Assembly: GCA_001600415.1 (NCBI GenBank)
Contig: BCJX01000004.1
Location: forward strand, 1,821,064-1,885,063
Origin: Pascua guehoae
Lineage: Eukaryota; Basidiomycota; Tremellomycetes; Trichosporonales; Trichosporonaceae
Reading direction: 5' to 3'
DNA: 64,000 nucleotides
Numbering within the stretch: position 1 is the first letter of the stretch; each line of letters opens with the position of its first letter. Shown here in pieces: positions 1 to 64,000 of the stretch. A model generated the notes under the pieces. That model worked only from the letters and a program-made list of their open reading frames with translations, made no database searches and was not told the origin of the DNA. A program made the translations under genes and the position numbers.

Positions 1-369
1 ACCCCGAACCACGCGCTCAGCCTCTGCCAGGAGCCAGCGCACAAACCCGCGCCGTGCGAGCACCTCGGCATGGCTGTCATGTAGTGTATCTCCGAGCGGT
101 GGGAGGCGCGTGGCAGGGAGAACCTTGACCCCGGTACCCAGAGCAATGGGCAGAATGCGCACGGGGGGCGTTGCGTTAGACGAGGCGGTGACGGGTTGAG
201 GGTTCGCGACCTCCACTTTGGTGTCGTTGTCAGGCAGTGTCAGCGAAATGGAGGCCAGTATCGTCCATTCGTTGACACCGTTACTCCGGACGACTGGTTT
301 TCCATGTCGCGGAAGTGCGGTATAGGCCGCCAGCGTAGTGTCGACGACGCGGTCGGCGAGGGCGGCCAT
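1..369 (-). CDS. TAD1: tRNA-specific adenosine deaminase 1, N-terminal part
   Basis: The frame is open from the ATG at 369 down to the left edge, giving 123 codons; the rest of the gene lies outside the window. The N-terminus carries GKPVVRSNGVNEWTILASI, then VRILPIALGTGVKVLP, then DSHAEVLARRGFVRWLLAEA. The H-A-E within HAEVLARRG is the zinc-binding and proton-shuttle motif of the ADAT1/Tad1 adenosine deaminases, and the sequence around it is typical of that family. Tad1 converts adenosine 37 to inosine in eukaryotic tRNA-Ala (family knowledge). The gene is divergent from TAF12, with 282 bp between start codons. No intron is needed in the visible part. Confidence 0.88.
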   Translation of the reverse strand, partial: MAALADRVVDTTLAAYTALPRHGKPVVRSNGVNEWTILASISLTLPDNDTKVEVANPQPVTASSNATPPVRILPIALGTGVKVLPATRLPPLGDTLHDSHAEVLARRGFVRWLLAEAERVVRG

Positions 370-651
370 GTAGATTGCACAAAAGGTCAAAGTTGAAACA
401 AAGTTGTGATTGTGGTCGCGTGGGGTGGTCAGCAAACAAGACAAGACAATACAATAAACGGGCTTGGACGGAAGCAAATTCAAATGGCCCAGAGGGTGCA
501 CCGCGTTGATTGTGGTGTCCATGGTCCATTGCGGCGATCACTCGTCGTCGATGCTCGAACTGGGTTCTTTCATCACCATCAACCTCGCTCCTCGCCACAT
601 CTTGTCTCGTTTTATACCTAACCCCTATCCAGAGACAGCCCACCTCGCGCA
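370..651. promoter_or_regulatory. Shared divergent promoter region of TAD1 and TAF12
   Basis: This 282-bp gap separates the two start codons of divergently transcribed genes, so both promoters must lie here. No clear TATA box was seen. Confidence 0.5.
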
Positions 652-2833
652 ATGTCTCAACCTCCTTCAACGCGGCCCACGCCGGTGGGGTCGCCCGCGC
701 CCCGTCCTCCAGCGCAGACTCTCAACCTCGAAAACATCTACACCAACATACCCATTCTCATCAACCGCGTGCGCAACGGCCAACTCTTGGCCGCGCAGAT
801 TCCTCCTGTCCGTGCCCCCGCCCTCCTCCACACCATACGTCCAAACCCATCCCATAAGATGATGCCTCGTCATCCTCCCTCGCACCTCCCTACTCATCCA
901 TCAACCCATCTGCTGACACGCCGCAGCTCCGCAACCTCATTGCCGGACACGCCAAGGAGATTATCGTCTTCCATGCGCGCCTCGGCCGCCCTAACCCGCT
1001 CCTCAACCTCCCCGACGTGCTCAACCCCACCAAAAAGGTCGGCAACTCGGAGGCTCTCATCAGCGAGTCTGCTTTCCTGCTGTCGGTCTCGCAGGGCCTC
1101 AACCAGGCGCGCACCATCAAGCCTGAGCCGGCCTTGATCGCAGCCATGGCTGCCAAGCAGCAGGCGGCTCGGGCGCAGCAGCAGGCACAGCAGCAGGCGC
1201 AAGTACGACCACCTACACCTGGATCAGCGAGCCCTGCCGCGCGAAGTCCGGCGGTGGCGAGTCCCAGGCCGGTCAACCCTGGGACACCGACGGCTGCAGC
1301 TGGACCGTCGACCCAGCAGCTGGCAGGAGCGCCACCCGGCGCCATGAGCATGCACCAAATGCGCGAGCTCCTCGGTCTAGTCCCCGAGCTGCGCAACGCC
1401 AAGCTCGAGGCCGTAAGTGCTGCGCAACCTCCTTTTCGCTGACGATTGCAGGATCCTGCACTCAAGGCACGGTTTATTGCGACATACGCATGGGTTCAGA
1501 AGAAGAACGCCGAGATGGCAGCAAAGAAGCAGGCCGGCGCAGCCTCGCCTGCGGTACGCTCTCCCGCAGGGGTGCCGAGCCCCCGCCCGGTAGCGAGTCC
1601 TGCCGCCACGACTCCGGCTGCGACAACACCTGGGACGAGTGCGGGGTCATCCGGAGCATCCCAGGGAGCCCCAACACCCGTGGCGCCAGCCACTGCGGGT
1701 GCGCCGCCGGTTCGACCTCCAGTTGTTCGACCCTCAGCGGTTCGACCTCCAGCTGTCCGACCGCCAGCTGTTCGACCTCCGGCTGTTCGACCTCCAGCGG
1801 TTCGACCTCCAGCACCCGCCGTTCGACCGCCACCACAGGCACCAGCACCCGCTCCCCACGCTGGGAATGCGCCTCCTCGCCCCCCTCCTGCACCTGCACC
1901 TGCACCTGCGCCTGCTGCCAACCTGACACCCGCGCCTGCTGCCAATATGACACCCGCGCCTGCTGCCAATATGACACCAGCGCCTGCGCCAGCACCTACG
2001 CCAGCGCCCAATCCTACACCTGCGCCTGCTCCAGCTGCTTTAAGTGCACCCGGTCCTCAAACTACTCCAGGTGCGCCTGGCGACCGTGGCCCTGCAAATG
2101 TTGCAGGCGCTCAACCATCCACTCCCACAACTCCAGCGATGGCTGCTCAACCCGCGCCCAGCGGCCCCCCTCCGGCTGCACTGGCTCCCACACCGGTTGT
2201 TGCACCAGTCCCCACACCGGCGGTAGCACCTGCTAACGCACCGCCTGCAGCTCCAGCGCAGGCCCAGGTGCAACCTCCAGCTACCACCACCGCTGCTGCT
2301 CCTGCAGCTACACCAGCCTCCGCCCCCGCCTCTGCTCCCACGTCCGGCCCCGCGACACCAGCAACACCTGCAGCCACTCCTGCGCCGACCCCCGCTCCCC
2401 CACCTCCGCAACGCGCGCCAACCCCTCCCCCACCACCTCCTCCCCCGCCCCCACCGCCCCCGCCCGAGCCTGAACCGATCCGGCGCAAGCGTAAGCTGCG
2501 CGAGTATGCTCAAGAGCAGGCACCTGATCTTGCCCTCGAGTTAGGTCTTGATGATGTGGGTTTGTTTGCCTGCCAAAGCTAACGCGCCAGGTATTCAGCG
2601 ATGTGCTCGACACGCTCGTCGACAGCGTCATGCGCGACAGCGTGCGCCTCGCGGCACACCGGAACGCGACGCGCGTCGAGCTGCGCGATGTCGCGTTTGT
2701 GCTCGACAACTACCACGACATTGTCGTGCCGGGTTTCAACGCCCCCGTGCCGAAGCGTGTCCACGTCGAGCCTGAGAAGCGTGGACGGCAGGTTGCGCCG
2801 CGCCGGGCGGGCGCGCGGCGTGACGACGAGTAG
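652..2833 (+). CDS. TAF12: TFIID/SAGA subunit TAF12 with long Pro/Ala-rich middle
   Basis: Four exons: 652-807, 927-1412, 1452-2555, 2591-2833 (662 residues). All introns are phase 0; donors are GTCCGT, GTAAGT and GTGGGT, and two introns are only 39 and 35 nt. The C-terminal ~100 residues (RRKRKLREYAQE, DVLDTLVDSVMRDSVRLAAHR, TRVELRDVAFVLD, VVPGF) match the TAF12 histone fold, which pairs with TAF4 in TFIID and with Ada1 in SAGA (family knowledge). An N-terminal helical patch (NLIAGHAKEIIVFHARL, then DPALKARFIATYAWVQKKN) lies upstream. Between them are about 300 residues of Pro/Ala low complexity, with tandem AVRPP units and repeated PAPAANMT. The histone-fold identification is strong; the exact first donor is less certain. 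Confidence 0.85.
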
Positions 2834-3200
2834 GAGACGGGGTGAACGTAGACCAGAAGGACTCTACAAGTTGTATGATATTGCGAGCTGTGATAGCATG
2901 GATAGCATAGAGTATTGCGGGGTTGTTGGACTTTGCCAGCTACTACATAGCTACTCTTGTGCATTTGCTGTTGCGCTATGACTGGGGCGTTTGTTTTCGG
3001 TGCTGCAGGGTGCATGTTGCCGGCGGCATGGTCGTAGCACCACGTGGATTTGATTCCGCTACACGCGTCGCGCCTTCGCACCCTGTGCCATGTGCAAGTC
3101 GAGCACCAGTATGGACGCCACAATGTCATGAGCAGTCATCGTCCATCACCCATCCCCCCATTGTCCCCGATTACCCCCTATCCCCCATCCCATCCACGCC
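2834..3200. other. Intergenic, TAF12 terminator and next promoter
   Basis: 367 bp between two genes on the same strand. The last 60 bp before the ATG at 3201 are C-rich (CCCCATTGTCC, CCCATCC). No gene seen. Confidence 0.4.
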
Positions 3201-5119
3201 ATGCAGGTCGACTACGAGGACGCGCCTGCCGAGACGTCGTTCATGTCTGGGCGCGGAGACGACGAGGAGCCCGAGGACGAGGAGACGGAGCAGATTGAGG
3301 ACCGTGAGTTGTTTACCGCGACGCGTGCGGTGTGGTGGGCGGTGGGAGGCGGGAGATGGCAGTCTCGGTGGATCGGTCGAGTATGCGAGCTCGCCAACAC
3401 TCGCAAGACTCTAATCCCAACACTCCAAAGACTCCCCTCCCCAACCATTCCCCCCCTACGTCCCCCCCCCCCCCCCCCCGCCCCCAACACACCTCGTTGA
3501 CGCCTAACACGCAGGCCCCAAGAAGCGGCGCCCGACGAAATCGCGCCAGTCGCTCGCCGAAAAGGCCGTGGGCACGACGCTCTTTCCGCTCGCGCGCGTC
3601 AAGCGCATCATCAAGAGCGACAAGGACCTGGACATGATGAGCTCGGAGGCGACGTTTCTCATTGCCGTCGCGACAGAGTACTTTATCAAGCACTTTATGG
3701 AGGAGGGATACACAAAGGCGCGCCTCGAGCAGCGCCGCATTGTAAACTACCGCGACATGGCCAATGTCGTGTCGCGTTCGGACGAGTTTGACTTTTTGCG
3801 CGGTGAGTCGTGGTGGTGCTTGTGCTGTGCTTGTGCTGTGCTTGTATGGGAATGGGAGGGATGGTTTGGGGTGGGACTGGGGTGGACAATGTTGGGGCGT
3901 GGGTATGCGACTGCCTGCGTCGTCGGATGCTCGCATTGCGCGTGGCACCACTGCGTTGCTGTGGCAGCAGCTTGGGCAGACTGCGAGTCGGCTCAGCCTG
4001 TGGCTCAGCCCGTGGCTCAGCCTGTGGCTCAGCCCGTGGCTCAGCCTGTGGCTCAGCCCGTGGCTCAGCCTGTGGCTCAGCCCGTGGCTCTTGTCGCAGT
4101 TGCTCCAGCTCGCCTGCACCCAGTGCACAACAGCGCACTCGCCCCAACACCACCCAGCCCACTTCCAACCGCGGCAAGGATGTAAATCAACGTATCAGAA
4201 TCGCTCAGACAGCTCCAGAGTGGAGCGAGGACGCCCAATCTTCTCACTGAGCCGCAACCTCCCAAACACAATCACACAACCCCCCCCCCCCCCCCCCTCC
4301 CCCACCCAACTGACCCGGCTGACACCAGACGTGGTCCCGCTCCCGATCCCGCTCTCCGAAGCGCTCGAGCTCCGCAAAGCCAAAGTCGCCGCCGACGAGG
4401 CGCCAAGCGACGACGACAGCGTGCGCCAGAGCGCCGACGACGACGACGACGACGACGAAGACGAGCACGAAAATGAACACGAGCAAGACGCGGAAAACAC
4501 CTCGCGCCCACGCTCGGGGTCCCGCTCGGCCTCGGCATCGGCCTCGGGATCACGCGCCGTCCACCTCCCAGGACTCGCCGACAGCCTGCCCCCGCTCGAA
4601 CGCAGTACCAACCCGGCCTTTCCCAATGCCATTGTCAAGCGCCCGCCCAACACGCACCCACGGGGACCCGTCGAGCGCCCAAAGAAGGAGGAGAAGAAGG
4701 AGGAGCGGCCGCCGGCGACGCCAAAGTTGACGGGCAAGAATGCGCCCGTGAGTGGTCGTGGATGGTGCGGCGCTGCTGTGTACTCGAGTCATCCCGTTGT
4801 GCGAGGGCCGGCTGCGCAGACTGGTGGACCCGACGGTCTCTGCTCCATTTGGTTCATTGGGCAACGTGGATCCAGCCAGACTGGACGTTTTGTCTTCGTC
4901 TAGTGTCTAGGGTTGTGGCACTGCCAGCCCGACAGCAAAACTCCACGAGACGAGACACGTGCAACCTGAACCTCTCCCTCACTGGCCCCCCCTTCCCCTC
5001 CACCCACACCCACAAGTCGCCGCTGACCCCAGTCCACACCACACAGCCTCACGACGCGCCGGTCGGCACGCCGCTCGCAGGGCCAGGCGCAGCAGGAGCC
5101 CATGCAGGTCGACGAGTAG
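3201..5119 (+). CDS. CBF/NF-Y-type histone-fold protein (DPB3 / CHRAC1 / POLE4 class)
   Basis: Four exons: 3201-3303, 3515-3802, 4329-4747, 5033-5119 (298 residues). An acidic N-terminus is followed by a basic patch (PKKRRPTK) and a histone fold at about residues 57-129: LFPLARVKRIIKSDKDLDM, SSEATFLIAVATEYFIKHF, NYRDMANVV, DEFDFL. This is the CHRAC1/POLE4/Dpb3 type, a partner of a Dpb4/POLE3 subunit in DNA polymerase epsilon or a chromatin remodeller (family knowledge). A long acidic D/E run and a basic PKKEEKKEE segment follow. The C-terminus ends in MQVDE, reached with acceptor 5031-5032; the alternative acceptor at 5045-5046 gives a less likely tail. Introns are long for this window (211, 526 and 285 nt). 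Confidence 0.75.
3991..4089 (+). repeat. Intronic 24-bp tandem repeat
   Basis: Eight consecutive 12-bp units strictly alternate between GCTCAGCCTGTG and GCTCAGCCCGTG, i.e. a 24-bp unit four times over. The array lies in the 526-nt second intron of the histone-fold gene. Read in the frame of exon 2 it stays open and encodes repeated AQPV. Confidence 0.95.
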
Positions 5120-5717
5120 TGCCATGTGTAATGTATTGTGTATACGTAGTGAATCGGGCATGGTGGTGAGGTGGTGGGCTGTGGGGTGTGGTCGTGAAGT
5201 TGTATGGTGTTGTGTGTGGTTGTGGTGGCGGTGGTGAGGTGGTATGGTGGTGTAGTGGCCGGGTGTGGTTGTCGGGTGTTTGGGTTTTCGTGTATGCGGT
5301 TGTGAGGCTGGTCAGCTCGTTATGAAGCCAAGCCCGTGATTGTGGGCCATACGTACTTGCCATATGTGCGTGCCGCATTGCCATACGTGCTTACCATGCG
5401 TGCTCAGCATAAGTGCGTACCTATGAGCTGCTGGCGTGGTTGAGTGCAATGTAACGCGGGCGCCACTGCCCGATGCCCGAGTCTTCAACGAATGCAACGA
5501 CGCAGAGTCTGCTCAATGACACCAGGGGCTGTTGGATCCACCATGCAGCACGTCGCCGCTCGCGGGTTGCGGGTTCTCAAGGTCCAATACATCAAAACTA
5601 CGTAAAGATCTACGTAAGGAATCTACCGACTGCCAACTGCCAACTGCCTCACTACCTCACTGCCTACTGAGCCGACCGGCCCAGCTCATGCTCCCATGCT
5701 CCCATGCTCGTGCTGCG
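5120..5717. other. Intergenic between convergent genes, low complexity
   Basis: A GT/GGT-rich stretch occupies about 5160-5290. At about 5348-5425 there are several imperfect copies of CCATACGTGCTT. Short tandem CTGCCAA and CCCATGCT repeats precede the 3' end of the next gene. No gene seen. Confidence 0.5.
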
Positions 5718-8700
5718 CTACATGCTAGCCTCGTCCTTGCGCTCACAGATCCTGCACGCACACGAGGGGTCTCCGCGCCTGTGCCCGGCCAGGTTCTCAA
5801 GCGTCTCCTGGATCCGCGCCGCCTCTTCGTCGAATGCGACGCGGTCCTCGAGCGTGTCGGTGATAGAGCCGTGGCCGAGATCCGTCGCGACTTCCTCGGT
5901 ATAGTCGAGCTCGGGTGCGGGCGCCGGTGGTGATGTGCGCGGTGGCGAGGTGCGGCTTGCGGCCCCTGGTGCTGGGCCTGGGCTGGGCGCGGGGCTCGGG
6001 GTGGCGCGGGGGACGCTGATGCTGCCGCGCGAGGGGGTTGCGCTGGCGTCGCTCCCGCGGTGGCTCCCCGGGCGCGGGGTGGCGGCGTCGACGGTACCCT
6101 CGCTCGCGACCATGGACACGCGCTCGGCGGCGCCCTGGACATGCACGGCGTGCGCGACCGTGCGGACCGTCACGTCGTCGGCGGATGTGCTCGTGCGGTC
6201 CGGGTGGGGACGCGCGTAGGCTGGTTGCGGGGCCGCGAGGTGTGCGGCGTTTGCGACGGCAGCGAGGTCGACGGGCTCGCCAGCCTTGGTGCCCTGTTCG
6301 GGGTTGGGGCGCGGCGTCGATGGCGAGCGAATGGGGTTGGTGATCAGGTCGTAATTGTAGTCGTATGCGGCTTGGAGGTGGACGTCAATGTCGTTCTGGT
6401 GTTCGGCGTCGCGCTCGCCCACGGCCTCGTCGGTGGCAACGTCAAAGCCCGCCGACGAGTCGGAGCTAAACGACGGCCCCGGTTTGTGGGACGGGACCCA
6501 GTCGTGCGAGTCGTGCGAGGCGCGGCTGCTGAGCTCGTCGGGCAGGCGCGGGAGGTCGCGCTCGCGGATCTCGATCGGGATTGGCGGACCAGCCCATACC
6601 CCGCCAAGGGGCGGGAGGTCGCTGAGGGGGGAGAGCGCGTCGGTGGGGTGTTTGAGGTGCGCCTTTGATGCAGTTCGGGACGGAGCGAGGCGCGGGCGCG
6701 AGTTGTTGCGCGTGCCTGTGCGCCCCGGCGTCGGCATCGTCCGCCCCTTGCGGCGCGGTTCGTCGTCCGACTCTGAATCGGTATAGGTCGAAAAGTCGAG
6801 GCCCATGGAGCCGATGCCCAGCGTCGTGTCGAGAGCCGGGAGCTCGATGCGCGGCGATGTCGGCGACACGATCGAGCCCGACGACTTGGACTCGCGGATC
6901 GCGTCATAGTTTGCCAACCGTGCCATGTCGAGGCGGGGTGCAGACGCGCTCCCGCCCAAGCGGCCGGTGGAGACACGACCGGGGCCAAACGCTGGTGGGT
7001 AGGCTGGGAACGCGGGCGAGCGCGGAGGCGAGCCGGACGGTGTGAGTGCCGACACGCCAGAGGGTGTGAGTGCTGGTGACAGCGCGGCAGCAAAGCTTGG
7101 CGACTGGGCTGAAAACGTCGACGCAAACGTCGGCGAGAGGGGGTCGGAGAGTCGGTCCAGCATGCGCGGCTGCAGCTTGCCCTCGTCAGTGTCCGGGACC
7201 GACCGCGCCCGGGAGGGCGCATGTTCACGCGCGTGCGAATCGGCAGCGACGACCGGCGCATGCTGGGACTCGACAACGGGGGTGTGGTTGAGCACTGCGC
7301 CGGTGGGGGAGGGTTCGACTACCGTGTCGGCCTCGGATCGCACCGCGGCCTCAATCTCGGCAGAATTGCCACGGACACCGTTTTCGCTGTCGGGCTTGAC
7401 GTGAGGGTCGTTGATGCCCGCACTGCTTGTCTCGGTGGGCGACGCGCCCGGGGACGCGATAATGGCCTGGTTCACGTCGCCAAGCACAGTCTCGAGGTGC
7501 TCGCTCGACTCGAGCATCTCTTTCGCCTCGGCCTTTTCGAGGCGCGGCTCAAATTGCGGCTGTGGGCTCCGGCTCGTGGACCGCTGCGGCATGGCGCGGG
7601 GGCCAAAGCTCCCATCGCGCCGGCGGACGCGGGGCGACTCCATCGAGCGTGGTGTCGCGGGCGGGTGTTGTGGGGTCGAGGGCTGGTGCTGTGGCGTTGA
7701 CGGCGGGTGTTTTGGCGTCGACGGCTGAGGAGGCGACGTCTGCGGCGGTGGACTCTGGGGCTTGTCCTGAAGCCTTGCGGGCGTGACCGTTTCTGTGCTG
7801 GGGAACATGGCGGTGGGAGACTCTTCTTTGCTCTTGACACTGGATCCTCCCGTGCCGGGGTGGGCTTCGTCGGGGCTCGACGCGCTTCCTTTGCGGGGTG
7901 GGGCAGAATAACCTGCAGAGTAGCCCGAGGTGCTTCCTTGTGCGACGTTGCCAGAGTGCCCCGACGCGCTTCCCTGCTGGAGCTGTCCAGAGTGTCCCGA
8001 GGTGCTGCCTAGGTGGACTGGGACTGAGTGGCCAGAGTGGACACCCGACGACGATGGCACGCCCGACAGGAGTGGCGCCTCAATCTCGATACGGGGCGAC
8101 CCGCCCCTTTGCTGGGGGACAGCGATGTGCAGGATGGAGGGAGACGTCGAGCCATCCGCCGCTCGTCCGTGGCGCGTCGACGCGACATAGTCGCGCATGT
8201 ACTCGCGGTCGGCCTGAGGCGAATCGACGCCGGGCGTGCCCGACCCGTCGCCCATGCGGCTCACTGCACTCTCATAGTTGCTTTCTGGCGGGCCCTCTGT
8301 GGATGCTAACCGGGGGGAATCGAGGTCGAGATCGCGTTCGCGCCTGGAAAACGCGTACACGTCGCGTCCGTCTTTGCCCTCGAGGCGGGACATGGCGTGG
8401 GCAAGCGACGGGCTCGCGTGGCCGTGGCCGGCGTACCCTCTGCCCTCGAGGCGCTGGATCGTGCGCAGATCGTAACTCCCGCGGGGCGAGTCGACGCGCG
8501 ACTCGAGCCGCCCCTCGTGCGTGCTCGGCCGGTTAGATGCGCGCGAGTCGGTCAGGTCTCGGCGCGTATACGCCAGGCGCTCGCTTTCGATCGTCTCGAC
8601 GGGGTCGGGGTCGACGCGGGACAGGCGCGACTCGATACGCTCAATGGTCTCGAGTGGGTCCAGCCCTGCCTCGAGCCACGATTGTAGACTCGCGGTCCGA

Positions 8701-11534
8701 GACCGGTCGCGCGTACGCGATTCGGACTCGAACCGCTCAATTCGTTCCAACCGCGCCTCAGTGTCCATGCGCGCCAGGAGAGATCGGATCTCCACCACAT
8801 CCTTTTCGAGCTCGTCGACGCGTGCGCGGAGGCGTTCCTCTTCCTCGCGCCGTGCGCCAAACCGGAACGCATTCGCGACCTTGCCCAGCGGCGAGGTCGC
8901 AGACTTGTTCGTCCCTGGTGGCGCAAGTGGCGAGCTACGCTTGGCAGCCTTTTCGGCACGCTGCGCAGCCTGTGTCCGGAGTCGCGCCTCGCGCTCCTCC
9001 TTTTCTCGCGCCTTGCGTTTTTCCACCTCGGAGCGCAGGCGCGCCACCTCGGCCTGGACGCGGCCCTCGAGACGTGCTTGCAACGCGAGCAGGTCGGAGC
9101 CTGGAAATTAGCTCTGGTTTGGGATACGATGGGCAAGAAGATACTCACGCGTTGGCCGTCGAGTAGAGTCAAACTTGACACTCCCATTGGGCTCGGGGGC
9201 ATTCTCGTCAACGCTGACCTGCCGTCGCTGCTTGCGGCGCTCCTTGGTATCCTCTGCAGGCGCGGGTACCGAAGAAGAGGCGGCGGCGGCAGCAGTAGTC
9301 GGGCTGGCGTCCTTGTCTTCTTCGAAAGGAAGCTCGGGGACGAGTTCTGGGTCTACAATGATATGGGTGGTAGACTGGGGTGGCGTCGCGAGTGCGTTGG
9401 CTCCCGACCGCCCGACGCAGTTGTTTGGGAGACTCATGCGTGGTGATCGGGGTGATTTGGGGTCTGAGCTATTTGATTGGGAAGGAAGGAAGGCGTCGGT
9501 GAGAGCGGCAGCACGGCCGAGGAGGCGCTGTGGTACTGGTTTACGGCGGGCTCCCATCCCCTTGGGGGGGCTGGCGCCGTTGGCGCCGTTCTCGACGGGA
9601 CCGTTGGCGGTGGGTCCGTTAGTGGTTCCGTTTGCAGTGGTGGTGTGGCCATTGGATTGCGGGAACGACTGCGAACCGGCCGGAGCAGTCAACGGGCCAG
9701 TGACCACGCGCCCACCAGCGGTCGTGTTGACGCGCAGACCTGGGTCACCGGAGCCATTGGCGTGTGTCGTCTCGTCGTCGCTCGCCGTCATGGGCAAGGA
9801 CGGGAGCGACTTGTCGCACAGAGCGGCAAGGAACTCGCGGCTCTCGGTGCCGCTCACGCCGCTCTCGGCGATCGCGCCGGCGCTCGTGGTGAGCCAGCTC
9901 TTGACACGCATCGAGCTCTCTGCGTTCTTCTCGCTGCCCCCGCTGCGTGCCTTGTTGCGCTCCTTTTGCCGCCTTCGCTCCCGCCGGTACTCTGGGTCTT
10001 GGTACTTGCGCCGCTGTTCGGCTCGCCGTGCGCGTTCACGTTCGCGGTCGCGTTCCCACCGCGCACCTGGTGATACTGCTATTGTTAGATACAGCTTTGC
10101 TGGTTGGACCAAGTATGGTGGCCTGCAATGGGCAACTGGAGCAATGTGGAGAGAACAATGGGGCAGATGGTAGATCGAGTGTGTGTCCTATAACAGATCT
10201 CACACATGCGACGGCCAGCGGCAAAACGCCACACGCCACATTCCACCCCAGATGCGGTCCACATGCACAGGTCACTTGTTGCCGACCACACCGGACGTCA
10301 CACACTCACAATCGTCCTCGGGACTAAGGTTCGAATCATCCAGACTCGACGCGGTGAGTTGGAGGCCACGGCCAAACGTGCCGAGTGAGGTCACACTGTC
10401 CGAGTGCGCCTTGACGAGGGGGTTTCGCACCGGGTGGCGGGATGATGGGCCGGCTTGGCCGGCGGTCGGAGGGGCCGTTGTGGGGTTGTCGGTGGCGGCC
10501 GTTGTCCCCAAAGGCGGTGCACCTTCGGCAGCACCTCCAGCTGCGACGTTTGCGAGGAGCTTGTTGGGGTGCTCTGTGCGGTCGAGGTGGGGCATGTCCT
10601 CGAGATGAGGCGGTGCTGAGCGGCGCGCACGCCGCGCGCGTTCAGACGAGAGGTACGACTTGCCAGAGTCACGCGACTTGCGTGGCGGCGAGAAGTCGGT
10701 GGCGACATTGGGGTTGGGGTTGGGAGGGTTGGGGTTGGGATTGGAGGTTGGGGTGCCTTTGATGGCATGCTCGGTGGTGCCGTCCATGGCCGTGCCGTTC
10801 ACGGGGGAGCGCTCTTCCTCGGAGCCGTTACGGCGCTGGGGTTCGGGGTCGTCGACAGCCCCACCGTTACGGTAGTACTCTGATCCGTTGCGGCGGTGGC
10901 CGTCGCCACGCGCGTGCGACGGCGCACCATCTGCGCCACTACCCCTCTCTCTCCTCTCCTTCTTCCTGAGCTCTTCCTTGGTTCTCGAGCGCGTCTTTGT
11001 CCTCGACTTAATCTTGTTCAATGCGCGCCGTCGGACCTCTTCCGGGGACTGGGGAGGACTTTGGGTTTGGGCCTGAGATTGTTGGTGGCGGGTAGGTGTT
11101 TCGGGCTCGTCTGGCTCGTCTGGACCTATGTGGATGGCGTCCAGAGGCACGTCGATGATGTCTGGACGGTCTCGGGGTGCCATCTCTACGGGCGACTCGA
11201 CCACGGACAACAGGTCATTTGCCCGCTCTGCGCGTTGAATCTGCAGTGCCCGCTTGGCTTGTCGAGCTTGCTCGGCCTGCTCAGCCTGCTGGGCTTGCTG
11301 CTGGGCCTGCTGGGCCTGCTGGGCCTGCTGCTCGGCCTCTTGTTGCTGACGCGCGGCGGCTTCCTCGCGCTGTGCCTCCTCCATGTCGGCGCGATGGAGG
11401 GCAATGATGAGCGCCGCCGAGGCCGGGTCCATGTCGCCATGGAACAATGGTGGGGCGTCTGGCGGCGCCGAGTGGGAGGAAGGGGAAGCGTGGGCGGCCA
11501 TAGTGGGCAAACTGTCGATGAGTTCAGTCAGCAT
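5718..11534 (-). CDS. Large low-complexity coiled-coil protein, function unknown
   Basis: Three exons on the minus strand: 11534-10310, 10075-9149, 9100-5718 (1,844 residues), joined by phase-1 introns of 234 and 48 nt with GTGAGT donors. The N-terminal third has a Gln/Ala/Glu coiled coil (AQREEAAARQQQEAEQQAQQ) and basic KSRTKTRSRTKEELRKKERR. Exon 2 opens with RERERARRAEQRRKYQDPEY. Exon 3 opens with a second charged coiled coil (VARLRSEVEKRKAREKEE; RLRARVDELEKDVVEIRSLL) followed by a long Ser/Pro-rich tail. It ends in a small Cys cluster, PSCACRICERKDEASM. I recognise no family. The start at 11534 is the first in-frame Met before the coiled coil. An ATG-containing exon at 12296-12280 followed by GTGAGT could be a 5' leader exon, but I could not splice it in frame. 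Confidence 0.6.
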
Positions 11535-14319
11535 TGTTGTTGCAGACTTGACACCAAGTCGAGGGGTACAAGGGGCAGCGGGCAGGGAGAGGGAGAGGGG
11601 AGAAATCATGTGTCGTGTCGGAGATGCGGGGCCCAGAGGTAGTGCGTGGTGTGGGCGAGCGAGAAATGCGAGCGAGAAATGCGTGTATGGATTATGTAGA
11701 GGAGGAGGGAGTAGAGTACCAAAAGTACAAGCCGAGACGAGAAGATGGACAATAATGAGACATGCGAGCACGCCGGCAAATGAAATGCACGACAGGCAGG
11801 CATGTAGGCATGTAGGCATGTAGGCCTTGTTCCATCGCGCGGACATGGACGACCGACGTGAGCAACCATTTACTGCAACCGCGTGGTAAACACGGCCCTG
11901 GTGACCTGGTGCCATAAACCTTGCCTGCGCGCGCGTGTTACATCCACCGAGTCCGACCGACGTGTCTGCTGGAATCGCGCCGCCATGCACCGCAAGCCCG
12001 CACCACTGCTTGGGTCTCGACCACCTGCGGAAAACCGACACCGCCAATACATGAGTATGGCTGGCATGCGGCACACGATGTGGACAACCACGGTGACGAC
12101 AATGACAGTGGTGGCTGATGGATGATGGATTCCATTCGCGTGGCCGCACAGACGCCGTCGTCCCTGGTCGGTCCGTCCATCCATCTTCTTCGCTGTCACC
12201 AGCCACACCCAGCGACCGACTCTGCACGACCTCGAACCGAACACAAACCCCCCACATTGGCAGAAACAGCAACACTCACCTCGCCGCGGCCGCCATCTGG
12301 GAGCAGAGTCGGGGTGGGGAAACGTTGTTAACAGGCGTGCTCGATGCTGGCGGTGGTTGTTGGGAACATGGACAAGGTAGAGTTGTACAAGACGAAAGCA
12401 AGCAGAGCGTGGCTTTCGACTTTGCAAGTGTGTGTGGTGTAGGTGTGGGTGGGTCAGTATTAGGTTGGGTTGCATTCAGGCCCCGACCTCGGCGACTGGG
12501 CGCGGCGTGGGCGAGGGCGAGGGCGAGGGCGAGAGGTTTGATGCAGCCCGCGGCCTGCCAGCTGCCAGCCTGCCAGCCTGGCCTGCGGCTGGTGTCGGTA
12601 GTCGCTGGCGCTGGGCTAGTGCGGTCATGTCGTGCGGTACGAGAGCGCTAGAGGCGGAACATTGGCGCGCAGGGGACTAAAGGTGAGGTGAGGTGAGGTG
12701 AGGAGAGAGGTGGAATAACGACATGGGACAGCGAGGCGATGCACGTCCAGGAGAGCAGGGGGGGGGGGGGGGGACACACTCTGTTGAAACGAGAGGGGGC
12801 GGCACAGAGCCAAAACGTACAGCCACCAAAGCTCCCAGCCCCCGCGTACTAGACCAAAGTACCCACACTACCCCCAAGCTGCCCAGAACCAGAACCGGCC
12901 CAACGAGTGCGCTAGGGGTGGCGTCCCCCGCGTGCGCCATACCTAAAGCCAGAGCTAAAGTAGGCTGGCGCATCAAAGACATGGACGGTAACGGCAGGGG
13001 ACAAGGGTGGGGTCAGGGGTGCAGGGGGGCCAGGCAGCAAAAGGTTGAGGAGAAGCGAGGGGGAACAGTAGAGAGACCGGAGACCAAGGGGTGTCGAGGG
13101 GTAGAGTACCCAAGGGGAGGGGCGAGAGAGGCCATGCGATCTGCAGCTGCGGGGGAGGTGGATGGGATGGGCCTGATGGACAGGGTTTAGGGTCAGCAAG
13201 AAAAGGCAAAACGGGCCAACGAGGGCAGAGGGTCAACCCCCCCCCCCCCGAAAGAGGAGCGTGTGCCGTGTTTGGCGCTTCACCTACACACCACCCAACA
13301 CTCGTACATGCACAGTTTTTTTTTTTTTTTTTCACCTGTTCTTGATGCTTTTGAAGCAGGCCAGGTACCCACAGGTCCATCGCATCCCTGTCGTCCGGTT
13401 GTTCCCCCTTCTCTCTCCCTATGCATTGTTTGGGCCATTCCAACCCAGGACTTCTCTGGACGTGCCATGCGCGTCTCGTGTTCGGGTACCACGCGGCGAT
13501 CCGCGTCCATGTACGCATGGTGGCTTTTCCTGGGGCCATGCTGGCATGCTCGCATCAACAGTGGGCAATCCAACGCATCCCGACGACATAGAATCACGGA
13601 AACAACCTCGCAAACACGGCATGTTTACACGCTAAAGAAGGTCCATGTACGTTGACCCCCCTACCCTAGTCGTTGCATCCAGACCTCGAGCGAGCGCATG
13701 CACAAAGGCCCAAGGGATCAGAGCGCCCGCGGGGTTGGGGTGGTCTTTTCTGGCACATGGACTGTTCGGCCCCGCGTGCGGCTTCCATTACCTCTTGAGA
13801 GATCTTGGACGTCTTCAATCGTTGCTGGCTCACCCGACGAAACTCTATTGCATCCACAACCGGCCGAATGCCCGCCCCGCCCCCGCCTTCCCCTTTGACG
13901 CGCCTTCATTCGATGACTGTGCAACACGTTATACAATCATTATTGCCAGTCTCGCCAGAAACGCGGTAGCGCGGCCCGTCTCTGCATCCGCGTCTGCGAT
14001 CGCGCTCGCGCTCGCGCCGAGGCGTGGCCTAGCGTGGCGTGGCTCGATCCGCGTTGATCGTATGAAATGCATACAGGGTATCGGATAGTGTGTACAGGTA
14101 CAACTGGGGGGGGGCCGCTGCGCGCGGTGCTCGTGTTCGCGCCCGCGCGTGCGGTCCCCAATCTCCAGATAAGGGCTGCGCGAAAATAAAAAAATAAGTA
14201 CGCGGCGGTGTATAAGAATTGAAAAAGAGCGAGATAAGAAGACGCTGACAAGAGGTGCTTGCTGTAAGAGTATGTGGCAGTGCCTCTAGACGTCTCGGTG
14301 TGTGATCCAACCACCACCA
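11535..14319. other. 2.8-kb intergenic with homopolymers
   Basis: No gene could be supported. It holds a possible 5' leader exon of the upstream gene (12296-12280), AGGTG repeats near 12665-12705, a G run near 12757-12771, a C run near 13239 and a T run near 13317-13332. Confidence 0.4.
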
Positions 14320-15967
14320 TCAAGCGGTGACCGTCGGCGGCGCGGGGGCTAGGACGGGCACGACAGGGCCCGGCTTGGACGTGGCCATCTGGATGCGATT
14401 GGACGCAAGCTGGGCCTGGGGGCGGGGGCGCGCCGCGAGCGCCTTGGTAAGGAGGTCGCCCATGTTGAACTGCTCGTACGTGGTCGTCGACCATACGCTC
14501 GGGAGGGGCGTCGCCATTGAGGCCGGTTGGGGCTGCGACGTACTGCTGCGGGGAACAGCGGCCGGGGGCGGCGCGACGCGGGACGCACCGAGCGTATAGT
14601 TTGCCGAGCGGACGCGGTCACCCGCAATGCGAGTCGCACGGATGAGCTCTTCCATCTCGCGGTGGCCGTCTTCGTCAAACCGCAGGCCGTCCTCGTCGGC
14701 GACCGCCGCGCGCTTCTTCTTGTTTGCGGCAGCCTTGCGATCTGCACCCGGCGCGGCCGACGACGCATTGGCAGCCTTGGCCTCCTTGTCCCGCTTCGGA
14801 GCAGGCTCCTTGAAGTTGGGATTGTGGGCGCGCTGCCACTCGATAAACAGCTCGTCGTACGGGCGCGTGCGGCCTTGGACGGCGCGCTTGGCACCAACCG
14901 TGTGCGTCTTGCATGTAAGCGAGCGCGAGCACGGCAGGCCCTTGTCGTTGATGACACCACACTGCCGGTCGTAGTCGAGCGGGTTGAGGGCTGATGTCAG
15001 ACAAACACATAAATGCAAGCATGGCGCCCGCAACCACTCACCACGCTGGCGCTTGCGCTCTGCAATGGCCTGGCGCTCGCGCTCCTTGGCGGCGCGCTTT
15101 TTGAGACGCTCACGCTCCTTGAGCAGCTTTTTAATCTCGCTCTTCTTCAGGTCCTTGAGGGCCGTCATATCGAGCTCGTCATCGCTGCCAAGATCCTCGG
15201 GGAGGATGACCCGCGGGCGCTTCTTGTTCGGCGACCCATCGGGCGTCTCGCCTGGAGAGAATAATGTCAGCGACCGCATGCGGGTACCCGCGTTGATCCA
15301 AGCTGGAGGCCCCGGGAGGGGCACAGAGATTCGACCGCCCCGCGAGAAGCCTCGTCTTGCCGCCTGGATCGCTCCGACTCACCTTCGCTAGCACGGCGCT
15401 TCTTGCCGCCTTCGTCTGTCCCTGCGCGGGCCCTCTTGTCGGCCTTGACGACCTTTTTGACAACAAGGGGAGCGCCGTCGAGGACATGCGAGCAGATGCC
15501 TGGGTAGTGGTGAGCACGCGTGGGGGTTTCATGTACGCAAAAGGCCAAGGTCAAACAGGTGCGATGGTACCTGGTACACGGGCGATAAGATGCCCCGATG
15601 TGACCAGAGTGGCACTTGGTTGTGGCTCTCTGTGACGATGATGATGACGACTCCACCCAGCTCGCTGCTGCTGTTGCTGCTGCTGCTGCCCACTTGCCAC
15701 TGCCAACAACTCACGCCGGTGGTCTGCCGCCGCCCACTCGAGCACGCTCCGCGCGCACCGCGTGCAGCGCACCATGGCGCGGCCGGGCTCGCTCCCGGAC
15801 CCCTCGAGGGGCAGCGCGCCGTACATGGACATGTCGCGCTCGGGGAGAAAGTCGCCCGGTGGGCGTGGCGCGCCCGCGGCCGATGGCACGTCCGGATCGG
15901 GCGGGGGCGACGTCGCAAACGAAAACGCCGGACGCGGCGGCGAGGCGCGGTCACGGAGGACAAGCAT
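14320..15967 (-). CDS. SGF73: SAGA deubiquitinase-module subunit Sgf73 (ataxin-7 homologue)
   Basis: Four exons: 15967-15715, 15499-15383, 15251-15042, 14990-14320 (416 residues); all introns are phase 1 with GTGAGT donors. An N-terminal zinc finger C68-x2-C71-x11-H83-x3-C87 is assembled across intron 1 (RCTRCARSVLEWAAADHRR joined to ICSHVLDG). The SCA7 domain starts near residue 199, with C204, C214, C219 and H222 (CGVINDKGLPC, LTCKTH) followed by KRAVQGRTRPYDELF. In yeast Sgf73 the N-terminal finger anchors Ubp8-Sgf11-Sus1 and the SCA7 domain contacts nucleosomes (family knowledge). A charged KKLLKERERLKKRAAKERE helix lies between them. Intron 1 contains a CAG tract that stays in frame if retained. 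Confidence 0.92.
15661..15690 (-). repeat. CAG tract in SGF73 intron 1
   Basis: On the minus strand this is CAG repeated with one CAA. It lies immediately after the intron 1 donor of SGF73. Reading straight through the donor in the exon 1 frame gives eight consecutive glutamines. Confidence 0.9.
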
Positions 15968-16447
15968 GGTGACCGACGCGGCGAATGGACAAGGTGGTGT
16001 CTAGAACGGGGCGACAACAACAGAATGTGGCAAGCAGGACGAATGATGGAAACGATGGTGGCGGTGGGGGTAAAGCGGAACAAGGGGTCGAGGTGGAGGG
16101 AGCAACAGTGCGGGCAAAAGTAGTACAACGAGTGATGCAAGGTCGAGGGAGAGTGGTGAGATGGGCCGTAGCCTGGGATGAGCGGTGTGGATGGGATGCT
16201 CGACGCCGAGCTGTCCGTCTTGGCGGGTAGAGAGGTGGATGTGGATGGGATGTGATGGATGCAAACCGAGGTGGTGGTGGCACACAGTAGCAGTATCGAG
16301 CTAGTGATCGACGAGCCTGACACCAAACCCGGACAAGAGTGGCACAAGCCAATCAATCTCAATCTCTTGCCGCCCTCGGAGTTAGGCGCCGACGTCACAC
16401 CCAACAGCTCTGTCCATACATAACATGGTAGCATGCATGTTTCTTTT

Positions 16448-16480
<33 letters not shown>

Positions 16481-17000
16481 CATGTGTGTACTCTTTATCA
16501 TAATCTCAATGACGACGTTTCCAACTTGTGCGAGACTTGAAGTAGTGATTGGATTGGATTGGATTTGATGCATGAGATTGGCTTGCTTGCTTGTGGTGGC
16601 TGATGGCGGGTGAGCACGTGCGGGCGGGCGGGCACATTTGGGTGGCGAGGCCAGCTGGATGCCATGGATGCCATGCGAGCAAAGGGTGCCTGGCAGTTTG
16701 TAGAGAGGAGAGTGTGCAGTGTGCAGTGTGCCCTTGGCAGCGGCAAAAACGGCAAACGGGCTGCAGGCAAAGTGCACGGAAACCGCAGGCAATGGCGACC
16801 AGCAACCAGCACGACCCATTCAGCCAGCCAGGCAGGCAGGCATGCAGCCATGCAGCCATCCATCAGCCATCAGCCACCTCCTCTCTTCGAGCAGCCCCCC
16901 CTCGACTTCACATCACTCCCCCCTTTAAAGCACTCTCATTTCTCACCTCGCTCATCCTCTCCTCCCTCTCAACAACCCACCAGCGTCTCCCACCTTCATT
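15968..17000. other. Divergent intergenic region, SGF73 / Kre9-like gene
   Basis: Holds both promoters. A perfect (GTC)11 microsatellite is at 16448-16480, and TGGAT repeats are near 16547-16567. The last 80 bp before 17001 are CT-rich, as is common upstream of start codons here. Confidence 0.5.
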
Positions 17001-18109
17001 ATGCTCGCCTCTGTCGCCGCCTTTGCCACCGTCGGCCTCACCCTCCTCTCGGGTGCCAACGGTGAGTCTGGTCTCGGGATCGCGCCTCGGTCCCGTGCGG
17101 GAACGGACGGCGGCGGCGTCGTCACGCCGCCGCCGCCGGCGCGCCCTCCGTTCCCACCCACGCACCTTCCCCCGGCGCATCTCGCTCACACCCCCAGCGG
17201 ACATTTCGATCCTCTTCCCCCACGCCGGCGCGACGTGGTTCACCAACGACACGGTCTCGCTCAACTGGACGGCATCGCCCGCGGACAACTTTGAGTTCCA
17301 GCCCTACATCCAGAACGACGACCTCCAGTATGGCCCCGCCCAGCTTGCTCAGACTTGTGAGTTGTAGTGAGGGCCGTCGTACATGCTCTTCTCTGCGCTA
17401 CGCATGTGCATCGTCGCTCGCACCGGCATTGTTGCTTCTGATGGCGCGGGTCGCGTGGCTCGCGCGGCTCGGTGCGACCGTCGGCCGTTGCGCTGCACGT
17501 CGCTGCCGATCGAGCTGATGCACCACCCCCAACCTTCACGCAATGCTAACTCGTAGTCAACGCAAGCGGTGCCAACGGCGACGCGCACTTTGTCCGCTTC
17601 CTCTTAGGCCAGGTCCCCAACGGCGACGGCTTCATTGTGCGTTGCATGCGTTGTTTGGGGGGTTCAAGAATAGAACCCATTGCCCCATGCTGACAGCACA
17701 GGTCACCCTCCACAATGTGACCAACTCGTCGCAGATCTTTGCGACCTCTGAGAAGTTCAAGATTGAGGCTGGCATCGGTGAGCATTGGCATCTGAGCACC
17801 GGCACCGTCGCGGTTGGGAGCGACCGGCGTCATCACGCTGCCCATCGCAGTACCATAGTCTAACCCACAGCCCCCACCACCTCGACCAGCGCCGGTCCCT
17901 CGGTCGCGCCCACGGTCGGCAACATTCCCAACGTCAAGACCACCGCCGACGCCGCCTCGAGGTAAGTCTCCACTCTATCAGCACCACTGACGCCCAGCTC
18001 GGCCGCCAACCCCTTCGCGTCCGACAAGGCCAACGCGGCCACGCGCACCCAGGCGTCGTACGTTGCCGGCGCCGTCATGGCCGTCGTCGGCGCCGCCATG
18101 GTGCTCTAA
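17001..18109 (+). CDS. Secreted Kre9/Knh1-like, probably GPI-anchored cell-wall protein
   Basis: Six short exons: 17001-17061, 17198-17356, 17557-17636, 17702-17777, 17871-17961, 17998-18109 (192 residues). A signal peptide (MLASVAAFATVGLTLLSG) precedes a domain starting ADISILFPHAGATWFTNDTV and containing NLNWTASP-like, VRFLLGQVPNGDGFIVTLHN and IFATSEKFKIEAG, which fits the Kre9/Knh1 N-terminal fold of fungal wall proteins (family knowledge). A Thr/Ser/Pro linker follows. The C-terminus is hydrophobic (YVAGAVMAVVGAAMVL) after a small-residue patch, as in GPI attachment signals. Several N-x-T/S sites are present. Precise substrate or role is not deducible. Confidence 0.8.
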
Positions 18110-19823
18110 GCTGCGTCAAGGAGCGTGCCAGCGAGACATCTACCCATGATGGGGATACACGGACCCGACCCGCGACCCCGATTGCAATTGTTCGCGTGCC
18201 GTGCCTATGGAAACACCAGACGCTGGCACGCGTGCACGTGGCCGTGTGGTCCCAAAATGGCCGCCGACGCCCACACTGTCCCGCCCCGAGCGCTCCGCAC
18301 GACCCAGCACGGACAAGCCCCAGTCTCCCCCTCACACCCTCACACGGACCTTTTTGTTTATGCCTTTTGTCCCCCTCTACTTTTCATCCCCTTCGCCTAA
18401 TGTCCACAGCATGTCGTAGCCTTACTTGTGACTGTGATGTACGCTTGGCACCGCGCCCGCCATGGGACACAAGTAGAGCATGGTTTGGATGTGGCTTAAG
18501 CGCTGTCCGGGTGCGGGTGGGGATGGCGACGCATGCCGCGTGCCCAGGGACGAGCGCCGCGCGCGCCACCCCTCACCCCTGTCGGGTCTTTTTTTCGCAC
18601 CGTGCCAACCATACCGACACGCAGAGCACTGTTCGGTAGCGGTCGGCTACGCTGTCTCGTGTCTGGTGTCCGGTGTCTCAAGTGCAGTTCACATGGAATC
18701 GCGACTACAGTAATGCTCCTAGGAACAAAGGAACAGAAGGTACAGGTTGCAACCAAATCCCATGCACTGCACACTGCACACTGATACACGCGGTCCGGCC
18801 CATGCCGAAACATCCGTGGCGCCGGGATTCGGCGCATCCGCAGCGGTGGCAGTAATCCCGGCGTGTTCATTGGTGGCAGTCAATCTCAATCTCACCAACT
18901 TGTGCGTGTCAGCTGGGCGCGGACGCAGGTACGCTGGGTCGTTGGGACGTTGGGTCGTTGGGACGTTGCTACATGCTAGTGGCGATATCGGGTCGTTGGC
19001 AGGAGTGATCCGGTCGTGGGCAGGAGTGATATCGTTGCAGAGATAAACGCGTGGTGAGCGAAGCGTCGGCGCTAAGGCCCGAAAAATGCATCTCCAGACT
19101 ATCAGACTACCATGACGGAGTGCGCTAGGGAGTGCTTGGGGACCCAACTCTCCCATACTGGAATCTGTACGGATGCTGACAATGATTGGGCGAGGATCAT
19201 CCGAGCCCACGGCGTCAGAGGCATGGCCAGCGAAAGACAGCGTCCGACGGCGTCCTCCCATGTCGTGTGTTGGTGGTAGGAATTGTGTGCATTGGGTTTG
19301 GACAGAGACACGGCCTTGTGCCCGCCTAGGCTAGGTCGTGTCCCCAGACTCGTCGGGAGGGCCAGTCCGTGCAAGAACAAGAGGACGATGGCCACCCACG
19401 TAGAAGACGGAACGCGTGGACGAGACCGAATTAGACGCAATTTGGCAGCGCCGAGCCCGGACAACTGCGGGCCGCTTACTCGTTTACCATGCAAGTTGCA
19501 AGCACAAAGCAGGCGTGTCCATATCCCCACACTCCGTACCCGTGTCCTCGAGCTTGTTGACACCGACTCACCGGCCGAGCGCCGGCCGATCACCGGCCGG
19601 CGGCGGTGGACCTAGGGAAAGCGGACCGGTTGTGAAAGGTCGCGACTGTCGACACTCTGCCGGCTATCTTGTTGATACGCGAATGGCAGTGGCGCAGCCT
19701 TTGAGCTGTCGAGATGACAGTGCTGAGCTCGTTTGATGATGGATAGTACTTTGATTTAATGGGTGAATTTTCTCAATTATTTTTGGCTGCCTAGGCTCAT
19801 TTTTGCTCTCTAGATATTGATAA
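18110..19823. other. Intergenic, no supported gene
   Basis: About 1.7 kb downstream of the cell-wall gene. Open frames here show no splice-supported structure or recognisable motif. A short (T/G)TTGGGACG repeat is near 18935-18965. Confidence 0.35.
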
Positions 19824-19882
19824 TGTTGGAATAACCGCTGTATAAAAGGGAATCGATTGGCCAAGTGTTGCCCATTCCAACA
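19824..19882. mobile_element. 59-bp inverted-repeat element, copy 1
   Basis: Begins TGTTGGAAT and ends ATTCCAACA, a perfect 9-bp terminal inverted repeat of TG...CA type. It matches the element at 53316-53374 at 55 of 59 positions. No target duplication is visible at this copy. An internal TATAAAA is present. Confidence 0.7.
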
Positions 19883-21693
19883 CTCCCACTCAACACGCAG
19901 GCCAAGTAGCTTAAGATGGCCTGCCTCTATTTCCAGCTCCCCCCGTAGGGTGATCTCGCTCGGCGGCAGTCTCCCAACAAACTCGAACGCCGGCTCAATG
20001 GGCATACATATTTTGACTCTTAATCTGTTGGATAAACTAGAGGAAACTGTAGAGGAACATGAAGAGCGGAGATACTGATTTGTACGCTTAAAAGGATGGG
20101 CGCCGCGAGCAGCGCTACATGCCAGTTGCTTATTACAACAGATAATTGGGGATATCGCAGGCTGGACGGCGTTGGCATATGGGGCGGCATAGACCAGACG
20201 GATACTAGCGTAGAGGACAAAGTATTTGCAAAGTAGGCTGGCACTGAGAGCCTCGATGTTTTTGAACATTTATTAAATATTACGAGTGCAGCATCCCAGC
20301 ACAGACTGTGTGAATTCTCTCCCCCAGGCTTCATTCATACGTGTTGAGAGAATCTCCACTATTCCAGTTGCCCTTGCTCCTACCCCTCTGGGTCCCTGTC
20401 CCTCGTCAGTGTCAAGCGTCCAAGGCGGGTGATGATTCCGACTTGCGCCACCACGGTGGGAGCACTGGGCCGAATGCTGAATTGCACACTCGTCTCCAAA
20501 ATCACACGCGTGGAGTACGAGCTGGGGAAGCGCAGGGCGCAGGTGAGGTCTGTTTCGGTTCGTGCGAGACGGGGACGGACGAGTCGGCGAGGACGATAAT
20601 TATCCTCGGGATTGTCTCCGCTTATCTTCCAGGCCAAGGAGGGGGGAGGGGGGGAGTAGAGAACTTCCTTTGAATATAATCGCAAGTCATGGAAAGCCGT
20701 ACAGTACACCACCGAGAGAGTGTCGCCGATGGCCTCGGCGCTGCCGCGCTGGCGGAGTGACGTTCGTTGCCCAGCTGCGACTTTGCGATCCCACGGAACA
20801 ACTTGCCCGTGATGAACACCTTGTCCCCCCCCGAGAAGGGCGCAACGTAGGCGACAGGCCCGAGTAGGCGATGGTTGTGATGCTGGGCGGCGTGCCCCCG
20901 CTTGCACGCAGAAAGCCTCGGCAGAGATACACTGCAGGTGCCACACGACACAATCCAAGCAGAATTTTTTTACCGAGTGGCTCCTGGCAACAGCAATCCG
21001 CGGGGCTGGGGGTATGCTATTAGGTCTGCATCTGGGATGACTTTTACTGCTAGGTAGGTTGCTGGTATGTGGCATGTGTCCGTGATTGAACGAGTAACGA
21101 GTGCCCAACGCGTCGCGTCGAGGCAGAGTCTCACAGCGTCGGACATGTTCGAATCGAGCGATGACGTAGGGGTGAGATCCGACATTTGGCCAGCACTTGG
21201 TCCGAGGGCAGGCGGCGACGCCCTTGTCCGTGCCCGCCTTGCCGTCGGTCATAGCTACGGCTGACCCATCCGAGCAATGCCAAGGCGATGGATCATATGC
21301 ATGTGTGTGTCTCTTGAGCCTGCCGCGATCGGCGGTGTGCGGTGGTGCGGTGGGGCAGTTTTTGCTGCGGATGGACGAATTTGCTTGTGGGGGTGGGGGC
21401 CGGTTATTCACCCGGAGGCAAAAGGGTCCGCTGGGCCCGGCTACCATCCACGCCACAACCGGCCGGCGATGGCCGATTCAAAGTATCCACCACCCGCATC
21501 CCACACCATCACCATCCTCAACTCTTCTTAATCCATCTCTGCACGCTCTCCTTCGTCTTTCCCACTCTTTCTCAACACCTCTACGCACCCAACCCGCCCT
21601 CCCGCATCGCCCAACGCGCCGTCGGCACTGCCAAACCCGTACCCTGCACCAGACCCCCCTCCCCGACCTTCCACCCCCGAACACCCCACCAAG
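19883..21693. other. AT-richer intergenic block, possible degenerate coding
   Basis: 19,740-20,340 is visibly AT-richer than the flanks; a minus-strand frame (20269-19664) runs through it and into the 59-bp element. At 20950-20380 on the minus strand, coding-like segments (VAYVAPFSGGDKVFITGKLF; AEAIGDTLSVVYCTAFHDLR) sit in two frames, suggesting a frame-shifted relic I cannot name. The final 200 bp are CT-rich promoter of the SDR gene. Confidence 0.3.
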
Positions 21694-22560
21694 ATGCCCA
21701 AGGACGCCGCTCCCGAGGTGATGCCCGAGCTCGGCCTCGACACGCTCTTCAGCATGAAGGGCAAGACTGTTTTGTGCACCGGCGGCGCGACCGGAATCGG
21801 AAAAATGATCTCCGCTGCGTACGTGCGTAACGGCGCAAAGGTGTACATTGCGTCGCGCAAGATGGCCGACCTGGAGCGTGTGGCTGCGCAGCTGTCCGAG
21901 CTGGGCAAGAACACGGGCGGAAAGTGTATCCCTCTCCAGGCGGACGTGGGTAGCAAGGCAGGCTGCGACGCGCTCGCCGAGCAGATCAAGGCGCGCGAGA
22001 CGCGGCTCGACGTGCTGGTCAACAACTCTGGCCTGACGTGGGGCGCGCCCATGGTCGACTTCCCAGAGGCGTCGGGCTGGGACAAGGTGTTTGCCCTCAA
22101 CGTCAAGTCGCAGTTCTACCTCACTGTCGCGCTCCTCCCGCTCCTCGAAAAGGGCAAGAGCAACACGGACAACGCGGCCGTCATCAACATTGCGTCTACG
22201 GCGGCCATTTCGCCCCTCGCAGAGGGCGCCCTCTCGGCAGCAGGCTCGGGCACCTACTCGTACCAGCCCTCAAAGGCCGCGTCGCTCCACCTCACCCGCG
22301 TCCTCGCTGCCTCGCTCGCAAAGAAGAATATCACCGTCAACGCAATCTGCCCCGGTGTCTTCCCGTCCCGCATGACCGCGTTCGGCCTCGAGGCAAACCG
22401 CGACGTCCTCGAGGGACACCAGCCCACCGGCCGCGTCGGCTCGCCAGAGGACATTGGCGGCCTCGCTCTCTTCCTTGGATCGCGTGCGGGCTCGCACTGC
22501 ACCGGTACCGGTATCGTCGTCGACGGCGGTTCCAGCATCTCGTTCTCGGCAAAGCTCTAA
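21694..22560 (+). CDS. Short-chain dehydrogenase/reductase
   Basis: A single exon of 288 residues. All classical SDR landmarks are present: the cofactor motif TGGATGIG (29-36), NNSG (110-113), catalytic Ser168 (INIASTAA), the Tyr190-x3-Lys194 pair (YSYQPSKAA) and PG at 220-221. The C-terminus DGGSSISF fits the classical family. The early pattern resembles RhlG-like 3-oxoacyl-ACP reductases, and the basic residues after the glycine motif (SRKMADL) suggest NADPH preference; both are inference. The substrate is unknown. Start chosen because the CT-rich leader ends just before this ATG and the Rossmann fold begins about 24 residues later. Confidence 0.9.
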   Translation: MPKDAAPEVMPELGLDTLFSMKGKTVLCTGGATGIGKMISAAYVRNGAKVYIASRKMADLERVAAQLSELGKNTGGKCIPLQADVGSKAGCDALAEQIKARETRLDVLVNNSGLTWGAPMVDFPEASGWDKVFALNVKSQFYLTVALLPLLEKGKSNTDNAAVINIASTAAISPLAEGALSAAGSGTYSYQPSKAASLHLTRVLAASLAKKNITVNAICPGVFPSRMTAFGLEANRDVLEGHQPTGRVGSPEDIGGLALFLGSRAGSHCTGTGIVVDGGSSISFSAKL

Positions 22561-23928
22561 GCGGCGCGGGCGTGCGACCAAGGCCGATCGCGAAGCGAGC
22601 GAGCAACTGTGGAGCTGGACTGGGGCGTGGTCGAAGCGAAGCGCCCCGTCGTCCTCGGATCGATCAGCGGACGTCCCTGCGAGCTGTGAGAGTGTCCAGT
22701 GAGACGATCAAAAGAGAGTGTGTGGATAGCAGTACGTATCTCGCAGGTAGTAGGCATGTAACAAAGCTATGGAATGAACAGAGCCGTCGTCTGCTCTTTC
22801 CCAATAACGGAATTTTTATCTCCTAACCAGCTCAGTCGGCTCCACCGACATCCCAACGCCAACTAACATCCAGCCCATCAACTAACAGTGATCCCACTCT
22901 TGAGTCTTCGTGTGGAGCGGTCCAAGGTTGTACTATCAGCCCAGCGTGCGGACCATCCCCAGCAAGCCGTCTCAACCGCGGGCGCAAGGAGTGTCGTCTA
23001 TGAGCCAATGGCGGGCTTAAAATGGCGGGCTACGGTCGCCCATCCAACACATCGCCCCTGTTCTCTCATGATGGTCGAAGGAGGTGTTCCGTACGCCACT
23101 TGACTTCCGACCCGTGGTCTTACCGAGGTTGTGGAGGACGAGCCGACTTGACGAACGGAACAAAAACTACACTGATGAGCCGGTCGCCGCCTCCGGCTCA
23201 CGGTGTTGTGGCTAGTATCACTGACACAGCCTGTACATGAATGTTGCTTGTCAACGTGTAGGAAGCCGAAGCCTTCTAGGTAAGGGATGTGCAGGGTGAT
23301 GAACGCAGGAAGAGAAGGACAGGGTGCAGCCAGTATGTCTGATGTATGAGTGTGGATCTCGACTGTTGGCCGCCTCGGCAAACTCTCTTCCCACGGAGAC
23401 TCGTACGGCCACTCCAACGGCGCACACGGGAGACACTTCGTCGTGTCACAAATGCAGCGCCGAATACCGTAGGCAAGAACCACAGAAAACCGAGATAGGA
23501 GCCGGCAAGGCGTGAGGCGTCAGCACCTCTGCATCCGCTGGTCCAGTGGTCAGGACCTGGAGATGCGTCATGGCACGTCGGAATTCGGCAGTTGCATCGT
23601 TCCTGCCCACCCCGTCACTCGGCCACTCGGCCACTCGGCCACCAGGAACCGCTAACTGCAACGACCAAGCCGTCGGGTCGTCCGACCGCGTTGGGTTCCT
23701 CTCAATATTACACTCTGATTTCTTCACATCTCCGAGTTGCGGCGACTCGGGACGGCACCGGTGTGCGAACGCCGCCAGGGGACGTGGTCCCCGCAAATAG
23801 ACTTGCATGGCCTTGGCATCTCTGCATCTCCAGGCCCTTATGAACATGCTCAGAGTATAAAGGACGTACTGAGCGCGTGGCAACTGACCTCCTCACCTTC
23901 CGGATTTACACTACAACCTACCCCCGCC
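22561..23928. other. Intergenic SDR / transporter
   Basis: 1.37 kb between two plus-strand genes. A CACTCGGC tandem is near 23620-23645 and a TATA box lies at 23856. No gene seen. Confidence 0.4.
23856..23862 (+). promoter_or_regulatory. TATA box of the amino-acid transporter gene
   Basis: TATAAAG, 73 bp upstream of the ATG at 23929, in a typical fungal position. Confidence 0.45.
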
Positions 23929-25565
23929 ATGGCTGAGAAATACGCCCAGGGAGGCCAAGTGGCCTTTGAACACGTCGAAGTGGCTGGGGACTACGACGGT
24001 GATGAAAAGCCCCGCGCAGCGCAGCAAGGTGGCGGACACAACTTTGACGAGGACGTGTTTGCGCACCAGCGCGAGGCCAAGGACGGGGATTATCTCGAGT
24101 TTCGGTCGTTGGGGTGGTTCAAGGCTGGTCTCTTGGCTTGTGCAGAGGTAAGAACTTGTCCAAACCTGTGTCCAGGCTTGATTTCAACAAGCGGACGCAG
24201 GGCTAACGCCCAGTTCCTCGCAATCGGCATGCTCTCGTTCCCGTCCATCTTTATGCGGCTCGGCATGGTCGGCGGCGTGCTTGCGACGGTCGGGTTTGCG
24301 GGCCTGGCGTACATCATGGCCTGGGTAATTGTCGACTTCAAGTGCCGGCACATGGGCGTGATGAACTATGCCGACGCGGGCGAGATGATGTTTGGGCGCG
24401 CTGGGTTTTGGGTTTTCGCCGCCATGCTCGTTGTCAAGAGCATGTTTCTGGCGGGGTCGCATGTCGTCGTCGGCGCGCAGGGGTTTGCCATCATGACCAA
24501 CAATAGAGTGTGTAATGTCTGGTGGGGGCTGGTCGTCACCGTGTTGTCTGTCCTTGTGAGTTGAAGCCAGTGTGCAAACTGTAGCCCCATATTCTAACCC
24601 GGTGTTAGTGCTCGATTCCGCGCGAGTGGAACCGCCTGGGCCTCCTCTCGCTACTGTCGGTATCATGCATTGTCGTCGCGTCCATCATGACGACGATTGT
24701 CACGGGCCTCCAGGACCCGGGCGTGCTCACAAAGGGCGCCGACGCGATCCAGTGGCACGCCGTCAACCCCGACCCGAGCTTCCTCCCCGTCCTCGGCGGC
24801 ATTACCAATGTCATTTTTTCGTTTGGCGGCGCCCAGGCGATATTCGCATTCACGTCCGAGATGCGCGAGCCGCGCGCGTTTAAAAAGTCGTTTGCAATGT
24901 CCATGTCGTTTGGCGCCGTCATGCAGGGCACCGTCGGCGCAGTCATCTACTCGTTTGGCGGCCAGTACACGACCTCGCCCGCGCTGTCCATGATGAGCCA
25001 CAAGTTTCAGATTGCCGCCTACTCCATCGCCATGGTGACCATTCTCGTCTCGGGCGTCGTGGCCGTCAACGTCGGTGTGAAGTTTCTCTACGTCAATGTG
25101 CTCCGCGACTCGCCCCTCCTCACGAGTCTCGGATGGCGTGCGCGCGGTATCTGGATCGCGTTTGTGCTCCTCCACTGGATCGCGGGCTTTGTCATTGCCG
25201 AGCTCATCCCCGTGAGTCACGCGTGCTCCCTGGACACCACTACTTCCTGCCACCTTGCCGTAGACTCCGCTCACACCCAGTTCTTCAACAACCTCCTCAC
25301 AATCATCACCGCGCTCACCTCGGTGTGGTTTTCGTACAGCTTCTGCGGCTTCCTCTGGTTCTATGACAACCACCCCCGCTTTGCAAAGCACGGCGAACAG
25401 CACACCCGCACCCTCAACACCTGGCGCGCCTGGTGGTGGACCTCGGTCTCCATCCTCTCCATCCTCCTCAGCTGCGTCATCACCCCCTTGGGCATGTACT
25501 CGGCCGCCGTCGGGATTCGCGACGGCTACAAGACGGGCCAGTTTAACCACCCGTTTGCGTGCTAG
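23929..25565 (+). CDS. Amino-acid transporter, AAAP family (MTR/AVT-like)
   Basis: Four exons: 23929-24147, 24214-24555, 24609-25211, 25281-25565 (482 residues), all phase 0, with introns of 66, 53 and 69 nt. A hydrophilic N-terminus (DEDVFAHQREAKDGDYLEFR) precedes about ten to eleven hydrophobic segments. The first, WFKAGLLACAEFLAIGMLSF, has the small-residue and Gly pattern of Aa_trans proteins; a middle segment reads NVIFSFGGAQAIFAFTSEM followed by P-x-x-F-K-K. This fits fungal neutral amino-acid permeases such as N. crassa MTR (family knowledge), which are proton symporters of the plasma membrane. The last intron has no in-frame stop, so its retention would insert 23 residues near an extracellular or cytosolic loop. 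The substrate cannot be told. Confidence 0.88.
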
Positions 25566-26388
25566 AGGCCTAGATGTGGGTTGCAACCTGCAGGATGTAT
25601 ACAGTGTGCAGTTCAGTTTGTCGAATGTGAGGGATTTCCACAGGATATGTTTCCAGGAGCCCGTGGGGCAAGACGAGTGTGGCCCCACGTCGTGGCGGTG
25701 AGCGTGAGCATTGCCAACAGGACTAGGTGACTACCGGGGTTGGTGAGTGCCCACTCTTGCATCACCAATAGGAGCGAGTATGTGCTCGTCAGTGAGTGCG
25801 GTAATCGGGTCATGAATGCTAGCGGTCGTGTTGGGGTCATGCGAAGAATCTGACGTCAAACCACCAGCTGACCACCAGCAGGTCAACAGCGGACAAACCT
25901 CGGCCCGCGTAGAGCAAGACTGCACTGCTCACACCTCTTTGTGGCGCGTTTCATCATGCGACTCGTTGCCAATGTGAAAACGCCATCACCATTATAGTGT
26001 CCAAAATTCCCGTTCAGACCTGCTTCTCCACCCAACCTTGTTTAACGTGGACGGGAATCTACATCTCGTTCTCACTTTGCAGTTTGCAACGCCGACGGTG
26101 ATGAACGGGAATATGCGAGCTGTCGAACGGGAAGGACCGGTAGTGCGGTAGTTGCAAGGTTGACAAGTCCACTAGCGTGAAGCGGAGACGGAGCTGTGGA
26201 GACTGGGTTGTTTGTGACTGAGGTTTGAAGGCTTGCGGGGTGTTTGTCGCAGTGACCGTGGATTGTGGCCCCCGCGGATACCCCATTGGAGACCCCAACA
26301 TGGTGTTGTGGCGAGATACATAAGAGCCCAAGGTCGAGCAGAAGAGAAGGACACGACACAGCCGCAGTACTATTTCTCCACCTACACC
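25566..26388. other. Intergenic, promoter of GH53 gene
   Basis: 823 bp; no gene supported. The last 50 bp before the ATG at 26389 contain the CT-rich leader. Confidence 0.4.
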
Positions 26389-27597
26389 ATGGCGCTCAAG
26401 ACCTCTCTGCTCGCCTCTCTGCTGGCGGCGACGGCCGTGGCCGACCGGATCCAGTACAAGGGCGCGGACATTTCGTCGCTCCTCATCCTCGAGCGGGGTG
26501 GGCAGACGTTTGCCAATGCGCGCGGCGAGGTGCAGCCGCTCGAGAAGATTATGGCCGACGACGGCATCAACACTGTCCGGCAGCGGTTCTGGGTCGACCC
26601 TGCCGACGGTGACTACAATCTGGCGTACAATCTCGAGCTGTCCAAGCGCGTCGTCGCGGCGGGCATGGACGTCTATATCGATTTCCACTATAGCGACAAC
26701 TGGGCCGACCCGGGCAAACAGGTGCGCACACGAGTGGCTCAACGATTGTAGCACTTGTATATTGACTGACACTGCGATCAGGTGACGCCCGCTGCGTGGA
26801 ATACCTCGACCGACATTGAAAGCCTCTCGTGGACGCTGTACAACTACACCAAGAGCGTCATGGACGCCTACGCGGCGGTGGGGATCACGCCCAACATTGT
26901 CTCGATCGGCAACGAAATCACGCACGGCCTGCTGTGGCCCCTCGGCCAGCTCGCAGAGGACCTCGAGTCCAACTCTGCCGGAGCGTGGTACAATGTCTCG
27001 CGCCTCCTCCACTCGGCCGCATGGGGAATCAAGGACAGCGACCTGAAGAACAACAAGAACAGCCGCGGCCACGGCAACAACAAAAACAAGGACAAGCACG
27101 ACCCCATGCCCAAGATCATGGTCCACCTCGACAACGGCTGGGACGTCAACCAGCAGCTCACGTGGTACGCCAACGTGCTCGCCCAGGGCCCCCTGAGTCT
27201 ATGTGACTTTGACCAGATTGCCGTCTCACACTATCCGTTTTACAATCCCAACGCGACGTTTGCAAACCTCAACCACACGCTCCACACCCTCGCACACACG
27301 TACCCGGACAAGCAGATTGTGGTTGCCGAAACAGACTACCCCGCACTGTGCACGGAGCCCGCGTACCCGTTCCCCGCCGACGCGGCGTGGATCCCCATCA
27401 GCGCCGAGGGGCAGGCGACGTGGATCGACCACATCGGTGATATTGTGCGGTCCACCCCGCGCGGCGTCGGTGTCTTTTACTGGGAGGCCGCGTGGGTCGG
27501 GAGCTCGTCACTGGGTTCCAGCTGCGAGGATGCAATCCTCGTCGACTGGGAGACTGGCAAGGTTCGGCCCGGCTTTGCGGCCCTCGGTCATCTCTAG
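26389..27597 (+). CDS. Arabinogalactan endo-beta-1,4-galactanase, GH53, secreted
   Basis: Two exons: 26389-26721 and 26782-27597 (382 residues), split by a 60-nt phase-0 intron. A signal peptide (MALKTSLLASLLAATAVA) leads into YKGADISSLLILERGG, the GH53 start. The (beta/alpha)8 barrel markers follow: RQRFWVDP, DVYIDFHYSDNWADPGKQ, general acid Glu156 in SIGNEITHGLLWP, and nucleophile Glu294 in VVAETDYP. GH53 enzymes cut beta-1,4-galactan side chains of pectin (family knowledge). Odd: a Lys/Asn/His-rich insert at about residues 195-222, between the acid residue and HLDNGW, which I do not recall from typical members. Several N-glycosylation sites are present. Confidence 0.93.
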
Positions 27598-28263
27598 GAC
27601 GGAAATGGAGTGGAGCGAGCCCAAGGAGAGGGATGGTAACTGCAAGAGTTCAGTGGCTTGTCGCGCCGTACTAAACGAAATAAACAGTGCTGTTGATAAT
27701 GAATGAATCCTTGTCCTTCTGCCGGTGAATCAAGTCGGTGATGCTCGACCCTAAACTGGGCAAGGCATTCAGTACTCCAAGACAGGAGAAGCGGGTGTGA
27801 GCGGCAAGTAGTAGACATGACAACACAAGCCATATAAGGACGATGCGACAGTTGTCGTGGACAGTGGAATGAACAGCTGTTCATGAGGCAGTGCCTACAA
27901 GTAGACAGCTCATGACACGCTCCTCCACAAGAGTCGCCTCAAACCTCCTCTCGCGTCTTGCTCAATACCTTCTCCCCTCTCCTGCCCACTGTAAGCTCCG
28001 TCCCATGTTCAGCCCTCGGCTCTTTGAGAAGGTGCCCAGAGCAGGACGACAACCTCCCATCCAGAGAACAATCGCGTGCAAGCCCCGCACACAGATGACT
28101 CCGTTGCCCCCACCTTCGTACACTCAGTCAACCCCCACTCTCCCCTCGCGTACCCAGAACCATCTCCCTCTCTTCCGTTCGCAGCCGCACCGGCACCGAC
28201 TCCCTAATGAAGCATGAATCCATCTCTCGTACAAGTCCGCCAAGCACCCGTCGAATAGGGCGC
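27598..28263. other. Intergenic between convergent GH53 and RPS8
   Basis: 666 bp of 3' flank for both genes; no gene supported. Confidence 0.4.
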
Positions 28264-29166
28264 TTAGGCAGCGTGCTTCTGCTTGCGGGACTGGAGCTTC
28301 TTCATGTAGAAGTCGAGCTCCTTGCCCTCGAGGATGTAGCCGTCGGCGCGGCCCGACTGGCCGGGGCGCGACGAGATGACGGCGAGGAGACGGCCGGCCT
28401 TGAACTGGTTCTCAAGGTTGATGTCGACCTTGGCGTCCTTCTTGCGCTCGGCAAGGATGCGCTGGACGTGGTTCGACTTCTTCTCCTCCTCGGCGCCGGC
28501 AGCGGCCTTGGTGGCCTGGGCCTGGCGGGTGACCGGCTGGGCGTAGTGGGCCTCGTACCACTGGCGGAAGGGGGTGGCGTCAATGTCGATGACGGCGCCC
28601 TTGACGAGGGTCTGGGTACGGAGCAGCTCGTTGTTGGTCGAGTTGTAGCGCTGTATGTGAGCAGTTGTCCGTGGGAGAGGCTTGGTCTTGTCTTGTGGCA
28701 GGCATCTCTGAAATTTCGGCCCCCCCCCCCCTCCTCGAACTCGATGACCCTCCCGTCCTCCTCCTCTGCCATTCTCGATGCCTGCCCGTCGACCGCGTCG
28801 ACTCACGACCTGGATAAGACGGGTCTTGCGGGTGATCGCCTCAGAGCCCCAAGCGAAGTTGCCGGTGTCAAGACGGAGGGCACGGTACTTGACGTTGCCA
28901 CCACGGGTGCGGACGGTACGGACGCGCTTCGAGGTGTCGAGCTTGGTCATGGCCGGCTGGCGACCCAACTCAAACTTTCGGTTCTTGCGACGGGTAATTT
29001 AGCGCAGAGCTCGACGAGAACAAGAGAGAGAAGAGGCATAGAGGTCCTCGAAGACGATGGTCGAAGTCGAGAACCTCCAGCCAACTTCCATCAACAACAC
29101 TCACTAGTGCGAACGGCGGGCGCCGGAAGCCGAACGCTTGTTCCTCGAGGAGCGGCTGATCGACAT
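28264..29166 (-). CDS. RPS8: 40S ribosomal protein eS8
   Basis: Modelled exons: 29166-29105, 28993-28807, 28650-28264 (211 residues). The start [18 protein letters not shown] matches the invariant eS8 N-terminus. Exon 2 reads [33 protein letters not shown] and [15 protein letters not shown]. Exon 3 reads [31 protein letters not shown] and [20 protein letters not shown], all eS8 signatures. The protein is part of the small ribosomal subunit. Intron 2 (156 nt) is canonical. Intron 1 starts with GTGAGT at 29104, but no AG acceptor restores the frame; the conserved frame is recovered only if exon 2 starts near 28993, after TTAC. An internal Met at 28951 would lose the conserved N-terminus. Confidence 0.9.
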
Positions 29167-30723
29167 TTCTGTGCGGTTAGATGCGCTCGTCGTCGATGTG
29201 TAGAGGTCGGGGCCGGCCACTTCGAGCACGAGTCGAACATTTCTCCAACAGACATCGAAACGACAATCCCCCTCCCGCGCCTCTCAACGCATCTCTCCCC
29301 GCCGCGAATTCGTGCACCCCGCGTATTCTCGGGGACGTCGTTCGCGCTGTTCTGTCGTCGTTGTCGTCGTGCTCGATGGTCGTGGCCGCCCCTATGCTGT
29401 GGCTACTCACTTGGTTGACTTGGCGGACAAGAAGATTCGTTCAAGCACCAAAGCTCTGCAGAAGGCCGCCCACCACGCTGCGTCCCACCACCACTCGCGC
29501 CACAACCCCACCTCTGCCCCCGGCCCCTAATTGACGGAACCAAATTACGGTATTTGCGAAATGCGGCGCTATGGTCGGGTGGCACTCGGTGTCGGTTGTA
29601 AAAATTCTCTTGAAAACGCCGATATTGTCGATCGAAACTTTCAAGCTCGTCTTCGTGCCTGAATTTCGCCCACTCGCATGCGCTCTCCCAGCTAACCGCT
29701 CCTGGATTGGCGCAGCCTGGTTAGCTGATTGGCACGCGGATGTGTGTTACAAGGACGTCGGAGTGCCCGTCGAAGCTGGCTGGCTGCTTGCAGACACACC
29801 GAATGCGCGCACAAGCCAAAGAATACTGATCACCATGCTTTGGACACCTCTTCATCGCCCCAGCTGCACTGTAGCATACAGTATGCCCATCTGATCTCTT
29901 CTACCTTAGCTCGACAGCAGCATTCGTCACATCGCTGCTAGGACCCGGTTGTGTTGTCAGACAACCAGCGGTCGGCCCGCTTCAGTGCAATGGATCGACG
30001 ATTCTCAGCGACAGCGGAGCGCTCAAAATGCACGCGCTGAGGGGTCTCAGGCCTCTCGCGTCTTTGCAGCGGCCATGACTTGCGCAGTAGTGACTGCATT
30101 GACTGTGGCACCTGACCCCAGCTTGCTGCCACAAACTCAACGATCAGCAGATCAGCAGCCTCAGCGATCAGCGATCAGCGACACACAGTGTCACGTGCCA
30201 AACCGACAGACGGATCGTCAAGCATATGAGGTGGAATTGCTCCCGAAGGAAGGACTTGAAACAAGGGCACTGACAAGATCGGCGCGTTTCAGGTCCACCC
30301 ACAGTGGTTGTTCATGCGCCGTGTTTGTCCAACTCCTACGTCTCGTCCACAAAATGTTGATGGAAGGGAGGTCACACAACCACACTGGTCGTTGTGCTGC
30401 AGAATGTAGAATGCGTATGCGTACCCCACGTCACAGTCCAGCCCACAAGGTTGGATGAAGCCAGACACAACCGCTGACGCAAGACTGCAACTCTGCGTTG
30501 GTGGAGCACATATGGAGCGGCCAAATAAAATATCCCAAAGAACCACCCACCCCACCACCAACGTCCTTCGAGGGGCACAACCACCAGCTAACCAAAACTG
30601 ACGCGAAACAACAACTGGTTCAGGGTGGATATAGTTGCATAGCAGTTGAATATATGATGCGAGGGCACGGCGCAGTCCCACCTATGGCATGAACGAAATA
30701 CCCTCACTCCTTTGCCCCGTCTG
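29167..30723. other. RPS8 upstream region and start of gene-poor zone
   Basis: 29.2-29.5 kb is the leader and promoter side of RPS8. Beyond that no coding structure could be supported. GATCAGC repeats occur near 30140-30180. Confidence 0.35.
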
Positions 30724-30866
30724 CTGCGGGCCCCCTGGTCCACTGTGCCGCATCCTCGAATCTGAAAAAAAAAGCCACCCCACAAGATTGTTGAGATTGT
30801 CCACCGCAGAATCCCCGACATCATCGCAGGCGAGCTGCGGGCCCCCTGGTCCACCGTGCCGCATCC
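30724..30866 (+). repeat. 32-bp direct repeat pair
   Basis: 30724-30755 and 30835-30866 are identical except for one base (CTGCGGGCCCCCTGGTCCAC start). They flank one arm of the inverted duplication described next. Confidence 0.9.
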
Positions 30867-31114
30867 CACGAGGGAGATGATGATCGGCATTGCCAAGCGT
30901 GTGTACGTCCAGACGTGCTGTGATACGTGGGAGGACATGGGCGATGATATGGACTTGGAGCTTCCGGGCCCATTTGTCTAGATATCCCGAGACAATCGAG
31001 CATTTCTCCTCGTCTCCTGATATGTGGGGCCACGTTCATAGCTCGCCTGCGATAATGTTGAGGATTCTGCGGTGGATAATCTGGACAATCTTGTGGTGTG
31101 GCTTTTTTTTCAGA
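30761..31114. repeat. ~75-bp diverged inverted duplication
   Basis: 30761-30836 on the plus strand is an inverted, diverged copy of 31040-31114. Both arms read out the same peptide in their own direction: KPPHKIVEIVHRRIPDIIAG in the left arm and KPHHKIVQIIHRRILNIIAG in the right. The plus copy stays open for about 70 codons up to the TAG near 30980, without a start codon. Confidence 0.85.
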
Positions 31115-31223
31115 TTGGAAGATGCGCTGAATAAAAAGGGGTGGATGGAGCACATGGAGCAAAAATCTGATGAGTCGCCGCACGCAAGCCATGGGAGTTG
31201 ACCTCAACGCCACGTGGAACACA

Positions 31224-31778
31224 TCAAAAGATAGCCAGACGGTATCGTGATTGGGAAGGAATGCCAGTAGGAGTAGTTGGAGGAGCAGTAGGAATGGCAG
31301 GTGTTGCAGCAGTGGCCGAAGTGGGCTGCCGGGGGATTTGCTTGGCCGCAAAAGCAATGGAGGGCCACGCCCACTCTGCGACGACAAAGTAGTGCTCGGG
31401 CGAAAAGGCCTGTGGGATGCCGCGGTGTTCGTGGAGAATGTTGGTGATAATGTTGCTGTTGAGTGGAGACATGGTGTCGTGGGGTTGCTTCTCTCCCACA
31501 CTCGTCGATGACGAGGCGACGCTACCGTGTGTTCCGACCGTAGCCGAGTCTAGCTCATCTGTGTCGTCGGGCCTGCCCGGTCGTTCACTGCTTAGCAAGG
31601 GCCTGGGGCTGCGACGGGTCGGAGCCTGACGCGGGCAAACACTGCGGAGACACCTAGGTGCGTAGCCGTCCCCGTGGCTGTGGGCGTGTTCGTGGCCACT
31701 CACACCGTCCTGCCAGCCGTTCGACGCATCATCCGGGTCCCCGACGTCTGTTCGGTCGCGGACCGTCCCTGACGCGAC
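31224..31778 (-). pseudogene. Relic resembling the His/Gly-rich gene at the right edge
   Basis: An open frame from a CTAG acceptor-like site (31780-31779) to a stop at 31224 contains DDASNGWQDGVSGHEHAHSH. The gene at 62083-64000 reads ESPDASNGWQDGMIGHEDGH in the corresponding place. Beyond this block the two diverge; here it continues with NIITNILHEHRGIPQAF and a Pro/Thr/Ala-rich end. GGT|GTGAGT inside the shared block could also be a donor. No zinc-ribbon exon like those of the 50-64 kb family was found downstream. It could be a short functional gene, but I lean to a fragment. Confidence 0.35.
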
Positions 31779-33140
31779 CTAGCCGTAAGTTCAGACTCGC
31801 GCGGCGTAGAGCACGGTGGGCACGGGTGCACCGACCAGCCCAGGGTTGACCTGAGTGGCAGCGCCCTAAGTAACCGGGCCGTCGCCGATGGATGACGGCT
31901 CTGACTGCACACGGAAAGTTGCACGGGCCCCCTGCACTGTCGGCGACCCTCTCGAATATCGGCGCCTCGGCTGGGCAGTTCCGACTGGGCGACCGTGCCA
32001 GTCGATGGTGGAGGCCCGATCGCGGAAGCTTCATCCCGGATTAAGGCAGCTCCCAAGACCAACTGGCAGGGGCGGGGGGACAGCCACAGCGGCAGCCGTG
32101 TGTGATGCAACTGATGGTGCGCGAGTTGCACTTGTTGAGCGGTGTCGCCAGCCGGGGCGTGACCGCCAGCAGCCAGAGCGTGACCGCCAGCAGCTGGAGC
32201 GGTGTCGGCAGCAGCCGGAGCGTGACCGACAGAAGGCCCGGCAGTGGTGGACGCGGTATACTTCAGGAAGTCCCGGCGCGCTCGGTAAAAATCACAATGT
32301 TCCATGGGGAGCGGAGGCAGGTCCCGTACCGACATGCCCTGGGCCATGGGAGGAGGGCCAGATCTGTCCGAAGGGGTTGTTCGGCACGTGCCATATTGGG
32401 CAATTGTGGCCTGTGTCGAGTCCAGTTCACTGTTGTCGTTCGCCGTGGAAAACATGGCGCGCCGAAGTGATGGGGTAGTCTCGGCCCCTTATAACGATCC
32501 TTACAGCAGCGGCAATGGCGGGGCGGCGGCATAACTCGCGGCGTCACGTGCGGCGGTGACCGGGGCCGCGGTGACGTCCTTCGTTGGTCGTGTTGGGCGT
32601 GGCACGGTTGGTGGAGGGTGGAGAGGAGGTGTTGGTACAAGAGGGCGTGCCTTGGTGAACGGGAACGGATCACCCCTTTGGAAAGTGCGCAATCAATGCT
32701 TTTTCGTCCGCCAACTATCCAAGTCCAACTCCCACCCCGCGCTCCCTCGCCGCCCTCGCCACAACCAGCGACCACGCTTGGCCACCAGCGCTCAGGGCCA
32801 TCAGGCTCCCGGTCCTTGTCTGATACCCCCGCCCGGGACCCCCTGTTGGGATCACCCCGATCGCATCGCACCCACCGCGACCCCTGCAGAAGACTTGAAC
32901 ATCTGTGGCGGTTGTGAAAGTTGCGAACGGCGTTTATTTGGGCGATTAAGCATAAACCCAAAGTCCGGGTTGGTGGTCACCGGGGCCACCGGCGGATGAG
33001 TGCCACCCGAGTTTGGGAGCGGGAGACACATGGGTAGGTGCTGGAGTGTGTGGGCAATGGGGTTGCAGTATGATGATGCGGATGAACACGTGGTGACAAC
33101 AGAGACAATGTTATGAATTGGGCGTCGTGAGGCCACTTGA
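31779..33140. other. Gene-poor, open frames unsupported
   Basis: A 251-codon minus frame (32455-31700) is the largest but has no recognisable motif. GACCGCCAGCAGC-type tandem units occupy about 32155-32235. Confidence 0.3.
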
Positions 33141-33380
33141 GTCGACCTCCTCCAGAATCTGGTTACGTCAGTTATGTATCCCAGCCAGCGCGACGAACCT
33201 TCGTGACACTAGGTCCCCGAGGTTCTGTCCGAAAAACAAGCGTACCGATGGCGATGAGGTCGACCTCCTCGAGAATCTGGTTGCGTCAGTTATGTACCCA
33301 AGCGAGCGCGACGAACCTTCGTGACCTTCACTAGGTCCCTTAGGTTCTACCCAAAAACAAGCGTACCGATGGCGATGAGG
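33141..33380 (+). repeat. Tandem duplication, ~120-bp unit, two copies
   Basis: 33141-33258 and 33259-33380 are diverged direct copies, starting GTCGACCTCCTC and ending GCGTACCGATGGCGATGAGG. Small indels put the two copies in different frames. Confidence 0.9.
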
Positions 33381-34556
33381 CCTCAACGGAAGGTTGATTG
33401 GGGTGTTTGGGGACGCCCATGGAGCCGGAATCGCTGTTGTTGGCGCGGATAGGTAGGCAAGGTCGACGAAATTGTCGTCCCTCGTGCGGTGGAGAAGTTT
33501 CACGTCGACCAAGCCTTGTTGAAGGATGTGCTCTCCAGGTATCAGGCTACGAGTATGAATGGGGGGTTGGGTGGTGGGGCAGCTCGAAAGAGCGCCGTGT
33601 GTGTTACAAGATACTGAGAGTGTTGAGGTCGAAGCAGAAGAGGTTTCTCGCTGACCGTCGACTCGTCGCCGTATCCCCGTCGAGAGGAGCAATCGACCAC
33701 TTCCTGGTACGACCATAGAAGGAAGCCCAGTTGTGGGAGGACAGCGCCCTTCCTGTGATGGGTCAGTCCAAAAACCCATTGTTATTGGTGTCTTCCTGTG
33801 ACAAAGCACTCACAAGAGGGGGACAGTGGTGTCCCCACTCTCCACTACAGAGCACGCTGCGACGCCTGGTAAACATTGATGTTCTGGCCGTGCACGAGCT
33901 GCGCGATGCGAAGGATGTGATGTGTGACTGTTGCTGTCGCTCTCCGTTACACAGGTCGTGTAAGGGGCGGCGCTCACTCCAATGCAATCCAAGACGCCAG
34001 CACCCCCGCTTTGACGAGGTCAAGTCCGAATTGGTGGACGGAACGATCGATGCGACAGTCCGACAGTCCTACAGTCTTTCCCGATGTGGACGCCCGTTTG
34101 TAGGAATGTTGATTACCTCGAACAGTGGGTTCGCCGCCGGCCGAGGTGGGTTCGCCGGCAACGGCAACCTGTTGCCGGGAGGTGTCCCGAAATTTTGGGG
34201 TGCATTTGATCGCGACAACGGAGGGGATGGTTTTGGGAGCGAAGGGGCGGCGTATGGCACCTTTTTGGGTCGGATGGCTTGAGAACAGTGCGAAACACGA
34301 GACCCTCCCCACCGTCGGCGTTATAGCTCAGCTTGAGGTGGTTCACTGCCGGCAGCTGCTGCCGTAGGCGGAGTAGACATGTCAATGTTGTGGGGATCGG
34401 GTTGGCTGTAATCGTGTGGCAATCTGCCTGAATCAATTCGTCTTTTCGGAGGCGCTCCAACTCTTGAACACGAGCGGCGTTCAGAGTGACACGCGAGGAG
34501 GCATGGGTGCTGGCATGTTATCATAAGCATAGTGAATGGAAGATTGAGAGCCAGGG
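33381..34556. other. Gene-poor, fragmentary coding-like patches
   Basis: No gene model could be supported. A minus-strand patch near 34320-34270 reads NADGGEGLVFRTVLKPSDPK, coding-like but unassigned. Confidence 0.3.
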
Positions 34557-35140
34557 TTACATACGAAGGGTTCTCAGAGGTAGTCGCCAGCAGTCGACTT
34601 TGGGTTTGTCGATCGCTTTCCTCCTGCGCTCCGGAGCAAGGCTGGGCAGGGGTTAGACCAGGCGGATATCATGTGGTGACTCACTGCTCTCGAACCAGGA
34701 TCGAGATCCCGAAATCACAGATCTTTGCGGTACCGTCGGCCGCTGACTGTTTTAGCATTGATGGGGCCCAAAAGTTCAAAGTTCAAGACTCACAGGTGTA
34801 CCGGCCGTTGACGTCGGGATGGGGACCAGGCAGGGGATGGAACGGACCACCCGCAAGTCCCCGTCCCAAGATGACGCCCAGGGGACTACCCGATGCAGGA
34901 CACCGGGTTGGCACCGGACCGGAGTCGGATGGGGCGTTTGTCTTTCAGAGAGACAAGCCGTGGGTCGTGGGATTGGTGCGTGTGTCCATTGGCGTCGTCC
35001 TCGTCTCCAACTACAGGTCGTTGGTCCCACTCTCCTACCACCCGCCACCAGCGACGGCGGGCCGCACGGGTGGAGACCCATCGTGTGTTCGAACACAACC
35101 ATGAGGTGCTCATGGATGGTGAGGATGTGCGTAAAACTAT
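34557..35140 (-). pseudogene. Protein kinase-like relic
   Basis: Two spliceable minus-strand exons, 34746-34685 and 34641-34557, join in phase to read ADGTAKICDFGISILVRE then HLAPERRRKAIDKPKVDCW and stop nine residues later. DFG, APE and D-x-W are the order of kinase subdomains VII-IX. The activation segment is far shorter than normal, and nothing resembling subdomains X-XI follows. About 350 bp upstream (35140-35065) is ILTIHEHLMVVFEHTMGL, like the beta4-beta5/hinge of a kinase. I could not find an HRD loop or a start, so this looks like a decayed kinase gene. Confidence 0.45.
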
Positions 35141-35240
35141 CTAGGGCGCAAGTCGCACACATTGCGGCCGAACATGTCGCAATGGAGAGGTTAACGATCG
35201 TAGTCGCGGAGGGATCCGCTACAAGACGCCTGACGAGGGA

Positions 35241-35875
35241 TACGCCAGGATGCCCCACGATGCTTGGGTGCAGGAGCTGAATGCTACCTGGCCCAAACCG
35301 CCGTGGCGCGTGATGTCGCCGAGCCACTAGCCCTCGAGGACCCCCAGAGTCCCGACTCTGAGGCCCGTCCTCGTCTTCACCCCATTGCCCCTCCTCCTCC
35401 TCCTCATCCTCCTTGTCCTCCTCGTCTATACTCCTTGTCCTCCTCCTCAACATCGGGCATGGCGGGTGTGATCGGCGAGCGCTCGCTGTAGGTACTACGC
35501 GCGCTATAGGTACAGCTCGTGCGCATGCGTTTCCCACTGGGGCCACCCATTGCCTCATCCGACTCAGACTGGCGTTTGACCCGGCGTTTGACCCTGCGGG
35601 ACATGGGTGTGGTCTGGGAGGACAGTGTTGTGAGGGTCCTGGCCAGTCCGAGGGGGGTCCTTTGGGTCGTCTGGGCGCTCGTGCTGGTGGTCCTGGTGGT
35701 CCTGGTGGTCCTGGTGCTGGTCTTGGTCCTTGCCCATGGGTAGGGGGTCGCGCCAGGTGGTCCCACTTGTATAGTTGGAGCCCGTGGGTGGGTGGTCGCG
35801 CCAGTTGGAGGGCGTGGAGGGCTACGCCAGGATGCCCCACGATGCTTGGGTACAGGAGCTGAACGCCACCTGGCT
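35241..35875 (+). repeat. 53-bp direct repeat, copies 530 bp apart
   Basis: 35241-35293 and 35823-35875 agree at 49 of 53 positions. Both encode YARMPHDAWVQELNATW in the plus frame. The second sits in an 83-codon frame (35775-36026); the first stops soon after. Three of the four differences are synonymous or near the edge, which suggests past coding selection. Confidence 0.85.
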
Positions 35876-36246
35876 CACAGCTCCGGCCTGGAAGAAGGAG
35901 GCGATTTATGGCATTGACATGTTGGTCTATGCCGCGCAGCAGATGGAACCGACGATCTGGCAGGAAATCGCCTGGGGAGGTCACGGAAGATGCGTGCGTG
36001 ACCACCACTACAATAGCGGCTTGTAGTTGGGTGGTCCTCCGCTCGACCATCTTCTCCTTCGTCGTGTGCATTCAGCTCCTTGGCCGTCGTCGCTTCGGAT
36101 TATAAACCCCTCAGTGGTGTGGGAGGACGCCAGATTCAACCGGATCGTGGCACTACCGCCCCTGTCGAGCCCGTCGAACGCATTCCAGCTCGAAATCCAT
36201 GTTTGCCTCACGCCCTGAAGGGTGTGCAAAGCACGCGCCGAGGAAA
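35876..36246. other. Gene-poor remainder
   Basis: The tail of the 83-codon plus frame lies here. Nothing further supported. Confidence 0.25.
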
Positions 36247-36449
36247 TCAGGCCTTGTTCGTTGCGATGAAGGGGACTGCGGTTGGTTAGCTGGGATTGCC
36301 ATAGCGTTGAGTTGCCAACTTACTGTACAGTGACTGAGCATTGTCAAGCACCTGAGGGATCGCCAGGGCTGGGCGGTTAGCCTATTCGGTGCACACTACT
36401 GCACTTACTTCTTGCTCCACGAGCGCGAGAGACTTGCAGTACATCCCTT
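36247..36449 (-). other. Three tiny exons of an unrecognised spliced gene, 3' end
   Basis: Minus-strand segments 36449-36409, 36351-36324 and 36275-36247 are separated by two sequences with perfect intron signals (GTAAGT, GCTAACC, CAG). Spliced, they read GMYCKSLALVEQEVLDNAQS then LYIPFIATNKA and a stop. A pyrimidine tract and CAG precede the first. I could not find the upstream exons with confidence. The intron signals argue for real transcription, now or in the past. Confidence 0.4.
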
Positions 36450-37939
36450 CTGGTAGGAGGGGAGACAGACAAGTATCAAGATTGCCCTCCCTCAACACCT
36501 AGGTACACCGGCAAGTGGAGACGACATGCCAGGCCGTCGTCGATACGGTGACCATCGTCTTGCTCTACTCCCGACCTGGCGAGCTAGGGTGACGCCTATC
36601 TCTCCGGGACTCGCTGCGGTAGTGGGGTGATCCAAATGTTTTGGTGGGGCCTGGACGAAGAGAAAGAGAAGGCCAGAGTCGCATCCTTTTATGGACGTCT
36701 GTGGAGCTTCCCGAACAGGCGCGAGCACATCACTGATATCGAATCGGACTTGGATTCACTCTGCATCGGAACGAATGTGACTGACTCGGAAAGAAGTCTT
36801 CTCGCCCCAACAGCGAGCGCGCCGGGTGTGAGGCTGCTCCCAAAACAGTCCCCGAAAGACACGTTGCCTGGCATGCCTTGGGTGGCCGATTGTCGGCAAC
36901 GCTTTGACGTTGTCTCTTGCGGGATCACTTCTGGGGTTGAGGCGTTATTGCCAAGAAACGACCAAGTTAGAATCGTACGCGTGGTGTCAGCGCAGAGGAG
37001 CAATTGGCGCTGATGTGAGACGCTAGATTCATGCTTCTGCGGCACTAGTTGATGGCACGGTTCGTCGATGCCTCTGGTAATTGCACATGGTCGTGGATGC
37101 TTCTTGAAGCTCAACGTGCGGGATCAGTTTCGGGGCCCTCGTGTTTGCACTAGAAGCGGTGAGCTGGCACCCTCCCAGCTACCGGAAGCGTTTGGGATGC
37201 GCCAAACGTCAATCAAAGGAGTGTCAAAAGAGCGTAAAGGAGGGTTAAAGGGAGCAATTTACCAAGGTCAGAGGAAGGAGCATGTTTGCAGAAGTGCGCG
37301 CACGGGCCATGCCAGCTCTCGAATTGCCGATTGTCCTTGGCGCTCCCGCGGGATCAATTGTGGGATTGTACGCCAAGTTGCCGCATGATGAGCGCCCGCC
37401 AAGAAGCGGGAGCTTTACTGGGTGCCAAAGGAGGAAGCCATGCTGTTGCCCGGTCCGCACCGACCACCCCCGATTGCTCTTGATGTTCACTCTCATCTTC
37501 TTGCTTCTTGGGGGATGGCTTCTGGGTTTGAAAGTGTTGGTTCCGAGAATGGCAGGTTGGCTCACTCTCGGCAGTCGTCGGGAACATGCGAGAGCTTTGC
37601 CGAGTCTCAAAGGAGGGAGCACGTTGTTGTGGCGGAAGTTGTTAGGATGGGCCACTTCGCAATCAAGATTGGGTTTCTTTATTGTTCTTGACCTCGCACT
37701 CGTTTTCTTGCAAGATCACATGATATCAACAGCGTGGAGTTGCTTGGGGGGCGGGGAAACGGAGCTCCGCTCCTCCATGTCCCCGCTGACGCTGACCGTG
37801 CGCACGGCTACGGTGGGGAGAGAAGCCTATGGCTGTGATGACGATACCGGTATAGACCAGGAGCGCTCCCCATTCTATAATATACATGAACAGTGGGAGT
37901 TAACAATGTGGCTAGAATTAAATAGTCCTCCCACTTAAA
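36450..37939. other. Gene-poor, long plus frame without motif
   Basis: The frame 37282-37938 (218 codons) has hydrophobic stretches but no recognisable family or splice support. An AGTGGGAG...CTCCCACT inverted pair lies at about 37893-37937. Confidence 0.3.
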
Positions 37940-38585
37940 AAACGAACACAGAGAGGAGAATTAACCAAGAGGTCTCGAGGCAGCAAAGGAAGCAAGTCCT
38001 TCTTCCGCTGCCTAACCCACTAGTGAGTGATACTGGTACAGAATACCCATACTGCCGCACCGCTGGTGGCGCGAATCATGCCGCCACTGCTTTGGGAGAT
38101 CTGTGTTAGCGGAATCAAATGTTTATTACAACTATTTTGATTCCGCTAATTGGCTAATACATGTAGGCATAACGAACGAGATTAGTAGTCCATCACTGCT
38201 GTGGCATCTCCATCACCATACCAGCATGAGCTGAAGTCAAGAGGCTCGCTATGGCCTGAAAAGTATATGGCGGAGGCAAAACGCCACATGGATTTTGTCA
38301 GATGCCCAGAAGGATAAGGGGCCACATTGACCTTGCTCGCCTCGCCTACATTTTTTGTCTAGCTTGCGTGCCTGGCCAGTTCGGCTGTCTTTGCGATGGC
38401 CCCCGGCCTTGGCTATTACATATCTTCCACCATCATGGCATCACTCTGTATCAGCAATACCAGTATGGATATCGGTAGCTTGATGCTGGATACCATATCC
38501 ACACCATAAGACTCTCACTGCTCCCAGCTCTTACCTTATGGCCATACGGGTACGAGTATACCGGTGAGATACACATACTCTTTCC
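37940..38585. other. AT-richer ORF desert
   Basis: No open frame of 60 codons exists on either strand for 650 bp, in contrast to the rest of the window. It contains the 14-bp hairpin at 38106-38149. Confidence 0.6.
38106..38149. repeat. Perfect 14-bp inverted repeat, 16-nt loop
   Basis: Arms TTAGCGGAATCAAA (38106-38119) and TTTGATTCCGCTAA (38136-38149) are exact reverse complements around an AT-rich 16-nt loop. No T run follows as in a simple terminator. Confidence 0.9.
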
Positions 38586-39588
38586 TTATCGACATTGTAG
38601 ACTCCAATTGCACCCAGACAAATTCGCCACATTCAACAGGTATGTCATCACCGTAGTCACGCACAGACACCCCCAACGGACAACCCACCCAGACAACCAC
38701 CTGTCGCAACCACAGACCCAGACTGGCAAGACGATAGCACTACATTTTCCAAGTAAAGAGACCAGACGCCTAACCCCGAACAACGAGTGTACGATGGGTC
38801 AATCGCCTGTACCGCTGAGGTCACTCCCCAGCGACGGGGATCTCTCACAGCTGGCACACCAAATACATCGCTTCCACCCGGTCCAACGCACTGTTTAAAC
38901 CCGTGCCACGCCGAAAGAGAACCTCAGGGTCTCGGATAACGACTACACCTCTCAAGGCATTGCCACCACCGAGAAAGCACGTGACGAATTGTTTTTCCAC
39001 AGCCATTGATGCTGATGTAATAAAACTTTCCAGGCTGGTGGAATATTCTGCAACCTGTATACGATAAATATTGTGTGTGCATACCTTATTGGTAAGTGGG
39101 CTTACCACGCGACTTATTCACATCTCTGATCCAGACATGCGCCACAATGCGGGATGACCCCTTCTTACCATTTTTCTCGGCACACGACTTGGAATAATAC
39201 TCAACATTGCATCTTGTAACAGTCCTCATTGGGGTTGGGTTGCCTAACAGTGGTATTACATTATCTGACGTGAGGCAGTCAGCTGTTCTGCGCCCCGCAA
39301 GTCGAAATGCCGATCTACACGAAGACTGTCGCCATGGCAACCGACCCAAGGCAGAGGAGAAACTGCAGATCTCCCCCAGTGGTGCCGCCCCCAGCCTGGC
39401 TGCTCGTCCACATAAATTCCTTACTCTCCCACCTCCTTCATCCTGCCTGTCAACCACATCACCCTTTTCCCAACAACATTATTCTTCACAGAACACCATA
39501 CTCCACAACAACCCTCGCCACCCTCCCCACACCACCGATCGACTCGTCACGCCGAGCTCGCCATGAGCTCGTCAACGTGTAAAACCCA
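38586..39588. other. Intergenic, promoter side of the multi-SCA7 gene
   Basis: No gene supported. The last 150 bp before 39589 are C-rich and pyrimidine-rich. Confidence 0.35.
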
Positions 39589-42303
39589 ATGCCCTTCGAT
39601 ACCCAACCTCTTCATTCAACGGGTACCTACGTGGGTCGGCAGCCGCCAGCCCCCCCCCCCCCCTCCCCGGTCCCCACCAACAACGTCGCGGCATGCGAGG
39701 GGACATGCAAAATCCACTGTGAGGAAGGTGACCACACCGTGGCATGCTCTGCCATGGTATCGCCATCTAGGTGCGATCGCTGCCGCGACAAGAGGTTCGC
39801 CTCAGCGCAGCTCAGCAACTCGCGCTGGACCGCGGCCTCAGCGGAGTGGAAACGGCGGGATGAAACGAAGGCCGAGGAGGCCGGTGTGGTGGCCAGGCCG
39901 AGCATCACCGTCTCGGAGGTCAGTTCATTGCTTAGCACTGTTCCTCTGGGGAAGATCGCTTACCTCAGGCACAACAACTGTCACCGCCCGAGGAGACGAC
40001 AGTGCCCAAGGAGGCAATAGGACGCAGAGCGTCCAAAGCGCTTCTAGACTCGCTGCTGCGTGGAGATGGGGCTTCTCACGCCCTTCTCCACCACGCCATG
40101 GACGACAATAACCAGAGCACAGTGCTCGACAGCCAGCTGGGGTGGCTTATTCGGAACGCCGAGGATCTTTGGCGTGCCCACCGGGAGACCGTCGACGTCC
40201 ATTCGATGGTCTACATGGACCCGTCGACGCCAGGAAAACCCGCACCATACCCCGGCCACGCACCAGGGCCTGGCATCTGCCGCCTGGCTAGCAATGTCAA
40301 AAACGTTGCCAAGGGTAATGGATTCGGCCTGGTAACTGACGCTATCATCACCGCCATGGCCGCCCGGGCAGCCGGGGCGGACACGGCCTATACGACGCGA
40401 TCACAAGGTCGCTCGATCTTTTCGCCCCCGTCCACTACGCCATGTCGAGGCACAGCGCGCTCGAGCAAGAAGAGAATATTGCCATCATCGAGCCGGCAAG
40501 CGGGGTTGAGCTGTGCGAATAGCGCGCCAAACCCTTCGTCTGTTCCCTCCCGGGGATCGAGTGAGTGACGAGAAATGGCGAGCACTTAGTCGACCTAACC
40601 CGACACAGCATTGGGTATCCCGACGTTGCTCTGGCCGGGGGCCAACACCCACGACCTGCTAAAGCTGGAGACCTTGGCTCTGTACCGAAACATGGAAGAG
40701 TATGAGGGTAGCTCGCCCTGAAACCCAAAAAATCAACGCCGAAGTCCAACTTTGGCAAGCGAACAAGCTCATTGGGCGATACCGCGCCACCACGCTGGAA
40801 TCGTTGCTGACGACGCATCGTGAGTGACTGGTGGAGCGACACACTTGTTGCAGATGTTGACAACTTCAGGGCCCATTGCGCAGCGCATGGTGGACCGGAT
40901 TGCGGCCCTCGGCATGGTGCGCCCGTTGGCGCTTCCCGAGGAGATTCGCTTCACTCCCAGCGTCCGTGATACCGTCCGGTGCAACGGGACAAGCGCTTGG
41001 GAGCTGGGGCTCGCCAACGGCTACACGCCCTGCGCCATGCTGCATGGGTTTGACGAAATGGACAACGGGGCCTTGTTGTCGCAGAAGGCGCGACGGTTCG
41101 AAGTCACGCGAGCGATTGCCAAGGAGCGGGCCCCTGCGGCCGCAGTCTGGTGCCCAGCGTGCCAGGCGGCCTGGGCTACGTCCGACGGAAAGCAGACAAT
41201 GTGCTTCCAGCACACTTTTCAGCAACAGCTGAGCATGGTTTGGAACCCTCCGCCAGAGGAGCCACCCGCCGAGGAGGCGGCGCGCCAAGACCACGAGCGC
41301 AACTATGCGCTCAGGTCCTACCGGACGTTGAAGGAATCGGCCTTCCTTCCCGACGTCCACTGTGGCGTCAAAGCCGAGACTGGCATCGTTTGCCTGGCTC
41401 CGGTCAATTGCGCCACCCACTCCCTCGACCAGAAACGCGCGGTGCAGGGTCGCACTCGGCCGATCACCGTGCTGATTGACGAGCGGGATGCTGGTACGTA
41501 CTGTGATACTCCTACACAGATAAGATTTGTGTTAACGCCTCAGCTTCGGCCAGCAAGCCTCCAGCGCCATCCCGAAAGACCGAGTCGCTCAAGCTGCGCA
41601 ACATTGACGTCCAGTGTGGAGTCATGTCGCAAAACCGCCGGCAGTGCTCGAGCCCTTTGACGTGCCGGCTGCACGCCGAGGCCGAGAAGCGCCGCGTGCC
41701 TGGCCGGTCGTTCCCATACGACGAACTCCTGCGCATGCTGTCCGCCCCGCCCGCGGAATTCGATATGGACTCGCGATGTGCGGTCCTCAACACAAAGGGC
41801 GAAAGGTGCAAGCGGGCCATCTGGGATTGCCAGCTGCACTCAGTGGAGAAGCGCAAGGCCGTAGAGGGACGGTCGGCGCCCTACGAGGCGCTCATCCGCA
41901 AGCGCAGCCGCGTGCGGAACGACAAGGCGCGCGCCGCAAAGAAGCAGAAGAAACTTGACCTTGACACCATGTGCGGGGTGTCCATGGCCGACGGCACGCC
42001 GTGCATGAAGCAGCTTCAAACCTGCCGCTACCCCGGACAATCCGCGGAGGCGAAGCGCAAGGTAGCGGGAAGGTCACAAGCGTCCGACATCTTGATGACC
42101 ATCGTCCAGATCCGCGACCCAATGTTCGGGAAGAACAAGACCCAAAAGGCTCGTACCACCGATGGCAAGGTGAGTGTATATTCCATGTCATTCAACTGAC
42201 GACATAGATCCAGCGCCGGTCGCGCGAGGCGACAAATCGCTATGGACGCAACCCCAATAGGCCGCCATCCCGTACGACGGTTTGTCATTGCAGTCAAGGA
42301 TGA
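39589..42303 (+). CDS. Multi-zinc-module protein with four tandem SCA7-type domains
   Basis: Model: 39589-39918, 39969-40560, 40609-40707, 40745-40819, 40870-41493, 41544-42169, 42208-42303 (813 residues). Four consecutive SCA7-like modules occupy about residues 528-760: VHCGVKAETGIVCLAPVNCA/TH, VQCGVMSQNRRQC..CRLH, RCAVLNTKGERC..CQLH and MCGVSMADGTPC..CRYP, each followed by K-R-x-V-x-G-R. The first has KRAVQGRTRP, identical to SGF73 in this window. The fourth has lost its His. Two further Cys/His patches (RCNG..PCAMLH; WCPACQ..CFQH) precede them. SCA7 domains bind nucleosomes in SAGA (family knowledge), so a chromatin role is inferred. Odd: codons 40391-40560 look coding in another frame (FAPVHYAMSRHSALEQEENI), with a TAG at about 40529, so the middle may be frame-shifted. 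Confidence 0.65.
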
Positions 42304-43319
42304 CTACAGCCCAAATTATGTAGAAAATGCCATACATTCAGAATGAATGAACAACTCCCCGCTCCCCCTACTCCTCAAGGTGTTAACAGATCAAAGAGGA
42401 ACAGCATTTTCCACATTTTCTTTTTTTTTGAGAGGGGGGGGGAGGGGGAGGGGAGAGCTGTAATATATGTAGCTGCGCTCAGGCATTTTTTGATCGATTG
42501 ACTCCTTTTAAGGTCCGCAAGTGGAGGGAAGCCACTGCACAAATCGCTTCCTCGCGCCTTATTGACGGTTCCAGAACGTCAGCCCCGGAAACGTCGGGTA
42601 CGAGGGGCGGTGTCGCAAGCTAAACTTACTGGGAAAGACTGGCACGTGACTCGAAACTCACATCATCTACTGTGTTCAGGCTCTATTAACATCCACTCTA
42701 CCCCACAACAAACGCTCGTACCCACTCACTTCCATTCTGCGCATACTGTTCTTTCGTTCCTGAGGACGACGAGCGCGGCAAGGAGGGAGTTGGGCGGCTC
42801 TGTGGCTCGGGGCGTACACGGCAGTGCGATAGTTATACACCAGCGTCCACACACATTGAGTCCGGAAGGCCCCTCCAAACCGCTAGTCACCAGTCATTTC
42901 AGCACCCGGCCGTAGTTGATGGCATGAGAACAATGTGTCGTCGCCAAGACATCACATTCGTCTCGTAACTGGCTTGCCACGGCGGAAAGCCATGCAGAGA
43001 TTAGAATGTTGGCCATGTATACTATGCTTGCACCTTTAGCGGATACACTTTTGTCTACCTTGCGCGCTCGACCAGTCGTGCTTCTCACAGCCCCAGAGGG
43101 ACAATCTGCGGCAATGTTAATTTACAGCAGATGAGTCCATGGTCAGGATGCATGGGATGCACCAAATCGCCACACTCAGGGGCTTCGCATAACCACGTGG
43201 GAATAGTCCCGCGTCAATCACGTGATCCCTCCACCTCTTAACTCGAGCAGCCACCCACCCTACCTGAACGGAAATGTCTGTTTCTGCTCTGTCAACCCAC
43301 ACACACCAAGACCCCCACC
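42304..43319. other. Intergenic, promoter of URA5
   Basis: A T run and a G-rich purine tract lie at about 42420-42460. No gene supported. The start of URA5 is preceded by ACACACACCAAGACCCCCACC. Confidence 0.4.
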
Positions 43320-44283
43320 ATGGCCGCTGCCGACTTTAAGACGACGTTCATCGAGTCCGCCATTGCCTCTGGCGTGCTCCTGTTCGGCGAGTTTACGCTC
43401 AAGTCGGGCCGGTGAGTCGGGGCTGGGGCTCTTGGTGGTGGATAAAAGTCGAGTGCAGTCGAGTGCGGTTTCAGCCAATGTAATCTATCAAACAAGTGTG
43501 CGGTGGGGGGGAGATAAGCGACGCGAGATTGGGCGTGTATGACGAGCCAGAAGACACAAAGACTAACACATTAAAGCTTGTCGCCATACTTTTTCAACGC
43601 GGGGCTGCTGTACGACGGCAAGCTGCTCGCGGCGACTGCGGACGCGTTTGCGAGCACGATCCAGGCGCGCCTGCCCGCGTTTGACGTGCTCTTTGGGCCT
43701 GCGTACAAGGGCATTCCGCTTGCGGCGATTACGACTGTGGCGCTCGCGAACCGCGGCGTGGACACTGTCTACACGTACAACAGGAAGGAGAAGAAGGACG
43801 TGAGTTGTCAGGAACGCGGGACGGCGAGTGTTGCGGGGAGCGATGGTTGTTGAGATGTCAACAACGCTGGCCGCACTCAGGGGACTATGGCGACGTTTTA
43901 CTCCAAACCCAACCGCAGCCACGACGGACATGGCTAACCCCCAGCACGGCGAGGGCGGCACGCTCGTCGGCGCGCCCCTCACGGGCAAGCGTGTGGTCAT
44001 CATCGACGACGTCATGACGGCCGGCACGGCGATCCGCGAGTCGATTGCCATCCTCCGCGAGCAAAAGGCCGAGCTTGTCGGCATTGTCCAGCTCGTCGAC
44101 CGCCAGGAGCGCGGCAAGGGCTCGACCAGCACGGTCCAGGAGGTCGAAAAGGAGTTTGGCATCCCCGTCGTGCCCATCATTGCGCTCGCCGACATTCTCG
44201 CCTACCTCCGCGCCAAGGGCGGGTTTGAGGCGCAGATTCAGAAGATTGAAAAGTACCGCGAAGAGTACGGCATTGCGGCTTAG
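43320..44283 (+). CDS. URA5: Orotate phosphoribosyltransferase
   Basis: Three exons: 43320-43411, 43577-43799, 43945-44283 (217 residues), with introns of 165 and 145 nt. [36 protein letters not shown] and [12 protein letters not shown] are typical of fungal OPRTases. The PRPP-binding motif [13 protein letters not shown] is at residues 122-134. The enzyme joins orotate to PRPP to form OMP in pyrimidine synthesis (family knowledge). A near-complete match in length to the family (about 215-230). It is convergent with ORC4, with 151 bp between the stops. Confidence 0.96.
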
Positions 44284-44434
44284 ATGGCGAATTAGATGGG
44301 GAAGATCCGGTATGATTAGAACAGTTTAACGGGAGTACGGGAATGCAGAGCCCTGCGAGAACCGAGCCATTCTGTGGACAGCGTCGGGGATACAGAGTAC
44401 ACACTAACTCTTCTTCTCTTTACATAAACAACAC

Positions 44435-47301
44435 CTACGCATGGCCGCCCGCCAGTTTCCCCCACCCCACAAGCTCCGGCCCCAGCCCGGCGCCACCATC
44501 CGCACGGAAGAACTGCACCACGTCATGGGGAGCGAGTGCGGCGCGGACTTTGGTCCAGCGCGGCGGGCCCGCAGGTCCAGCAGGCGCGAGGAGCCCGAGG
44601 GCGCGGCAGTGGTCAAAGCCGCGGCGGAGAATCTCAAGTGGCCAGCGCGCGCGGCCCGAGCCCACGAGGCGCGTCCGCGCAAAGCGCAGGTACTCGTCCT
44701 CGACTTGGGCGAGGGAGAACTCTGTGCGGCCCGCGAACGCGAGGTGCTTGGCGACGATGAGGACGCCGAGGGCGGGGTGGGGCAGGCCGCGGAGCTTGGA
44801 GAGCGCCGATGGTGTGGTGGTGGATGTCGTGGGGCCGCCCCAGCCGGAGAGCTCGAGCTGGGACGTAATTGCGGAGGTGAGCGTGGAGACGGAGAGGAAG
44901 TCGAGCTCGCCGCTGAGGACCGAGGTGATGGGGCCAATGAAGGGGCGGTACACCAGGCGCACGTCGGTCGTGAGGCTCGTCAGCCGTTCGAGCGCGTCGG
45001 AGACTTGCTTGTTTTTCAGCAGTGTCTGTTGTCAGCTACACGACCTGTGCCATAGCTCACCTCGACAGCGAATGCCCAGTCTTCCATCCACTCGCCGAGC
45101 ACCTTGTCCTTTGTGCCGCCTACCGTGTGTCCCCGCCACGGGACAAGTGCAGAGTGGAGGAGACTGCTCCAACCCACGCCGCCAGGCGCGAGTGGCGAAG
45201 TGACGCGCCACACGCGGTGAGAGAAGCGCGACTTTACACGCTTTTCCAGGAGGAGCAACGTGTTGACGCGGCTCGTCAGACCGATAACTGCGAGCCCACG
45301 GCCGGTGCTCTCGACAGGTCCCGTCTGGACACTCTGCACCACGTCCAGGAGACAGTAGAGCAGCGCCTGGCGTGCGTGCTCCGTGAAGAGGTCAAACTCG
45401 TCAATGACGACGATAATCGCACGGGGAGAGGGAGCAGTGAGGAGCGCCAGGAGATGCGACGGCAGCGTGGTCGGCGCATAGTCCTCCGCTGTACCCTCTG
45501 CGCCATCCTCGGCTTCATCGTCGTCGTCGCCATCCACATCGCCGCCCTCGGCGGCCGCAATCTGTCGGCCCATCTCACGGATCGCACGCCGGTCGTCCGT
45601 TTGTGCGTGTCCAGAGAGGCGTACGACGATCGGGGCATTTTTGCCTGCGGGAAGCAGCTGGAGGGCACGCTCGATTGTCTGGCGTAAGCATTTGCAGATT
45701 CGACACGAAGCAGGTCACAGCAGACTCACCTTGGTCTTTCCTACACCGCGAGGGCCAGTGATCAACGCGCTGTTACCCTCGCCTCGCTCGACTGTGCCGC
45801 GAAGTAGCGCGACGACCCCTTGGAGGGTCTCGTTTGTATCCTCGTTGGCAAATGGCGTGGGTTCGGGCTCGCGTCCAGTCAGAGTTGAGAGAATGCCAAG
45901 GACGTGGGGTCGCGCCGACGCAAGCAGAGGCGTAACGGTAGGCGAACGCTCGGCTTCTGGCGCAGGAGCTGGACGCGGGAGCAGCTCAACGTCTAGACCA
46001 CCGACATCTGGCCTCACTACTTCGTCCACCTCCATATCTTCCCGTTCGTCGACCACGATGCTCTCTCCATCCTCATCCTCTTCGTCGCCATAGTCGCCTC
46101 CATACTGGTCTGCAGAATCCACCACCCTCCCGCTGCGAGTCTGTCGTGGGGAATTGACATCACCCTCGAATGTAAAGTTGCGCGCCTCGCGTTGCCGCCG
46201 CAGTGCCTCGTTGGCGCGAAACGTCTCGCGCGAAATAGCACTCGGTGTCAAAGTCGACCCAGAAGGTGAGCCAAACACCTCCTCGTCAAATGACGGGAGA
46301 GGCCTGTCGCTCGTCCGCGGACGCTTCCGGGGCGACGACGACGACCCTGCCGCAGCCGCCAGACTATCCGCGACGCGCTTTGCCGATCCCGACGGGGTAG
46401 ACAGGGGCGCAGTGTCGTCCTTCCGTGGCCGGCCTGGGCCTCGTTTGGGTGTTGCCACCGTGCCGTCCTTTCTGGGGCGACCTGGGCCTCGCTTCACAGG
46501 GAGCACCTGAGCGGGGGAAGGGGCAGGAACACTCGCGTCCTTCCTGGGCCGTCCCGGGCCTCGTTTCACTGGCGGCGGCGTGGCTGTAGATGATGATGCG
46601 GCGACGGGAGCTGAGCCGTCCTTTCGTGGTCTTCCAGGACCCCGCTTGGGCGGCGTGTCAGTCGTGAGGACGGCAGCATCCTTGCGTGGACGTCCAGGTC
46701 CCCGCTTGGGTGGTGTCTCGGTGTTCTCCTCCTTTCGTGGCCGTCCAGGTCCACGCTTCTGCGGCGCCACCGCGGTCTCTGCCTCTGCCTCGTCTTTTCG
46801 TGGCCGCCCAGGTCCACGCTTTGGCGTCGTCTCAGCAGTCTGGTCCTTTCGTGGCCGCCCTGGCCCGCGTTTGGGGGCTACCTCAGTATCAGATACGGCA
46901 AGGGGTGCCGTTGCAGCAGCGGCATCCTTTCTGGGACGCCCGGGACCGCGTTTCGGCGCCGTCTCGGTCGTCTCGTCCTTTCGTGGTCGCCCAGGACCAC
47001 GCTTCGGTGTCGCCTCAGCCGTCTCGTCCTTTCTTGGACGCCCTGGCCCGCGTTTCGGGGCCACCTCAGTCCCAGATGCAGCCAAAGGTGTCGTCGTAGC
47101 AGCGGCATCCTTTCTCGGACGCCCCGGACCGCGCTTCGGCGTTGCACTCGCTGAGGACGGAGTCACGCCGCCGTCCTTCCTCGGACGTCCGGGACCGCGC
47201 TTTATTGGTGTGGCCGCCGCGGACGAGTTCTCTGTCGACGGTATCTCGACAACAGGCTTGGCCCCACGCGGCGTCGCAGGTTTTGCCGGTGTGGACGGCA
47301 T
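44435..47301 (-). CDS. ORC4: Origin recognition complex subunit 4 with 13 AT-hooks
   Basis: Three exons: 47301-45730, 45678-45061, 45025-44435 (926 residues), with phase-0 introns of 51 and 35 nt. The first half carries 13 copies of KRGPGRPRK, the AT-hook core, between residues of about 30 and 310. The AAA+ part follows: Walker [10 protein letters not shown] at 516-524 (ending exactly at intron 1), Walker [12 protein letters not shown] near 612-622, then [20 protein letters not shown] and FSHRVWRV as in Orc4. The C-terminus has [14 protein letters not shown] and [19 protein letters not shown], a winged-helix-like end. S. pombe Orc4 binds AT-rich origins through nine N-terminal AT-hooks (established knowledge); this protein has the same architecture with more hooks. 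Divergent from YRA1. Confidence 0.93.
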
Positions 47302-47593
47302 TGTAAGCGAGGCGAGTGGTGTGAGTTGGGGTAGTGGTTGACGACGGGAGATGGTCAATGTTGATATTTGGGTTGACTTTGACTTTGGTCATTTGTCACA
47401 GCCAGGCACCGCAATCCAGGAACGCGTCCAAGTACAGTATTTGGTTCCGTGCCCCGGCCCCGCGGCCCCTGTTTTCCTCAATGGGCAATTGTCGCCACCA
47501 CTCACCCCCACACAGCCTTGTTCTCCACCGCGCGCCCTCATCTCTCTCTCCAACTCTCCTCTTGCCTCCATCCACTCCATTCACTCCCCCACC
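47302..47593. promoter_or_regulatory. Shared divergent promoter region of ORC4 and YRA1
   Basis: 292 bp between the two start codons. The YRA1 side is CT-rich (CATCTCTCTCTCCAACTCTC). Confidence 0.5.
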
Positions 47594-49025
47594 ATGGACA
47601 TCGACAAGCCCCTCGACGACCTCATCCCCAAGAAGACGCGCGGCACGCGCGCTGAGCGCCCTCGTGTGTCTCGCGATCGCCGCGATGCTGCTCCATATGC
47701 TGTGCGTCTCTCCTCCTTTTCGATCCTTTGGTTGCCCATCGCCACCATTCGCGTGCCCAAACACAATGCTGACGCTCCAGCGCCCGCCTCCCCGCTCAAC
47801 CGAGGACAAGTGGGTTCACGATGCATACACCGGCCCTGCGCGCGACCGTGACGACCGTCGCGACCGTACCCTCACCCGTGGTGACCGCGATGGGCCTGCT
47901 GCCGGCACCCAGTTTGTCGGCGCATCGCCCCGCATCGAAGTCTCGGGCCTGCACTACGAAGTCACCAATGACGACCTCAAGGTGAGCTATTGTTCCGACG
48001 CACAGATGTCTAACGAGCAGACCATCTTCTCGCAAGCCGGGACCATTGTCCAGGGCCCCACCATCCGTGTAAGCGTCTAGGTCAACCCCAATCCAGCTCC
48101 CCGTTTCTGTGAAGTTTTGCAACATGCCGGAAGCCTGCCTCGCGTGTTCTGGACGAGGATCCATTGCTCATGCGCGTCTGGACGACGCGTACTCTGACTG
48201 TGGGGAAGAGCGAAAGCCTCGGCGTCAAGAGGCTCCGCTTTGTAGCAAGTCTCGACGGCAAGAAGAGCGCGGCCCCCGTCCTGTCGGTAACCAGCGACGG
48301 GGAGAAGGCAGTGTCCCTGAATCACGGCGGCTGGGGATGAGAGGAAGCAACAAACTACCGCATGAGAACTGAGCTCATGCCATGCCTTTTCCGTGTGCCT
48401 ATCCGTGAGTCTCTCCGCGCCAGATCCACGACTGACGCGCGCAGAGTATGACCGCTCTGGCCGCTCAACAGGTATTGCCATTATCGAGTATGCGTCGGCA
48501 CAGCATGCCAAGACAGCGATCAACAAGTTTGACGGCGCAATGACCAAAGGTGCGTGGACAAGACAAGCAATCACTGGAGCTAACGACAGGCCAAACGATT
48601 ACCATCAAGCTGATTGCTCCACCCCGTCCGGCTGGCGGCGCTGGCCGTTCTGGCGGTGCGGGGGCGGCCAACTCCCTCCTCGCCCGTCTCGGTGGCAGCG
48701 GAAGCGGTTCTGACCTCGCGTCGCGCCTCGGTGGCGACCGCGAACGCCAACCGCGTGGCGACCGCGAACGCCCACCGCGTGGCGACCGCGGACCGCGTCC
48801 GGAGCGTGCACCTCGCGGCGACCGTGGCGACCGCGAACGCGCACCCCGTGGACCCCCAGGCGACCGCGCTCCTCGTGGCGGGTAAGCTGAAATGTTGCGT
48901 TGTGTTTTCCAGCTGACCCCAGTGCGCGCCGCTCCAAGCGCGGTCCTGCGACTGCCGAGGACCTCGACAAGGAACTCGACGGGTTTATGAAGACAGACAA
49001 GGCGGGGGACGTCGCGATGGAGTAG
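47594..49025 (+). CDS. YRA1: mRNA export adaptor, Yra1/ALYREF family
   Basis: Six exons: 47594-47701, 47781-47981, 48021-48068, 48447-48549, 48590-48881, 48923-49025 (284 residues). The N-terminus MDIDKPLDDLIPKKTRG is the UAP56-binding motif of REF proteins. The RRM covers about residues 85-165: RIEVSGLHYEVTNDDLK, TIFSQAGTIV, YDRSGRSTGIAIIEY, ITIKLI. An RGD/RGG-like basic linker (PRGDRERPPRGDRG) and a C-terminal DLDKELDGFMKTDK box complete the family layout. Yra1 loads onto mRNA with TREX and recruits the export receptor (family knowledge). Intron 3, inside the RRM, is 378 nt, against 38-79 nt for the others. Its ends can be placed 2 nt earlier (48067/48444) with equal frame. Confidence 0.92.
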
Positions 49026-50264
49026 GCGGAAGCGTAGAAAGTGTCGTGTTCAATGCTAGCCATGTAGTCTTGCTCGTTTGGATGCTGCACCGTGCCGCAC
49101 GGGAGCCGCTCTGTCCAGGGTGACGGAGGACACTGGCGGTTTGAGATAGGCTTACTCGGCACGGACGCAGACACGAGCGGAGGGGCACATGGCCAGACCA
49201 ATCGTCGATTAACGCTCATCGGCCCCTATTCGCTGGGATCGACAGAAGGCGCTGCCGTCCAGGAAGCCGCATGGGCCATGGAGGGAACGGATGGGGGTTG
49301 GATCTCGGACGCAGAAGCACGGCTCATTCCCCACCCCATCCCACAGACCTCGACATACGACGTGCCCAGCAATGGCCAGCAAGAGGCACACACGCCCATG
49401 CGCCACATGCCGCACGCCACACGCGCGCCACAGAGCACCGCGTCAGTGATCAGTGAATCGCGTGTATCCCTCGCTCGGTCCTGCGCGCTTTGTGCTGCCG
49501 CCGGCCGCGGGTGCGCAGGGCTGTCGTTAGTCGCTCCGTCTGCTTGCAACTTGTTCACGCTCTGCAACTCGAAAGAGCTGCAAGTGGTGGGTACAGAAGG
49601 AGTCAAACCGTGATGGCCACAGTACTATATATTCAGCCGCTGGATCAACTAATGCCCACAAGATGCCACCACTTCTGATCACAGATCACTCACAGTGAAC
49701 AGGCTCTGCAACCTGTCGGACATTGACGGACGCAGCAGCGTCCTCTTCCCACTCCCACTCTTGTGTCTTTTGCCCATTCTGTTTGGACGCCACAGATGGC
49801 TCGGAGCCAGATGCGTCCCCACCACACCCTGCAAAAGGCGAGGCCCGTGCGAACCAGCCGTGTGTATGTGCCTGTGCCCATTCCTGGTGTTGGATCTGTA
49901 GCAGCAACAAACGTCATCCATTGCCTTGCATTTTGCCTTGCCTTGGCTTACTTTGCCTTGTTGCCTGTCGCCCAACTGAACGAGTATCCCGCACGAGGGA
50001 GAGCCTCTCTCCCTGTCCCTGTCCGTGCAGCACAGTACACTCCCCACCCACCTCGCATACCTGTGTGTGCGGTATAATTTTGCGCAGTACCCAGCGACGC
50101 GTCGGCAACATTGCGACTCAAGCCCACCCTTGTCCAACTCGTCCAACTCGTCCAACTCGTCCAACTTGTCCAACCGTTCATCTACTTGTACTCATCCCGT
50201 TCGCGACTGTTTCCCGTCCAGCACCAGCCCGATCCACGCTCCCCACCGACGACGTTCAGACGCC
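49026..50264. other. Intergenic with a Cys/His-rich patch
   Basis: No full gene model. The plus frame at about 49723-49910 reads CVFCPFCLDATDGSEPD and later CVCACAHSWCWICSSNK, a C-x-H-x2-C-x2-C arrangement as in RING or IBR fingers. It has no ATG of its own, and I could not join it to flanking exons. Four tandem CCAACTCGT units are at about 50138-50175. Confidence 0.3.
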
Positions 50265-50715
50265 ATGACCGCCTCCCCCCGTTCCTCCTCGGCCCCAGCT
50301 CCACCCAAGCACCACCGATACTGCTGCCCCCATCGCTGCCCACAGCCAGCGACATCCTCAGCGCCCTCGTCGTCATCCCAACCCAAAGTCAAAACCAAGA
50401 GCCCAAAACCCACCACCAAGGCGGCCGCGCCCTCGACCCCGGCAACGCGCCCTCCACCCCCAAAGAAGCGGAAGTGCTCAAAGTACCCTGGGGGTAAGTA
50501 TCGTTCCCAGCCGTGTCTGGACAGTGTGCGGCCGAGATCGATCCGTTGCGCTCCCTCCCACAACCGGACGTGCGGGACAGCATGCAGCAAAGAGCACACC
50601 GCGACGCTCACTCTAACCTCCGAGATGCGAGACGTGTCGCTGACGCACAGACTCGTGCTCGCCCGCGCTCATGGTCGACAAGTGGATATGCCCCTACTGC
50701 AACGTCCCCTTCTAG
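50265..50715 (+). CDS. Small zinc-ribbon family protein, member A
   Basis: Two exons: 50265-50493 and 50651-50715 (97 residues), joined by a 157-nt phase-1 intron (GTAAGT, GCTGACG, CACAG). The N-terminus is Ser/Pro/Lys-rich with RYCCPHRC near residue 20 and a basic PPKKRKCSK before the intron. The last exon reads DSCSPALMVDKWICPYCNVP and F, then stops. The Cys before the intron plus C-x-P-x6-W-x-C-x-x-C could form a four-cysteine zinc site. It shares this module, and the phase and place of the intron, with the minus-strand genes at 52824, 56504, 57456 and 62083. Unknown function; PKKRK suggests nuclear import. Confidence 0.65.
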
Positions 50716-51833
50716 CCCCCCACGTCGTCAGACGCGGCGCTATCAACGATCAAGCGAGAACGTCAGGTGACGGCAACGACTAACGACTGCCGCTCGCGAT
50801 CGCGATAGCACGACCCCCGCCTCTGCCCGATAGAACCTCGGCGATCGGTGATCGGCGATCGGCACCGATCTGCCCTCACCGAACCACACAACGCGTCTGG
50901 CGCCACCCTTGTCCGCCGCGCGGCCGCGGTAACTCGACTCACGTGCCACTCCAGCCGCTTCTAGACTGCGCATGCCGCAACGGCCTCTATCTTGACTAAA
51001 CTTCTGGAAACCACAGCTTAACTAGACTTCCGTGCAATACTATGCGATGCACCTCTTCGTATACCCATCGCTTTGCTATCTCATAGCGATGCATGCAAAG
51101 CAGGGTTTGCCCTCAGGTTTGGCCCGCGGTCTCTCATGTAACCTGGACGAGCTCACGGTCCAGGGGACAGCTGATTTGTATTAATTCACCTGCGTTCCTG
51201 TCCTGTTGGCATCTCATCTTAACACCACAGCATTGGATTGCCCCAACGCATCCTTCCATGGTATCCTACCATGGCTGCCACCTATTGCAAAAATCCGAAG
51301 TGGGGCAGAACAGTCGCTGAGCAGGTCACTGGGGGGATGGATATGTCCTCCGAGGGGGACGCAATTGGCGCGCACGTTAACCGCGTTGGGTGGAATGCAT
51401 GCACGTACGCATTGTGGTTGTGGGCTGCGCTGGGCAATGTGGGGAGGGGGTTTTGTCATTGTTATTGTCTTGTGCGTGTCACATCGCTCACCCTTGGACA
51501 AACACAAACACATTACATTACATTACCCTTTATTCCATTGTTTACGTCTTCCTTCCTTTCTTTCTTCCTTCCTTTCTTTCTTCCTTCCTTTCTTTCTTCC
51601 TTCCTTCCTTCCTTCCTTCGTTGCATCGTTGCATCATTAGCACCTCCCTTCCTTCCTTCCATTCTTTCACTCCCTCCCTCCTTCCTTCCTTGCTCTCCTT
51701 TCTACTTTACTCATCTCTCCTCTTTACACCATCACACAATCACACTATCACAACACCACACCATCACCATCACCCAATCCTCTCTCCCCCCCCCCCCCCC
51801 TCCCATCTTGCACAGCACAGTCCCCTATCAACA
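50716..51833. other. Intergenic with CTTC microsatellite
   Basis: A long CTTC/CTTT tract at about 51545-51690 and a C run near 51787-51800 lead into the next gene. GATCGGCGATCGG repeats are near 50835-50865. No gene supported. Confidence 0.45.
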
Positions 51834-52985
51834 ATGACCACCACACCAAGTGCCGACGTCAAGACCGAGCCCATCTCACCACCGCGCCCCAAGTTAGGGT
51901 CAGCAGACTATGGCTTCATCGGGCGCGGATCACCTTCGAGCAAGCCTCGATTCGAACCCTCCATCCAACCAAAGATCGAGCCAAAGGTCGAGCCAAAAGT
52001 TGAACCAGAGCCCAAGCCCGATCCTACTATTCCTTGCCTCGCTCCGCCGATTCCTCCGCTACCGCCGGCTTCATACCCTCCGCGGACACAGTATACCCCA
52101 GCCCAACAAGCACAGTACCTCCAGGTGCTCAAGAAAGTGTGCGGATACAGCAGCGAGCAGGCACTTCGGCAAGTGTACGGGCACAGTCAGGCGCAGGCTC
52201 CTCAGCAAGTGTACGGCTCCACCATGGCGAACGGCTCCAACCCCCAGGGGCAGGCGTACGCGGCCACCAACGTTCATCAACAGCCGGCGCCCCTTCCTCC
52301 GCAATGGGCCGAGCATACCCAGCCCGCGTACGAGGCCCAGCCCAACGGCCACTATGCCCAGCCCAATGGCCAGTACGCCCAACCCAACGGCCATAACGCC
52401 CAGCCCAACGGCCACTGCCATCCCAACGCCCACTATGCCCAGCACAACCACCATCACATCCAGCCCAACATCCCGCAGATCCCTCTTCACACCGAGAACG
52501 CCCATCACACGCAGTACCACCATCACACCCATCATGATACCCAGCTGGCTCCACCACTCCAGCCCCAACAAGCCGCCCATCACAACACGTCCGGTGACGC
52601 TCCCGTTCGTCGATCGAAGCGTGGCCGCCGGCGCGCAACGCTCTCACCCACCACTTCGTCTTCCACGGCCACCACATGGTCCATCGACCCAGCCGACCTC
52701 GAAATGCTGCCATCACAAGTCCACCCCCAGACCTCTTTCTCCGACTACGAGAACCCCGACCAATACTACGCGCCCCACGCAATGTGGCGGGGCCTCTGCC
52801 CCAAGTTTACCTCTTCCCACGACTCAATCCAGCCCGTGCCCTACATGCGCACCATGGGCATGCTGCAGCTCGGTCCGCTCCCCGACCCCGTTCCCGCCAC
52901 ATCGGACGAAGAGCCATCGCGGCCGCCGACGCCGCAGCGCCGAGAGTGCCACATGGCTTTGGTGACTGGGAACAGTGCGCATTGA
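51834..52985 (+). CDS. Gln/His/Asn-rich hypothetical protein
   Basis: Single exon of 383 residues. The ATG follows the pyrimidine tract. The N-terminus has KTEPISPPRPKLG and tandem IEPKVEPKVEPEPKP. The middle is rich in AQPNGHY/AQPNGQY repeats and His runs (HHTQYHHHTHHD). A basic RRSKRGRRRA patch looks like a nuclear signal. The C-terminus SIDPADLEMLPSQVHPQTSF, then MWRGLCPKF and a PPTPQRREC end, is the most ordered part. I recognise no domain. Its last 162 bp overlap the antisense end of the zinc-ribbon gene at 52824. Confidence 0.6.
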   Translation: MTTTPSADVKTEPISPPRPKLGSADYGFIGRGSPSSKPRFEPSIQPKIEPKVEPKVEPEPKPDPTIPCLAPPIPPLPPASYPPRTQYTPAQQAQYLQVLKKVCGYSSEQALRQVYGHSQAQAPQQVYGSTMANGSNPQGQAYAATNVHQQPAPLPPQWAEHTQPAYEAQPNGHYAQPNGQYAQPNGHNAQPNGHCHPNAHYAQHNHHHIQPNIPQIPLHTENAHHTQYHHHTHHDTQLAPPLQPQQAAHHNTSGDAPVRRSKRGRRRATLSPTTSSSTATTWSIDPADLEMLPSQVHPQTSFSDYENPDQYYAPHAMWRGLCPKFTSSHDSIQPVPYMRTMGMLQLGPLPDPVPATSDEEPSRPPTPQRRECHMALVTGNSAH

Positions 52986-53721
52986 GTACTCCTGCATTGA
53001 GCAGTCCCGCATCGAGTCCTCTGGGGTCATCGCCTGGTCGTCCTGCATCGCCTCGTGCTGCCGCATCCAGTCGTGCTCCTGCGTCCACTCCTGCAGCGTC
53101 GCAGCGTCCGGGACCATGACCCCGTCGTCAAATGCCCGCGACCAGTCGATCGCCAAAAACACGTTCACTGCCGACGGGTAGTCTACCGGCGGATTGCGCA
53201 TGGGGGGTTTGGATGGGTCCACCGGCTCGGGATCGTGGGGGCGCTCGCACATGAGGCACAGCCAGTGCGTGGAATCCTTGGACTCGACGGGAATGCAGAG
53301 GACTGGGGTCAGAACTGTTGGAATAACCGCTGTACAAAAGGGAATCGATTAGCCAAGTGTTGCCCCTTCCAATAAGAACGTGCTTTGTCCAGCAATTTAA
53401 AGACGGTGACAAAGGGGTTTGGTGATGGGACAAGAAGGGGGTTTCGTGACGAGGCAAGAAGGGGCTTTCGTGATGAGGCAAGAATGAGGCTGAGGCTGGG
53501 GCTGAGGCTGAGGCGGAGGCTTTGGAACAATAGTGGACAAGTATCACAGCCGTAGTGAACAATTGCCTGCCTCCTCCTCGCCCCTTGGAATCTTCTGCCT
53601 CGTCGACCTGCCGTTCGACCGTGTCGTTCGACCGCCGTACCGTACTGAACTCACAGGGATCCACGACCCAAGCCCGGGTGCACCAGCGCTCCACGCGCGG
53701 AAAAGGCCCCAAGGGAGCCAT
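52824..53721 (-). CDS. Zinc-ribbon family protein, member B
   Basis: Two exons: 53721-53655 and 53302-52824 (181 residues), with a 352-nt phase-1 intron (GTGAGT; TTCTGACCCCAG). Exon 1 reads MAPLGPFPRVERWCTRAWVV. Exon 2 opens FLCIPVESKDSTHWLCLMCE, giving C-x10-C-x-P-x8-W-x-C-x-x-C across the intron, as in the other four family genes. Unlike them it continues about 140 residues: AVNVFLAIDWSRAFDDGVMV, then EWTQEHDWMRQHEAMQ and acidic/Met-rich repeats. The codon third positions are strongly G/C, supporting coding. The intron carries a 59-bp mobile element next to the branch site and G-rich AAGAAGGGG-type repeats. The extreme C-terminus overlaps the plus-strand gene and may be wrong. Confidence 0.65.
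53316..53374. mobile_element. 59-bp inverted-repeat element, copy 2, with target duplication
   Basis: TGTTGGAAT...TTCCAATA, 55 of 59 identical to 19824-19882. It is flanked on both sides by AGAAC (53311-53315 and 53375-53379), a 5-bp target-site duplication. It lies inside the intron of the zinc-ribbon gene, ending 13 nt before the acceptor. Size is far below a normal LTR; a very short solo terminal element or MITE is possible. Confidence 0.8.
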
Positions 53722-54667
53722 GATGTGTTGCGGTGGATGAGAAGTGAAGATGGGTGTGGGTGAGGATGTGGATGTCCACGTCGATGGAGCAGCAAACGAC
53801 AAAAAGATACATGTAGAGTGCCTCGAGTCTCTGCATGACACCTGCTCGGACATGCTCTGAAGCTGGGCGAGGTCTGTGAGGCAACAGTGCGAAGAGGAGT
53901 GTATCTTGCAGCGTTGCATGCGGCAGTGGCGTGTTAGTACGAGTGGTGCATGTTGCAGCCGAAAAACAAGGGTGGTCACGAGGTAGTGCCACGCACACGG
54001 AGGGCGAGGGCGGTGGTGCACACACTGTTTCTCTCTGAATGCACGTTGGGGGGATTATGGTGCTGCAGTGGCTTATACCCAGTGCCTTTTGAGTGGTCGG
54101 CCTCGGGGCTTGATGACGACGTGCCTCGGCCATCACCGTACGACTGATGTGTTTGCGTTAAATGCGTGACAGCTCCCGATGCCGCCTCGTCTTCTGATTA
54201 AATTAGCCCGTGTCTACGATATATGGAGTGGAAATGGCATTGTTCCGGTGGATGCGTGGCGGTGCCACTTCGTTTTTCGCCATGCATCCACAGGGACTTG
54301 GCGGCGGGAACAAGTTGCCAGTGGGCCGGTGCGTCGGCGTGTCGGCACTCGCCTCACCTCATACACGCGTCCACGCCCCAGAACATCGAGGCAACCTCCC
54401 CTGAATTGGAGAAACACATAAATTGACACACGGCGTGCGAGGTGCGCAGCGCAGCAGCGGCGGGGTCCGGGCCATGCGGGCGGGGCGCAGCGTCCGGGGT
54501 TCCTGACGGGCGGTTTGTGCGCAGCGACAACGGGGGCGAGAAGAAGAAGAGAGGGGAGGATTGTGTCGGGACAAGATGCCATGTCTTCCCGGGTGATCAG
54601 CATCCATTCCTACTGTTTCCCAACTCGTCTTCTCATCATTGTCAACTCTACCGCTCAACCTCTCACC
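53722..54667. other. Divergent intergenic region
   Basis: Promoters of the member B gene (-) and the gene at 54668 (+). Contains the hairpin at 54248-54291. No gene supported. Confidence 0.4.
54248..54291. repeat. Inverted repeat, 13 of 14 bp, 16-nt loop
   Basis: GTGGATGCGTGGCG (54248-54261) pairs with CGCCATGCATCCAC (54278-54291) with one mismatch. Confidence 0.85.
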
Positions 54668-56062
54668 ATGCCAACAACTGACAAGGGCAAGCAGGTAAGC
54701 GTACCCCTCCTCGCCCAGCACCAGCACCACCCTCCGCTCACAGCTGACTGGCCCCAGACCCGGCGCGCAGGTACCCCGCCTCCACCTTCGCCCTCATTGT
54801 CTCTGATCAAGGTGAGTCACCATGTCAAAAAGCCCGTCCTAATCCGCAGCTCCCCACGGGTCGGCTCCGGTGTTCGGCGAGTCCCGCGCCGGGGGACAGG
54901 ATCAAGAAGAATGCCAATACCCTGTCGCTCTACATTCCCAAGACACGTATCGTGCACCACGACCCCGTCGTGCGTGTCATTGCCACCCAGGTCATGTCTG
55001 CGGGGAACGATGTCAACGAGGACGAGACCGACACCGAGCCAGATACAGACACCGACACCCGCGCGCGCGTAAAGTCGCCACCACCCACGCCCCCGCGGCA
55101 CCGCCGCACCCGCAGCCGGCGGATCACGGGCACCGACCTGTCGTCCCTCTCCAACGATGACACGAGCACGAGCACGAGCACGAAGACGCCCCGCAAAGTC
55201 CATCCCCGCGGGCGCGTGCGTCTCACCCCTCCCAAGGCCACTCCCAAGACACCCAGTCCCAAGGCTCCGATTCCAAAGACGCCCACTAGTCCGCCACCGC
55301 CGCCATCACCCCCGGCGCGCATGCTCACGGGGCTCGCGAGCGCCCTCGAAGTGTTCCGCCAAGTCGCCCAGGATTCCGACGACGTCGACGGCGTCGTGCG
55401 CGCGGCGGCCAAGACGGTCGAAATGCTCTTTGGCGCAGACCTCGCGGCGTCCCTCCACCACGCGTTTCGTATGTCCCCCCCGCCCCCCCCCTACCCTAAA
55501 TACACCACAAACAAAGAACCCTGACAGCGTTTCAAGGTGCACATGCGGACCAGGACCGCTCGTTACCGACCCAAGGTCAGATCCGCGACACAGTCGCGCT
55601 CGTCAAGGTCCTCATCCGGTCGACCATCATGGGCGTCGCTGCCGAAATGCTCCCGTCCCCCGCCGACCCCGCCGCCGCCTACGCCGACGCGGCCGGCGGC
55701 GCCGGCGCGCTCGCCGACCTCCCCGACCTGCACGCGAACGTCGGCGCGTGGTGGACGGCGCAGCGGGACAAACTCGTCGCCACTGTTGCCGCACACGAAC
55801 CCACGCTGGGACGGGCGGCGGCGCAGGACTGCCTCTTTCTCGCGGGCTTTGTGTGGGCCGCCGACGAGGTTGTGGGTGAGTACATTCTCAACCAGGTTGC
55901 TACCCAGGTTGGGCCAGGTGAATAATATGGATGCGCTGACATGAAGCCCACATCGAGGGCGTGACGGGCAAAGTGCCCAAGACGCTCGCTGTCAACCAGC
56001 TCAAGGTGGCTATTATCGAGATTGGCGACGGGATCATTACGACCGTGTGGCCGGAAAAGTGA
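54668..56062 (+). CDS. Hypothetical protein, Thr/Pro-rich with helical C-terminal domain
   Basis: Five exons: 54668-54694, 54758-54811, 54850-55468, 55528-55875, 55947-56062 (387 residues), with introns of 63, 38, 59 and 71 nt. N-terminal IKKNANTLSLYIPKTRIVHH and VVRVIATQVM are followed by an acidic Asp/Thr stretch and a Pro/Lys/Thr linker (PPKATPKTPSPKAP). The second half is Ala-rich and helical: GLASALEVFRQVAQDSDDVD, AAKTVEMLFGADLAASLHHA, RDTVALVKVLIRSTIMGVAA, LFLAGFVWAADEVV and IIEIGDGIITTVWPEK. No family recognised. It sits between two zinc-ribbon family genes but lacks the Cys module. Confidence 0.65.
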
Positions 56063-56503
56063 GGCGGTCCCGGACGGTGCAAGTCGAGGCGCTAGCAGCT
56101 CGACGTGCTCACCGCGAGTCAAGCAGCTCGAGCAGCTTGAAGTCGCCACCAGGCACCATTGAGATGGCGATGAAGTGAGAACAGAACTGAATAGAGTGCG
56201 ACAGAGTGCGGGCAGAAGTGGATAGAGTGCGACAAGGGAGAAGTGGATAGAGCTTTGCTGTGTATGTAACACATCGTCTAGAGAGTTGTGATCTATGCAT
56301 ATGAATACAGTACTGGATAACAGGAGGGGGGGGTACAGAGGTGACAGCGGCGCGTCTGTTATGCGGCGGCGGGTAGCGGCGTAGCAGTCTGCGATGAGCT
56401 CTTGCACAAATACCTAGCCACTAGCCACTGCCCACTGCAACTCACCCCACACGGGTCTAGAGCCCAAACACAAGCAGCGCACGCGCAGCAGCGCGCCCCG
56501 GGC
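56063..56503. other. Intergenic, convergent 3' ends
   Basis: 441 bp; GATAGAGTGCGAC repeats at about 56190-56245. No gene seen. Confidence 0.4.
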
Positions 56504-56809
56504 TCAGAGCGAAGTCGGGGACGGAAACACGACGCGGCAATAGTGGCAAACCCACACCCCACGCCGCTTATGATACCGCGGCCAGCAGTGGTCTGCCATC
56601 AGCTCCTACACTAACTAGGGCTCACCGATACCACTCATGTCGGTGCGGGGGCACGGGCGGGGCGTGCTGGGCTCGGGCGGCTGGTCGGCCGCGCACGATG
56701 GGGGCCGGGTGGCGAAGGGCCATAGGTGCCAGAGGGAGAGCATGGGGCGAACGCGGCGGGGGACGTGGGACTGGGACTGGGGACGGGGGACGGGGACGTG
56801 TGATGGCAT
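56504..56809 (-). CDS. Small zinc-ribbon family protein, member C
   Basis: Two exons: 56809-56626 and 56592-56504 (90 residues), separated by a 33-nt phase-1 intron (GTGAGC, GCTGATGGCAG), among the shortest here. Exon 1 is Pro/Arg-rich and ends PSTPRPCPRTDMSGI. Exon 2 reads DHCWPRYHKRRGVWVCHYC then RVVFPSPTSL and stops. The assembled motif is C-x10-C-x-P-x8-W-x-C-x-x-C. Next on the same strand (upstream) lies member D, 646 bp away. The start is the first in-frame ATG; an upstream exon cannot be excluded. Confidence 0.6.
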
Positions 56810-57455
56810 GGACAATGGCGCTTATGTAGGTTGCCTCAGCGTAGACAATCTGAGAATCAGGCGATCATTGTGCAAGAACGCAGCTGTCTGTTGCGCTCAC
56901 GAATGGTGAGTCAGGTTGGGTTGTGGGTTCGCGACTGACTGGGCAGTGATCTGCGCCGGCGTCACGCGCTGGATAGCTAGGATAGTCACGCGTGCGGGTG
57001 CTTGGCACCTCGGCAGTGGTCACGAGCAGAGAGCATCGCTGTTATGACTGAGCCGGCCATATTCCATAGCGAGTTCAGCAGACAGTTCAGCAGAACATAG
57101 ACAACAACCATCGAGGTGGGGCACGTGTTCAGTCCTCCCTTTGCGATCAATCCTGGCATGCGCAATACGCTACGCTGCCACTCGCAAGGCACGCGTGCAC
57201 GCGTCTCACGTCCACTCTGCACGGTACTTGTCCTGCCTCGTTTCCACTCCACCGAGCACGGATGGAGGATGATCCGACGACCACTTATCTGGCCAATCAG
57301 TGTCAGTCGCCGCGCGGGCCCGATATCCGACGAGTGGGACGTGCGGCCTGCAGCCTGCGTGAAACCAGTTAGATGACTGCCCAAGGCCGACGCGCCGACG
57401 CCAGCGCCGACGGCATGGGAGCTGCACGAGCCGCACTTCTATTACGCGGTTGCAT
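56810..57455. other. Intergenic between zinc-ribbon members C and D
   Basis: 646 bp between two minus-strand genes; no coding seen. Confidence 0.4.
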
Positions 57456-58753
57456 CTACTCAAACTCGCCCTGGCAGTGGCAGCAGTACCACCGGTCATT
57501 CTCCTTGTCGTACGTGGGGTAGCAGAATACTGTCGGGTCAGCGAAAAAAAAGAGCAAAAATAGGCTGGCTGGGTGGGCAAGGGCAGGGCAGGGGTGAGGG
57601 TCAAGGCAGGGGTGGTGGTGCAATCAGGAGCTGCGGGGCTCCAGAGGCATGTGGCCATGTGGGCGGCCTGCGGCCTGCGGCAGCACGGCATGTGGAGGGC
57701 ATGGAGGGCATGGAATGGATGCAGGAACAGGGACAGAGGCTGGGCTCGGCCCCGGGCTAGCTCACCAAGACGGTGTTTCGGCTCTTCGGGGCATCGGCGG
57801 CGCTTGGTGGGCGGGTGGCGCATGGCGTGCGAGTTTGGGAGGGGGCCGTGGAGGCGGGTCGGGGAGGGTGTGAGCGAGGATGCGGAGAGGGCGGGCGTGT
57901 GGGGTGCTGGTGGGGATGAAGAGGCGGTGGATGACGCCGAGGCTGAGGCGTGTTGTGTGGTGGGAGGCACGGTGGGGGTGTGGTGGGGAAAGGGGGGCGG
58001 ACGGAGGGTGAGGGGTGGTGCAGGTGGAGAGTGCTGGGCCGACGAGGATCGGCGCACGCTGTCGGGGTAGGGTGTGTACTCGGTGGGGTAGCGTGTGTAC
58101 TCGGGTTCGGGGTAGCAGGGGTGTGTACTCGTACTCGTACTCGTACTTGTACTTGGTCTAGTACTTGTACTTGTGCTTGTGCTTGTGCTTGGTCGTCTAC
58201 TTGGTCGTGTACTTGGTTGTGGCTGTGGGAGGGCCGGGAGTGGCAGCGCCTTGTATGTCTCACGGACGCGACTCGTCTTCTGCGGGGAGCGGCCGTGGCT
58301 GTGGCTTTGGCTGTGGCCGGGGCTGCGCTCGCGACTGTGTCTGTAGCTGTAACTTGGGTGACGGCTACGATTACGACTGTTGTTGTCCCTCTCGATCTGC
58401 TCTAGCTGCTCGATCTGCTCGTGTCGTTCAATCTGCTCGAGGTGCTCGGGCTGCGGGGGCCGGCGGGGAGCACCCGATGCGAATGTGCGGGGTCGCGAGC
58501 TGTCGTGTGCGGGGTCGAGTGGAGGAGGGGGGTTGGGAGTGTGTGCGTTGCGCAGGAAGCTTTCCCGCGCCGGCAGATGCAAGTGGGACCCACGGGCGCG
58601 CGCCCGGGAGATCGGAGAGTGTGTGTGGGGGGCCGAGTGGGGGTGTGGGTGTGGGTGTGGGTGGGAGTAGGAGTGGGAGTGGGGGTGGGGATGAGAGTGT
58701 GGACGGGCCAGGTCGGGGTGTGACGACGACGAGGACGAGGACGACGCCGACAT
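57456..58753 (-). CDS. Zinc-ribbon family protein, member D, low-complexity N-terminus
   Basis: Two exons: 58753-57766 and 57529-57456 (353 residues), with a 236-nt phase-1 intron (GTGAGC; GCTGACCCGACAG). The N-terminus starts MSASSSSSSSS and is rich in HSHPHPHP, then a Glu/Gln patch (PEHLEQIERHEQIEQLEQIE), an Arg/Ser stretch and tandem STSTSTST. Just before the intron is PPTKRRRCPEEPKHRL. The last exon reads VFCYPTYDKENDRWYCCHCQ GEFE then stops. Together C-x10-C-x-P-x8-W-x-C-x-x-C, the family module at the extreme C-terminus. PTKRRRC resembles a nuclear signal. Function unknown. Confidence 0.68.
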
Positions 58754-61700
58754 GGTGCCGAGCCAAGCACGCTACGAGTGTGGGGTTCTATGCCGGCAAA
58801 CAACGCGGGGAGGCGGGGGATGGGTGCGAGACGAGGCGCAGGTGATGGGTTGGGGATTGGACCGAAGGGAGGAGAGGAGAGGTGCATAAGACGATGCAAC
58901 AGATGATGGACGATACCAAATCAGAAGCACATTGCCGCGCGCCACGGGGCACATGGATCAAAGGCCAACGAGCCGACAGTGTAAAAGTGTTACACATCTC
59001 TGATGCCGTTGGCTTTGGCTTTGATCTCTTGCGTCTGCTCACGCCGCTCGCCTTGCCGCAAGCGGGAATGGCCCGATCCATGCACCTCGTACCTGCCGGG
59101 GGTACCGAGTGGCGGGACACGGTCCACACGGCCCATACGGTGGCGATGGTGGCGATGGATGGAGACCCTCGCGCTGTCTGTAGCCTGTTAGCTGTGAGCA
59201 TGCGGCGCCTCTCCACCCTCGTCAACAAGGACCCACGGCCTGTCCTCTCCACCCGAGCCATGGCTGGCCCCTGCACTCTCAACTCTACCCGTGACTTTAG
59301 CCTTAACCGCTGCGGCCGGCGAGTTCTGGGCTCGTACTCGCTCGTGGTTTGGCGCTACATGGACGACATGTATCGATCGGAGCCTTGGTCGCTTCTTTTT
59401 GTTTGGCTCCTTTGTCCTATCCCATGTTTGCATTCCCGCCTCTTTTTTCCTTTGGGAAAAACGGCATCCAGCACGGGCCATGATCTTTCACGTACGCTTT
59501 TTGCTCGTCTATTCAACGCCACAAACGCCTCACGCTGCCCCCCCCCCCCCCGGGTATGCAACTGCCTAGGCAGCGGGGCAGCTGGGCAGAGCAGCTAGGC
59601 AGCTGCAAACCAACAGTGCCGTGAGCCCCGTCGCGCCCGTCGGCCGTGTTTGCCGGCTGCGCCGAGAGATGCGTCCCGACCGCCGATCGCCGAGGAATGC
59701 CCGTCGGCAAAGGCCACGAGGCAGCAGGCGGTTTGAGATAAACACGTGCACGTCCAGGGTGGGTGAAACAGTTTCGGCCCCATCGGCCGCGAGCGCCGGC
59801 AACTGCAAACTCTTCTCACGCTGACCATTTGGTCCAAGACTCCCATTTCGGCCTATACATAAAGCTACCGCCTGGGTACAGCACAGACGCGGCGCACGAG
59901 TCGTCTCGGGGCCCCCAATAACTCAAGAAACACGAGCTCTCAATGCTGTGCTCGTACTTCCTCCGATGCGGGAAACCGAAACCATACCCACATTGAGCAT
60001 GCAGTGCCCACCCAGCACCAGGTGGGCGCTGCCCTACAACTCTGCCGCTACCACTCCGCCTCCACCTCCACCGCCAGCAAGAGGTTCGATGTGGCGTTGT
60101 GGCGTCGTCCACGCGCGGTGCCCCACATGCTGGCCGTGTCCGCCCGAACCGGCGGGTTTGGGCCCCTTGTGCCAGTCGGAAACGGGGCCGAGGGGGGCGC
60201 GGGCATGTTGGCAGTGGGAGCTGGTTACTGATAACCGAACTGTTAGAGGTGATCAAAAGGAACGAGACCGGCGCGGGGGATGTGGAGGGGCGCAGAGAGG
60301 TTGAGCTGCTTGCAAGACCAGAGCCGGCCAGGCTCACCCTGCACTTCTCGCTCCTCTGACACCTCTGCAGCCTGCCAAGATCGAACAAGAGAGGGTGAGA
60401 CCAGCCATGGCTTGGTTGGCCGGTGGCGCAGGGGACGCAGGCGTCCCAGCTGCTGACGAGATGGGTGGTGAGTCGTCTGACACAGAAGTCTCACCTGGGT
60501 GCGAATCCATGTTTCCCAGGTTGTAACCAGTTTCAACCAGGCCTAACCCAGCCAGCCAGCCAGCCAGCCAGCGTGCCTGTTTGTCGCCTGTCGCCTGTCG
60601 CCGAGGCCGAGAACGAGGACGAGGCCAAGAGCGAATCCGCGCTGCTCGGCTTAGCCTGCAGAATTGAAACATTGGCGCGTGTGGCTGTCGTCGTTCTGGA
60701 GCTGACAGTGCCTAGGACCCGCAGGAGCATAAAGCCAAAAGGCAGGCTTGGTCGCATCAGCTGGTGTATGACAGACGGTGGAGAGGGTATTGGCCAGGCG
60801 TCGGCAACGTCGTGAGACTCCCACTTGAGGTCGGATACAAGCGACGCTGCCGGTCGATACGCGTCGATGCTGTCCAGCTAGAGCTCGGGTACAAGCGGCG
60901 CTGCCGGTCGATACCTGTGGATACTGTCCAGCTAGAGCTCAGGCACAAGCGACGCTGCCGGTCGCTACTGTCAACTCAAGGTGGGGTACAACCGACGCTG
61001 GTCGATACTGTCCACAATCCAATGATACGGCAAGGCGTCACTATCATTTGCTTGCTGCAGACTGCGTTTCCTGTGCGCCGTCCTCTCAATGCCGTAGGCG
61101 TACCCCAGCTTCACACGGCGGTCCCACGACTTTCCAGACACACCTGGCTGTGGTCTCGAGATTGGAGTTGGAGACTGAAACATCTGCAGCATCTGACAGC
61201 CCAACAGCCACATGCTTCAGCATGCCGGCGCCTTTCTTGTTCCTCTGCTACACCTCTGTAGCTACAATGCGAAAAGGGATCGTCAGTGGCGCAGGGATAT
61301 CGAGGTGTGTACAGTGCCAGAACGGAAAGAGGTGGCGCAGGGTGAGACTGCGGCTCTGACAAGGTCTGCATGTCTGTAGCAGCTCAACATCGGCGTGCCT
61401 CCGAGGGAGTATGAGTAGCACAGAGGCCAAAAGGACTGGATGTTCCGGGGATTGCACGTCGGGATTCCCGCATGTGTTACTGCACTAAACACCCTTAAAA
61501 TGATCTCTGGACAATCGTCCTGGAGTTCCGTCTGCCTCGGCACTCATGCACATTTGCTGTTCCTTTTTAACACCCTCTGAACTCTTCACCTCTTCTGGCA
61601 TTGCACCCTCAGCGTGACAGAGAGCCACAGAGCCACCCTGCCCCTCACTAGCCTCCTTGGGAGATTCGGTGAGCGACGAACAATGGTAAAGAGTTGCAAG

Positions 61701-62082
61701 ATTACATGGTGGCTACATTAATTACACTGCTCGCGTATCGAGTGAATACGCCACTGCATGTGGCGGTGAAATGTCTGAATATCTGAATGCTCTATTGTTC
61801 TTCTTCGTGTCGATCTCGTGGCCCCGGCGTGCGGCGAGAAAATGTCTGAATGCTCCATTGCTCGTTCTTTGTCGACCTGGTCGGGAGGGGGCGCGCATAG
61901 AGGAGGAGCTGCGGTGGTGACTATCGCTGGCCGTGTCCTGAATGCTCTGTTGTTCTTCCTCCGTGCCGACCTCGGAGGCGGGCGCCGCGAGCGGGAACGG
62001 CGGCATTGTCGGCTGTGGCTGGGCTCGGCTGTCTCCGTCTAGGCGGCAATGGGACTCGAGCTGGTCGAGTTACCCAAGTCGC
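58754..62082. other. 3.3-kb region without supported gene
   Basis: Contains a C run near 59540-59551, the 54-bp minisatellite at 60837-61000 and three imperfect CTGAATGCTC-led repeats at about 61780-61995. Open frames lack splice-supported models. Confidence 0.35.
60837..61000 (-). repeat. 54-bp minisatellite, about three copies
   Basis: ACAAGCGACGCTGCCGGTCGATAC recurs at 60837, 60891 and 60945 (exact 54-bp period), with a partial fourth near 60988. On the minus strand each unit encodes an 18-residue repeat, SSSWTVSTGIDRQRRLYP and SSSWTASTRIDRQRRLYP, without in-frame stop between the first units. Confidence 0.9.
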
Positions 62083-64000
62083 CTAGATGCCGCGGGGGTA
62101 GGACCCGTGGCAATGGCAGCATGCCCACGTGTCGCAGTCGTCGAAATGGATCGGGAGGCACCATTCTGAGTGTCAGCCAGTTCCAAGTCAAAGTCAAATC
62201 CAAGTCCAAAGTCGGAAGTCCAAAGTCGGAAGTCCACAGCCCAAAGTCCACAGTCCAAAGTCCAAATCCAAGTCCAAATCCAAGTCCAAATCCAAATCCA
62301 AGCAGCAAACCCCGCACAGGAACCGGCTCAACCACCACTAAACCAGATGGCACACTCACTAGCCACGGGGCATGGACGCAGGGCGTTGAGCGCCTCCTCC
62401 GACGTCGACGGGAGGCGCGGCGGGCCCATCGGGCCGCGCTTGCGGTACTGGGCGGCCACGTACTCGATGAGCGGGTACGGGTGCTCGGGGCCCGCCATGG
62501 GGATCTCCTCGGTCGGTGGCTGCGGGGGTGGGATGGGGGGGCTGTGGACGCGGCTCGGCACCACCCGCCGCGCAGGAAGTACAGTGACAGGTGCAGGTGC
62601 AGGCGCAGGCGACTGGACGCGGGGGCCCATCGCGAGCCGCCCCGCGTCGTCGTACTTGTACCCCCGCGGGTCCGTCAGACCGTACGAATAGTACACGCTG
62701 CGCTCCCGGGAGTTGGGGCGGTGGACGGCGCGTGTGGAATCTCCACCCATACCCACACCCCCCGCAGCGGTAGCGGTAACACCACCAACACCCCACCCCA
62801 CACCACCAGCACCAGCAACGGCGCCACCAACACCCCACCCCACACCACCAGCACCAGCAACGGCGCCGCCTCCAACAACCGCACCCTCGACGGCACCGCC
62901 ACCAACCCTACCGCCAACACGCGCACCAACCGCACCAACCACACCGCCACCACCCGCGCCAACAGCAACAGCCACAACACCTGCGCGCGCACCATCACCC
63001 CACGTCCCCGCACCCGAGCCCGCGCCCCCGGCGTGGCCACGCCCAAGCCCCTCCCGGCCCCGCACATAGCACCACCAGTACGCGGCCCGGGCGTCGTGCC
63101 CCCTGCCCACCATCCAGGTGTACAGGTGCGCGGGGTCGTAGATGGGCGGCGGGGGCGGGGGCGCAAACTCGAGCCGTTGGGGGGCGAAGAAGGCGGGCTG
63201 GTGGGGGTGGGGTTGGGGCGCGGGGGCGTGAGACGGGCCGGACCAGGGGACGGCGTGGTGCGTATAAGTCTGGGCCGGGAGGCGAGCCTGGGCCGGACCG
63301 GCGTGGTGCGCCTGGGCGGGGAGGCCAGCCTGGGACGGCCCGGCATGGTGGTGGCTCCCTTGGCCTTGCCCGGCGTGGCCTTGGACGTACCCCCCGCCGT
63401 GGGGGTAGCCCGCATACCCTTGCCACCCCGCCTGAGCGTACCCGTGGTCGTGGCCGTGGCCAGCGTGACCACGCCCGTACGAGGGGTCCTGGTACACCCC
63501 GTTCTGGCATCAGCGACCGTCTGTAGTGTGCAACTCACGTTCTGGTGGCCGTGCACGCCGTGCGCAAAGCCCTGCTCAGCGTCGGGCGCGGGGGCGGGCG
63601 ACGGGCGGCGCAGAGAAGCGGGGGGAGTGTGGGGGTTCAGCCACGTGATGTCCGTCGAGACCGAGGACGTGCTGCTGGGCGAGGGGGTGGGCGAGCGCGC
63701 GGGGTGGTCGTGGTCGTGGCCGTTGTCGTAGCCGTGGCCGTAGGCGTGGCCGTGGCCGTAGGCATGGTGGTGGCCGTGGCCGTGGCCGTAGGCGTGGTGG
63801 TGGTCGTGGCCGTGGCCGTAGCCGTCGCCGTCGCCGTCGCCGTCGCCTTCGCCATAGTCGTCGCCATCGCTCTCGCCCTCGCCGTCGCCGTCGCTGAAGT
63901 CGTCGCCGCCGCCGTGTCCGTTGTCGTGACCGTGGCCGTCCTCATGGCCAATCATACCGTCCTGCCACCCGTTCGACGCGTCAGGTGACTCCCCATGGGG
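62083..64000 (-). CDS. Zinc-ribbon family protein, member E, His/Gly-rich, 5' end outside window
   Basis: Visible exons: 64000-63539 (open at the edge), 63503-62360, 62165-62083; at least 562 residues. Intron one is 35 nt; intron two is 194 nt, phase 1. The N-terminal part has DASNGWQDGMIGHEDGHGHD, Asp/Gly runs and HGHDHHHAYGHGH repeats; the middle has Ala/Gly/Val repeats encoded by a 42-bp tandem unit at 62782-62865, then VYYSYGLTDPRGYKYDDAGR. Before the last intron is EEALNALRPCPVA. The last exon reads KWCLPIHFDDCDTWACCHCH then GSYPRGI and stops, giving C-x5-C-x-P-x8-W-x-C-x-x-C. His-rich runs may bind metal (inference). The Ala/Gly/Val block could hide an unrecognised intron. Confidence 0.65.
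62180..62310. repeat. TCCAAA/TCCAAG hexanucleotide array in intron
   Basis: About 20 degenerate hexamer units fill most of the last intron of member E. Confidence 0.85.

What the first reader, a model, noticed from the sequence alone, without database searches (positions are those of the whole stretch)
50265..62165. Undescribed-looking gene family sharing a split C4 zinc-ribbon module and a conserved phase-1 intron
Seen directly: five genes (50265+, 52824-, 56504-, 57456-, 62083-) carry a Cys preceded by basic or aromatic residues (KRKCS, ERWCT, RPCPR, RRRCP, RPCPV), then 0-8 residues later a phase-1 intron, then an exon starting x-x-C-x-P. The rest is CSPALMVDKWICPYC, CIPVESKDSTHWLCLMC, CWPRYHKRRGVWVCHYC, CYPTYDKENDRWYCCHC and CLPIHFDDCDTWACCHC. 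In all five the split codon plus one residue precedes the Cys, and Pro sits at +2; in four, W is exactly 11 residues after the Cys. In four the module ends the protein. The rest of each protein is dissimilar low complexity. Inference: exon-level homology, by duplication or exon shuffling, of a small zinc-binding tail. I cannot name the family; I infer it is lineage-specific and clustered.
Basis: partly seen in the sequence, partly recalled or inferred. Interest (0 to 1): 0.92.

Follow-up and report, generated by a model that had tools for sequence, protein, structure and literature searches.

The report
Clustered fungal intron-split zinc-module genes
A fungal chromosome carries a cluster of small, fast-changing genes that share little except a probable four-cysteine zinc-binding tail interrupted by an intron at one fixed point, and a second cluster in the same genome shows such tails multiplying by copying of an exon.

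Summary
In the window, C-x-P-x(4-14)-W-x-C-x-x-C occurs exactly five times, each with an AG ending 5 nt before the Cys codon (5 found, 0.003 expected). Three more copies adjoin the window end: eight in 20 kb, no other AG-positioned match to that pattern in 264 kb. Probable members lie on C20 (one gene) and C6 (three genes, five modules). The 13 introns modelled are GT-AG, phase 1, one codon plus two bases before the second Cys, with CTRAY 10-17 nt from the 3' end. Homology spans both exons: Arg is at -2 of the first Cys in 8 of 8 C4/C20 genes with an exon 1. One C6 gene has three tandem modules, two exon-intron units aligning far above shuffles. No Pfam cut-off was seen reached; protein searches found no relative but were insensitive. 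Sequence-only recovery fails for B, G, H, C20 and most C6 modules. A canonical zinc ribbon is not shown: the first Cys pair is spaced 5-12. Zinc binding, expression and function are inferred; lineage restriction could not be tested.

The parts
50265..50493 (+). Gene A exon 1 (Pro/Ser-rich N-terminus, ends ...PPKKRKCSKYPG, first Cys)
50494..50650 (+). Gene A phase-1 intron, 157 nt, GTAAGT...CTGACGCACAG
50651..50715 (+). Gene A exon 2: SCSPALMVDKWICPYCNVPF*
52824..53302 (-). Gene B exon 2: LCIPVESKDSTHWLCLMCERPH... followed by a non-module extension to the stop (further introns not excluded)
53303..53654 (-). Gene B phase-1 intron, 352 nt
53655..53721 (-). Gene B exon 1: MAPLGPFPRVERWCTRAWVVDP
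56504..56592 (-). Gene C exon 2: HCWPRYHKRRGVWVCHYCRVVFPSPTSL*
56593..56625 (-). Gene C phase-1 intron, only 33 nt (weakest splice model)
56626..56809 (-). Gene C exon 1, ends RPCPRTDMSGI
57456..57529 (-). Gene D exon 2: FCYPTYDKENDRWYCCHCQGEFE*
57530..57765 (-). Gene D phase-1 intron, 236 nt
57766..58753 (-). Gene D exon 1: long Ser/Pro/His/Arg-rich low-complexity region ending PPTKRRRCPEEPKHRL
62083..62165 (-). Gene E last exon: WCLPIHFDDCDTWACCHCHGSYPRGI*
62166..62359 (-). Gene E phase-1 intron, 194 nt
62360..64000 (-). Gene E upstream exons: His/Gly/Asp-rich low complexity ending ALRPCPVA; a likely upstream intron at about 63504-63538 and a likely start (MSHTNQPVQ...) past the window end, near window-equivalent 64265 (counted by hand)
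51834..52974 (+). Possible further, truncated member: Pro/Gln-rich protein ending PPTPQRREC-x8 at a phase-1 GTGCGC site (same R-x-C-x8-donor signature), but no second module exon found downstream

Best explanation
A fungal family of protein-coding genes built around one module of about 25-40 residues, [R]-x-C1-x(5-12)-C2-x-[P]-x(6-13)-W-x-C3-x2-C4-x3-[F/Y] (R, P and the aromatic are not in every member). The four cysteines most likely hold one structural zinc ion: C3/C4 sit in a rubredoxin-type knuckle, and C1/C2 are brought together across a 5-12 residue loop. The module is usually the C-terminus of its protein; in several C4 genes the N-terminal part looks disordered and is basic just before C1 (KKRKC, KRRRC), which suggests a nuclear or RNA-associated docking or nucleic-acid-binding tail. 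The family grew by local gene duplication on C4 (eight copies in 20 kb). In one C6 gene it grew by duplication of a phase 1-1 exon. Because the intron falls inside the metal site, that exon holds C2-C3-C4 of one module and C1 of the next, so each added exon adds one module assembled across an exon junction. Shown: modules, splice signals, phase, spacing, clustering, and the repeated exon-intron units of the C6 gene. Inferred: zinc binding, expression, nuclear role.
For: Five of five window modules with correctly placed AG versus 0.003 expected. Three further AG-positioned copies adjoin the window; two other C-x-P matches in 264 kb lack the AG. With the looser pattern C-x(8-18)-W-x-C-x2-C, 9 of 29 hits on C4 (8 members plus one low-complexity match at 2312) and 5 of 5 hits on C6 have AG at that one offset; each of the other 11 offsets tested has 0-4 on C4 and 0-2 on C6. 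Thirteen of 13 modelled introns are phase 1 at the same codon, with CTRAY near the end. C1-C2 spacing is exactly 10 in six modules and exactly 12 in four. R at -2 of C1 in 8 of 8 C4/C20 genes that have an exon 1. In all 8 leave-one-out profiles of C4+C20 modules, built without C6 sequence, one C6 module (1046451-) is the best non-member among 8976 ORFs, E 0.002-0.051. Modules C and F find each other as the only other match in the whole genome (E 0.0095 and 0.0128). Two C6 exon-intron units align with score 144 against a maximum of 79.5 in 300 shuffles. The C3/C4 half aligns weakly with Tax1-binding protein 1 (E 0.035) and rubredoxin (E 0.077).
Against: Leave-one-out recovery fails for B (E 3.2), C20 (20) and G (95). 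H, left out of that profile, scores 1.0 bit (E 300); of the other C6 modules 1048413 has E 1.7, 1047541 18, 1046631 50, and 1046806 no match. These rest on spacing and splice position. Donors were chosen by me to fit the frame set by the acceptor; an automatic C-x8-donor scan gave 7 rows, 4 of them my models and 3 alternatives for G, C6a and M1 that I did not adopt. Donors of C6b, M1 and M3 (GTGAGA, GTGCGT, GTAGGT) are off the usual form. H has one candidate exon 1, unconvincing. No transcript evidence, other species or structure. C1/C2 are not a normal knuckle. Percent identity of the C6 units (117/174) does not by itself exceed gapped shuffles (mean 62%, maximum 71%); only the score does. 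The nuclear role rests on composition alone.
Confidence: 0.57

Rival explanations
1. Mobile second exon: the C2-C3-C4 exon was copied or captured into unrelated genes (exon shuffling), so the host genes are not otherwise related.
For: The eight C4 gene regions share no same-strand blastn match at E 0.01; phase-1 boundaries suit shuffling; repeated exon-intron units occur in the C6 gene.
Against: Exon 1 ends are also conserved: R-x-C1 in 8 of 8 C4/C20 genes with an exon 1, and C1-C2 spacing fixed at 10 or 12 in 10 of 13 modules. A captured exon 2 would need to land next to a ready C1 each time.
Confidence: 0.2
2. A diverged remnant of a known zinc domain (PHD C-terminal half, rubredoxin/zinc ribbon, RanBP2 or DUF4187 type), i.e. 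an ordinary family too diverged for profile search.
For: C-x-P-...-W-x-C-x2-C recalls the end of PHD fingers (recalled, not from a call); weak hits, one member each, to DUF4187 (E 4e-4), PriA, LapB and RanBP zinc ribbons; weak Tax1-binding protein 1 and rubredoxin alignments.
Against: Each Pfam hit is to one member only, and where a cut-off is printed it is not reached; PHD was not listed at E up to 1; C1-C2 spacing fits none of them as recalled.
Confidence: 0.17
3. Not functional genes: chance or decaying sequences in a gene-poor tract.
For: Low-complexity exon 1s; no transcript data; H and 51834+ look incomplete; one intron only 33 nt.
Against: Chance rate 0.003 per window; open frames, splice signals and CTRAY in 13 of 13 modelled introns; similar structure on two other contigs.
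Confidence: 0.06

Closest known systems
Rubredoxin-type zinc knuckle (W-x-C-x2-C-x3-Y)
   Same: Second half of the module aligns weakly with rubredoxin W-V-C-x-x-C-x3-Y (E 0.077)
   Different: Rubredoxin has two CxxC knuckles (both seen in the alignment); here the first pair is spaced 5-12 and its second Cys lies 10-17 residues before C3
PHD finger, C-terminal half (C-x-P...W-x-C-x2-C)
   Same: Order and spacing of C, P, W, C, C (resemblance recalled)
   Different: No C4HC3 set and no conserved His; no Pfam PHD match at E up to 1
DUF4187 (PF13821)
   Same: One member (F) has a sub-threshold match over the CxxC region (E 0.0015, one member at 4e-4)
   Different: Score 18.7 against a cut-off of 29; 1 of 11 members matches
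RanBP2-type zinc finger (PF00641)
   Same: W-x-C-x2-C element; 1 of 11 members at E 0.44
   Different: In RanBP2 fingers (recalled) W-x-C-x2-C comes first and the second pair follows; here it is last

Membership tests
Canonical zinc ribbon / rubredoxin-like | Two CxxC-type knuckles (recalled definition) | tested here: not met
   C1-C2 spacing is 5, 7, 8, 10 or 12 in 13 modules; only C3-C4 is CxxC
Canonical zinc ribbon / rubredoxin-like | Fold with two beta-hairpin knuckles around Zn | not tested
Any Pfam-A zinc family | Score above the curated cut-off | tested here: not met
   5 proteins (D and E as C-terminal parts), 4 proteins and 11 alignment members scanned; no printed match reaches its cut-off; one search prints cut-offs for its first member only, best E over members 4e-4
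PHD finger | C4-H-C3 ligand set | tested here: not met
   Four conserved Cys, no conserved His (alignments)
RanBP2-type finger | W-x-C-x(2-4)-C before the second Cys pair (recalled definition) | tested here: not met
   W-x-C-x2-C is last in the 11 aligned rows
This new family (split C4 module) | Phase-1 intron one codon plus 2 nt before C2 | tested here: met
   13 of 13 modelled introns; H has the acceptor but no convincing exon 1
This new family (split C4 module) | Members recoverable by sequence profile alone | tested here: inconclusive
   Leave-one-out E: D 1.6e-4, C 0.0026, F 0.0084, A 0.019, E 0.087; B, C20, G and H not recovered; 1 of 5 C6 modules recovered
This new family (split C4 module) | Restricted to one lineage | not testable with these tools
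   No fungal relatives held; searches found none but need shared 5-residue words
Transposon-borne gene | Terminal repeats or near-identical copies | tested here: inconclusive
   No same-strand blastn match between the eight C4 gene regions; in 49.5-63.9 kb one unrelated inverted repeat, 29 nt, 79%; the rest of the cluster was not scanned for repeats

The most novel reading that the evidence does not exclude
A previously undescribed fungal zinc module that multiplies by duplication of exons lying out of register with the domain: each phase 1-1 exon carries three ligands of one zinc site and the first ligand of the next, so every added exon adds one complete zinc site formed across a splice junction, alongside rapid local gene turnover in dedicated clusters.
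Probability: 0.38. Interest if true: 0.6.

Novelty: new variant of a known kind. Interest (0 to 1): 0.45.

Why it matters
If it holds in other species, it gives a well-marked case (a fixed intron inside a metal site) for following how an orphan gene family grows, loses detectable similarity outside a core of about 35 residues, and passes from one-module to multi-module proteins by exon duplication. Such families are easily missed because their sequences diverge beyond search sensitivity; here the splice position is what reveals them.

Tried and rejected
Chance: rejected by Markov re-sampling and by the AG-offset control. Known family: Pfam, NCBIfam and PDB sequence searches gave only weak matches. 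Protein relatives: no candidate for F or the C6 three-module protein; 184 candidates for alignment A4, none with E up to 1; these searches need shared exact words, so they say little about distant relatives. Whole-genome single-protein searches: E, the three-module protein, C6a, D, M3 and G found only their own places; C and F found each other. The profile contained the eight C4 modules, so its high scores for them are circular; one search replaces it. Transposon origin: no sign, only partly tested.

Whole-genome count: WxCxxCxxx[FY]P gives 18 hits against 0 for the reversed pattern; 4 are C4 members, 1 is C20, and the other 13 were not convincing. WxCxxCxxx[FY] gives 109 against 105 in the control, so most are chance. 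Of the 109, 100 were listed and 74 read; 26 were set aside: 8 in the C4 cluster area, 11 already seen, 7 with a stop (5 dropped by hand, 2 by script). Of the 74, nine have an AG at the right offset before some Cys within 20 codons; two of these (both C6) are convincing and seven are not. Members with C2 farther away, or without the aromatic, would be missed, so the family size is a lower bound. The search for related loci with A4 could not run, as no stretch is conserved enough. Papers: seven searches listed no title or abstract start that describes such a family (listings only); passages were read in PMC7072944 and PMC4999995, no whole text.

Full report
WHAT WAS CHECKED. The window is G000:C4:1821064-1885063 of a 33.6 Mb, 28-contig genome. 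Reading the sequence and scanning six frames confirms the five modules. They are the only five matches to C-x-P-x(4-14)-W-x-C-x-x-C in 64 kb, and each has AG ending 5 nt before the Cys codon. Locally fitted Markov re-sampling gives 0.003 such sites per window with the AG rule and 0.067 without.

THE CLUSTER IS LARGER. Fetching 100 kb on each side and scanning 264 kb (77 bases of which read N) finds three more AG-positioned copies on the minus strand at window-equivalent 67305 (F), 69536 (G) and 70186 (H). Two other C-x-P matches in the 264 kb lack the AG. The cluster of eight spans about 50.6-70.2 kb. By eye, with no family search run on them, flanking ORFs look like an ataxin-7/Sgf73-type protein (41.5 kb), a ferric reductase (72.6-74.7 kb) and a phospholipid methyltransferase (92.4 kb), so the cluster seems to lie in ordinary chromosome. 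It is not at a contig end (contig 2,444,010 bases).

OTHER CONTIGS. The short pattern WxCxxCxxx[FY]P has 18 genome matches and none for the reversed pattern. Reading the flanks shows four of the C4 copies, one new gene on C20 (282176-), RPCSEGHRSDY[L]YCSAVYNQKLGIWCCGQCSQGFP, again with a phase-1 intron, and 13 unconvincing matches. The looser WxCxxCxxx[FY] is not enriched overall (109 against 105), but of 74 hits read two neighbouring ones on C6 fit. Nineteen kb around them hold five modules, all minus strand, all with AG at the right offset: two one-module genes (1048401-, 1047532-) and one gene with three tandem modules (1046794-, 1046616-, 1046436-).

ANATOMY. For 13 modules (A-G, C20, C6a, C6b, M1-M3) an exon 1 was modelled. 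All 13 introns are GT-AG, phase 1, one codon plus two bases before C2, 33-352 nt long, with CTRAY starting 10-17 nt before the 3' end. The donors were picked to fit the frame set by the acceptor; C6b, M1 and M3 use unusual ones. C1-C2 spacing is 10 in B, C, D, F, G and C20; 12 in C6a, C6b, M2 and M3; 7 in A, 5 in E, 8 in M1. R is at -2 of C1 in the eight C4/C20 genes with an exon 1; the five C6 modules lack it. H has a good acceptor and CTRAY but no convincing exon 1. An automatic scan for C-x8-donor followed by a module returned 7 rows: four are the models of B, D, F and G, three are alternatives for G, C6a and M1 that I did not adopt. The gene at 51834-52974 ends in the same R-x-C-x8-phase-1-donor signature, but none of six AG-N5-TGY sites downstream leads to a W-x-C-x2-C module; it may be a truncated copy.

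HOMOLOGY STRENGTH. Leave-one-out profiles over 8976 ORFs recover D (E 1.6e-4), C (0.0026), F (0.0084), A (0.019) and, marginally, E (0.087); B (3.2), C20 (20) and G (95) are not recovered by sequence alone. The same profiles, built without C6 sequence, rank one C6 module (1046451-) as best non-member in 8 of 8 runs (E 0.002-0.051). With the full profile H (E 300) and four of five C6 modules (1.7, 18, 50, none) are not recovered. Whole-genome searches with C and F find each other and nothing else; searches with D, E, G and M3 exons find only themselves. Between the eight C4 gene regions there is no same-strand blastn match at E 0.01. In the three-module C6 gene two successive exon-intron units align with 117/174 identities; that percentage alone is not above gapped shuffles (mean 62%, maximum 71%), but the alignment score, 144, exceeds the maximum of 300 shuffles, 79.5. 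I read this as a tandem exon duplication. The middle exons are phase 1-1 and carry C2-C3-C4 plus the C1 of the next module.

WHAT IT IS. The four Cys, the W before C3 and the common aromatic at C4+4 look like one structural metal site. The second half aligns weakly with Tax1-binding protein 1 and rubredoxin knuckles (E 0.035 and 0.077). The first pair does not fit a usual knuckle (consensus CPXCG, in a passage on treble clefs in PMC4999995). Pfam, NCBIfam and PDB sequence searches give only weak hits. N-terminal parts are Pro-rich in A, C, D and F, with much Ser, His, Lys or Arg; G and the C6 genes are short and not so; B is not low complexity. The basic run before C1 in A (PKKRKC) and D (TKRRRC) resembles a nuclear localisation signal (recalled). 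I therefore favour, at modest confidence, a nuclear or RNA-associated protein whose C-terminal zinc module docks to protein or nucleic acid. Only the modules, splice signals, clustering and repeated exon-intron units are shown.

LIMITS. Relatives in other fungi could not be examined. No transcript or structural evidence was available.

Noticed in passing
window 51834-52974 (+): Pro/Gln-rich protein with VKTEP, PKIEP and PKVEP stretches (look like sumoylation motifs, recalled) and a C-terminus carrying the family's R-x-C-x8-donor signature but no second module exon.
   Followed up: partly
window 52824-52985: The 3' ends of the + strand gene at 51834 and the minus-strand gene B overlap by about 160 bases on opposite strands.
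   Followed up: no
window-equivalent 80515-82847 (minus strand, in loci L004-L013): Two more long ORFs of balanced composition near the cluster that I could not name by eye; no family search run.
   Followed up: no
L116, C6:1046352-1046930 (-): Gene with three tandem C4 modules separated by phase-1 introns; two C1 regions, PWRCxG....G.NRL, are near repeats.
   Followed up: yes
window 56593-56625 (-): Predicted intron of only 33 nt in gene C, unusually short for a fungal intron (general knowledge).
   Followed up: no
window 41507-42196 (+): ORF resembling an ataxin-7/Sgf73 SAGA subunit with what look like three SCA7-like Cys/His repeats, by eye; no family search run.
   Followed up: no
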